Source: a virus
Strand: one strand, 5' to 3'
IMG/VR virus record: IMGVR_UViG_3300030098_003784
Span: 1 to 41,234 of that record
Length of the DNA stretch: 41,234 nt
Each line of letters begins with the position of its first letter. The stretch's first letter is position 1. This document shows positions 1 through 41,234 of the stretch, in pieces. The translations under genes and the position numbers were made by a program. The notes beneath the pieces are model-generated. The model was not told the DNA's origin, did not search any database, and saw nothing but the letters and a program-made list of their open reading frames with translations.

Positions 1-41
1 ATGGTATATATTGGGGTAGTTATTACGGGGTGAGTTTATGA
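1..41 (+). CDS. Possible 3' end of an upstream gene (partial)
   Basis: Two frames are open from the window edge. One stops at 31-33 (TGA) and the other at 39-41, where the TGA overlaps the ATG at 38 in an ATGA arrangement that is common in this genome. Only 10-12 codons are visible, so the protein cannot be identified. The second frame is slightly preferred because of the ATGA overlap, but the first would leave a normal GGTGAG SD before the next start. Confidence 0.3.
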   Translation, partial: GIYWGSYYGVSL

Positions 42-313
42 GTTGGGAAGAGGTAGTAAAGAAGCCGTTTATTTATGGTGAGGATTTTGTACCAAGTGAA
101 GAAATGAGTAAATTTTTAATGGAATTGGCGGATATTATTGGGAAGCATCTTAGGTCAAAAGATGAGGAAGTTAAGGATTTAGCAAATAGATTAGAGGACT
201 TCCTACAAGTTGGTGGGCCATCAGGTCGAAATCTTGGTCTGAAGGATAGATTGAAAAGAATTTCAGGAAAGAAATCAAAGTTAGATGAATTTCATCAAGA
301 AAGAGATAGGTGA
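38..313 (+). CDS. Small SW-motif protein 1 (unknown)
   Basis: The product is a 91-aa charged, probably helical protein with no recognised family. The ATG at 38 is preceded by GGGGTGAG, a good SD. The first residues, MSWEEVVKK, are one copy of the S-W-x-[DE]-[IV]-[IV]-K peptide found at the start of the next small proteins. The rest is Lys/Glu-rich with a basic C-terminal half (GLKDRLKRISGKKSK). It has no signal peptide or membrane segment. It leads a run of small genes that reads into the ligase and capsid genes. A shared targeting or docking role for the N-terminal peptide is inferred; the function is unknown. Confidence 0.8.
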   Translation: MSWEEVVKKPFIYGEDFVPSEEMSKFLMELADIIGKHLRSKDEEVKDLANRLEDFLQVGGPSGRNLGLKDRLKRISGKKSKLDEFHQERDR

Positions 314-318
314 TTGAA

Positions 319-591
319 ATGAGTTGGCAAGATATAGTGAAAGGAGAAACAATTGGGAAGGAATTAGAAACCTTAATTGGTGAAGAAGGCGACGAAGATA
401 CAATTATTAAAATGATAAATAAAAAATTTAATGTTGAGGCTAAACTTATTTCTTCTTCTTCTTCTCAGCCTGTTTTTGGTTTTAACCTTCCAATTTTTGT
501 TAGGTGTGAAATGGGAACTAAAGATAGGCCATCTACTACTTCAGAATTTACTGTCAAGAATGTGGGAATAAATAAAACACAGATTAGATAA
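319..591 (+). CDS. Small SW-motif protein 2 (unknown)
   Basis: The product is a 90-aa protein of unknown function. A longer frame opens with GTG at 310, but AGGTGAT (308-314) followed four bases later by ATG 319 is the genome's standard start. The resulting N-terminus, MSWQDIVKGE, then aligns exactly with the neighbouring small proteins. After the motif come an acidic stretch (GEEGDEDT), a short Lys-rich segment, a run of five serines and a C-terminal half that looks beta-rich (VFGFNLPIFVRCEMG). The first 18 nt of the gene are identical to the first 18 nt of the genes at 609 and 773. Only the tag is shared; the bodies are unrelated to each other. Confidence 0.78.
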   Translation: MSWQDIVKGETIGKELETLIGEEGDEDTIIKMINKKFNVEAKLISSSSSQPVFGFNLPIFVRCEMGTKDRPSTTSEFTVKNVGINKTQIR

Positions 592-608
592 AATTTAGGT
601 GATGAAAA

Positions 609-776
609 ATGAGTTGGCAAGATATAATTAAAAATGAAGAAGTGTCAAAAGGATTAAAGTCAATTAAAAGTATTATCGAATACTTACAAGATGCAAGCGA
701 ACAGGAAAACTATTCTGCTGAGTTGTTGAGAACAGTTGCTAGAAAGGCTGCAAAGGCATTGGGGGATTTAGAATGA
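609..776 (+). CDS. Small SW-motif protein 3 (unknown, 55 aa)
   Basis: This short gene starts at ATG 609, five bases after AGGTGAT, and ends in a TGA that overlaps the next ATG (ATGA at 773-776). The product begins MSWQDIIKNEE and continues as one predicted amphipathic helix, with a basic patch (VARKAAKALGDLE) at its end. The N-terminal eight residues are identical to those of the next gene. Function is unknown. The perfect SD, the overlap and the shared N-terminal motif make it very likely to be real despite its size. Confidence 0.75.
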   Translation: MSWQDIIKNEEVSKGLKSIKSIIEYLQDASEQENYSAELLRTVARKAAKALGDLE

Positions 777-1066
777 GTTGGCAAGATATAATTAAAGTGG
801 AAACATCTAGTAGAGGATTTTTAAGAGAAAATCTTCCCGAATGGAGAGAAAGATTGAAAGAAGATTTGGAACATTTAAAACTTATGTTATCAAATTTAAA
901 AACATTAGAATCTTCTTTATTGCCTTTTACAAAAGGTATGGTTGGGCATCTTCCTCAAATGGAAGAAAAGATGATAGATATGATGGATTATATTAAAAAA
1001 TATATGCCACACTATAAACAATTAATAGATGAAAAAGAAGAAAGTATAAAAAATATAGGTGAATAA
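773..1066 (+). CDS. Small SW-motif protein 4 (unknown, helical)
   Basis: The 97-aa product starts MSWQDIIKVET. The ATG overlaps the previous stop (ATGA), which suggests translational coupling. The body has long amphipathic helical stretches (ERLKEDLEHLKLMLSNLKTLESS, split here as two helical runs) with leucine spacing compatible with a coiled coil. It then has a Met-rich segment (MEEKMIDMMDYIKKYM). There is no membrane segment. It could be a small structural, scaffold-like or internal protein, but nothing in the sequence decides this. Confidence 0.78.
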   Translation: MSWQDIIKVETSSRGFLRENLPEWRERLKEDLEHLKLMLSNLKTLESSLLPFTKGMVGHLPQMEEKMIDMMDYIKKYMPHYKQLIDEKEESIKNIGE

Positions 1067-1067
1067 T

Positions 1068-1217
1068 ATGACAGAAGAAAATAATGAAATGATGGACTTA
1101 CTAAAAGAATTAGTAGGAAGAAATTTAGGTATGGCAGACATTGCCGGTGATAAACCTTCTGAGGAACATGAGTGGTCCCCGATAAGTGAAGATTGGCATA
1201 TCCTAAAAAAAAGGTGA
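1068..1217 (+). CDS. Microprotein related to the next gene product (49 aa)
   Basis: A 49-codon gene starts at ATG 1068, just after the previous stop. AGGTGAAT lies upstream as SD. Its N-terminus (MTEENNEMMDLLKELVGR) closely resembles the N-terminus of the next protein (MSEEMVELLKELVDR), so the two look like paralogs or carry a shared helical module. The C-terminal half is Trp- and acid-containing (EEHEWSPISEDWHILKK). Function is unknown. It is adjacent to, and probably co-translated with, the SW-motif cluster. Confidence 0.65.
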   Translation: MTEENNEMMDLLKELVGRNLGMADIAGDKPSEEHEWSPISEDWHILKKR

Positions 1218-1223
1218 TGGAAA

Positions 1224-1463
1224 ATGAGTGAAGAAATGGTAGAATTATTAAAGGAATTAGTAGATAGGATAAAGACATTAGAATCAACAGTTTATGATTC
1301 AGATAACATATTAATGAAATCTGGATTTGTTAAAGTTGACGGGCCAACCCCGAAAGTTGCGGCTCCAAGTGTTGACGGATTACCGGACAACGAAACAATC
1401 GCAAAAATGAGTTGGGATGATATAAATAATTTAGTAAGTAAAATGGAAGGTGGTGTACAATGA
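1224..1463 (+). CDS. Small protein with C-terminal SW-type peptide shared with the scaffold
   Basis: The 79-aa product starts at ATG 1224 behind AGGTGATGG. The N-terminal helix resembles the preceding microprotein. The middle is a Pro/Val-rich linker (residues 35-55). Residues 59-75 (IAKMSWDDINNLVSKME) match the last 20 residues of the prohead protease/scaffold product (ISKMEWHEVHAIVQRLE) almost position by position. Here the motif sits at the C-terminus rather than the N-terminus. Scaffold C-termini commonly bind the coat protein, so packaging of this protein in the procapsid is a reasonable inference, not a demonstrated fact. The 3' end overlaps the next gene (ATGA). Confidence 0.75.
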   Translation: MSEEMVELLKELVDRIKTLESTVYDSDNILMKSGFVKVDGPTPKVAAPSVDGLPDNETIAKMSWDDINNLVSKMEGGVQ

Positions 1464-2203
1464 CATTTAGACCAGTAAAGAAAAAAGTAGTAGATGTAAG
1501 AAACCCTTGGCATATTGTCGAGAAAAAAGAAGAACCTAAAGCAAAAGACTATGATGATTTGAGTAGTAGTGAAGAAGAAAGTCCATTAGCAGTAGATGTT
1601 AGTGAAGAAGTTCCTAAAACAATTGCAGAAGGGATTAGAAGTAGAACAGACCATATAGCAAATGATGACCCTGCTGCGGGAGAAACCGTAGAGGCTGAAA
1701 AACCTAAAGTTCACAGTGAAGAAGCCAATATTAAAAGAAGAGGTAATCAAAGTAGAACTGCTCCTATGGATGGTAAGACTTATCCTGATATGGAAGAAAT
1801 AGGTGTTGAGATTGACACATCAGTTAAGAAAGAAATTACTATTGAAAGCCTACAAGCACAAATTGATGATTTGTTTAAAGATGCAGATGTTGAATTAACA
1901 GTTGTAGATGCATCAGATGTTAAAAAAAAAGACTATGATGCTGACCTCAAATTCAAAGTAGTTATGACTGGCACTATTAGAATGGATTCTGATGAATGGA
2001 ATGAAAATGTAGCACTTCTTAATGAAGGGCAAACAGTTGTAGGGGATAAGTATGAATCTTATGACGTTGAAGACCGCTTAAATGATTTAGGAGATGAAGC
2101 ATTAAAAGAAGTAGAAGAATATTTATCAGATGAAGTTGCAGGTTCTCTTGATGGTTTTGAACATGCAATAGATATAGAATTAGACTCTGTTGAATATGAA
2201 TGA
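1460..2203 (+). CDS. Acidic protein of unknown function (247 aa)
   Basis: The start ATG overlaps the previous stop and is preceded by AAGGTGGT. The protein has a basic N-terminus (VKKKVVDVRNPWHIVEKK), whose W-x-I-V-x-K core recalls the small SW peptides. A long, acidic, probably disordered region follows (residues 25-110), then a folded-looking C-terminal domain rich in Asp/Glu (residues 120-247). No catalytic motif was recognised. It sits directly before the ligase gene (SD AGGTG between them), so a role as ligase partner or internal head protein is possible but unproven. Confidence 0.8.
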   Translation: MTFRPVKKKVVDVRNPWHIVEKKEEPKAKDYDDLSSSEEESPLAVDVSEEVPKTIAEGIRSRTDHIANDDPAAGETVEAEKPKVHSEEANIKRRGNQSRTAPMDGKTYPDMEEIGVEIDTSVKKEITIESLQAQIDDLFKDADVELTVVDASDVKKKDYDADLKFKVVMTGTIRMDSDEWNENVALLNEGQTVVGDKYESYDVEDRLNDLGDEALKEVEEYLSDEVAGSLDGFEHAIDIELDSVEYE

Positions 2204-2213
2204 GGTGCAGTAA

Positions 2214-4676
2214 ATGCCTCAAGCCGGATTAATAGAAAAAGAACCTGATGTTTCTAGACAAGTAACATCATTGTTTGAAAAAACTAGAGCGGCATATCTA
2301 TCTGCTAGAGATAATCCTAAAGCATATAGTAATAAATGGATAGATATAATTTCACAAATTAGAAACAAGTACGATGATGAAGGGGATTTAGCAAATACTA
2401 TTGTTGACAATATTAGAGAAAAGGATTTATTTTCTGATGAAATTAAAAATCCTGAATCTAAATTAGCACAAGAATTATACTTAAAAATAAAAGAAATGAG
2501 ATACGGTAAAATTGGCCGTGACCCATTTGTAAAAGAATTTGGTGATAATGTATTAGAGGCACTTATGGAAAATAAGGATGTATTTGCTAAATTTATTCAT
2601 TGGGCTATGCGCTCAGATAAAGAAATTATAACTGGTTGGAAAAGATTTGATGTTGAAGAAGATACTATTACAGCAGGTTACACTGGTTTAGATATGCTAG
2701 AAAAAGATATTACAACTTTTATTATTGAACATTATGGTGATGATAAAGATTCTTCTCGCATAGATGGTAAATATAAAGCCGCTAAAAATATGTTAAAAGA
2801 AGTTTTTTTAATGAGTCAAGATGAAGAAGAATGGAATAGTTTAGTAGACTTAGATATTCAAAAAAGTCAAAAAAAAAGCGCAAATTTTCTAGTCCCGAAT
2901 AAACCAATGTATCGTATTTTTGAATTAGACGATATAGAAGAATTAAGAGGTTTTACAGGAGATTGGTTAGTTCAAGAAAAATATGATGGTATGAGAATAC
3001 AAATTCATAAAATAGATAATAAAATTAAAATTTACTCTTATAATGAAATAGATATTACTGATAAATGTAAAGATATATTAGAGCAATTAAAGAAAAAGCA
3101 TTTTGGAGATTGCATATTAGATGCTGAACTATTGTTGTTTGAAGGTGAAACCCCATTGCATAGAGCAGAAGTTGTTGCTAGAATTTTTAAAGATAAAAAA
3201 GCAGATACTACTTTGAAAGCACATGTCTTTGATATCATGCGCCATGAAGAAAGGGATTTGATAGAAGAACCATTAAGCGAAAGAATCGCAATCTTATTCC
3301 AAAATTATTCAATGCATTCACATGAATTATTAGCATTCCCTTCTAAGAAAGATACTAGAATTGCAGATTCTTTAGAAGATGTTGGTAAGTATGCAAAAGA
3401 TATAATGAAGATACCTACTTCTGAGGGAGTAGTAATTAAAGATATGACTTCAACTTATTTTAGAGGAACTAAGAAAAATCCAAAATGGATTAAATGGAAG
3501 AAGTTTGTAGATTTAGATTTAGTAGTCTTGGATAAAAAATCTACTAAGTCTAATTTATTTTCATACACTTTAGGTGCAGGGCCAGTTGACAAAGGTGTTG
3601 AGATAGATGGTAGATTCTATATGGATGTTGGTAAAGCCCTCAATACAAAAATAGATGTTGATGTTGGTTCTATTGTTAGGGTTAAAGTGGATGAAGTGAA
3701 AAGAAAAGGAGATTCGTATAGGTTATTTTCTGCTAAAGTAATTGAAATACCCGAAGTTGAACAACCTGATAAAGTAATCACTTTAGATATTTTAGCAGAT
3801 AATACTAAAAAATCAGTTAGTTACAAAGCCAAAGCATTAGAAAAATCTATTGTAATTACAGACACTATTCATGGGGATGCAACTATAATTGCTAAATCGG
3901 ACTTTGACGGATATACTATCTTCGGTTTTGAAGAAAATAATCTTATGGCTAAAAACGCCTTACTTGACATAGATATTTGGAAAACACAATTTGAAGAATT
4001 GATGAAAGAAAGAAAAGGTAAGTTAAGAGTTGCAATTAAAAACCATTTATTAGATGAAGGTAGAAAACATATTAATGAGATTCATGAGCATTTGTTAAAA
4101 CATTTTGATTCTTTATATGATGAAGTTTTTGATAAAGATAAATTAAAGTTGGCTAATTATTTGAAAACTCAAGCAGATGATATGAAGCATGTTGGTAATT
4201 ATAAATTTGAAGCAGATGCAAATGTTTTAGAAAAATATGAAACCCCTGAAGAATATAGGAAAGGTGAATATAAAATATATTCTAGAGATGATGGTAATTT
4301 ACAATTTTTAATTCAAGTTGGAGATAAAACATTACCTTGGACAATTAAAATTCAAAACATGGATGATGTCTTTAATTTATTTGGAAAATCTACAAAGTTC
4401 CCTGCAATGGTGGCAGAAAATGTTTCTAAAGAAAAATTAATTGATGAAGGTATTGTAAAATTAGGTGTACAAAGACATGGTTATCATGAATATATATTAG
4501 ATGGTGATAAATTTAAAACAAAATTACATTTTAGAGTAGTGCCTTTAGAAGATGAACCTCGTTGGATTGCTTTTACTAGTATAGAAGATGACCCTGTTGA
4601 CCCTAAAAGTGATGAAGGTATATGGAACATTACCCAAGATAAGAATAATAAATTAAACTTTTTAGGGTTAGATTAG
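2214..4676 (+). CDS. ATP-dependent DNA ligase with long N- and C-terminal extensions
   Basis: The enzyme would seal nicks in DNA through a Lys-AMP intermediate. The nucleotidyltransferase core is clear: motif I EKYDGMR (Lys near residue 255), motif III HVFDIM, motif IV EGVVIKD and motif V KWIKWKK. An OB-fold-like segment ends near residue 540. The protein has 820 aa, against roughly 550-600 for typical archaeal ligases. About 230 residues precede the core, and about 270 residues follow it that match no ligase domain I recognise; that tail ends in a beta-rich, Trp-containing segment. The N-terminal part contains WIDIIS, a loose match to the SW peptide. It is encoded among capsid genes rather than with the minus-strand replication genes. 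ATG 2214 follows AGGTG. Confidence 0.92.
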   Translation: MPQAGLIEKEPDVSRQVTSLFEKTRAAYLSARDNPKAYSNKWIDIISQIRNKYDDEGDLANTIVDNIREKDLFSDEIKNPESKLAQELYLKIKEMRYGKIGRDPFVKEFGDNVLEALMENKDVFAKFIHWAMRSDKEIITGWKRFDVEEDTITAGYTGLDMLEKDITTFIIEHYGDDKDSSRIDGKYKAAKNMLKEVFLMSQDEEEWNSLVDLDIQKSQKKSANFLVPNKPMYRIFELDDIEELRGFTGDWLVQEKYDGMRIQIHKIDNKIKIYSYNEIDITDKCKDILEQLKKKHFGDCILDAELLLFEGETPLHRAEVVARIFKDKKADTTLKAHVFDIMRHEERDLIEEPLSERIAILFQNYSMHSHELLAFPSKKDTRIADSLEDVGKYAKDIMKIPTSEGVVIKDMTSTYFRGTKKNPKWIKWKKFVDLDLVVLDKKSTKSNLFSYTLGAGPVDKGVEIDGRFYMDVGKALNTKIDVDVGSIVRVKVDEVKRKGDSYRLFSAKVIEIPEVEQPDKVITLDILADNTKKSVSYKAKALEKSIVITDTIHGDATIIAKSDFDGYTIFGFEENNLMAKNALLDIDIWKTQFEELMKERKGKLRVAIKNHLLDEGRKHINEIHEHLLKHFDSLYDEVFDKDKLKLANYLKTQADDMKHVGNYKFEADANVLEKYETPEEYRKGEYKIYSRDDGNLQFLIQVGDKTLPWTIKIQNMDDVFNLFGKSTKFPAMVAENVSKEKLIDEGIVKLGVQRHGYHEYILDGDKFKTKLHFRVVPLEDEPRWIAFTSIEDDPVDPKSDEGIWNITQDKNNKLNFLGLD

Positions 4677-4683
4677 GTACTCC

Positions 4684-4692
4684 TTTATATAA
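4684..4692 (+). promoter_or_regulatory. Archaeal TATA box for a leaderless protease/capsid transcript
   Basis: TTTATATAA lies in one of the few real gaps of the plus-strand block, between the ligase stop (4676) and the protease start (GTG 4713). The box centre is about 26 bases before that GTG, the usual archaeal TATA-to-start-site distance. Transcription would therefore start at or next to the start codon. No GGTGA-type SD precedes the GTG, unlike most genes here, which fits a leaderless message. CCTTT and AAAGG flank the box and could form a weak 5-bp hairpin. Confidence 0.6.
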
Positions 4693-4712
4693 CAAAAGGA
4701 AAAATTTGCGTC

Positions 4713-5921
4713 GTGTCTAAAATAGCGAAGATGGAAGGTGAGGACTTTAAGATAGTTAAATCAGATGATTTGATAATAGCAGGATATGCTTCTATTGAAA
4801 TAGTAGACAAACAAAATGATTTAATTACACTAAAAGCACTTAATGAAGCAGCCGGACAATTCATGAGAGAAACAAAATATAGAAATGTAATGACAAACCA
4901 TTCAAATGTTCAAGTAGGAGAAGTAATAAAAAATTATAGAGACAGTACTGGAAGATTATGGAAAACAGAAGTAGATGATGTAGGATTTTTTGTAGTAATA
5001 AAACTTAGAGAAGATATAGAAAAAGCAAGGGAGGTTTCTAGAGATATAAGAAAAGGCACATTACGCTCTTTTAGTATCGGTGGACAGGCTCTTGAAAAGA
5101 AACAAAGACAAAATGAGGAATTAGGAGAATACAACGAAATTAGTAAATTAGAACTCCATGAAGTAACAATATGTGAAAAAGGAATAAACCCTGAAGCAAA
5201 ATTTGATATATTAAAAATGGAAAAGGTGAATAAAATGAGTGAAATAGAAAAAGCACTGGATGAATTAAATACTCTTGTAAAAGAAGTTAAGGATTCCGTA
5301 AAAAAGAGCGAGTATTTAGATACAGAGCCGGAAGACATGGAAATGGCACAAGCAGATGATGACATGGAAATGGCACATGCAAATGATGACATGGAAATGG
5401 CTGACGATTCTGAATTAAAATATGATGATAATGATGGACTAGCAGCACACATGGCGGGGGAAGTAGTTTCTCCGGGTGAAAGTAAACATCCTGCAATACC
5501 TAAAGTTGGAAACCCTGATGAAGAAGGTGGGGAAGTTCCTATGGTAAAAGGTATGGATGCACCAACTTTGAACCTAAGCCATGAAAATCTTGAGAAGGCT
5601 TATGCGGAATTCCGCAATGAGCAACTTGAGAAACTTGCTTATGAAAACTTACAAAAGGAATTTTCACAAAGATTCCAAAATGAAGTTGCAGTTAAAGAAG
5701 CAGAAATAGTGAAGCAAAGTTACGATGCTAAAGCAGAAGTTGATGGCCTTAAAGCACAATTCAATGATTTGCTAAAAGCATTAAAAGATGAAAAGGAAAA
5801 CGTAATTGTAAAACAAAAAGAACAAGTTGACGCAATGAACATTCCTAGTTACGATGATATTTCCAAGATGGAATGGCATGAAGTACATGCTATCGTTCAA
5901 CGATTGGAGAACACAATATAA
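4713..5921 (+). CDS. HK97-type prohead protease fused to scaffold domain
   Basis: The product is a 402-aa capsid maturation protease. Residues 1-175 have the U35/HK97 protease layout: a beta-rich start (IIAGYASIEIVDKQNDLI), a candidate catalytic His63 in TNHSNVQVG, a candidate Ser121 in RSFSIGG, and the LHEVTICEKGINPEA segment. Residues 175-402 are acidic and helical and form the scaffold part, with a 9-aa tandem repeat and a coiled-coil-like C-terminal half. The protein ends in an SW-type peptide (KMEWHEVHAIV). The start is GTG without an SD, consistent with leaderless initiation from the upstream TATA box. The major capsid gene follows directly. Confidence 0.88.
   Translation: MSKIAKMEGEDFKIVKSDDLIIAGYASIEIVDKQNDLITLKALNEAAGQFMRETKYRNVMTNHSNVQVGEVIKNYRDSTGRLWKTEVDDVGFFVVIKLREDIEKAREVSRDIRKGTLRSFSIGGQALEKKQRQNEELGEYNEISKLELHEVTICEKGINPEAKFDILKMEKVNKMSEIEKALDELNTLVKEVKDSVKKSEYLDTEPEDMEMAQADDDMEMAHANDDMEMADDSELKYDDNDGLAAHMAGEVVSPGESKHPAIPKVGNPDEEGGEVPMVKGMDAPTLNLSHENLEKAYAEFRNEQLEKLAYENLQKEFSQRFQNEVAVKEAEIVKQSYDAKAEVDGLKAQFNDLLKALKDEKENVIVKQKEQVDAMNIPSYDDISKMEWHEVHAIVQRLENTI
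5235..5921 (+). CDS. Nested scaffold protein from an internal in-frame start
   Basis: Inside the protease gene and in the same frame, AAAGGTGA (5222-5229) is followed five bases later by ATG 5235. This is as good a start signal as any in the window. Translation would give a 228-aa acidic scaffold (MSEIEKALDELNTLVKEV...) lacking the protease domain. The same arrangement is known for lambda gpC/Nu3 and related phages. The start lies exactly at the border between the protease fold and the acidic helical region. It contains the DDMEMA repeat and the C-terminal SW-type peptide, the likely capsid-binding end. Confidence 0.72.
   Translation: MSEIEKALDELNTLVKEVKDSVKKSEYLDTEPEDMEMAQADDDMEMAHANDDMEMADDSELKYDDNDGLAAHMAGEVVSPGESKHPAIPKVGNPDEEGGEVPMVKGMDAPTLNLSHENLEKAYAEFRNEQLEKLAYENLQKEFSQRFQNEVAVKEAEIVKQSYDAKAEVDGLKAQFNDLLKALKDEKENVIVKQKEQVDAMNIPSYDDISKMEWHEVHAIVQRLENTI
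5334..5402 (+). repeat. 27-nt tandem repeat in the scaffold region
   Basis: Two full copies (5334-5360, 5361-5387) and one partial copy (from 5388) of a 27-base unit starting GACATGGAAATGGC encode (D)DMEMA[QH]A[DN]D. The units differ at few bases, so the array looks recent. It lies in the acidic linker after the scaffold's first helix and probably varies in copy number between relatives. Confidence 0.85.
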
Positions 5922-5932
5922 GGTGATGAAAA

Positions 5933-7357
5933 ATGGCAAAATACATTAATACAATAAAAGATTTGGAAGCCGCAACCTATGGGTTTGGTGGACAATACAG
6001 CAGCAATAATCAAATCTTGAAAGGTGCAGGTATAGTAGCAGGTTTAGCAAGTGGACACGATGGTTCTCTTTCTTCACTAGGTAGTGGAACAGCATCCGCT
6101 AACTTAAGCGCACTTTACAACAAGGTTTACGGACAAAAAGTTTGGTCAATGCTTAACCAAGAGATTAATCCTCTAAGCATTCTACCTAAAAGACCCTACA
6201 CAAGTAGCGGTTGGAGAGTAATGACTAAAAGACCGGCAGGTGGCGGAAATGCTAAACTAACAGTTGCAGATACAGCATATTCTGCGGGTTCAGCATTAGA
6301 TGCACCTCACGCAGATGAAATTGGTGGAGTAGCAGAAAACGCTGCTTTTAACACTACAGGTTTCAAAGCACTATCTCCTGAATACACAACATTATTCATG
6401 AGTCCTAAAACAATCGCACATTATTTCGACTACAGTGAAGTAGCGGCTGAAATGGCAAAGATTGATGACGGTGTTGGCGACCTACGTGCTTTGATTAGAG
6501 AAGACATGGGTAAATTCCATGCTGAGGTACAATCAAAGATGCTAGTTATGCCAATGGAATACTACGACTTAGATGCAGCAACAGCAATTCTTGAAGATGC
6601 TTCTTCTGCTCTTAGTGGTAGTGGTGGTACACAAGTTTATGCAGATATGGAAAACAACTTAACTTCATTAATGAAGATTGTATCAACATCTGCTGAAATT
6701 CATGAGATGACAGCACAAAACATCATAGCATCAGCAAATGGTGGAGCAGCATCTCTTGATATTGCTCAACTATATGGTAACACTGACAGAAGAGCAAGTA
6801 CAGCAGTCGGTTCAAGTGTAGGTTTCATGGATGCACACGTTAACTTCGGTGACGGATATGCAGCCGCTGAGCAAAGAACATTGACTCTTAGTATATTGAA
6901 CAATGTAATTCAAAACCTAAGAAGCAATGGTGGTACACCAAAAGTAATTCTAACAGGATACGACACTATCCAAGCAATTGCTGACTTACTACAAAGCCAA
7001 GAAAGATTCCTAGAGGCTAAGGAAATTATTCCTACCCACAATGGAGTTAAAGGTGTAAGTGGCCGTGAAGCAGGATTTAGAGTAGCAACATACTACGATA
7101 TTCCTCTTATCCCTGCAAAGGATATGAGATTCACAGCAAACCACGCAACAACAACTGGACTTAGTGATTTACTATTCCTAGATACTGACCACCTATGGTT
7201 ATCAGTGTTAAAACCTACTCAATACTTTGAAGCAGGTATTACACATGGCGACCCATTCGGTGTAGGTGTACTTGGAAACAGAGGTTTGTTCAGAACAATG
7301 TCAGAAGTAGGATGTTCGTTCTTCAAAGGTCAAGGTAAAATCACCAACGTAAAATGA
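5933..7357 (+). CDS. Major capsid protein, HK97 fold
   Basis: The 474-aa product follows protease and scaffold directly, the standard position for the coat protein. AGGTGAT precedes ATG 5933. Residues 1-60 are Gly/Ser/Ala-rich, like a flexible N-arm. The segment around residue 85 (LPKRPYTSSGWRVMTKRP) and the long body with repeated Ala/Gly-rich loops fit an HK97-type coat. The C-terminal part (ILTGYDTIQAIADLLQ, later LSVLKPTQYFEAG) resembles the P-domain and A-domain strands of archaeal tailed-virus coats. Its codon usage is richer in C-ending codons than its neighbours, as expected for the most expressed gene. The identification rests on position and general character, not on one diagnostic motif. 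Confidence 0.82.
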   Translation: MAKYINTIKDLEAATYGFGGQYSSNNQILKGAGIVAGLASGHDGSLSSLGSGTASANLSALYNKVYGQKVWSMLNQEINPLSILPKRPYTSSGWRVMTKRPAGGGNAKLTVADTAYSAGSALDAPHADEIGGVAENAAFNTTGFKALSPEYTTLFMSPKTIAHYFDYSEVAAEMAKIDDGVGDLRALIREDMGKFHAEVQSKMLVMPMEYYDLDAATAILEDASSALSGSGGTQVYADMENNLTSLMKIVSTSAEIHEMTAQNIIASANGGAASLDIAQLYGNTDRRASTAVGSSVGFMDAHVNFGDGYAAAEQRTLTLSILNNVIQNLRSNGGTPKVILTGYDTIQAIADLLQSQERFLEAKEIIPTHNGVKGVSGREAGFRVATYYDIPLIPAKDMRFTANHATTTGLSDLLFLDTDHLWLSVLKPTQYFEAGITHGDPFGVGVLGNRGLFRTMSEVGCSFFKGQGKITNVK

Positions 7358-7367
7358 GGTGATTTAA

Positions 7368-7724
7368 TTGGCTTTAGCGTATACAGTAACACTACTGGCA
7401 GACCACAATGGTATAACTAACCCAAAAGTTATGGGTAATGAGTACTTTGTTGATGCAGTAATAGATGTAACTTCCCATGTGGCAGCAGGGGCTGTAATCC
7501 CTGCTAGCCAATTTGGGTTAGAAACAATTACTGCTGCTTGCATAACAGGAACAGAAGGTGGAAACACTAGACTACCTTTTATCGAAGCAAGCGCAGCAGG
7601 GGCTTATGAGTCATCAAGTTCGATTGCTCTTATCTTTACAAGTTTAGACGGCACTAATGCAACAGTTGCAGATGATGGCGACCCTACTTGTGCAGTAAGA
7701 GTAAGAGTTTGGGGCCTAATATAA
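7368..7724 (+). CDS. Small capsid-associated protein (putative decoration/cement)
   Basis: The 118-aa product starts with TTG 7368, four bases after AGGTGAT. It is beta-rich, has almost no Lys after the first third, and ends in the strand-like CAVRVRVWGLI, a common ending for small head proteins encoded behind the coat gene. The position right after the coat protein suggests a decoration or minor head protein. No fold was identified. Confidence 0.75.
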   Translation: MALAYTVTLLADHNGITNPKVMGNEYFVDAVIDVTSHVAAGAVIPASQFGLETITAACITGTEGGNTRLPFIEASAAGAYESSSSIALIFTSLDGTNATVADDGDPTCAVRVRVWGLI

Positions 7725-7734
7725 GGTGATACCT

Positions 7735-8124
7735 TTGGCAGTAATAACTAACAAAAGTGAAAAGAGGGTTAGGGGAGGCCATTTCGGTACTCTCCTACCC
7801 TCCGAAACAACGGAATTACCTGCCTCTTTAGCAGTACACTACTTAGGTTGGCATCAATTAGATGTTGATTTTAAAGGTGAAGATTTAACAAAAAGTGTTG
7901 ATGAACTCTTATTGTTAACTTTAAAAAGAACTTTAAAATTAGATGCAAATTTAGATGCAAAGGGTGTGGCACAATTGCTAAGCCCTGTAAAAAAGACACT
8001 TTTAGACAAAGTAAAAGATAATACTTTGGATAAAGTTAAACCTAAATCTAAAGTGACTAAAGAACAACCTCCGGCTGTTGAAGAAGTAGTTGAAGAAACT
8101 ACTAAAGAGATAGTTGAAGAGTGA
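7735..8124 (+). CDS. Small head-region protein with charged Lys/Glu tail
   Basis: The frame can be opened at GTG 7726, but TTG 7735 lies exactly four bases after AGGTGAT, matching the TTG start of the previous gene, and is preferred (129 aa). Residues 1-45 look folded (HFGTLLPSETTELPASLAVHYLGWHQLDV) and resemble small neck or head proteins that follow the coat gene. The rest is helical and then a Lys/Glu-rich, probably disordered tail ending VEETTKEIVEE. Function is unknown. Confidence 0.72.
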   Translation: MAVITNKSEKRVRGGHFGTLLPSETTELPASLAVHYLGWHQLDVDFKGEDLTKSVDELLLLTLKRTLKLDANLDAKGVAQLLSPVKKTLLDKVKDNTLDKVKPKSKVTKEQPPAVEEVVEETTKEIVEE

Positions 8125-8176
8125 AACCGTTATAATCGGGTTATCTCTTCGCCTTAACATAGGGAACGGTGAAAAC

Positions 8177-8458
8177 ATGGTACAAGGATGTAGAACAAGT
8201 GGAAATCAAACAGCATCTGCTTTGATATTTAGTGGGCAATGTAAACTAGTAAGTATACATGCAACTAATATTCATGCAGATGCAGCAGCATCACTTATAT
8301 TGTACGATAATACTGCGGCTTCGGGCACAGTAGTAGCGACAATGAGTATAAACCCCGGTTTATGCATGGAATTTGACATGCACGGTGTAAAATGTGAAAA
8401 TGGATTGTATTTAACACTTGCAAATGGTACACCTCATGTAACCGTCGAATATGCTTAA
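8177..8458 (+). CDS. Small beta-sandwich-like structural protein (93 aa)
   Basis: An upstream in-frame TTG at 8114 exists, but ATG 8177 is four bases after GGTGA and gives a compact 93-aa protein. The sequence alternates hydrophobic strands (ASLILYDNT, TVVATMSI, GLYLTLANG, VTVEYA) with Gly/Thr turns, like small decoration or accessory virion proteins. Three Cys are present, without a metal-binding pattern. In the 52-base gap before it, ACCGTT (8126) and AACGGT (8165) could pair over the SD, but the stem is weak. Confidence 0.7.
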   Translation: MVQGCRTSGNQTASALIFSGQCKLVSIHATNIHADAAASLILYDNTAASGTVVATMSINPGLCMEFDMHGVKCENGLYLTLANGTPHVTVEYA

Positions 8459-8470
8459 GGGGAAGAGATA

Positions 8471-8845
8471 ATGCCGGCATTAGAAAAAGATACGAAATTA
8501 GTAATGACAATATTGTTCGTAGGAACAGTAAGTGGAGCAAATGTGTACTTCTACTCCAATTATGGAGCAGATTTACCGTGGACTCATTTATCACATGCTG
8601 TTCTTTTCGGATTAATAACTGTTGGAGCCATTATGGGATTGAAGGCTTTCTTCGATTTAGTAATGAACGAGAGAATGGAATTATGGTTTTTAGACCGTAA
8701 AATAAAGTTATATTGGGAACGTAAGGCTAGAGAGAATCAGCAAAGACAACGCTTGAGAGAAACTATGGTGCAATACAATATACCAGTACAATCACCACAA
8801 GGTGACGAAATAGGTAATGAATTTTTAGCCGCTATTGAGAGATAG
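8471..8845 (+). CDS. Two-helix membrane protein with basic cytosolic tail
   Basis: The 124-aa product starts at ATG 8471 behind GGGGAAGAGAT. It has two hydrophobic helices, around residues 10-27 (VMTILFVGTVSGANVYF) and 42-62 (HAVLFGLITVGAIMGLKAFF). A long charged helix rich in Arg, Lys and Gln follows (residues 65-105). It is the first gene of a cassette with another membrane protein and a GTPase. It could be a membrane anchor or partner for the GTPase, or a holin-like protein; topology alone does not decide. Confidence 0.78.
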   Translation: MPALEKDTKLVMTILFVGTVSGANVYFYSNYGADLPWTHLSHAVLFGLITVGAIMGLKAFFDLVMNERMELWFLDRKIKLYWERKARENQQRQRLRETMVQYNIPVQSPQGDEIGNEFLAAIER

Positions 8846-8856
8846 GGGGTATTAAT

Positions 8857-9060
8857 TTGGTACTAGATTTCGGTCTAAATGAACAAACAGTTTATGATAT
8901 GACAAGGGCACATTCTGCCGATGTTTTTTTTATTAAACTTAGGGCTTGGACTTGGGGTTTAATATGCTCCATTGGTTCATTACTAATTGGTAATATTTTA
9001 GGAGATTATGACATTAGTATACTGGGAGGATTATACAACTGGATAACGGGGTTGTTTTGA
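8857..9060 (+). CDS. Small membrane protein (67 aa)
   Basis: TTG 8857 is the start, preceded by AGGGGGT. One clear transmembrane helix covers about residues 31-49 (TWGLICSIGSLLIGNILG). A second, weaker hydrophobic stretch follows to the end (ISILGGLYNWITGLF). The stop codon abuts the ATG of the GTPase gene, so the two are probably co-translated. It may anchor the GTPase at the membrane; this is inferred from gene order. Confidence 0.7.
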   Translation: MVLDFGLNEQTVYDMTRAHSADVFFIKLRAWTWGLICSIGSLLIGNILGDYDISILGGLYNWITGLF

Positions 9061-9726
9061 ATGTCCTTAATGGCGGGGTTTGCAGTTATATGTGCAGATG
9101 CCGCAGTAGGTTTGTATAATCGTTTTCATGCTTTTCCTTTTGGTATTTATGGTGCGGCTAAAGTAGGTAAAACTACTATGCACCATCAATTAAGGACTAG
9201 AGGTGAAGTACCTGAAATAAAGAAAAGAACAGAAGGATTACAAAGGGCTTCAAGAAAAATGGTTAAAATAGATGGTGATGTCAGGACTTTAAAGGCGGCA
9301 GACGTAGGGGGGCAATCACAATATTGGCATGAGTGGGCTAAGGATTTAAAAAACCGTAAAGTTCAGTATGTTATTTTTATGATAGATGATAGGCATTTAG
9401 CCCAAACATACAACTTAGAACATATGTTAGCATGGCAATTTTTAGTTGATTTAATAGTAGATGATTATTGGAGGATGGGAAGAAAATCTAAAAAGAAAAA
9501 GCATTTTCCAAAAGCAGTAGGTATATGGGCAAATAAATATGATGAATGGGGTAAGAAATATGAATACAACGGACCTATCGAGAAACATCCAATTTTTGAA
9601 CCGTTCAGGCATGGAATGCAGAGACTTAACGATAAGGGTATACCAACGTACAAATACATCGTTTCCGCTAAATCGGATTCAGAGATGGTATATAGAGGAA
9701 TTATGACAATGATTAGTGATTATTAG
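9061..9726 (+). CDS. Arf/SR-beta-like small GTPase
   Basis: The 221-aa protein carries the full set of Ras-superfamily signatures in the right order and spacing: G1 GAAKVGKT (31-38), G3 DVGGQ (81-85), G4 NKYD (158-161) and G5 SAK (202-204). A Thr near residue 57 may serve switch I. DxGGQ is typical of Arf and SR-beta relatives. The first 20 residues are hydrophobic (MAGFAVICADAAVGL), reminiscent of the membrane-proximal end of SR-beta. A Lys-rich insert (RKSKKKKH) lies before G4. It should bind and hydrolyse GTP, with a role at a membrane suggested by the two preceding genes. A GTPase of this kind inside a head/neck gene block is unexpected. Confidence 0.85.
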   Translation: MSLMAGFAVICADAAVGLYNRFHAFPFGIYGAAKVGKTTMHHQLRTRGEVPEIKKRTEGLQRASRKMVKIDGDVRTLKAADVGGQSQYWHEWAKDLKNRKVQYVIFMIDDRHLAQTYNLEHMLAWQFLVDLIVDDYWRMGRKSKKKKHFPKAVGIWANKYDEWGKKYEYNGPIEKHPIFEPFRHGMQRLNDKGIPTYKYIVSAKSDSEMVYRGIMTMISDY

Positions 9727-9734
9727 GTGATAAA

Positions 9735-10361
9735 ATGATGAACTTTAATTCAGGATTAATAGGAACGAACGTACAAGGGCCATTAGGTTCTACTTTAGAT
9801 ATGGCTAGAGCCCCCGGCCCAGTAATGGAATATCAATTTAAAAGTACTAAACCAAAAGCACAATTAAAAGAACTAAGGAAAGTTTTAATTCCAGAAAGAA
9901 AAAAATTTATTTTTAAATTAGGTAATAAATTCAATGTTAGACATAGGTGTATTGTATGTGGTGCTTCTCATCAATGGGAACCATCTGATGCATTAAGGCC
10001 GGGGATTGTACTATCTAAGGTAACAAAAGGTAGGCCAATGCAGGGTACATATTGTCCAAAACATGCGGGTATGTTTAAGCAATTTGAAATGTTGCAAGAT
10101 GAGGTTTTAGCCAGTAAACATGGCTTAGAATTCAAAAAGTATATCCCTAGACCCAAAGTGCCAGTAATGCAGCGGGGGCCGATGACCAACCTAGCACAAA
10201 AAGATGTAGCGTCTTTAATAGGAGTAGGATGGACAATTGCACCACCACAAGCAACAACACAAAATGTAGAACAAAGGTATCTAACATTGATGACGGAAAT
10301 AGAAGGAAAACTAAAAGAAATAAGTCAATTAGTAGGAGTGATAGAAAATGGTAAGAAGTAG
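9735..10361 (+). CDS. Zinc-binding protein of unknown function
   Basis: The 208-aa product starts at ATG 9735 behind AGGTGAT. A likely zinc site is formed by C72-x2-C75 and C107-x2-H110, separated by about 31 residues, like a treble-clef or zinc-ribbon layout. The N-terminal 35 residues are Gly/Pro-rich, and residues 38-66 are very basic. The C-terminal part is helical and ends in a coiled-coil-like segment (LMTEIEGKLKEISQLVGVI). It follows the GTPase by eight bases and may work with it. It overlaps the next gene by 14 bases. Confidence 0.78.
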   Translation: MMNFNSGLIGTNVQGPLGSTLDMARAPGPVMEYQFKSTKPKAQLKELRKVLIPERKKFIFKLGNKFNVRHRCIVCGASHQWEPSDALRPGIVLSKVTKGRPMQGTYCPKHAGMFKQFEMLQDEVLASKHGLEFKKYIPRPKVPVMQRGPMTNLAQKDVASLIGVGWTIAPPQATTQNVEQRYLTLMTEIEGKLKEISQLVGVIENGKK

Positions 10362-11019
10362 TACATTAAATAACGCACTGGCAACACAACAACAAAGCCA
10401 GTTTAAAAATATAAATAATCTGTTAACTTTACAAGATAACCATGTTGAAGAATTTTTTCAATATCATGGTGCTGAATTTTTAACAGCATTAGAAAAATTA
10501 CTGGAAGATGTAACTGAAAGAGTAGTTAGTAAAATGTTGTCTAAATTAGAATTTGTCTCAGGCCAAAATGGGCATATGACAATACAAGCAGATTGTTTAA
10601 GAGAGTATGAGAGAATTACAGAAGAAAATATTCAATTAGATATTCAAGCAATATTAATGTCTGCTATTAATGAAGAAGTTGTGGGACAAAGGAGAATGGC
10701 TAAACAACAATATTTAGAATCACAAGGATTTAGTCCACAGACTTCAGGAATGGGTGGTGCGCCACAACAAGGAGGCCCACAAGGAAATATCCAAGGGCAA
10801 CCTATGGGCGGCCAAATGAATCAACAAATGTCTATGCAACAAAACGCTATGAATAATACATCAGGCTACCCAGTGCCACCGGCAGGTTATGATAATTACA
10901 ATAACCCATATTGGATTGACCAAAATACTGGTCAAATGACATATAGCCCCCCTAGTAGTGGATTAGGTCTAGGTAAAATGGTTGCAAAAGGGGCGGCGTG
11001 GGCTAAATGGTTAGCATAG
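10348..11019 (+). CDS. Helical protein with Gln/Gly/Met-rich tail (unknown)
   Basis: ATG 10348 follows GGAGTGAT and overlaps the previous gene. Residues 1-125 are helical (HVEEFFQYHGAEFLTALEKLL, then ERVVSKMLSKLEFVSG). Residues 125-200 are low complexity, rich in Gln, Gly, Met and Pro. The C-terminus is Gly/Ala-rich and amphipathic (GLGLGKMVAKGAAWAKWLA). No family was recognised. A minor virion or ejected internal protein would fit this composition, but there is no direct evidence. Confidence 0.75.
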   Translation: MVRSSTLNNALATQQQSQFKNINNLLTLQDNHVEEFFQYHGAEFLTALEKLLEDVTERVVSKMLSKLEFVSGQNGHMTIQADCLREYERITEENIQLDIQAILMSAINEEVVGQRRMAKQQYLESQGFSPQTSGMGGAPQQGGPQGNIQGQPMGGQMNQQMSMQQNAMNNTSGYPVPPAGYDNYNNPYWIDQNTGQMTYSPPSSGLGLGKMVAKGAAWAKWLA

Positions 11020-12116
11020 AGTATTACGACGGAAGCGAAATAGACTTTGAGGAAATTGATTTCCAAAAAGTACTAACTAAATACGTTTTTACTTGTTATG
11101 GTGAAACTTCGGGTGGATGTGAAAAAAGTGATAATATAGATGATTGGGTTGCAGAACTTGATGAACAATTTGATTCTAATGTGTGGGATGAAAAACAAGG
11201 TAAACAAAGATTACTGGATGCTTGGGATAAATTACAAAATACAACTATTTGGAGATTATTAAAGTTAGAAGAAACTAAGCAAAATGAAACTATCCAAAAT
11301 TTATTTGAGAATGTTTTTGACAATCCTTTTGAAAAAAAGTCTTTGAAAAATAAAAAATTTAAAGAATTCTATAATACTAATTTCACTAGTGTTTTAACAG
11401 GGGTAGGGCCTGAAAAAGAAGGTTGGGAAAATAAAATCCCTAAAATAGTTTGGTTACAAGAAAGTGGGTTAAAAATAAAAGTAAGAGATTTAAAAAGAAA
11501 AGGTTTGAGATTTAAAATGTTTTACGAACCTGATTATACATCATATATAAGAAAAAATATTAGTGGTGGAAGTTTTATAGTTTTGAAAGATAATGAAAAA
11601 AATGAATGGTTAAAGGAAAATGGGATAGAAACTAAAGATATAGAATTGAATGGTAAATTAACTGAATTAAGTAATTCTATCAATAAAAGTTTAGAACAAA
11701 TTTTAGATGATGTAAGAAGAAAATTAAAAAGAAAAGGTAAAACTAAAACTTATAAGGTTTTACTTAAGGATATAGAAAAGGATAATCAATTTAAAAAAGA
11801 TATTCTTGACCTTATGTATACTACTTTTGAAAAAGAAGCCCCAATTGACGGGCTGCACCCATTATTGAAAAATGTCTATGAGTTTGAGATAAAATCCCCA
11901 ATAGGTAAAGGGGTAGGGTCAACATATACATTAACTATTTCTAAAAAAGGTGTAGTTGATTTAACCCAACCCGCAGGAGTAGTAGCAGGTGAAAAAGGGA
12001 TTAAAACTGGAAAAAGAAAAACAATTGGGGGATATATTAAACAAATGGGCAACTTTGTAGATAGTATAACTAGTAGGAATACAGAAATAAAAAGACTTAT
12101 AGAGGGGTTACAATGA
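11007..12116 (+). CDS. Unknown lysine-rich protein (369 aa)
   Basis: The product is a 369-aa, Lys/Glu/Asn-rich soluble protein without membrane segments or recognised motifs. Four Trp sit in the first 75 residues. The middle has a strongly basic helix (DDVRRKLKRKGKTKTYK). The C-terminus has a Gly-rich loop and the helix GGYIKQMGNFVDSI. ATG 11007 overlaps the previous stop, and the 3' end overlaps the connector gene (ATGA). Its place before the connector is where head-closure or minor head proteins are often encoded. It is not a recognisable portal. Confidence 0.75.
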   Translation: MVSIEYYDGSEIDFEEIDFQKVLTKYVFTCYGETSGGCEKSDNIDDWVAELDEQFDSNVWDEKQGKQRLLDAWDKLQNTTIWRLLKLEETKQNETIQNLFENVFDNPFEKKSLKNKKFKEFYNTNFTSVLTGVGPEKEGWENKIPKIVWLQESGLKIKVRDLKRKGLRFKMFYEPDYTSYIRKNISGGSFIVLKDNEKNEWLKENGIETKDIELNGKLTELSNSINKSLEQILDDVRRKLKRKGKTKTYKVLLKDIEKDNQFKKDILDLMYTTFEKEAPIDGLHPLLKNVYEFEIKSPIGKGVGSTYTLTISKKGVVDLTQPAGVVAGEKGIKTGKRKTIGGYIKQMGNFVDSITSRNTEIKRLIEGLQ

Positions 12117-13180
12117 AGTATTCATCACCGTCAGATTATACAGCCATCGCTCCTAGTTACAGCACAGGTGCAGGTTTTTACACAGATAAGGGTAAAATTT
12201 CTTCCCTTCTTCAATTACCTGCCTTTAGTTCATCTACGAGTCCTACACAAGCAGAAGTTGGAGAATTGATAAAGAGGGCAGAAGATTATGTGGATGAAAT
12301 TACTGGTACTTCGTTTAGGCCAATTTTATACACGGATGAAGTACACAATTTTACATTTACTGGAGTTATGTACAATTTTCCTCGCTATTATAATGATTAT
12401 GTGGGATTCGTACAATTAGATAATGCCAACATTAGAAAAATTATTCGTTTAGAAGCATGGCAAGGAAATTCTTGGACAGATTTAGCCTCTGCAACTGCAA
12501 CAGTAACTGTTAGTGATTATACTAATGTTACAAGTGTGGTGTTAACTTTACCTAATAGTGGAACTTCTTTTACTTTAACAGCAGGTACAACTAACGCACG
12601 TTTCAATAAATTATACGGTAATAAAACTACAGCGCAGGAATTGGCCTATTTAATCAATGAGGTTTTTCCTGCAACAACTTCTGACATTACAGGAGCAACT
12701 GCACCTAAATCTTTAAGCAATATTTCTAGTTATTTTTATGCTACTGTAGATTCAGAAGACCAAACTAAAGTAGTTATATCTTCTTTACTAGCAGGTGAAG
12801 ATGGAACTGAATGTACTATTGCAGTAAATGGTTCAGGCTTAAGTAAAAGTGATTTTACAGATAAAGAAGATATGGCTAGGCTTGGAGACTTTTGGACTAT
12901 TGGGCCGGAAGGTCGTATTTTCTTTAGGTCCAATTTCCCATATAATCATTTAAATTCATTAAGGGTAACTTATTTAGCAGGGAAAACTAGAGTACCTTCT
13001 GTTATTACAGATGCTACTACTAAACTTGCAGCATGTGACATTTTAAGACATGATGATTCAACTGTTTTGATTGCTGAATCAGGGGCACAAATAGACATTA
13101 AAAGTAAGTATGACCTTCTAAGGCAAGAGGCTTTAGATATTCTAAATACCCAAAAAGAATATGTTTATTTGATTGAGTGA
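12113..13180 (+). CDS. Head-tail connector/adaptor with inserted beta domain
   Basis: The N-terminal part (residues 30-70: ISSLLQLPAF, then GELIKRAEDYVDEITGTSFRP) and the C-terminal part (residues 255-350: SLRVTYLAG, VITDATTKLAACDILRHDD, then a long helix) match the layout of gp6/gp15-like head-tail adaptors. Between them lies an extra Thr/Ser-rich beta domain (about residues 127-241). It resembles a domain in the giant tail protein. The 355-aa length is well above the 100-200 aa of simple adaptors because of this insert. The ATG overlaps the previous stop. The protein should sit below the portal and connect the head to the tail. Confidence 0.7.
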   Translation: MKYSSPSDYTAIAPSYSTGAGFYTDKGKISSLLQLPAFSSSTSPTQAEVGELIKRAEDYVDEITGTSFRPILYTDEVHNFTFTGVMYNFPRYYNDYVGFVQLDNANIRKIIRLEAWQGNSWTDLASATATVTVSDYTNVTSVVLTLPNSGTSFTLTAGTTNARFNKLYGNKTTAQELAYLINEVFPATTSDITGATAPKSLSNISSYFYATVDSEDQTKVVISSLLAGEDGTECTIAVNGSGLSKSDFTDKEDMARLGDFWTIGPEGRIFFRSNFPYNHLNSLRVTYLAGKTRVPSVITDATTKLAACDILRHDDSTVLIAESGAQIDIKSKYDLLRQEALDILNTQKEYVYLIE

Positions 13181-13184
13181 TATT

Positions 13185-13412
13185 ATGTTTAATAGGGTAT
13201 TAAATGATTTAGTAAATAGTGAAAGAAAACTAAGAGAATTAATTGCTTTAGAAAAAGAAAGAGAAGCAATGATTGCAGAATATTTTCCTCAATTTCAAAG
13301 AAGTTTAGATGATGATGAATGGGCAAGAGAAGCACAAAAAAAATTAGCAAAACAAATTGATGTTCAAATTTCAGAAATAATAAATAAAGAAGTAGGTGGT
13401 AAACTTGGATGA
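13185..13412 (+). CDS. Small helical protein of the neck region (75 aa)
   Basis: The frame opens at TTG 13173, but GTGAT followed three bases later by ATG 13185 gives a better start, the same form as that of the tape measure gene. The product is a single charged helical hairpin (ERKLRELIALEKEREAMIAEYF and AQKKLAKQIDVQISEIINKE). It is the size of small neck or head-completion accessory proteins, but no family is recognised. Confidence 0.65.
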   Translation: MFNRVLNDLVNSERKLRELIALEKEREAMIAEYFPQFQRSLDDDEWAREAQKKLAKQIDVQISEIINKEVGGKLG

Positions 13413-13989
13413 GGTAACTTTCCTTACAAATTTATTAATTGGTCATGGTGGTACTGATGAAGGTGGAAGTAGTATTTCTATGACTCCAACTACTGTTGGT
13501 GGTGCGACAAATAGTTGGTCACAATCTGCTACTGATAAGGGTTTAACTAATCATAAAGTTACACCTACAATTGTTGATATTCGTAATTTAAAAAAGAATA
13601 AAGCAATGAGAGTTGACCTATCATCTACTGGTGATAGTACTACTTCTGATTTGCTTGTAGTTTTTGAAGAAGGGCAAACAATTTCCTATCCTACTATTAA
13701 TTGGGATGTTAGAAATGAGGAGTATACTTTGGTAGTACATATTAGAACGATACAGGATACAAGAGCCTCTAGTGACACTTGGGCAAGGGATAGGTTGGAG
13801 AGTTTATATAAAGTGCTACGACATCGGCTTGAATCGAACAGAAAGGGGGCAACGGTGACTGTCGGAAGTAATTCAGCAAAAATAGACCAAATTTTTATGG
13901 GTAATAGAACTGAATCTAATGATAGGAGCAAGCGAATATTCGGATACAAAGTAAATGTAACATTGAAGAGATTCGCCGTAACCCTGTAA
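13405..13989 (+). CDS. Putative tail completion/terminator protein
   Basis: TTG 13405 lies four bases after AGGTGGT and is preferred over GTG 13396; the protein has 194 aa. Residues 85-130 (EEYTLVVHIRTIQD, then WARDRLESLYKVLRHRLESN) and the final strand (IFGYKVNVTLKRFAV) follow the strand-helix-strand pattern of lambda gpU-like tail terminators. The gene sits just before the tail tube gene, the standard position. It would cap the tail tube and join it to the head. The N-terminal 60 residues are Gly/Ser/Thr-rich. Confidence 0.62.
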   Translation: MDEVTFLTNLLIGHGGTDEGGSSISMTPTTVGGATNSWSQSATDKGLTNHKVTPTIVDIRNLKKNKAMRVDLSSTGDSTTSDLLVVFEEGQTISYPTINWDVRNEEYTLVVHIRTIQDTRASSDTWARDRLESLYKVLRHRLESNRKGATVTVGSNSAKIDQIFMGNRTESNDRSKRIFGYKVNVTLKRFAVTL

Positions 13990-14009
13990 GTAAGTAAAGG
14001 TGAATAGTA

Positions 14010-15581
14010 ATGGCAATAGAAAACAGCGATATATTTTTAGGAAGTGGGGCAAGTTTAACACTTGTACCGGAAGTGGATTTTTATTTTAAACCCGCAACAA
14101 CAAGTACAACATTAATACAAATGGAAACAACTAATGCAGTTCAATTCCAATTAGTAACTGATATGTATGTTGGTTGTACTCTTGATTGGTATGATAATGG
14201 AGTTTATACCTCCTCACATACTATCACTTCTAATGATAATGACACCTTTACAATAACCCCCGCTACTGGTGCAGCGGTAGTTACTGCTGATGATGAATTT
14301 GTGTTAAGGGCATATGGCGCACCTTGCCCTGCTCCTGATTCTGCTAATGATGGGAGTGGTAGACTTAGACTACATGCTGATAATTGGTTAGGATTAGTTG
14401 AATCTGCAACATTCCCAACTGTTGAAGTTGAGACTAAACAATTAAATTTAGCACTTGGAGGAACAAGAAACTTTACTCATCAATATAAAGGAATAGAAAC
14501 TGCAACTGGTGGTAATATAGGTTTAGTTTGTAACCATGTAACTTGGTTATATTATTTCTTAGGAACATGTACCAATATAAGTTTTGCAAGTGGGACTTCT
14601 ACAAGTCAACACCCAACTAATTATCACACTGGTACTGCGGCACATAAATTATATTTCCACGGAACTAGTGCTACTTCCCATATAGATACAGGCCCATTCA
14701 TTTACAGGGTTAATTCCGTTAGTGGTGGCGACCATATTGTACCACCATTAATGGCAACTGTTGATGATACTGTAGCAGATATAGATAGTATTACTTATCC
14801 AGTAACTGATTCTACTTATGTAAGTTACACATTTGCAGAAGCAAATAATTCTGAATTACCTTCTTTTGCTCTTGAGCAAAGTATGAGTAAGTTAGCAACT
14901 AACCCTCTAAGGACAGATACAGATAATGATGGTCTTGAAGATTTAAACTTTGTAAGGGTTGCTAGAGGTAATAGGGTAAATACATTAACTATGACGGCTA
15001 ATGAAAATGAAGAACTTAAAATGACTATGGATTTGAATACTAGGGCAGTTAATACTCTTGATAAATCACAAACTGCGGGTTATGATTCAAGAGGAGGACA
15101 AGCAACAGATTCAAGTTTATTTAATTTCACTAGTGATGAAGGTCATCTTGAACCATTCTTCTTTTCTGATGGGACTATTGAAATGTATGGAAGTACATTC
15201 TTAAAGATAACTAACTTTTCCTTAACTATGAATAATAACTTAATGGATAAAAGATTTGTTGGTATTGGTAGTAAAAGTGTTAAAGATGGTATACCTGCAC
15301 AAAGAACTTATGAGGTTTCACTAACGGCAATGGTAACAGATGATAAATTATTTACTGAATTATTAAGTTCAAATGAAAATAATGACACTTCACAATCATT
15401 GAAATTATCATTCACAAAGAATACTTCTGAAACATTTACTTTAGAGTTTGATGATTATTTCATGGCTGCTAATAATTGGACTATTCCCGAAGATAAAGGG
15501 CCAATTATGGTTGAAGCAACTTTAATGCCTAGAACATTAACGGCTTGTACGACTACAACTCATTGGATTTTACAAGGGTGA
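14010..15581 (+). CDS. Major tail (tube) protein
   Basis: The 523-aa beta-rich protein lies between the tail completion gene and the tail chaperones, the position of the tail tube protein. AGGTGAAT precedes ATG 14010. The N-terminus (ENSDIFLGSGASLTLVPE) resembles tube proteins. Long Thr/Ser-rich strands dominate, and a segment with LRTDTDNDGLED looks like a calcium-binding loop. The C-terminal third (FLKITNFSLTMNNN, then VSLTAMVTDDKLF) shows the repeated strand pattern of tube folds. It is longer than most tube proteins, so it probably carries extra surface domains. No sheath protein is seen, which favours a siphovirus tail. Confidence 0.72.
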   Translation: MAIENSDIFLGSGASLTLVPEVDFYFKPATTSTTLIQMETTNAVQFQLVTDMYVGCTLDWYDNGVYTSSHTITSNDNDTFTITPATGAAVVTADDEFVLRAYGAPCPAPDSANDGSGRLRLHADNWLGLVESATFPTVEVETKQLNLALGGTRNFTHQYKGIETATGGNIGLVCNHVTWLYYFLGTCTNISFASGTSTSQHPTNYHTGTAAHKLYFHGTSATSHIDTGPFIYRVNSVSGGDHIVPPLMATVDDTVADIDSITYPVTDSTYVSYTFAEANNSELPSFALEQSMSKLATNPLRTDTDNDGLEDLNFVRVARGNRVNTLTMTANENEELKMTMDLNTRAVNTLDKSQTAGYDSRGGQATDSSLFNFTSDEGHLEPFFFSDGTIEMYGSTFLKITNFSLTMNNNLMDKRFVGIGSKSVKDGIPAQRTYEVSLTAMVTDDKLFTELLSSNENNDTSQSLKLSFTKNTSETFTLEFDDYFMAANNWTIPEDKGPIMVEATLMPRTLTACTTTTHWILQG

Positions 15582-15586
15582 TTAAA

Positions 15587-15724
15587 ATGGTTTCATACGG
15601 AGATAGATATAGGGCTAAACAGGCTGAGCGTAAAGAAAAGGCATTAAAAGCACAACAAAGAAAAGAAAGAAGAGGCCGACCTAAAAAAGTAGTAGAAGTA
15701 GTTGAGGCAGATGAAGAAGAGTAA
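15587..15724 (+). CDS. AT-hook microprotein (45 aa)
   Basis: This short gene starts at ATG 15587, eight bases after GGGTGAT begins, and ends at TAA 15724. The first 34 residues are extremely basic. Residues 28-34 (RRGRPKK) are a classic AT-hook, which binds the minor groove of AT-rich DNA. The last ten residues are acidic (EVVEADEEE). The SD, the spacing after the tail tube gene and the overlap with the next gene support it. A role in binding viral DNA is inferred; the motif could also arise by chance in such a basic peptide. Confidence 0.6.
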   Translation: MVSYGDRYRAKQAERKEKALKAQQRKERRGRPKKVVEVVEADEEE

Positions 15725-16559
15725 CTGGTTTGAGATTGTTAAAGCCCCAGTGTGGGCCCAAAATAGGTGGATTGAAACTAAAACAGGTAAGAGAATTTTA
15801 CCTTCTGAATTAAAAACCCAATATAATTTAGATGATGCACAAATTCAACAAATGAAGCAAAGAAGTCCTAGTCAAACTGAATTAAGGGAATTACAAAATG
15901 TAGTTAGTGGTGGAGGACAAGCAACTGGCTTTAGTTCTGCGGGACGTAGACCTATGGGGGACACGTCAGGCACAGCACAACCATTAACTCAACAAGCGCA
16001 ACAACAAAGGCAAGCGCAACAACAAAGGTTTCAACAAGCGCAACAACAAAGGCAAACGCAACAAGGTACTCAAACACAAACCCCATTTAATGTTGGTCAA
16101 TTTTTACAACAAAATACTCCTGCAACTACAACTCCACAATCACAATCTACTCAAGCACAAACTACAACTCCTGCAACTACAACTCAACAAGCGCAAACTG
16201 GTGGTAAAAGCCCACCATTAAGTCAAAGAATCAAAATAGGCGGTAGGATATATGAAGGAGGTCAAACATTACCTGCTGCAACTTGGAATCAATTACAACA
16301 AGAATTCAAAGGAAAACCTACAGACCCTAACGGTATCCCACAAGAGGCTTATTTAAAATATGGGGCGCAAACAGGGGCGGCAACTCCTAAAGTAACCTCT
16401 ACAAAGGGTAAAACTTTAGAAAATATTGGTTTAAATAATCTCTATGAAGAAGCAAAAGCATCAGGTGATTTAACTGCATTTACAAATAAAGTAAATGCAT
16501 TATTAAATAAGAGTGAGGATAGTTTTAGAAAAGTATGGGATAATGTTATCAAAAATTAA
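15711..16559 (+). CDS. Gln-rich low-complexity tail-region protein with SW-like N-terminus
   Basis: The frame opens at TTG 15702; ATG 15711, preceded by TTGAGG, is preferred (282 aa). The N-terminus (MKKSNWFEIVKAPVW) is another variant of the W-x-[DE]-[IV]-[IV]-K peptide. Residues 20-45 look folded, and residues 85-165 are a Gln/Thr-rich tract built from repeated AQQQR and TTTPA units. The C-terminal part has a basic strand-rich segment (RIKIGGRIYEGGQTLPAATW) and a final helix (TNKVNALLNKSEDSFRKVWD). It lies between the tube gene and the tail chaperones. Function is unknown. Confidence 0.72.
   Translation: MKKSNWFEIVKAPVWAQNRWIETKTGKRILPSELKTQYNLDDAQIQQMKQRSPSQTELRELQNVVSGGGQATGFSSAGRRPMGDTSGTAQPLTQQAQQQRQAQQQRFQQAQQQRQTQQGTQTQTPFNVGQFLQQNTPATTTPQSQSTQAQTTTPATTTQQAQTGGKSPPLSQRIKIGGRIYEGGQTLPAATWNQLQQEFKGKPTDPNGIPQEAYLKYGAQTGAATPKVTSTKGKTLENIGLNNLYEEAKASGDLTAFTNKVNALLNKSEDSFRKVWDNVIKN
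15993..16066 (+). repeat. 18-nt direct repeats encoding the Gln-rich tract
   Basis: The 18-base unit CAAGCGCAACAACAAAGG occurs exactly at 15993-16010, 16011-16028 and 16035-16052, followed by a partial copy. It encodes QAQQQR. The copies are identical, so the array is young and likely unstable in length. Confidence 0.85.
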
Positions 16560-16560
16560 A

Positions 16561-16598
16561 TTCCACCAACTGTTTGTATGTTGGTTTTGAAGGTGGAA
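16561..16598 (+). promoter_or_regulatory. Hairpin that can hide the SD of the tail chaperone gene
   Basis: TTCCACC (16561-16567) is the perfect reverse complement of GGTGGAA (16592-16598), which contains the SD of the next gene (AGGTGG, start ATG 16602). Inside it, ACCAAC (16565-16570) can instead pair with GTTGGT (16580-16585), which frees the SD. A ribosome ending at the upstream stop (16557-16559) would cover the first arm. The layout therefore suggests translational coupling or a dose control for the chaperone. This is inferred from pairing only. Confidence 0.55.
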
Positions 16599-16601
16599 AA
16601 T

Positions 16602-16970
16602 ATGTTGGAAAAAAAAATAGTAAATAACACATCAGCATTATTTATAAATAATAATGCGAAAGAGCATTATATTCGAGTCTCACCAGATTCGGATGAATAT
16701 CTGAAAGTTTGGGTTAAACAACCTACTTGGTTACAAGTAGAAAAGGCAATGACTACATTGATGAAGATTGACCCTAAAACTCAAACGATGGATATAGATA
16801 TGAATGCCATGTATAGATACATGGTTGATAATTTTATAGAGAAAACTGAACCCAGTTTATCTACAGTAGATTTAATCAAATTAACGCCTTATGTTGGGGC
16901 ACAATTAAAAGAGGTACTTCCTAATCCTTTGGAAGATATGATGCAGGGGGATGAGGAAAAAAACGAATGA
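16602..16970 (+). CDS. Tail assembly chaperone, gpG-like (upstream part)
   Basis: The 122-aa product starts at ATG 16602 behind AGGTGG (an in-frame ATG at 16578 lacks an SD). Its order before the tape measure gene and its small size fit gpG-type tail chaperones, which coat the tape measure during tail assembly. The N-terminal half is strand-rich (HYIRVSPDSDEYLKVWVKQPTW), and the C-terminal half is helical. The last codons contain the slippery A AAA AAC (16958-16964), where a -1 shift would fuse the protein to the next frame. The unshifted product ends in EEKNE. Confidence 0.78.
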   Translation: MLEKKIVNNTSALFINNNAKEHYIRVSPDSDEYLKVWVKQPTWLQVEKAMTTLMKIDPKTQTMDIDMNAMYRYMVDNFIEKTEPSLSTVDLIKLTPYVGAQLKEVLPNPLEDMMQGDEEKNE

Positions 16971-17015
16971 TACGAAAAGTAGTAAGAGGTCAATCATCTG
17001 ACACCTACTTTTCGT
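16958..17015 (+). other. Programmed -1 ribosomal frameshift signal
   Basis: The heptamer A AAA AAC at 16958-16964 is in the correct phase of the gpG-like frame. A 7-base spacer (16965-16971) follows. Then comes a perfect 11-bp stem: ACGAAAAGTAG at 16972-16982 with CTACTTTTCGT at 17005-17015. The 22-base loop region contains a further GTCA/TGAC pairing (16989-16992 with 16999-17002). After slippage the ribosome reads CGA ATG ATA and enters the open frame that ends at 17167, skipping the zero-frame TGA at 16968. All three elements of a classical signal are present. Confidence 0.88.
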
Positions 17016-17167
17016 CACTCTTGGTAGTATATTCATTAGCGAGGGCCTTTTCCATTAGTCCAATGGAAGTCTATGCGATGCCATCAGATTTAGTTTTATC
17101 AATGTTACAAATACATGGGGAAGTAGAATTATATAAAGCAGAAGAAATGAAAAAAGGAATGAAGTGA
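16967..17167 (+). CDS. Tail assembly chaperone, gpT-like frameshift extension
   Basis: The 66-codon frame lies between the gpG-like gene and the tape measure and overlaps the former by four bases. It is helical (LLVVYSLARAFSISPMEVYAMPSDLVLSMLQIHGEVELYKAEEMKK), resembling the C-terminal part of fused gpGT chaperones. It can be made as a fusion through the -1 signal at 16958. Its own ATG at 16967 has only a weak SD (GAGG, nine or more bases away), so the fused form is probably the main product, of about 187 aa. Confidence 0.75.
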   Translation: MIRKVVRGQSSDTYFSSLLVVYSLARAFSISPMEVYAMPSDLVLSMLQIHGEVELYKAEEMKKGMK

Positions 17168-17171
17168 TATT

Positions 17172-18860
17172 ATGGCCGATGAAATGCAAAAGACAGTTAA
17201 TACTTTTTCTAAATTGCATGAGGCCATGATGCAAACAAACCAAGATGCTAATGGTTTAGTTAAAAGATTCTCAGATGCAAGTAGTGCAAGTAATAAACTT
17301 TGGACTACAATGAGTAGGCTTACTATTGGTATGGGTTTTAGAGGATTTTGGAGATTTCAAAGCCTAATTCGTTCTGTTGGTAATGTATTTGAATTGTGGT
17401 ATGACCACGGTGAAAATATACTTAAACAAGAAAAAGAAATGATGGATAACACATTAGGTTTATATAATGCTTATGAAAAAATCCAAGATGTAAAAAATAA
17501 TATTGCTAAAACTGATGATGATGCTTTTAAAATGATGAGACTGATGATGGGAGAAGATAAGGCTAGGGCTAAATTAAAAGAAACTGTTGCTAGGGCAGAA
17601 GAAGTTAATGCTAAAAAATTGGCTAGGGCTTTAGGGATGAGTCGTAAAGATGTTAGAAAGAGGTTAGGCACGAAAATTTTTGGTAAGCAAATTACAGGGG
17701 AACAAGACCCTGAAACAAGAGAAAAATTAGAAGGGTTGAAAAAAGTTTTACCTAGAAATTTTGGAGTATTTCAACCAATTTTTAATTTTGCTAAAATAGG
17801 ATTTAGAACTTTTAAAGCAATACCTAAAAAATTATGGAAAGGTGCCACTGGTTTAATAAAATTATCTACGGGGTTATTTAGAAAATTGTTAATTTTTACT
17901 GTTCAATTTATGATGTATTTTGTAGGAATTATGCTACTCTTATTTGCACTTAGAAAACCATTAATGGCCGGATTTAATTATCTTAAAGGGTTATATGAAA
18001 AATGGCCTGAAATTAAAGAAAATTTAATGACAGTTTTAGAACCAGTATGGAATGCTGTTAAAGGTTTTTGGGATGCGACAATGGGAGTATTTAATACTTT
18101 ATTTGACCCTAATGCTACAATAGGAGATATGTTAAGGTCTTTAGGTGTTTTTGTAGTTAAAGGTTTAAAAATAGTATGGGAAATAGGTAAAGTATACTTT
18201 ACTAAATTTTTACCATTACTAATAAGTAGTGTTATTAAATTTGGAAAAGTACTTTGGTCGTACTTTAGAAATGTTGATTGGGTTGGTAAAGCAAAAGAAG
18301 CAGGTGCGGCAGTTAAAGATATGCTTATTCAATATTGGAATAATAATTTAAAACCGTGGTTACTATCTAAAGGTCTTGAGCCAATTGCTAATGGTATTGA
18401 AAGGGCAGTAAAATGGCTTAAAGATACATGGGTGAAAGTTGAACCATATATTACTAAATTCGTTATTTTCTATAAAGATGCATATGCTTGGTTATTTAAT
18501 ATATACACTACAGTAATTGTACCAATGATAATAGACAAAATAAAATCATTATATACTATTATTAAAAATTTCACTGAGGATTTAGGTTTCAGTTTTATGG
18601 CTAAAGGAGGTACTGTTAATTCTAGTGGTAATTTTATAGTTGGGGAGTTAGGGCCTGAAATGGTAACTCTCCCTGCGGGGGCTAAAGTAACACCTAATCA
18701 TAAATTAGGTTTAACAAATAATGCTAGTGTGAATAATATTACAGTTAATGTTAATGGTAGAGTTGGAGCATCTGACCAAGAGTTAAGAGATATAGCAAAG
18801 AAAATAGGTTTTATGTTAAATAGGGAAATAAATAGAGCAACAGCAATGGGAGTGAGATAA
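17172..18860 (+). CDS. Tape measure protein
   Basis: The 562-aa product follows the chaperone pair, as in siphoviruses. GTGAT precedes ATG 17172. The N-terminal half is helical and Lys-rich. A strongly hydrophobic stretch lies near residues 237-260 (FMMYFVGIMLLLFAL). Several amphipathic Trp-rich helices follow. The C-terminus has the characteristic tape-measure ending: a Gly-rich segment (AKGGTVNSSGNFIVGE), then GPEMVTLPAGAKVTP, then Asn/Val repeats. At about 1.5 angstrom per residue, a family rule of thumb, it implies a fairly short tail of roughly 85 nm. It overlaps the next gene by one base (TAATG). Confidence 0.85.
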   Translation: MADEMQKTVNTFSKLHEAMMQTNQDANGLVKRFSDASSASNKLWTTMSRLTIGMGFRGFWRFQSLIRSVGNVFELWYDHGENILKQEKEMMDNTLGLYNAYEKIQDVKNNIAKTDDDAFKMMRLMMGEDKARAKLKETVARAEEVNAKKLARALGMSRKDVRKRLGTKIFGKQITGEQDPETREKLEGLKKVLPRNFGVFQPIFNFAKIGFRTFKAIPKKLWKGATGLIKLSTGLFRKLLIFTVQFMMYFVGIMLLLFALRKPLMAGFNYLKGLYEKWPEIKENLMTVLEPVWNAVKGFWDATMGVFNTLFDPNATIGDMLRSLGVFVVKGLKIVWEIGKVYFTKFLPLLISSVIKFGKVLWSYFRNVDWVGKAKEAGAAVKDMLIQYWNNNLKPWLLSKGLEPIANGIERAVKWLKDTWVKVEPYITKFVIFYKDAYAWLFNIYTTVIVPMIIDKIKSLYTIIKNFTEDLGFSFMAKGGTVNSSGNFIVGELGPEMVTLPAGAKVTPNHKLGLTNNASVNNITVNVNGRVGASDQELRDIAKKIGFMLNREINRATAMGVR

Positions 18861-19681
18861 TGGTAACAGGTGCAGAAGGAGTAGATAGCCATTGGGTGTA
18901 TTTACAATTAGCGGCAGGTGAAATAAAGGGTTCAAGTGCTAGTGATTGGGTAACTAATAGAATTGCAATGAAGTGTGATAATATATCAATAGCAACTAAT
19001 AAACAAGTTATGGCTCATCCTATTCCCGGTTCAGGTATTATTACAGGTGAGTCCCAAGCATTTTCTTTAGATTTAGGTATGTCTTCAAAAACTATTAGTT
19101 TAAGTGGAGTCTTAACTTCACAAACTATAACAAAGCAATTTGGTAGTCAAAATATTGATTGGTTATATGTTTGGGATAGTTCTTTATCTAAATATGTGAT
19201 TCCTGCCGCTGTTTCTAGTGCATATCGAACTTCTACCCCTTCTTATGTAACTGATAATGTAGGTAGAACTGCTGTAGAAATGACAGCACAAGAAGTTGCT
19301 CAGTTAATACATTCTTATGTAGATTCATCTTTTAGACAAGAGCATCAAAATCTTAACAAATTAATTATTTTAATCCCTTCATTTGTTAGTAAATATTACA
19401 CATATCATACTTCTTCAATGGATAGTTCTAGAAATACAGAAACTGCACCATTAATTCCGTGGTCATTTGCAGTTAGAGATACTGGAAAAAATTCACATAA
19501 ACTAGATGCTCAAGGTTCTAATTTGTCTTCTAGTTTCCCAAACCCAGTATCTACTTCTGCACTAATAGGGAAAGAAGGTATTGGTGGGTTCATTAGAAAC
19601 TTTAGTACTACTCTAGTTGGAGGTTCGCCTTTTGTAGAATTTAGTATGGAGTTTGAAGTTGCACAAATATCTTTTAAGTGA
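18860..19681 (+). CDS. Putative distal tail protein
   Basis: The 273-aa beta-rich protein lies directly after the tape measure, where distal tail (Dit-like) or tail-tip proteins are found. The segment MAHPIPGSGIITGESQAF, followed by LDLGMSSKTISLSGVL, is a strand-turn-strand pattern seen in such proteins. The final strand (FVEFSMEFEVAQISF) is typical of tube-fold proteins. The start overlaps the previous stop (TAATG). It probably forms a ring joining the tail tube to the large hub protein. No specific family motif decides it. Confidence 0.6.
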   Translation: MVTGAEGVDSHWVYLQLAAGEIKGSSASDWVTNRIAMKCDNISIATNKQVMAHPIPGSGIITGESQAFSLDLGMSSKTISLSGVLTSQTITKQFGSQNIDWLYVWDSSLSKYVIPAAVSSAYRTSTPSYVTDNVGRTAVEMTAQEVAQLIHSYVDSSFRQEHQNLNKLIILIPSFVSKYYTYHTSSMDSSRNTETAPLIPWSFAVRDTGKNSHKLDAQGSNLSSSFPNPVSTSALIGKEGIGGFIRNFSTTLVGGSPFVEFSMEFEVAQISFK

Positions 19682-19686
19682 TTATT

Positions 19687-20847
19687 ATGACAGAGAGGCT
19701 ATATGTTACTAATAGGAAAGCATTGGTTTTTCCTGTAATGTGTGATGCACACCTTAAGATAGACCCGGCCACTGATTCTGCGGGACAAACAACTGGTTTA
19801 TTTACACATGATGATTCTTTTACTATACAGGCTATTGTTACACCATATGAAATAAATGGTTTAGGTTGGGATTATGGGGCAACAAATAATCCTGCGGGAG
19901 TTTCAGGAGTAGTAGATTCTAAAAAAACAATGCCTAGAGTACAGGCTTATAATACAACTGAGGCACATTTCCAAAGTTATCAGTATATTAATAGTAGGTT
20001 AACACATGAAATGCTTCTTTTTTATAATGAAAATGTTAGTCTAAGTTTAGTTAACAATACATTGTCTCACCAAAATCAACCTGCTGAGTATAAAATAAAA
20101 TTCCAAGTAAATGCCAATGGTGTTACTGCTTTAACCTCAAGTAATGTAATTAGTGCTTCAACATTACATAGTGGTACAACTCAAAATCTTAATTCTGTTG
20201 CTAGTAGTAATGCGGAAGATGTTTACCATATGAATAGTGACGCTGTTAGATTTAGATTAGCATTTGCCAATGTTTCTAGCCACACCGGAGGTTCAGATAC
20301 AATAACAACTAGTGAATCTACTGCCTCTAATTTCTTTTATGTAGGTCAACATTTGTATTCGAGAACTGGTCAAACTTTTCTTGATTTAGGTTATATTACA
20401 GGAATTGATGGTGCAGATTTAGAAATGAGCCAAGCAACTTCTGTTGGTTTATCAGGTTCTTTGTATACAGACGCTTTGAAAGAAGCCCCTTATTTATTAA
20501 ATGCATTTCATATTGCTGCAAGTTATAATAAAACAACAGGGGTTATGCAGATTTTTTTAAATGGAGATAAGGTTGCAGATACAGTGCATAGTACAAATAT
20601 GGGATTTACTTTTTCCAATGTTACTTCTTATATTGGAGAAATACCTTCTTCTAGTGCAAATTCAGGAGCATTAGCAAGTACAATTGGTGCTAGTCCATAT
20701 TACGGAACTGTTACTCAATTTATGGGGGAGTTACATGAATTTGCTATAACAAAAGGGGCACAAGAAGGGTTCCCATCAACTGTTACTTTAATTCCTGATT
20801 TTAGAGATATTTTAATTTATTATAGATTCGAGGAGGCTAATTTGTAA
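19687..20847 (+). CDS. Tail protein with LamG/concanavalin-like domain
   Basis: The frame opens at GTG 19678, but AGTGAT followed four bases later by ATG 19687 is preferred (386 aa). The C-terminal half contains AFHIAASYNKTTGVMQIFLNG, the strand signature of laminin-G/concanavalin-like carbohydrate-binding domains. IGEIP and a final strand (GELHEFAITKG) follow. The central part is Ser/Thr-rich and beta-rich. It lies between the distal tail protein and the giant hub protein, so it is likely a tail-tip protein that binds glycans on the host surface. Confidence 0.7.
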   Translation: MTERLYVTNRKALVFPVMCDAHLKIDPATDSAGQTTGLFTHDDSFTIQAIVTPYEINGLGWDYGATNNPAGVSGVVDSKKTMPRVQAYNTTEAHFQSYQYINSRLTHEMLLFYNENVSLSLVNNTLSHQNQPAEYKIKFQVNANGVTALTSSNVISASTLHSGTTQNLNSVASSNAEDVYHMNSDAVRFRLAFANVSSHTGGSDTITTSESTASNFFYVGQHLYSRTGQTFLDLGYITGIDGADLEMSQATSVGLSGSLYTDALKEAPYLLNAFHIAASYNKTTGVMQIFLNGDKVADTVHSTNMGFTFSNVTSYIGEIPSSSANSGALASTIGASPYYGTVTQFMGELHEFAITKGAQEGFPSTVTLIPDFRDILIYYRFEEANL

Positions 20848-23800
20848 TGTCTGCTATTTATGCATTAAAAGAAGGTAATGGCCCTAGTGTTACTCCTGCT
20901 GTTGGGTCAGCAAATGTTAATTTTGATGTACCTACAAATCCATTATTTAAAACTGATTTAACAGCAGCGGCCTCGGTAGTTTGCTATGAAGTTAGTAGAG
21001 ATATGACACCAACAGGTGCTGCTTCTGAAACTCATGCAACTAGTGGGGCAAGTACTTCAAATAAAGGAGTATCTAGGTCTAGTACATATAGTTCATTAAA
21101 TAGAATCTATCCTAATAGTACTACCGTTGCAGATTATTTAGAAACTTTAACAACAACACCCGGATGGAAAGTTAAACTTTATGATGATAATAGTGATGCA
21201 GGAGAAGATGTTTCTAGTGTAGATATTGCAACTGATGATTATTTTATTGTGCTTTTTGCTGATGATTATAGAAAACACCATTTTGCAAAAATAACTGCTG
21301 AAACTTCTGATGAAGGAAAAAGTACAAGTTCAGTATTAGAATTCACACCGGCATATTCCGGCGATATTCCTAAAGGGACAAAAGTTGCTATTTACAAGGG
21401 CCCGGCAGTAGGTGACACTACAGTAGTAGCAGTTGCTTATGGTTTACAAGGAGATAGTAGTGATGATAGACATGATGTTTATGCTTATTGTGGTAGGCCA
21501 AATTTTTATTTTTACAATGATAGATTAGATAATGACAACCAACTTGACCATAATACAAAATATGTAGTTCATTATAGTAGGTGGGATGGTAGTACTGAAA
21601 AGCATTTACACTCCTGTTTTGTAACTAAACAGGAATATTCTTCTTATATCAAAGATTATGGCCCATATAACCAAGAAGCAACATTAGTAGATGGTTTAAG
21701 GGTGATAGATAATGCAGTAACTGGAACAGCCTATGTTAATTATAGTGATACTAGTTCAACAGTAAGAGATACTTATACTGTAAATATAATGGATTGGGAA
21801 AGTTGTTTTTTAAATAAACTAAGAACAACTGATAATAAAATAAAAGCGCAAACAGCAGGTAGTTTTTATGGGCCAACCCGCTATGTTCATTATGATGAAT
21901 CTCCTATTAAATGTGAAGTCATTCCTAGAATGATAGAATGCACAGCATTTAGGTCTATAACAGAAAATGGAAGTTATGTAGATATTAAAATTATGGACCC
22001 CCATAGGATTATGGGAAATAAGATAAAAAGATTCGACCCAATTAAATTAAAACAAGAAATTGGTGGGGGCTCTATTGCTCATATAAAACAATCTGAGTTA
22101 TTTGGAACTGTACAAGGTGTTAGTGGTTCAAGCACTTTAACTTTTGAAGATTTAAATGAAGGTCAAGATTTAAGAGTATTATTATATGATGGTTCAGCAA
22201 AATATGAAACTATTAGGGTTGGGGATTATCATTATACAATAAGTGCAATAGCCGCCCCTGCTTATAGTGGTGGTTCTTTATCACAATTAGTTACTATTGA
22301 TAAATATAGAAAATTTGATTCAGCAACATATTCAAGTGCCAGTGCAACTTTACAAGAAACTATTTCAGATGGAACAGCATATAGAAGAACTTGGTCTAAG
22401 ATAACAGAAACTTTAATTGTAGATTTTTCAATAGATACAGAAGTTGACCACAGTAGTATACCAACAAGGTCAGGTGTAGCGGCGGCTACTTCTTTAAATT
22501 ATAATGGGACAGCATTATCTGCGTTTAGTGACGCTAGACTTTATGATTTAGAGATGATTTTATTAGGTGATAATAATTTTGCAGGGCTTAGGTTAAATCT
22601 AAAATATGGGGATAAAATTAACAAATATGTTAAATTACAATCTGCGACCCAACAAATGTATCAAGAATTAGGAGTAACAACTTGGTCGGGGAGTGGGTTA
22701 ATTGCTCCAAATCTTTTAGATTATTTTACAGGAAATTTTGTAGTTGAAAGAACTATCTTCAAAGGTAGTGTTGAGATGATTAAAGAGTATATTGAAGATT
22801 ACCAATACATTTTCCAAATAACAGGTAGGAATGATATTTCTAAATTATTGGGGCCAATTGTAAATAAAGATTATACCTTTTCAAAAGACTATGTGTATAC
22901 TACATTAAGTCCACCATTCGATGTTACTAGTACTAGTACTACAAATAATGCTGTAATTAAAAGAGGAGATAGGAGTTTTGTTTTATCCGGTACAGGTCAC
23001 GGTTTAGCAGTAGGGGATTTTGTTTTCTATTATGATGCAACTGAAAACCCGGCAGGGCCACATTTCATGGGTAGAATAATTACAGTTTCAAGTGCAACTA
23101 TTACTTTAGAAGAAGGTTGCCTTACTTATGTTCCTGCGGGAAAAACAATTTATTACCAAGACCATCATTATATTTCATTAGGTAAAGCAATACAAGCAAG
23201 TAATGAAATGACAAATTCCCCAACCTCTTTAACTGGTGCTTCAGATAAAGGTTTAATTTTTGAAAGTGGTAATAAACTTACTTTTAGTGTATCTTCTAGT
23301 GAATTTACTAGTACAGAAGGAACGGCTCTAGCAGGTGCTTCCGCTAATTCAGATTTAAGGTCTAGAGGATATTATGTCTATCAACCAAAAGGTATAGATG
23401 GTGGTAATGATAAATCTTGGATGACTTTGTTAGCAGATGAAAGTGCATCTACTATTACCCCATTAGAAAATTTCCATACTGTTAACTCACTTACAGATTA
23501 TGCAGTTGTTGGAATAGAAAGCGGTGAGGGTGAAGCATTAGTTGAATTAGCCCCTATTTGCCCTGCTGTTTTAGCAAGGGTTCATGAAAACCCTAAACAT
23601 ACTGTTTTTGAATCTTTTACAGCACATAATTGTCAAACTGCGGCGGCATATAGTATAGGGCATACTGGTGCAGTTACTGTAGATACTGCTCTAAGTGATG
23701 GTGCTAGTCCTATGAATATGGCATGGGAAGGAGGGTCATTTTATATTAAAAATAGTGATGGCACTTATTCCTTTGTTGGTAAAGTATATCAAATAAGAAA

Positions 23801-26800
23801 CGAATACAATTCTGCCAGTGCCACTAATTATGGTTATGGTGCTAACTATGGTAAATGGAATATTTTATTTGAAGAAGCCTTACCTATTGCTTTAGCAGAT
23901 AATACTGTTTTATATTATTCTAATAGAGAAAATCATGGTTTGTATTTTCTAAATACACAAGGATTACCTCAAGGTGGTTTATTACAAGTTGTTAATCCTG
24001 TATTATCTTATGCTAAAAATCCTATAATGTTAACTAATTTTATTGGTGCAGGGGATTCAGATGTGGCGGGGGCAGGAGTTAGTTTATATGATAATATTAG
24101 ATTTTTTGGGGCCCCTTTTTATCGCTATTCTGATTTACAAAAAGGTCCAATAGGGTCATTAAAATTTGTTAGTCCTGATATTACTAACGCTTCTAAAATT
24201 AAAAATAACGTACATAGAGGACATGTATCAGGATATGCACCATCTTACAAAACATCAATAGGTAGTTTTGGTACAGTAGATGACCCTATTAGTTTTGGCA
24301 CAGATAATGGGCCATTTGCTAAAGGGGCAGGTACAGTAAGCATAAGTAAAGGTAATGCCACTGTTACTGGTAGTGGTACTAATTTTGATGGTGGGATATT
24401 TGTAGTAAATGATTTTTGTAAAATAGGTAATCATATTTATCAAATTGAAACTATCACTAATGATACTACTATGGTTTTATATTCTTTAGCATTGGAAACT
24501 TTTAGTGGGGTTAATATTTATGAAGTGTCTGAATCAGATGGCGACTTTAGATTAACTCAAGGCCCACCCGAAACAAGAGGAATATATCCTGCCGCCGGAA
24601 GTAATTTTGGAGATATGCAACATTATTCAAGTGCTGTAGGAGATAAGTTGATGTTACCTAGTTTTAATAGATATGCTAAATATTCCTTTGATGTAAATTC
24701 TGACGGTACTTTAGGAGAAACAGGAGCAACAGGTCATGGGTGGGTAAATTATAGTACTTATACTACTGATATGCCCGATGAAGTAAATGGTTCAACAGAA
24801 GACCCTTCACATATTCAAGGTTGGAGAAACAACGCATTATCAATTGCACGAACTAATTTAGAAAAAATAGACCCTAAAATGTTAAGATGGTTTATTTTCT
24901 CACCTTCTGATGTTTATCCTGATAGTATGAATAGGTCTAATCACATAGGGTTTTCAGAAAAAGAATTTAAAGATTATACTTTAATTTTAAAAGATGCAGG
25001 TAGTAGTATAAAATCTTCTATATTACATCAAGATTTTGAAGGTAGTTTACCTCATGTTGAAAGAACTGATGAGTCATTTGAATATTTACCTATTAATGAT
25101 GCTTCTATTAAAACTAATGAAATGAAAAGATTTGGCTTAATGAGATTGAGAGAATTAACCTTTGATTGGCATTTTAACCCAGTGGACCCTGAATTACCAC
25201 CTAAACCCACAGATGTTGTTTCCCCCACTTTTGATTATGGTAGATGGATGAGTTTAAGAAAAACCTCTGAAATGGCTAAAAATTCACAAGGAACAAGTAT
25301 GACTTCTGGGCATGATGTAGAAATTAGTAGTTATAGTGGAACTGAAATTACTTTTGATACTACCCCTACAAATGCAGGTGCTGCGGGTGCAGGAGGTACT
25401 GTTTCTAAACCTAATAGTGTTAATAATAGTGGTACTGGTGGTAGTGATTTAATATTTGTCGCTAATGATTTATTATTTGCAGATGATGGTTCTTTTATTG
25501 GTAAAGTGTCTTCATCTGATGGCACAACTGTTACTTTGGCTAGAGCCCCCTTCAAACCTTTTGGTAGTGAAACACTATATTATGGGCCAGTATATACAAA
25601 TCTTTGGCAAAAGGCTAATAGTAATCCATTAATATCAACAGCATTATACAAAGCCTATGGGACAGGAGAAGGTGATTCTTATATTAACACAAGTAAAGAA
25701 ATAGTTAATAGTAAAGGTGCCCTTATTAGTGGAGTATATCCATTACAATTAGGGAATACTTCTATTATTGATACTAGTTTTACTACTTGGGATGTTCATT
25801 ATGATGGAGCAATAGGTGAATATGATAGTGTTAAAAGTAATTTAAATATGATGAGAGAAAGAGCGGCTACTGCAACTATTACTATTTCCGGTAATATAAC
25901 AGAAGACCAAACTATTGTAATAATTTCCACAGATACTACCTCTAAAACCTATACTGCTAAAAACTCACCAACTACTGCCAGTTTACAATTTGATGCAAAC
26001 GGTGGAGGGCCGGCTAATGCTACTTCATTAAAGGCGGCTATTGAACACGCAAATGGTCATAATGGTAAAATTTTAGTTGAAGATAATGGTGAAGGGGTAT
26101 TAACATTAACACAGGCTATATCAGGGAAAGCAGGAAATACCACTATTACTGAAAATTGTGATAATACTGTTGTAGTTAATTTTGATAATGTTGGGAATGC
26201 ACAAATGACATGGCACAACATTGGCGCACCATCAGGAATTAATGCTAGTGGCACAACGGTTACTATTACTAAATCAGGTCATGGTTTATCTGTAGGAGAG
26301 ATAGTTAGTATAAATGGAGCAACTGCTAGTAGTGGTACTGTTAATGGAACCTATATGGTAGAAAGTGTCGATGGTAATGATTTTACATATACAGTAGTAG
26401 CCGTTAGTGGTGAAGGTGGACATGGTTCTACAACAATTAGAAAATTAATGGCTAATTCCTTTTTAGGCTTACCTTTATCTTTCACTAACGGCACAGGTTC
26501 TAATTCTAGAAGTTGGCATCCTTTAGCAGATAAAGGTAGTATTTTGAGAAATGGAGCAAATGCTGTTGCCCAAGATAGTGGCCATGTGGCTCTTAACATT
26601 TCAAGAGTGTTAGAAGCATTAAGTAGAAGTGACCAAGTTTATCGTGGTTGTAAAATGGTAGTATTAGATAATTACTCTCTTGAGTATTCAGGAGTAGAAC
26701 ATACAGGAGCAGGAGCAACTTCAGATGTAAGTAATATCTTTTTTATGAATACCGAAGATAGTAGTGGTGAACAAACTAGATTTTTCCTTAATTTAGAAAA

Positions 26801-29213
26801 TAGGAAATATCAAGCACTTAACAATGAAGCATATAGATATGACAGTCCTAGATTTGCAAGTAAAGAAATTGATGGTGCAAACAGAACTAAAACAGTTAAT
26901 GATTCAAATGCTATTGGGGATGGTGTGCATTTTGTTTTTAAACCAATGTTACATTTAAGAGGGGATAGTGGTTTTATAACCACAAGTGCTTGGGATTCTT
27001 CTAAAAATAGTAGAGTACAAGTTATTGATACCGATTCTGATGCTGATTACCAAGAAGAAAACATTGCCTCTGCTCCTGCGGGTTCAGATAATTTTGTTGA
27101 ATTTACTATTACTCTTGATAATAGGGGAGAGGCGGTGAACTATAGTGGTGGAAGTACAATTAATAACATAACAGGAGCAGGTACTATTGCAACAATAACT
27201 ATGGATGGTAGTCATTACTTAGATACTGGTGATTGGGTGACTGTTAGTGGGGTTTCTGATTATTTGTACAATGGTACTTTTAAGATAGTAGTTACTGGTG
27301 CTACCACATTTACTTATGTTTTACCTCAAACTGTAGTAAATGGTACTCCTGATGAAAGTGGAGTTATAATAACTAAAGAGAGAGGAAGTAGATATAGTGG
27401 TTCTATTGGGTTAAATAGAGTTTGTGATAATTCTTGGTTAAAGTTTGCACCTAATTTAACAGGTTGTTATTTGGTTTCTAATAATGGATATGAGTATAAT
27501 AGTACAGATTTAGTTAGTGCAAACACTACTAAATATGGTGGAGGGTGGACACCCGGAACTGTAGGGGATACTGGTGAAGGTGCGACGGCTAGTATTGAAG
27601 GGGCTACTCCAAAACACATAATGTATGTAGTATCTCATGAAGTTATACAAGAAGGTACAGCACAAAAACATAGAATTACATGTGATAATTATAGTGGTGC
27701 AGAAACTGATTTAAGTTTCTTTTATAGAGTAATGCAACCTGCTGATGTTTGCCTTTGGGAAAATAGTCCTGAAACTATTAGCCTATACAAAATGAGTAGT
27801 AAATATACTAAACAAGGACATAATGATGAAATGTATGGTGATTCACCCCATATTGAATATTGGCAAAATAATACAGTTAAGGGCGACCCTTCAAAATATG
27901 GTTATAATGAAGCAGTTCAATCAATGTATGTTGTTGTAAATATGGATACTAATGATTGTGCTTCTCCACAATTTTTAGTAGAGAGAGATTATTCTCAAAT
28001 ATTTGGCCCATCAAAAACTTCTACTACTTACAGATTCCAAGATGGTGAAAGTTATAATATGTTATTGACAGATGGTAATTCTCAAATTAAGAGAAATATG
28101 GGTGTTTCTACAACTGCTATTTCTAGCGGATATAAATGTGATTTATCTTTTGGTGATAAGTTTTCTAATAAAATGGTAGGTATTGTTTCCTTTGGTGAAA
28201 TCTTTTCAGTTAAAACACCAATTCCCTCAACTATTAGAAATCCAGTTAGTGCCGCAATTGGTAGTGCAGTGTCTATTTGTTCAGAAGCAGAAGATATAGT
28301 AAAAGATATTTTAAACACTAATGATATTACTTTCACAGAAACTTCACTTTCTTTCCCTTATTTTACTGGCCCTTCTTTTAGAGGAATAGACGCATACTCT
28401 GCTTGTAATTTTGTGGCCGATTATAAAGATAAACAATTATTTATTGGGCCGGATGGGATTAAACTTAGACCTGAAACTGAAAATTTAGATTATACTAATA
28501 TTAGATTAAGTTCTGACGATTCTAGTATTAAATTAATTTCAGTTAGCAGAGGTGAATCATTATTTGATTTCTTTAATGATGTTACTATTTATGGTAAAGA
28601 TGTTAAATCAAGAAGAGTTGATAGAAAAAGTGTAAGGGAAATAGGAACTAAAGCCTTAGAAGAATTAGATGAAACAATAGTTACTCAAGCAGAAGCAGAT
28701 AGAAAGGCCCAAACTTTACTTAATTTACATGCTAGGCCGAGTCAAAGATTTACTCTTAGATTATCATTAGATGGATTAGAATTAATTAAACCGGGAGATT
28801 TGATTACATTAGATTACCCCGAAGAAAGAATACCTACGGGTAAATATTTAGTTTTAGAAATTAGACATGAAACTTATGGGGTTGTTGAATTAGAAGTAGG
28901 TTCATACCAAAAAGGATTAACTGAAAGAATTGCAGAATTAATTATACAAAATAAGAAAACAGCCTCTTTCTTGAGGGCTAATAGATTTAAGTCTATAGCA
29001 CAAACTAATGACACTTTTGAAACAGTGGGGATTAAAGAAGTTAGATTTACAATAACACATACTGCTAGTACTGGAAGCCCATTTACCATAGGATTTAACT
29101 ATCCAGTAGATGTAGCGACTTCCGGTGGAACTAACACAGGTTATCCAATTGGATTTAATTCGTCTTTAGGTAGTGTGGGAACAACAACAATATTAGATGA
29201 GGATTTTATATGA
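20847..29213 (+). CDS. Giant tail hub/baseplate protein (2788 aa)
   Basis: This is the largest gene in the window and the likely tail-tip hub with host-contact domains. Near residues 2565-2700 it has a hub-like segment: FFNDVTIYGKD, a Q-A-E-A-D-R-K-A-x-x-L-L helix, LELIKPGDLITLDYP and strands, as in Mu gpP/T4 gp27-type hubs. Upstream it is a chain of beta domains. Three copies of a GHGL-type domain lie near residues 704-770, 1791-1860 and 2104-2180. One domain near residues 1672-1775 ends LTLTQAISGKAGNTTI. The remaining parts are Ser/Thr/Gly-rich. The start overlaps the previous stop (TAATG). Cleavage or lysin activity is not evident. Confidence 0.78.
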   Translation: MSAIYALKEGNGPSVTPAVGSANVNFDVPTNPLFKTDLTAAASVVCYEVSRDMTPTGAASETHATSGASTSNKGVSRSSTYSSLNRIYPNSTTVADYLETLTTTPGWKVKLYDDNSDAGEDVSSVDIATDDYFIVLFADDYRKHHFAKITAETSDEGKSTSSVLEFTPAYSGDIPKGTKVAIYKGPAVGDTTVVAVAYGLQGDSSDDRHDVYAYCGRPNFYFYNDRLDNDNQLDHNTKYVVHYSRWDGSTEKHLHSCFVTKQEYSSYIKDYGPYNQEATLVDGLRVIDNAVTGTAYVNYSDTSSTVRDTYTVNIMDWESCFLNKLRTTDNKIKAQTAGSFYGPTRYVHYDESPIKCEVIPRMIECTAFRSITENGSYVDIKIMDPHRIMGNKIKRFDPIKLKQEIGGGSIAHIKQSELFGTVQGVSGSSTLTFEDLNEGQDLRVLLYDGSAKYETIRVGDYHYTISAIAAPAYSGGSLSQLVTIDKYRKFDSATYSSASATLQETISDGTAYRRTWSKITETLIVDFSIDTEVDHSSIPTRSGVAAATSLNYNGTALSAFSDARLYDLEMILLGDNNFAGLRLNLKYGDKINKYVKLQSATQQMYQELGVTTWSGSGLIAPNLLDYFTGNFVVERTIFKGSVEMIKEYIEDYQYIFQITGRNDISKLLGPIVNKDYTFSKDYVYTTLSPPFDVTSTSTTNNAVIKRGDRSFVLSGTGHGLAVGDFVFYYDATENPAGPHFMGRIITVSSATITLEEGCLTYVPAGKTIYYQDHHYISLGKAIQASNEMTNSPTSLTGASDKGLIFESGNKLTFSVSSSEFTSTEGTALAGASANSDLRSRGYYVYQPKGIDGGNDKSWMTLLADESASTITPLENFHTVNSLTDYAVVGIESGEGEALVELAPICPAVLARVHENPKHTVFESFTAHNCQTAAAYSIGHTGAVTVDTALSDGASPMNMAWEGGSFYIKNSDGTYSFVGKVYQIRNEYNSASATNYGYGANYGKWNILFEEALPIALADNTVLYYSNRENHGLYFLNTQGLPQGGLLQVVNPVLSYAKNPIMLTNFIGAGDSDVAGAGVSLYDNIRFFGAPFYRYSDLQKGPIGSLKFVSPDITNASKIKNNVHRGHVSGYAPSYKTSIGSFGTVDDPISFGTDNGPFAKGAGTVSISKGNATVTGSGTNFDGGIFVVNDFCKIGNHIYQIETITNDTTMVLYSLALETFSGVNIYEVSESDGDFRLTQGPPETRGIYPAAGSNFGDMQHYSSAVGDKLMLPSFNRYAKYSFDVNSDGTLGETGATGHGWVNYSTYTTDMPDEVNGSTEDPSHIQGWRNNALSIARTNLEKIDPKMLRWFIFSPSDVYPDSMNRSNHIGFSEKEFKDYTLILKDAGSSIKSSILHQDFEGSLPHVERTDESFEYLPINDASIKTNEMKRFGLMRLRELTFDWHFNPVDPELPPKPTDVVSPTFDYGRWMSLRKTSEMAKNSQGTSMTSGHDVEISSYSGTEITFDTTPTNAGAAGAGGTVSKPNSVNNSGTGGSDLIFVANDLLFADDGSFIGKVSSSDGTTVTLARAPFKPFGSETLYYGPVYTNLWQKANSNPLISTALYKAYGTGEGDSYINTSKEIVNSKGALISGVYPLQLGNTSIIDTSFTTWDVHYDGAIGEYDSVKSNLNMMRERAATATITISGNITEDQTIVIISTDTTSKTYTAKNSPTTASLQFDANGGGPANATSLKAAIEHANGHNGKILVEDNGEGVLTLTQAISGKAGNTTITENCDNTVVVNFDNVGNAQMTWHNIGAPSGINASGTTVTITKSGHGLSVGEIVSINGATASSGTVNGTYMVESVDGNDFTYTVVAVSGEGGHGSTTIRKLMANSFLGLPLSFTNGTGSNSRSWHPLADKGSILRNGANAVAQDSGHVALNISRVLEALSRSDQVYRGCKMVVLDNYSLEYSGVEHTGAGATSDVSNIFFMNTEDSSGEQTRFFLNLENRKYQALNNEAYRYDSPRFASKEIDGANRTKTVNDSNAIGDGVHFVFKPMLHLRGDSGFITTSAWDSSKNSRVQVIDTDSDADYQEENIASAPAGSDNFVEFTITLDNRGEAVNYSGGSTINNITGAGTIATITMDGSHYLDTGDWVTVSGVSDYLYNGTFKIVVTGATTFTYVLPQTVVNGTPDESGVIITKERGSRYSGSIGLNRVCDNSWLKFAPNLTGCYLVSNNGYEYNSTDLVSANTTKYGGGWTPGTVGDTGEGATASIEGATPKHIMYVVSHEVIQEGTAQKHRITCDNYSGAETDLSFFYRVMQPADVCLWENSPETISLYKMSSKYTKQGHNDEMYGDSPHIEYWQNNTVKGDPSKYGYNEAVQSMYVVVNMDTNDCASPQFLVERDYSQIFGPSKTSTTYRFQDGESYNMLLTDGNSQIKRNMGVSTTAISSGYKCDLSFGDKFSNKMVGIVSFGEIFSVKTPIPSTIRNPVSAAIGSAVSICSEAEDIVKDILNTNDITFTETSLSFPYFTGPSFRGIDAYSACNFVADYKDKQLFIGPDGIKLRPETENLDYTNIRLSSDDSSIKLISVSRGESLFDFFNDVTIYGKDVKSRRVDRKSVREIGTKALEELDETIVTQAEADRKAQTLLNLHARPSQRFTLRLSLDGLELIKPGDLITLDYPEERIPTGKYLVLEIRHETYGVVELEVGSYQKGLTERIAELIIQNKKTASFLRANRFKSIAQTNDTFETVGIKEVRFTITHTASTGSPFTIGFNYPVDVATSGGTNTGYPIGFNSSLGSVGTTTILDEDFI

Positions 29214-29611
29214 TAACAGATGGTGCAAAAAGAAAAATGGCTTTATTCATTAAGGAATTTTATACACATGCAAATGTAGGTGCAGGTGGAGATTCAACTA
29301 ACCCTAATTCTAATTCATTAGATGTACCTATTATTTCTTCTAATCAAAGCACAACTAATTCTGCATCAGATGCTGCTACTATTGATTTTACAGTATCCTT
29401 AACAGGTTCACAATTAGAAGGTAATACAATTAGAGAATTTGCAATTTTTGGTTCAACACCTAATGATGCAGAAATGGCTAATCTAAGTAGTGGTTCGTGG
29501 AATACAGGTAATGTAGAAACAATTATGTTATCTAGGATAAATTTTAATGGAGTAGGGCCATTTTCAAGTTCTGACCAAATTGATTTAACATTAACAGTGG
29601 AGGTGGAATGA
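29210..29611 (+). CDS. Small tail-fibre base/adaptor protein
   Basis: The 133-aa product starts at ATG 29210, overlapping the previous stop. The segment LEGNTIREFAIFGS, followed by ETIMLSRINFNGV and a last strand (QIDLTLTVEVE), is the pattern of fibre-attachment proteins of the tail-collar or gp38-like type. It lies between the hub protein and the long fibre, so it may join the two. The middle is Ser/Asn/Thr-rich. Confidence 0.62.
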   Translation: MITDGAKRKMALFIKEFYTHANVGAGGDSTNPNSNSLDVPIISSNQSTTNSASDAATIDFTVSLTGSQLEGNTIREFAIFGSTPNDAEMANLSSGSWNTGNVETIMLSRINFNGVGPFSSSDQIDLTLTVEVE

Positions 29612-29612
29612 T

Positions 29613-31631
29613 ATGACAAGTACAGCAAATCCTCATTTTTTAAGTGAGATGGATGCAACACCAACTAACCAACTTAGAGATGATTTAGATTTTCCTCACA
29701 GTGGAATTTTCAAAGCATTACATCTTGCTTCTAGAGGTACATACGCTCTAAAAGATACTGGTGTTGATTTTGATATAACTCAAAGTAACAATAGCGGCTT
29801 TACAAGATTAGCAGTTAAAGGGGGTAAAGCCTATCGAGATGGCGCATTAGTTACTCTTGGTAGTGGAGTTGGAACTACAACTAATATAGATTGTACTGCC
29901 ACTTATAATCCCGGTGGTGGGGCAGTAGATGTAACACCATCAACTTCAGGAGATGTTTATTTATTTTTAGTAGGTAACTCTTCTAATGCTTTAGTCCTTA
30001 GAGGTTCTAATGCTGCTACAAATGCTGTACCTGAATTAGTTGAAGGTGATGTTCCAATTGCAGTTGTTAAAGTGGTAGCAAATTCTGCTGATAGTGCATC
30101 AGATAGGCCAATTCAATATTTAACAACAAGTAAAGTTACTAATACTGTTTCTGTTGGGTATGATAGTAGTGGGTATACTGAGGCAGGTTCATTAACAGGT
30201 TCGGCTAGTGGAATTAAAATAGATGCTGCTTTGGAAGTAGAACAAGGTGCTAGTGGTGGACAAACTGCATTTATTATAGATAATAATGATACAGATAAAG
30301 TTGCTATGTCAATTGAAGCGGCTAATATTGATGCAGATGTAATGGATATATCAGCAGATGCAGTAACAACTGCTAATGTAATTGACATTACTGCTGATGC
30401 TTTAACAACTGGTAAAATACTTAATATCATAAGCAACTCTAGTTCTACTAGTACAAGAAGATTAGTTAATATTACTAATGACAATACTGCGGCTACTGCT
30501 ACTACTCCTTTATATATTAAAAATGACTCTACTGGTGATACTATTATTTTAGAATCAACAAATGGAGATGCTACTGCTATGCCGGTAATGGTATTTAATA
30601 GAAATTCAGGTAGTCCTGCTACTAATGATTACTTAGGTTCTATTGAATTTAAGGGGGAAGATTCAGCAGGTTCTTCTAATACCTATGCTGCTATGAGTTC
30701 AAGAATTGTTGATGTTGATAATAATCAAGAATCGGGGGCTTTATTTTTACAACTTTTACATGATGGTGGTTTATCTTCTTTCTTATATGCTAAAGGTGGT
30801 GTAGATTCCACTAGTGGTGGAAGTGATGATAGTACTGGGGCAGGTGCAATTATTTTTAATTTTAATTCTCACAATATAGATTTACAAGTTAAAGGTTTAA
30901 CAATGGCTCATTTAATTTATGCTGATGCTAGTCAAGACAAAGTAGGTATAGGGATTAATACACCTAAAAACATTTTACAAGTTAATCATACGGGTGCAGA
31001 TGGTAATGATGGAATACAAATTATTAGAGATGATGCTACAACTGCTGATGGGGATTTATTGGGTGGGATAGGTTTTGATTCAGATGATGGTAATGTTCCA
31101 AGCAGTATCACTGAAGCCTCTGCCTTTATTGCTTCGTATGCAACACAAAACCACACCAGTACTGAAAAAGGAGGTAATCTTAAATTTGGAGTATCTTTAA
31201 TTGATGATAATGATGATACTGCTTCTACTGTTGTAGCAAATGTAGGGCAACCCGATACTATTTCCGCTTCAGCAGGTGCGGACCCAACAACTCATGCTGG
31301 ATTGAATTCAAGAGTAACTACTGTTGTTTTAGGTAATGGAACTTATGCTCCTACACTAACAGACTCGGGAATAGTCGTTGTATTCACTCATGCTAACTCT
31401 ACTCTCACTTTACCTAGTATCGCTTCGGGTGTAGCCGATAGAGATAAGATAGGAGTGCAATTTACTGTATTTAATGAAACTGGAAGTGACATAGATGACC
31501 AAGTTAATGTAAGTGGTTCAGCAACTTATAACGGAACAGCAGAAGGGTCTACTACTCTTGACAATATAGCCTCTTATAAAGCCAAAACTTTTGTTTGCAC
31601 AGGCACAGATAAGTGGATAGTAATTGGGTGA
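29613..31631 (+). CDS. Tail fibre protein (receptor-binding candidate)
   Basis: The 672-aa product is behind AGGTGG with ATG 29613. The N-terminal 130 residues look like a tail-attachment domain (LRDDLDFPHSGIFKALHLAS). Residues 234-290 contain a repeated strand motif of the type D-I-x-A-D-A-[VL]-T-T, as in trimeric fibre shafts. Residues 310-450 are again beta-rich (MPVMVFNRNSGSPATNDYLGS), like fibres of marine phages. The C-terminal strands (IGVQFTVFNETGSDI, ending KTFVCTGTDKWIVIG) resemble fibre tips. It likely recognises the host surface. Confidence 0.72.
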   Translation: MTSTANPHFLSEMDATPTNQLRDDLDFPHSGIFKALHLASRGTYALKDTGVDFDITQSNNSGFTRLAVKGGKAYRDGALVTLGSGVGTTTNIDCTATYNPGGGAVDVTPSTSGDVYLFLVGNSSNALVLRGSNAATNAVPELVEGDVPIAVVKVVANSADSASDRPIQYLTTSKVTNTVSVGYDSSGYTEAGSLTGSASGIKIDAALEVEQGASGGQTAFIIDNNDTDKVAMSIEAANIDADVMDISADAVTTANVIDITADALTTGKILNIISNSSSTSTRRLVNITNDNTAATATTPLYIKNDSTGDTIILESTNGDATAMPVMVFNRNSGSPATNDYLGSIEFKGEDSAGSSNTYAAMSSRIVDVDNNQESGALFLQLLHDGGLSSFLYAKGGVDSTSGGSDDSTGAGAIIFNFNSHNIDLQVKGLTMAHLIYADASQDKVGIGINTPKNILQVNHTGADGNDGIQIIRDDATTADGDLLGGIGFDSDDGNVPSSITEASAFIASYATQNHTSTEKGGNLKFGVSLIDDNDDTASTVVANVGQPDTISASAGADPTTHAGLNSRVTTVVLGNGTYAPTLTDSGIVVVFTHANSTLTLPSIASGVADRDKIGVQFTVFNETGSDIDDQVNVSGSATYNGTAEGSTTLDNIASYKAKTFVCTGTDKWIVIG

Positions 31632-31635
31632 TTAA

Positions 31636-32073
31636 TTGGGATTCCACTGGCGATTCGGAGTTGTGCAAAGTGGTGTTGCTTCTGTTACTGCGGGATTAGG
31701 TATAGACGACACATCCCCTACTAGTTATGAAACAAGTAACCTTCCCGGTACAGGAGATACAGTAACAGTTACTAATTCATCTAGTGGTGCTACTACTGTA
31801 ACTTATGCTTTTAGTAATAGTGATGATGATAATGATGTTTTAACAAGAAGTAATGCACTTGGGGGCGCAACCCCTGCATTTATAGCATGGAAGGGTAATT
31901 CTAATATTATGAGTGGTTCAGACGTATCAGTAAGTTCAGGAGTTGTTACTGAATCAGGAACTTGGTATTTTAAAGCGGAAGTAAATCAAACAGGTACAGA
32001 TACAATAACTTTAACTCAAACTTGTGATGGTTCAGCAACTGCTAGTGTTACATTCGATGTACAAGAACCCTGA
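31636..32073 (+). CDS. Small Ig-like beta protein of the tail tip
   Basis: TTG 31636 follows GGGTGAT by three bases. The 145-aa product is Thr/Ser/Gly-rich and beta-sandwich-like, ending in a strand series (GTWYFKAEVNQTGTDTITLTQTCDGSATASVTF) typical of Ig-like or bacterial-type virion decoration domains. It is the last gene of the plus-strand block. Its stop codon directly abuts the stop codon of the first convergent minus-strand gene. Confidence 0.65.
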   Translation: MGFHWRFGVVQSGVASVTAGLGIDDTSPTSYETSNLPGTGDTVTVTNSSSGATTVTYAFSNSDDDNDVLTRSNALGGATPAFIAWKGNSNIMSGSDVSVSSGVVTESGTWYFKAEVNQTGTDTITLTQTCDGSATASVTFDVQEP

Positions 32074-32235
32074 TTACCTAGTGTTTCTTAAACCATTACT
32101 AAAATCTTGAAGTAGAAGTTCAGCATCTTCCTCTTCAAAAATTGTTAAATCATTCATACTTCTAAAAGTAACATACCAACCATATGAAAGAATACATATG
32201 AACCCAATTAAACTCGCCATAAATAAAGTAGACAT
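32074..32235 (-). CDS. Single-pass membrane microprotein (53 aa)
   Basis: The minus-strand frame from ATG 32235 to TAA 32074 encodes one hydrophobic helix near residues 3-24 (LFMASLIGFICILSYGWYVTF) and an acidic tail (FEEEDAELLLQDF). Its stop codon abuts the plus-strand stop at 32073. No clear SD precedes it, and about 50 non-coding bases separate it from the next upstream gene. The support is moderate: hydrophobicity, size and context like the other membrane microproteins. Confidence 0.5.
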   Translation of the reverse strand: MSTLFMASLIGFICILSYGWYVTFRSMNDLTIFEEEDAELLLQDFSNGLRNTR

Positions 32236-32285
32236 AAGCGGCGCAATAAGGTGCGAAAAATAAACTTATCTCTTAAGTTGCATCG

Positions 32286-32417
32286 TTATACCCACAAATG
32301 TTCACATAATCGGCATTGCCAAATGTGTATTTTGCCACCATTCCCAATATATTTACCCACTAATCGTAAGGCTATAGTTTCCTTACTACAAGCAGGACAA
32401 ACTCTTTTTAATGGCAT
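32286..32417 (-). CDS. Zinc-ribbon microprotein (43 aa)
   Basis: From ATG 32417 (AAGGT eight bases upstream) to TAA 32286 the frame encodes a compact protein with C7-x2-C10 and C35-x2-C38 separated by 24 residues, the classic zinc-ribbon layout. Both knuckles sit in the usual CPAC and CRLC contexts, and basic residues surround them. The ATG overlaps the previous stop by one base (TAATG). It may bind nucleic acid or act in transcription; the target is unknown. Confidence 0.72.
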   Translation of the reverse strand: MPLKRVCPACSKETIALRLVGKYIGNGGKIHIWQCRLCEHLWV

Positions 32418-32578
32418 TAATAGTTACCTTCTCTTCCTTTCTTTTGGTCTTTCATTAATTTTTGCATATAATCTTCTATATTTTGCTCGTCAACTTCTGA
32501 ACTTCCAAAAGCCGCAAAGAATAATAGAGTTATGATTACCAAAAATGTTAACCAAGCAAATACTTCTCCTGTATCCAT
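32417..32578 (-). CDS. Single-pass membrane microprotein (53 aa)
   Basis: ATG 32578 overlaps the exonuclease stop (TAATG) and is preceded by AGGTGG. Residues 5-24 are a clear transmembrane helix (VFAWLTFLVIITLLFFAAF). The rest is a charged helix ending in a basic tail (MKDQKKGREGNY). It is one of several membrane microproteins wedged between replication genes. Function is unknown. Confidence 0.7.
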   Translation of the reverse strand: MDTGEVFAWLTFLVIITLLFFAAFGSSEVDEQNIEDYMQKLMKDQKKGREGNY

Positions 32579-33177
32579 TACCAGTCCACCTCCATTTCGA
32601 CTATTTCTTCTTTATCTATGCTAAATCCTTTTATGATACCCTCTTGACCATGTTTCCATAAATCATAAACTAGTTTAGAATCTTTTAAACAATAATCAAT
32701 TACTGTATCATATTCCCCTTGCTTCCATAATACGGGAGCCATTTCACTATCTAAAGATTTCTTCTCTCCTAATGTATTATCAACAAGGTTTTGCAATCTA
32801 AATCTTTCACCAAACTGCTTTTGTAATATTCTACTAGTGTCTATATATCTTTTCTGCTGTAAATATTTACGGATGCAATATATATCCATTGAGTTTTTCA
32901 AAACGGGTAGGTCAAATCCGGCAATATTATGCCCTAGTAAAATTCCGCCTTTTTCAAAAAAATTATCTAAATCATATTTTAACTCAGATAAGGGTAAAAT
33001 CTCTTTACCACTTTTAGTTACTTGGTCGGTTAAATCTTCATCAATGTAAATTTTAGCAATATCTCCATCCCAAGTAGTTACAGTAGATACTTGGAACATG
33101 TGAGTATTATTCCACCCACCAATTTCATGCGATAGATTTTTTGTTTCTATATCAATCGCCATAACATTATTTGACAT
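32578..33177 (-). CDS. DEDDy 3'-5' exonuclease (proofreading type)
   Basis: The 199-aa RNase H-fold exonuclease has ExoI DIET near the N-terminus, ExoII HNIAGFDLPVL and ExoIII YCLKDSKLVYDL (Y-x3-D). The motifs and the short size fit an isolated exonuclease domain of the kind fused to family B polymerases. It would remove 3' nucleotides, perhaps proofreading for the polymerase encoded upstream in the same operon. The frame opens at GTG 33186; ATG 33177 is used here, and a second ATG lies five codons on. It overlaps the DUF4177-like gene by 11 bases. Confidence 0.85.
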   Translation of the reverse strand: MSNNVMAIDIETKNLSHEIGGWNNTHMFQVSTVTTWDGDIAKIYIDEDLTDQVTKSGKEILPLSELKYDLDNFFEKGGILLGHNIAGFDLPVLKNSMDIYCIRKYLQQKRYIDTSRILQKQFGERFRLQNLVDNTLGEKKSLDSEMAPVLWKQGEYDTVIDYCLKDSKLVYDLWKHGQEGIIKGFSIDKEEIVEMEVDW

Positions 33178-33409
33178 TACCTTCACTCCAAAGATTTAGC
33201 AATTCATTTTGTGCCTCTTCTTCTTTTTCAGGGTTTTGGACAACTGTTCCTTTCTTAAGGAAGCAACATAGTTGCTTACCCATAATGCTGATTACAGAAC
33301 ATAGTTCCCATCCTTCTAAACCAAGGTTGTTCAAATTCTCTTTTATGGCTTTAGGGCCATCACTTACATCAAATAACACGAAATCGTGTTCCCACTTTAC
33401 ATTACTCAT
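33167..33409 (-). CDS. DUF4177-like small protein
   Basis: The 80-aa product starts at ATG 33409, overlapping the ATPase stop (ATGA). The core (KENLNNLGLEGWELCSVISI, then QLCCFLKKG) follows the small DUF4177 pattern: an N-terminal strand, an LN-x-LG-x-EGWEL helix-turn, then a strand ending in FLK. The C-terminal 25 residues are an acidic helix. The function of such proteins is unknown. Here it sits between the AAA+ ATPase and the exonuclease. Confidence 0.7.
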   Translation of the reverse strand: MSNVKWEHDFVLFDVSDGPKAIKENLNNLGLEGWELCSVISIMGKQLCCFLKKGTVVQNPEKEEEAQNELLNLWSEGNVK

Positions 33410-35106
33410 TTTTTCTCCTCCTTTAATTTTAACGCTAGATTTTTACCAGTACCTTCCATTTCAAAGATTCTTTCTCTTTCTTTTTGCATTACTCTATAAG
33501 CCATTGCCCTTTTTAATTCACTAACTCTTATAAATTCCTTCACTATTAATGCATTATGTATGAATCCTCGCTCATCACTATGTTTCTCCTTTAGATTATT
33601 ATATGCGGTAGTCATATGTGCTAGATTTTGAGTCTGCTTGTCAGCCTCCACGTTAGGACTTGTCTTAAGTGCTTCGTCAATCCAGTCAGTGATGCTTTCA
33701 TAAGACTTTTCCATTAAAGACCTTGCTTGATGCATATTGTGCCTAGTTACAATCCACTTATGTTCTTCCTTTCTATGTGGGGTTTCAATAGCCGCTATCA
33801 TATATGCTAAAATTAATTCATATTGTATAGTATTAATCATAAATGAATATACTACTTCCCTAATAATAGGGGGATGGTTTTCAATATATTTCTCCATTTT
33901 CTGTCTAGATAACTTCCAAACATCCTTAATACCTTGACCTAATGTAAACACTTTATTTGGGTTACGACCTACTTTTTTCCATCTATTCATTACAGTTCTG
34001 TATAGTGTCAACAAATTAGTAACATGTTTATCTATAGGCACTTGTATATTTTCTTCTATACCTAACCCATCTTGGAATTCATCATACATTTCCCTTCTCT
34101 TATATTCAGGAACTTCTCTAACAAAAACAACTGCTCTTTGCAATGCCCCCGTATTAACTATAATTTTCATAAACCCTTTAGGCACATAAGAAGTAGCATA
34201 TAGAGTTCTTTGGCAATCACATTCAAATGTTTTTTCTGAATCTGATAATTTTCTCCTTATTTTGTAAGAGTCACTATCTAAACCATTCATAAATCTTTGA
34301 AGAATCATCATCATTTCTTCTTTATGTTTACTTTGAGTAAAGATACCACTTTGTTCAAATTCATCCCAATGGGCAATACCACTACCTTGTAAACCACCTC
34401 TAATAACTCGATATGCTTCTTCCGGTGGGTGATTATTAGGGTCAAATAGTGGATTCGGTCTAATAGTACCCATTAATGCAGAATCTGTAGTACTTTCAAT
34501 GGAAAATGTATCAAAATTCCAAGTATCATCTAGTATTCTACGATGAGAATAAGAAACATCAAAAGTAGAGTTAGCATCTATGTCAGATAAAGACTCTTCA
34601 CCATTTTTATCAATCAATTTCATCTTCTGAACAGTTTGGTTATCTTCAAGAACTTCAAAAGTTTGACAAAAATCAGCATCTAACAGGTTTAAATCGTTTA
34701 TTCCCGAATAAACCTTCTCCATTATACTGTTTAAGTATTTCCAAACCGCAGTTTTACCTGTTCTTGCTGTTTGTAACCATATAAAATGAAATCTTGGGTC
34801 TAATCTAATACCTCTAATGGGTATTCTTATAAAATTTTTCAGAATTTGACCTAAAAGTACAAAATAAGTGAAACTCAATGCTAAATCATTACCAATACTA
34901 AATAAATTACCATCTTTAACATATTCTTGTACTTCTTTGGGTAAATCATAACTTTCTTCTAATGTATTTTCAAATTCTTCATATTTTTCTTCTCTCAATT
35001 TATCTTCTAAATTAAATTCCTCTTTTTCTTCCTTTATACTGTTAAACATATCGCTTAGCATTCTTTCTCGCTCTTCTTCTATCATTCTCATCTCGTCTTC
35101 ATTCAT
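33406..35106 (-). CDS. MCM-like AAA+ ATPase (putative replicative helicase)
   Basis: The 566-aa ATPase has a P-loop at 112-119 (QTARTGKT, K118), with Gln where Gly is usual. It has a long insert and then STTDSALMG near 205-213 and IRGGLQGSGIAHWDEFE (235-251, Walker B D248-E249). This block closely follows the MCM order T-x-A-x-L, G-x-L and G-I-x-x-x-D-E-F. RTLYATSYVP (300-309) fits sensor 1, and LQRAVVFVREV could hold the arginine finger. The N-terminus is very acidic, and the C-terminus is helical and basic. It likely unwinds DNA during viral replication. The ATG overlaps the ERCC4 gene stop (ATGA). Confidence 0.72.
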   Translation of the reverse strand: MNEDEMRMIEEERERMLSDMFNSIKEEKEEFNLEDKLREEKYEEFENTLEESYDLPKEVQEYVKDGNLFSIGNDLALSFTYFVLLGQILKNFIRIPIRGIRLDPRFHFIWLQTARTGKTAVWKYLNSIMEKVYSGINDLNLLDADFCQTFEVLEDNQTVQKMKLIDKNGEESLSDIDANSTFDVSYSHRRILDDTWNFDTFSIESTTDSALMGTIRPNPLFDPNNHPPEEAYRVIRGGLQGSGIAHWDEFEQSGIFTQSKHKEEMMMILQRFMNGLDSDSYKIRRKLSDSEKTFECDCQRTLYATSYVPKGFMKIIVNTGALQRAVVFVREVPEYKRREMYDEFQDGLGIEENIQVPIDKHVTNLLTLYRTVMNRWKKVGRNPNKVFTLGQGIKDVWKLSRQKMEKYIENHPPIIREVVYSFMINTIQYELILAYMIAAIETPHRKEEHKWIVTRHNMHQARSLMEKSYESITDWIDEALKTSPNVEADKQTQNLAHMTTAYNNLKEKHSDERGFIHNALIVKEFIRVSELKRAMAYRVMQKERERIFEMEGTGKNLALKLKEEKK

Positions 35107-35792
35107 TGTTTCACCTCTTGTTCTGCATTTAATGCAGTTATTAGTCTATTTGCAACTACACTACCAAAACCTTCCATTTTAGATATTGAATTTATATCGT
35201 GTTCCCCTATTTCCATAATTGAACCAAATTCTTTGAGTAACTGTTTAGCCTTTTTAGCACTAACCCCTTTTACTAAAGATAACATATCTACTCTTAAATC
35301 ACCAGTAGCGATTCTTCTAGGTATGCTTGGGGTAATTACACTTCTTTCTACTGGGGCCATTTTTGCTAATGTTACTAATTGATTAGCGGCATCTCTACAT
35401 TTAGGAGCCCAAATAATTTCCACATCATAATCTAATCTTATACGCCCTATAGCCCCATGAAATTTATTTGTTAAAATTTGAATCTTTGCTTTTCTAGGTG
35501 TCCTATCATTTACATAATCCATATAATCCATAGCCTCATCTACAGTACCATGTATTACCAAAAAATTCTTTTCAAAACACCTATCCATATTATCTAATTG
35601 TGTCCAAATTCTTTTGTTAATTACTGAGGCTAAAAAGTCAGTTGAACTTTTAACTTCAAAACAAACTTTACCAATAACATAATCACCAACTTCGATACGT
35701 TGATTTTTTATTGGGACATTAAATTTAGCGGCTCTATCAACTACACATTTGTAAAAATTTGACCTTTCTCTATCATCTATTATTAACTCCAT
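35103..35792 (-). CDS. ERCC4/XPF-type nuclease with HhH domain
   Basis: The 229-aa structure-specific endonuclease has DDRER (6-10), GDY (36-38) and F-E-V-K (45-48, E46 and K48), giving the D...GD...E-x-K metal site of XPF/Mus81/Hef nucleases. Val sits where Arg is usual in the ERK motif. The C-terminal 60 residues contain two helix-hairpin-helix units (SLVKGVSAKKAKQLLKEFG and ISKMEGFGSVVANRL). It would cut flaps, forks or branched DNA. The ATG overlaps a short membrane-protein frame. Related nucleases are encoded by other archaeal tailed viruses. Confidence 0.88.
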   Translation of the reverse strand: MELIIDDRERSNFYKCVVDRAAKFNVPIKNQRIEVGDYVIGKVCFEVKSSTDFLASVINKRIWTQLDNMDRCFEKNFLVIHGTVDEAMDYMDYVNDRTPRKAKIQILTNKFHGAIGRIRLDYDVEIIWAPKCRDAANQLVTLAKMAPVERSVITPSIPRRIATGDLRVDMLSLVKGVSAKKAKQLLKEFGSIMEIGEHDINSISKMEGFGSVVANRLITALNAEQEVKQ

Positions 35793-35907
35793 AACGCACC
35801 AACTCTATTAAATTCCATATTCCTAATAATACTACAACTCCGCAAAAAATTCCTAAACAACAAATAAGTCCTGTATCAATATACGATAGACTCAATTCCT
35901 CCTTCAT
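35773..35907 (-). CDS. Possible membrane microprotein (44 aa) between primase and ERCC4 genes
   Basis: A minus-strand frame from ATG 35907 (or TTG 35895 behind AAGGAGG) to TGA 35773 encodes a hydrophobic helix (GLICCLGIFCGVVVLLGIW, residues 13-31) and a short basic end. It overlaps the primase 3' end by about 32 bases and the ERCC4 5' end by 20. It fills an 83-base gap that would otherwise be the largest in the operon. The strong hydrophobic helix and the good GGAGG favour a real gene, but the start is uncertain. Confidence 0.5.
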   Translation of the reverse strand: MKEELSLSYIDTGLICCLGIFCGVVVLLGIWNLIELVRYGVNNR

Positions 35908-36973
35908 GTGCGCTCGGATAACGCCAACACTTACCGACACAATATCCTTGTGGGATAAGTTTGCTCAAACAGCCCGGCGCAGAGTATTGTCCATCAACAA
36001 TCCCTCTAACATACCTTCTAGTTTTACGCTCATCCCAATCTAACCAAACATCCTCATGAGAAACAATTTCTTTCAATGCACCCATTATAGTTTCTACTGC
36101 TGTTGGTTTATCTTTTTCTTGTATGTGTTTTTTCTCACCGATACCTTCTCCGGCCAATAAACTTCTCCACCATTGTATTAAATATACTCTTGATTCATGA
36201 GTTGGATTTTCTACCATAATTGCATTATATAAACAAGGTAACATTGGTAATTTACAAATATTTTCAACTTTAGCAACCTCAACGGGTGCAAGGGATATAG
36301 GTAAAACACTAGGCCATTCAACTAAGGTTTCACCATAAGTATACCTTTCTTTAATTCTAGGTTTTTGAGCCTCTTGTAAAATATGATTTAACCCTTCATT
36401 TAAATCATCAAGGGATAATGGAATAACATAATAATAATTTTCACTACTTAGATTTACAGTATTTGCAATTCTCCTTAAACCATTTGTCTTTATTCCTGCT
36501 CTATCTAATGTAGTTCCATTCTTAGTAGGTAATGGTTTTTCTCTAGCATTCTTACAAACATCCACCATTTGATAATAGAAAGTTTGTATCTGTCTAATAT
36601 CTCTAGCAGGTAATCCATATACATGAATATGAAAACCTTTACCACTAAACAACATATCAAATTTATAATTATTGGACATTAAATATTTTGAAACATTACA
36701 CATATCTTCAAAGGACCATGACATCGGATTACCATGCGAATCGAAATCTAGAAACGCTCTGTCTAAAATAACAGAAGTTTCATCAGGAATATTTGCTTCC
36801 CCATCTTTATATCTATATCTTTCAAAATCATATATTGTAGTGTAGCAGTTCATTTTGTTGTTATATTTCTTAATCAAATTAATATATTCCCTTTGATTGT
36901 TAACAATCTTTCTAGGGAAACCAATTTGGTTATCGAAATGAGAACCAACCCAAACTGCTCTAGGGAAATTCAT
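35876..36973 (-). CDS. Archaeo-eukaryotic primase with PriL-like Fe-S region
   Basis: The 365-aa protein has the AEP active site: FLDFD (D76, D78), SGKGFHIHV (110-118, H115) and TTLDRAG with GLRRIANTVN (154-174). The C-terminal part carries a Cys set like that of the large subunit PriL: LPC247, then GC335LSKLIPQGYC345VGKC349, with a helical region between. This suggests a PriS-PriL fusion able to make primers alone, as described for some archaeal plasmid primases. It overlaps the previous gene (ATGA-like) and lies downstream of the Cas4-like gene. Confidence 0.87.
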   Translation of the reverse strand: MNFPRAVWVGSHFDNQIGFPRKIVNNQREYINLIKKYNNKMNCYTTIYDFERYRYKDGEANIPDETSVILDRAFLDFDSHGNPMSWSFEDMCNVSKYLMSNNYKFDMLFSGKGFHIHVYGLPARDIRQIQTFYYQMVDVCKNAREKPLPTKNGTTLDRAGIKTNGLRRIANTVNLSSENYYYVIPLSLDDLNEGLNHILQEAQKPRIKERYTYGETLVEWPSVLPISLAPVEVAKVENICKLPMLPCLYNAIMVENPTHESRVYLIQWWRSLLAGEGIGEKKHIQEKDKPTAVETIMGALKEIVSHEDVWLDWDERKTRRYVRGIVDGQYSAPGCLSKLIPQGYCVGKCWRYPSAHEGGIESIVY

Positions 36974-37446
36974 CCTCTTGTCACCCTAACATTACCGTAC
37001 CTAGTAGGGACAGAAGTGTTTCCTTTTAATTTAGATAAATCGTCAAGTGTTTTATTTTCAACAACTTCTTCTACTTCTTCTACTTCTTCTACTTGTTCCT
37101 CTACTACTTCTTCTTCTTTAGCCATAGGTGGAGGTGGTAATTCTACCTCCTCTTTTATTTCTAATTCAGTAGATGCAAACTTAACTTTAGCATCTTCAAA
37201 TTTTATTTTAAAGGCATCCATTACTTTCACACATAATTCTTTTTTAACTAGTTTTTCAAAAACACTCCCAAAGAATTCACCATCTGCTGTTATCTTTTCT
37301 TCCCATACCAAAGATAATTTTTCAGCATAAGTTAATCCTTCATATACTTCTTGTGCTACATTTTCAGATACTTGTTTTAATTGTAAAAGTTCTGAAAACT
37401 TCCAGTCTGTTTCTTCTATTCTTTTCTCTATCTTTTCATTTACCAT
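36970..37446 (-). CDS. Unknown acidic protein of the replication operon (158 aa)
   Basis: A longer frame runs from 37557, but ATG 37446 is preferred: it lies just after the Cas4-like stop and nine bases after AGGAGG. Residues 1-105 look folded and mixed helix-strand (ETDWKFSELLQLKQVSENVA, then FEKLVKKELCVKVMDAFKI). Residues 108-135 are Pro-rich, then an acidic VEEVEEVEEVV repeat. The tail is basic (TRYGNVRVTRG). Acidic tails like this occur in single-strand DNA-binding proteins, so an SSB-like role is possible but not shown. Confidence 0.72.
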   Translation of the reverse strand: MVNEKIEKRIEETDWKFSELLQLKQVSENVAQEVYEGLTYAEKLSLVWEEKITADGEFFGSVFEKLVKKELCVKVMDAFKIKFEDAKVKFASTELEIKEEVELPPPPMAKEEEVVEEQVEEVEEVEEVVENKTLDDLSKLKGNTSVPTRYGNVRVTRG

Positions 37447-37447
37447 A

Positions 37448-38356
37448 TTACCAGTCCTCCTGTAGTTGGAAATTAATCGCTGCATCACATATACCCATAA
37501 AACTACAATACACGCATTTACGATAATAATAATCCGCAGGGAATAAATTTTCCTCATACGAATGTATCATTTGTGCGAATTTTTTAGGTAATGTTGATTG
37601 CGAAGCCCTCTTACATTCTTCAACATAAGTGTAATTACTTTCAGGATAAAACCAACCCCAATGAGTTATTGGGATGTCAGGGTCTAACCCAACTTCTCTA
37701 ATTACTTCAGGTTCGCAAGATTCATATAGTAATTTATAATAGGCCATTTCTTTACGCATACTAGATAACTTACGTTCTTTCCACAAACCTGTTTTTAATT
37801 CCATTAATACATAGCCACCATTTTCTAAAAATATCCTATCTATAATACCTTGAAGATGCACTTTGTAATTATTTCTTAATGGGTATTTAGCATTGGCCGC
37901 CGCAGGTATTGTAATCTTAGCATCTAATTTTATTTCATTACCCGCAGGTACAAATTTATCTAAAGTACCTGAGTTTCTATCATCCATAAATCTTTGAGTT
38001 TCAAACGAGATAATAGAATCATACACTTGGAAATAATCATCAATTGGGAACAGGGTAGTAAAATAATCTATCAACTCACTTTCACTCATATTTTCAGCAA
38101 CATCTACTTCCACTATATCATAGAATTTTTCATAACCATCGTGAACAGCACTACCTTTCAATAAGGCATCTGTCATATCAGTTGGTCGCCTATCAATATA
38201 TTGAAATTCATATTGTTTCTTACACCATTCATAACAATTCATACTAGATTTAGTAATCTTCAAAAGTGGTTGTTCAGGGTCATTTACCCAATCAGCATTC
38301 CACTGGTAGGTGAATTCATCATCCGGTTTTGGCGTAGGTCTAACCCAATTATCCAT
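37448..38356 (-). CDS. Cas4/RecB-like PD-(D/E)XK nuclease with Fe-S cluster
   Basis: The 302-aa nuclease shows the RecB-family site: H72 in GSAVHDGYE, D173 in QGIIDR, and E186-x-K188 in LMELKTG. C281-x2-C284-x5-C290 near the end plus C45 (YEWCKKQYEF) match the four-Cys Fe-S layout of Cas4 and AddB. It would trim DNA ends in replication or recombination. No CRISPR array or other cas gene is present, so it is a viral replication-type Cas4-like protein. The start ATG overlaps the coiled-coil microprotein gene. Confidence 0.86.
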   Translation of the reverse strand: MDNWVRPTPKPDDEFTYQWNADWVNDPEQPLLKITKSSMNCYEWCKKQYEFQYIDRRPTDMTDALLKGSAVHDGYEKFYDIVEVDVAENMSESELIDYFTTLFPIDDYFQVYDSIISFETQRFMDDRNSGTLDKFVPAGNEIKLDAKITIPAAANAKYPLRNNYKVHLQGIIDRIFLENGGYVLMELKTGLWKERKLSSMRKEMAYYKLLYESCEPEVIREVGLDPDIPITHWGWFYPESNYTYVEECKRASQSTLPKKFAQMIHSYEENLFPADYYYRKCVYCSFMGICDAAINFQLQEDW

Positions 38357-38489
38357 CTTCTTTCCCCCATGTATCTATATTCAATAGTACCTGTTTTTGT
38401 AAAAAGGCTTCTATTCTCGCTAATCTTTTTTCTAACTTAGAGACTCTTATTCTTAAAGTCTGTATTTCTGTATCTTTTTTCTTAAACAT
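38349..38489 (-). CDS. Coiled-coil microprotein (46 aa)
   Basis: From ATG 38489 (GAGGAGTGG upstream; TAATG overlap with the polymerase fragment stop) to TAA 38349 the frame encodes a basic leucine-heptad helix (IQTLRIRVSKLEKRLARIEAFL). This is a short parallel coiled coil by pattern. Its 3' end overlaps the Cas4-like start. It could oligomerise or bridge two replication proteins. Function is unknown, but the start signals are strong. Confidence 0.68.
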   Translation of the reverse strand: MFKKKDTEIQTLRIRVSKLEKRLARIEAFLQKQVLLNIDTWGKEDG

Positions 38490-39274
38490 TAAAACCACTC
38501 CTCTAAACTTCTTTGATTTTTATCAACTTTGGCTTTAGATATATCCCAACGCATTGCATCAAAAATAGGCTCTGCTTTCTGTAAAACTAGGTTAGCATAG
38601 TAATCCCAGTCAGGAATAAAGGCATCTGAAATTTCGCCTAATTCCTTAAAAGAAACATATGTTGCCTTCTTAGATTCACCATTAGGATACCTAATATATT
38701 GCTCTCCTGTAATTGACTTACATTTAAAATATAAATAAGAATCTGATATTGGGTCATGTGGATTAATGTGTTGATTATAATATAATGCTCCTGCTACTCC
38801 CCCTGCAAAAGTTTTGTATTTGAAAATATCTTGTCTCAATCTAGACCTACTGATAATATCACCAACTGAAACATTACCGTATTTTATATCATTATATTTT
38901 TCTTTAAGATAAGATATTATTTCAGAATGTGTTTTTTGTTCTACCCACATTTTGATAACTTTTTCTTGCACCTCTCTTGCTATTGGCACTAGGCCGATTC
39001 TTTTCATCTCAAAACCTGTTACTACAAATTCAGGCTCAGATAAGAAATACCCATCTTTCCATGAAATGTATCCGGCGTTTCTATTCTTAACATTACCAAT
39101 ACCCAAACTTGAATAAAATTTCTCAAATTCTAAAGTTACTGGATGTTTATCTAGAAGTAGGTTAGGGAAGATAGAACGTATATGTTCATTTAATTCCTCA
39201 CATAAATCTTCTGCGCTCTCTATTGATTTAACAGGGACATAGATAGAATCAGTGTGTGCGTAAACTACTTTCAT
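38489..39274 (-). CDS. Family B DNA polymerase, C-terminal fragment (motif C and thumb)
   Basis: The 261-aa product begins five residues before polymerase motif C (YAHTDS). It continues with NAGYISWKDG (equivalent of the K-x-Y region), VTGFEMKR and a thumb-like helical end. Motifs A and B and the exonuclease are absent and are not encoded elsewhere in the window. ATG 39274 overlaps the stop of the endonuclease gene (ATGA) behind GAGTGA. An upstream GTG (39316) in frame would add 14 residues (GIRMARKKMESEN) that also fit polymerase sequence before motif C. The catalytic second Asp is kept, and the first Asp is His. A matching N-terminal polymerase gene is expected beyond the window. Confidence 0.8.
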   Translation of the reverse strand: MKVVYAHTDSIYVPVKSIESAEDLCEELNEHIRSIFPNLLLDKHPVTLEFEKFYSSLGIGNVKNRNAGYISWKDGYFLSEPEFVVTGFEMKRIGLVPIAREVQEKVIKMWVEQKTHSEIISYLKEKYNDIKYGNVSVGDIISRSRLRQDIFKYKTFAGGVAGALYYNQHINPHDPISDSYLYFKCKSITGEQYIRYPNGESKKATYVSFKELGEISDAFIPDWDYYANLVLQKAEPIFDAMRWDISKAKVDKNQRSLEEWF

Positions 39275-41106
39275 GTTTTCACTCTCCATCTTTTTTCTTG
39301 CCATTCTGATTCCCACATTACTACCAAGTTATAACCCGCATCTCGTAATATATTTTCTCTTTGGATTGTATCTTCGTATAATTCCCCCATAGTTTTATTA
39401 TTTGTTTTATTTATTTCATCTGGTGAATATATGTTAGGATTACCATGCCAGTAATCCCCATGAAATTCGTAAATAGTATTAGTTTCTTTACAATAACCAT
39501 CTGCATAAAAATCACCATGTTGGGTTTTTATTTGTAATTGGCCTGTGTTTCTATCATGGTGAATGAATATATTTTCTTTTTTCATTATACTTTCTAACCA
39601 AGATATTTCTACATTGGAACTTTTTCCTTTTTCTTTACCTATATGATAAGATTTGGCTTCCCCTTTATACCCATTTATCCAAGATTCTTTTCTCCATAAA
39701 ACTACAGCATACTTATCATCTATTTTGAGAGGATTATACTCAGCATATTTTTGTAAATCTTTAATATAATAAGTAGACATGGTTCCTCTACGATAATGCG
39801 CCGACATTTTTGAATTACTAAAATTAGGATAAATATACATTATTCTATCTGTACCCCATGTATAACTAGTTGATTGTATTTTTGATTTTTTAATTCTACC
39901 TTTCTCGATTTTTTTTATTGTTTTAGGAACCTTTCTTTTTTTTAATGTTCCTCTTAATTCAGGATTAGAATATGCTCCTATCAATTTAAAAGCCATTGAC
40001 CAAATATGTTTTAAATTGGTTTCATCATTTAACACCCAGTTATATTGTTCAAAAGTATTTTCTTCATCATAATCTATACCACCTCCAAGAAGGGCAGTTT
40101 CTAAGATACGGGAAATTGCAAAGGCTGAATCAGAAACTTTAACATTCATCCCCCATCCTAATATTTGATTAGCCCTTAATACATTTTTTTCTTCTTGGTA
40201 TTTGGTTACTTCAAAATCTTTAAAAATGGAATTTATAGTTTCATCACTAATATTATCCGGTATTTTTTCCTTTTCTAACATATAAGTAAATGTAGGGTTA
40301 TCAATATTATCCTTAGCAGATAATATTATTCCCCTTTCAGTGGTATAAATAAATACATCTAAATTATCATTTTCATCAAAACTTCTAGAAGTTCCATTAC
40401 TATAATTTAAAAGTTTAATTGCTTTTTTACTAAAAGAGAAAACTACACCTTTACTTAATAATGGGTTTTTCAAAAAGAAATCTTTAGATAATTTATACTT
40501 AATGTTTTCTAATCTAGGTATTTCAGATTGTTTCACATTAATAGTAATACAACCTTTTTCTTCTAAAACCTTTTTAACATGACATATTTGAGCGTCAAGA
40601 CTAAAATCCATCAACCTTAATATATCCGCATCACTTTCACTCCATAAATAACAAATTTTAAATTTATCATCTATTAATAAATTAGTTTTAAATTCATTAA
40701 CAAACATTTCCATTTTAGGTGGAATAGATATCACACTAATTTCAAATTCATCTCCCCACATTTCAACATCTAATCCATCTATTTCCTCTGATTTTACAGT
40801 ATAGAATTCAGAAGTAGGTTTTAATTGAAGGTAGTCTATTGGTTGGACTGTTAATTGGTTATGTTTTTTTATAAAATAATTTTTCATAGTAGGTGTAATT
40901 TTTATTAGAAGATTCTCTTTTACAAATATATATTTTAAATTAGATAGCGGGGTGAATTTTTTATTTCCTGTTAAACTTTCAAAACTATTTAAACTAAAAT
41001 TTTCCCAATTATCCGTGTGGTAAGGATTGAAATCTTTAGGTGGGGGAGATAATATTTTCCTTTTACCATTTATCTTAAATTGTTCTGTAAATAAATCATT
41101 AATCAT
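39271..41106 (-). CDS. Large protein with C-terminal Vsr/PD-(D/E)XK-like endonuclease domain
   Basis: GTG 41121 can open the frame, but ATG 41106 (GAGGAT upstream, ATGA overlap with the previous gene) is preferred, giving 611 aa. The first 450 residues are Lys/Ile/Asn-rich, with no recognised domain. The C-terminal 100 residues carry FYADGYCKETNTIYEFHGDYWHGNP, then an N-K-T helix and GYNLVVMWESEW. This matches the endonuclease-like domain known from some homing and mobile-element proteins and found beside family B polymerases of Polinton-type elements. Its end overlaps the polymerase fragment. It may be a homing-type endonuclease that split the polymerase gene, or a normal replication nuclease. 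Confidence 0.7.
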   Translation of the reverse strand: MINDLFTEQFKINGKRKILSPPPKDFNPYHTDNWENFSLNSFESLTGNKKFTPLSNLKYIFVKENLLIKITPTMKNYFIKKHNQLTVQPIDYLQLKPTSEFYTVKSEEIDGLDVEMWGDEFEISVISIPPKMEMFVNEFKTNLLIDDKFKICYLWSESDADILRLMDFSLDAQICHVKKVLEEKGCITINVKQSEIPRLENIKYKLSKDFFLKNPLLSKGVVFSFSKKAIKLLNYSNGTSRSFDENDNLDVFIYTTERGIILSAKDNIDNPTFTYMLEKEKIPDNISDETINSIFKDFEVTKYQEEKNVLRANQILGWGMNVKVSDSAFAISRILETALLGGGIDYDEENTFEQYNWVLNDETNLKHIWSMAFKLIGAYSNPELRGTLKKRKVPKTIKKIEKGRIKKSKIQSTSYTWGTDRIMYIYPNFSNSKMSAHYRRGTMSTYYIKDLQKYAEYNPLKIDDKYAVVLWRKESWINGYKGEAKSYHIGKEKGKSSNVEISWLESIMKKENIFIHHDRNTGQLQIKTQHGDFYADGYCKETNTIYEFHGDYWHGNPNIYSPDEINKTNNKTMGELYEDTIQRENILRDAGYNLVVMWESEWQEKRWRVKT

Positions 41107-41234
41107 TTTATCCTCTCCCACAACTTCTTCCCATCCAACATACCAACTTCTTCAAACTTACCGGAGAATTTGAAATAATGAGAGATAGCACTTTGTTTTG
41201 GTAAATATAAGGTAGTTTGATTTTTACTTTCACA
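41103..41234 (-). CDS. 3' end of an upstream replication-operon gene (partial)
   Basis: The frame is open from the window edge to TGA at 41105-41103, overlapping the next ATG (ATGA). Forty-three residues are visible: a mixed segment ending HYFKFSGKFEEVGMLDGKKLWERIK. It does not show polymerase motif B (K-x3-N-S-x-Y-G), so it is not clearly the missing polymerase part. No identification is possible. Confidence 0.6.
   Translation of the reverse strand, partial: CESKNQTTLYLPKQSAISHYFKFSGKFEEVGMLDGKKLWERIK

Follow-up and report, generated by a model that had tools for sequence, protein, structure and literature searches.

We found that a marine archaeal virus very probably uses programmed -1 ribosomal frameshifting to make two proteins, a tail assembly chaperone (G) and a longer G-T fusion, ahead of its tape measure gene (probability roughly 0.93). 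The evidence comes from comparison of sequences and comprises the anatomy of the locus; the conservation of a slippery heptamer, of the reading frame, of a Shine-Dalgarno (SD)-like element, and of T; an excess of RNA structure; and covariation. The DNA analyzed, hereafter the window, is a stretch of 41,234 nt covering positions 1 to 41,234 of IMG/VR record IMGVR_UViG_3300030098_003784.

All elements of the locus lie on the plus strand. Gene G (16602..16970; 122 amino acids [aa]) occupies the zero frame, which ends as GAA AAA AAC GAA TGA, with the stop codon at 16968 to 16970. Just before this stop, and in phase, lies the slippery heptamer A_AAA_AAC (16958..16964), followed by a 7-nt spacer (16965..16971) and a stimulatory stem of 11 perfectly paired bp, whose 5' arm (acgaaaagtag; 16972..16982) and 3' arm (ctacttttcgt; 17005..17015) enclose a loop of 22 nt. 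Upstream, an SD-like AGGGGG (16945..16950) ends 7 nt before the heptamer. The T extension (16964..17167) consists of 67 codons and a TGA in the -1 frame, which is open from just after a TGA immediately upstream of the heptamer (16952..16954) as far as the TGA at 17165 to 17167. Because that upstream TGA closes the -1 frame, the two frames can be joined only within a 16-nt stretch that bears the heptamer. A preliminary description of this DNA had listed the heptamer in phase, the 7-base spacer, the perfect 11-bp stem, and a -1 frame open to 17167, and all of these coordinates check. It had also given the fusion junction as K-N-R-M-I-R; the junction may be either K-N-R, as proposed, or K-K-R, depending on the moment of the slip. 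We consider ATG 16602 the likelier start of G, since GGTGG precedes it and since it agrees with the starts of relatives; the open reading frame (ORF) from 16578 is a mechanical call. The predicted length of the G-T fusion is about 188 aa.

In the mechanism that we infer, including the slippage itself, its rate, and the role of each stimulator, the majority of ribosomes would terminate at TGA 16968, releasing chaperone G. In the minority, the hairpin ahead (16972 to 17015) would slow the ribosome, and the SD-like AGGGGG (16945 to 16950), paired with 16S rRNA, would restrain it from behind. On A_AAA_AAC, both tRNAs would slip back by one base, and the slipped ribosomes would continue through T to 17167, yielding the G-T fusion. 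By analogy with phage lambda, G and G-T would cover the tape measure protein and recruit tail tube subunits to it.

Several lines of evidence support the identification of G as a tail assembly chaperone. G matched PHROG 25860 (tail assembly chaperone; E = 1.8e-6), as did 65 of 71 relatives. Its predicted fold (pLDDT 85) was similar in Foldseek to the tail assembly chaperone of HHTV-2 (E = 1.5e-7, TM = 0.71), with further matches to chaperones of Bacillus phages and, weakly, to FS-gp41 of Mu. Comparison with gp40 of HCTV-2 by hhalign gave 95.1% (E = 3.1e-8), and the alignment reached down to the KN end. A PDB fold search with G returned nothing significant, and tblastn with G against the phage collection gave no credible match. 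Furthermore, G and T are two ORFs placed between a tail tube gene and a tape measure gene. The former (14010..15581) matched PHROG 290 (E = 2e-13), Pfam Phage_tube_2, and the tail tube of HHTV-2 (E = 8e-8); the latter (17172..18860; 562 aa) starts 5 nt past the T stop and matched tape measure families in PHROG (E = 1.8e-4 and 1.4e-3). The PHROG match, the predicted fold, the alignment to HCTV-2 gp40, and the gene order thus agree with the preliminary assignment of these frames to a tail chaperone, the function that we deduce for G.

The window DNA was also said to come from an archaeal virus, and sequence matches support this. All 11 matches to its capsid protein in a phage collection of 50,697 records were archaeal viruses, including HVTV-1, HCTV-1/5, and viruses of Methanomassiliicoccales and Methanofastidiosa. 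In addition, the ERCC4-type nuclease of the window matched a virus of Methanobacteriales. The literature on magroviruses describes a more distant relation to Druskaviridae, an ATP-dependent ligase, and a genome map that shows a tail assembly chaperone (TAC; PMC10768690), a description that the window virus appears to fit. The ATP-dependent DNA ligase gene of the window (2214-4676, plus strand; 820 aa) stands on the structural strand, immediately upstream of the genes for the prohead protease and the capsid. A scan of genomes for a host returned just one short contig binned under Maricaulis and one false match. The former, a 10.5-kb contig in a Maricaulis metagenome-assembled genome (MAG; NZMJ01000011.1, our locus L162), carries a G of this family with the heptamer G_GGA_AAC and is probably an archaeal virus contig that was mis-binned.

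How readily could such a locus arise by chance? The genome is A+T-rich, and the window holds 17 in-phase heptamers of this class (AAAAAA followed by A, C, or G, or GGGAAAN) in 12,667 codons, so an A-run and an inverted repeat might simply have come to lie beside a gene overlap without any function. However, no perfect stem in the window is longer than this 11-bp stem, and no other reaches 11 bp in the 41 kb (loops of 3 to 40 nt). When T was recoded synonymously, a perfect stem of this length or longer appeared in the right place in 2 of 5,000 trials (0.04%; P = 0.0004). The folding energy of the window was borderline relative to synonymous recodings (z = -1.82, P = 0.055) because the stem is A+T-rich. 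The comparative data that follow, with conservation over 138 divergent loci and a fixed codon choice, already contradict a functionless coincidence, to which we give almost no weight.

To place the signal among relatives, we drew on IMG/VR contigs. The tape measure protein as bait retrieved no relatives in IMG/VR, so capsid and G were used as baits instead. Two baits and then two more yielded 139 distinct loci that seemed to carry a G, representing the best 80 per search of roughly 374 relatives. One locus (L163) was left out as a non-relative, leaving 138 distinct loci with the window included. A canonical heptamer stood in phase shortly before the G stop in every one of the 138, which bears out the conservation that the preliminary description had proposed to test in relatives. 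Two types occurred at the homologous place, A_AAA_AAN (107 loci) and G_GGA_AAN (31 loci). T was in the -1 frame in 126 of the 138 loci and open to a stop about 180 to 230 nt onward; in 109 of these 126, a stop of the -1 frame began 6 nt before the heptamer. T was conserved as a protein, with a core of ISPLEVY..P. Codon choice at the heptamer was nearly invariant: the Asn codon was AAC in 99 of 100 cases (background, 27.5%), the GGA codon was present in 31/31 (background, 23%), and the middle codon was AAA in 107/107 (background, 73%).

These counts also bear on whether RNA polymerase, rather than the ribosome, slips on the A-run and yields mRNAs that carry an additional A. In favor of such slippage, 7 consecutive A stand in the window, and runs of 7 or 8 occur in 88 of the 138 loci. 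However, 31 of the 138 loci carry G_GGA_AAN with only 3 to 4 consecutive A, another 19 have only 6, and the GGGAAAN and AAAAAAN types share the homologous place. The heptamer moreover ends in C, in phase, in 99 cases, and the hairpin and SD-like elements suit slippage by ribosomes. We therefore regard polymerase slippage as highly improbable.

Ribosomal frameshifting also has to be weighed against translational coupling, in which T would be made as a separate protein by ribosomes that restart at ATG 16967 after terminating at TGA 16968, with the heptamer being incidental. In the window, this start codon does overlap the G stop (ATGA), a GAGG sits 10 nt upstream of it, and the same overlap is found in 26 of the 126 relatives of the -1 class. 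In the other 100, however, the overlap is missing. Within 8 codons of the slip site, 41 of 65 loci lack an ATG and 25 of 65 lack any of ATG, GTG, and TTG, and the frame is still open through the heptamer. Coupling has no need of a fixed synonymous choice at the heptamer or at the SD-like element, and the end of that element is separated from the ATG by 16 nt, a distance beyond the range of normal initiation. Coupling is consequently unlikely as the source of T, if somewhat less so than polymerase slippage, and -1 frameshifting on the heptamer remains by far the better account.

The preliminary description had called the signal bipartite. Heptamer and stem are indeed present, but a third element was missed. 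In 126 of the 138 loci, whatever the heptamer type, exactly 7 nt separate the heptamer from the end of an SD-like 5-mer upstream (GGAGG, GGGGG, or similar). The element takes the form AGGAGG/GGGGG, and the codons that spell it are nearly fixed for G endings. Specifically, Gly at codon -4 was GGG in 56 of 60 cases (background, 16%), Glu at codon -4 was GAG in 75 of 77 (background, 19%), and Gln at codon -5 was CAG in 75 of 76 (background, 20%). This pattern indicates that the element is kept through codon choice and not through the protein. The window virus seems to use SD pairing, since GGTGA or GGAGG precedes the start codons of many of its genes, and the element may act on archaeal ribosomes. 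SD-like stimulators of bacterial -1 frameshifting work at a distance of 9 to 14 nt from the shift site (PMC5009743); in the window family, the heptamer begins after a gap of 7 nt and its last codon after one of 11 nt. On sequence grounds, the signal is tripartite (SD-like element, heptamer, and stem) and resembles that of Escherichia coli dnaX.

Downstream of the heptamer, most relatives, when folded singly, formed a hairpin of about 50 nt that started 4 to 8 nt 3' of it. Relative to synonymous recodings, RNA in this region was more structured than expected (mean z = -2.35, 65 loci), versus a mean of +0.11 for the next stretch of T, which served as a control. An Rfam search gave zero matches. 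RNAalifold found no single consensus structure over all 62 relatives, so we derived a consensus stem from the single folds and counted its pairs. Covariation was scored on a nearly gap-free alignment (A2), in which columns 16-25 pair with columns 59-68. In this alignment, 71.6% of the consensus stem cells were paired, compared with 62.1 ± 1.0% after shuffling and 41 to 54% when the stem was slid, and both sides had changed in 86 cells, compared with 37 ± 5 in shuffles. The number of stem pairs in A2 showing any double change was no higher than in the shuffles. In the window itself, only 4 of the 10 pairs of the consensus are present, and the stem that it forms lies in a register shifted by 5 columns, which recurs in a neighboring locus (L088). 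It follows that the hairpin is conserved as such and its exact pairs are not. The expectation of a conserved, covarying stem therefore holds for the relatives overall, but not for the register of the window, and it fails in a subclade with the GGGAAAC heptamer (L050, L056, L063, L065, L067, L074, L081, and kin). These loci lack the hairpin, and within 80 to 160 nt no nested structure common to them took its place, making the stem a common rather than a universal stimulator. The subclade keeps the heptamer and the SD-like element, and in the members tested, downstream structure was if anything below that of recodings (z = +0.3 to +1.9); possibly the hairpin is selected against there.

A stop codon between the slip site and T in relatives had been named as an observation that would speak against frameshifting. 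None occurs in 126 of the 138 loci. The remaining 12 distinct sequences (L096, L127, L138, L147, L175, L194, L195, L197, L198, L201, L242, and L243) do have a stop early in the -1 frame, since their T is encoded in the -2/+1 frame. At the end of gene G, they read A_AAA_AAG followed by one base less. The SD-like element and hairpin were retained in those loci examined, and the base before the heptamer was A in 12/12, which is what complete re-pairing following a -2 slip would require. The 12 loci derive from different samples. In the tree, they form two groups, each beside -1 relatives, so two origins or recombination are possible. Slippage by +1 or during transcription is a possible alternative to a -2 slip in these loci. 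We tentatively propose, at a little short of even odds, that the signal is tripartite with an SD-like stretch that stimulates archaeal ribosomes and that at least one lineage uses the homologous signal for a -2 (or +1) shift. If true, the shift at one homologous signal would have altered in size or direction.

Among known systems, lambda has a bacterial host and a heptamer different from the A_AAA_AAC of the window. The likeness lies in the logic, as lambda makes a short chaperone G and a longer -1 fusion, G-T, just before its tape measure gene (PMC5009743). The dnaX gene of E. coli shares an SD-like stimulator, an A-rich heptamer, and a 3' stem of about 11 bp (PMC5009743), but it is another gene with another purpose. 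Closer to the window is gp40/gp41 of the haloarchaeal virus HCTV-2 (Saparoviridae), where G is homologous, A_AAA_AAC likewise stands directly before the G stop, and a joined coding sequence (CDS; a frameshifted fusion) is annotated between tail tube and tape measure; its -1 frameshift is named in a review (PMC5009743). Unlike the window family, HCTV-2 has no SD-like 5-mer upstream in an identical scan, its host is hypersaline, and it is represented by single genomes only. HVTV-1 and HCTV-5 (Druskaviridae) have a related capsid protein, a joined CDS for the chaperone ahead of the tape measure gene, and GGAGG 10 nt upstream, whereas their heptamer is G_GGA_AAG, it begins 37 nt upstream of where the stop ends, and their G is only weakly similar (hhalign, 40%).

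According to reviews, frameshifting was proposed in 2013 for HVTV-1 and HCTV-1/2/5. Reviews rate the haloarchaeal virus frameshifts as likely or putative and describe only one archaeal -1 frameshift as demonstrated, that of a Saccharolobus fucosidase. The signal singled out as notable for an archaeal virus is real, but its novelty is reduced, given that the mechanism had been proposed for haloarchaeal viruses and that a homologue with A_AAA_AAC exists in HCTV-2. Frameshifting by -1 in tail chaperones is already known among tailed viruses, and the window adds a very well supported case. In the literature searched, which covered subscription journals in part, we found no report of frameshifting in magroviruses or Aoguangviridae. 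What could be novel is the SD-like element and the lineage with the switched frame. Within an abundant group of marine viruses, our set provides numerous naturally occurring versions of a single signal. Evolution has retained the heptamer, the SD-like element, and the distance between them, while letting go of the exact stem and sometimes of any stem. The natural pairs of -1 and -2/+1 loci are suited to asking how archaeal ribosomes slip.

Two other genes of the window deserve mention. Between the tube and chaperone genes lies a gene for a 285-aa, Q/T-rich, low-complexity protein (15702-16559, plus strand), which had no relatives among the fetched loci. Within the head-tail module, a 221-aa protein (9061-9726, plus strand) resembles Ras/Arf-like small GTPases. 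It had zero matches among the 50,697 phage records, and we found no literature linking magroviruses with a GTPase. Pfam matches to Roc/Ras/Arf were below cutoffs (E = 0.002 to 0.005), and the predicted fold, of moderate quality (pLDDT 66), was similar to Rab, Arl, and Rag GTPases (E of about 1e-5 to 1e-4). The protein has an N-terminal helix and the motifs G1 (GAAKVGKT), G3 (DVGGQ), G4 (NKYD), and G5 (SAK), and it is present in 66 loci of the set, with G1 in all of them and G4 in 64.
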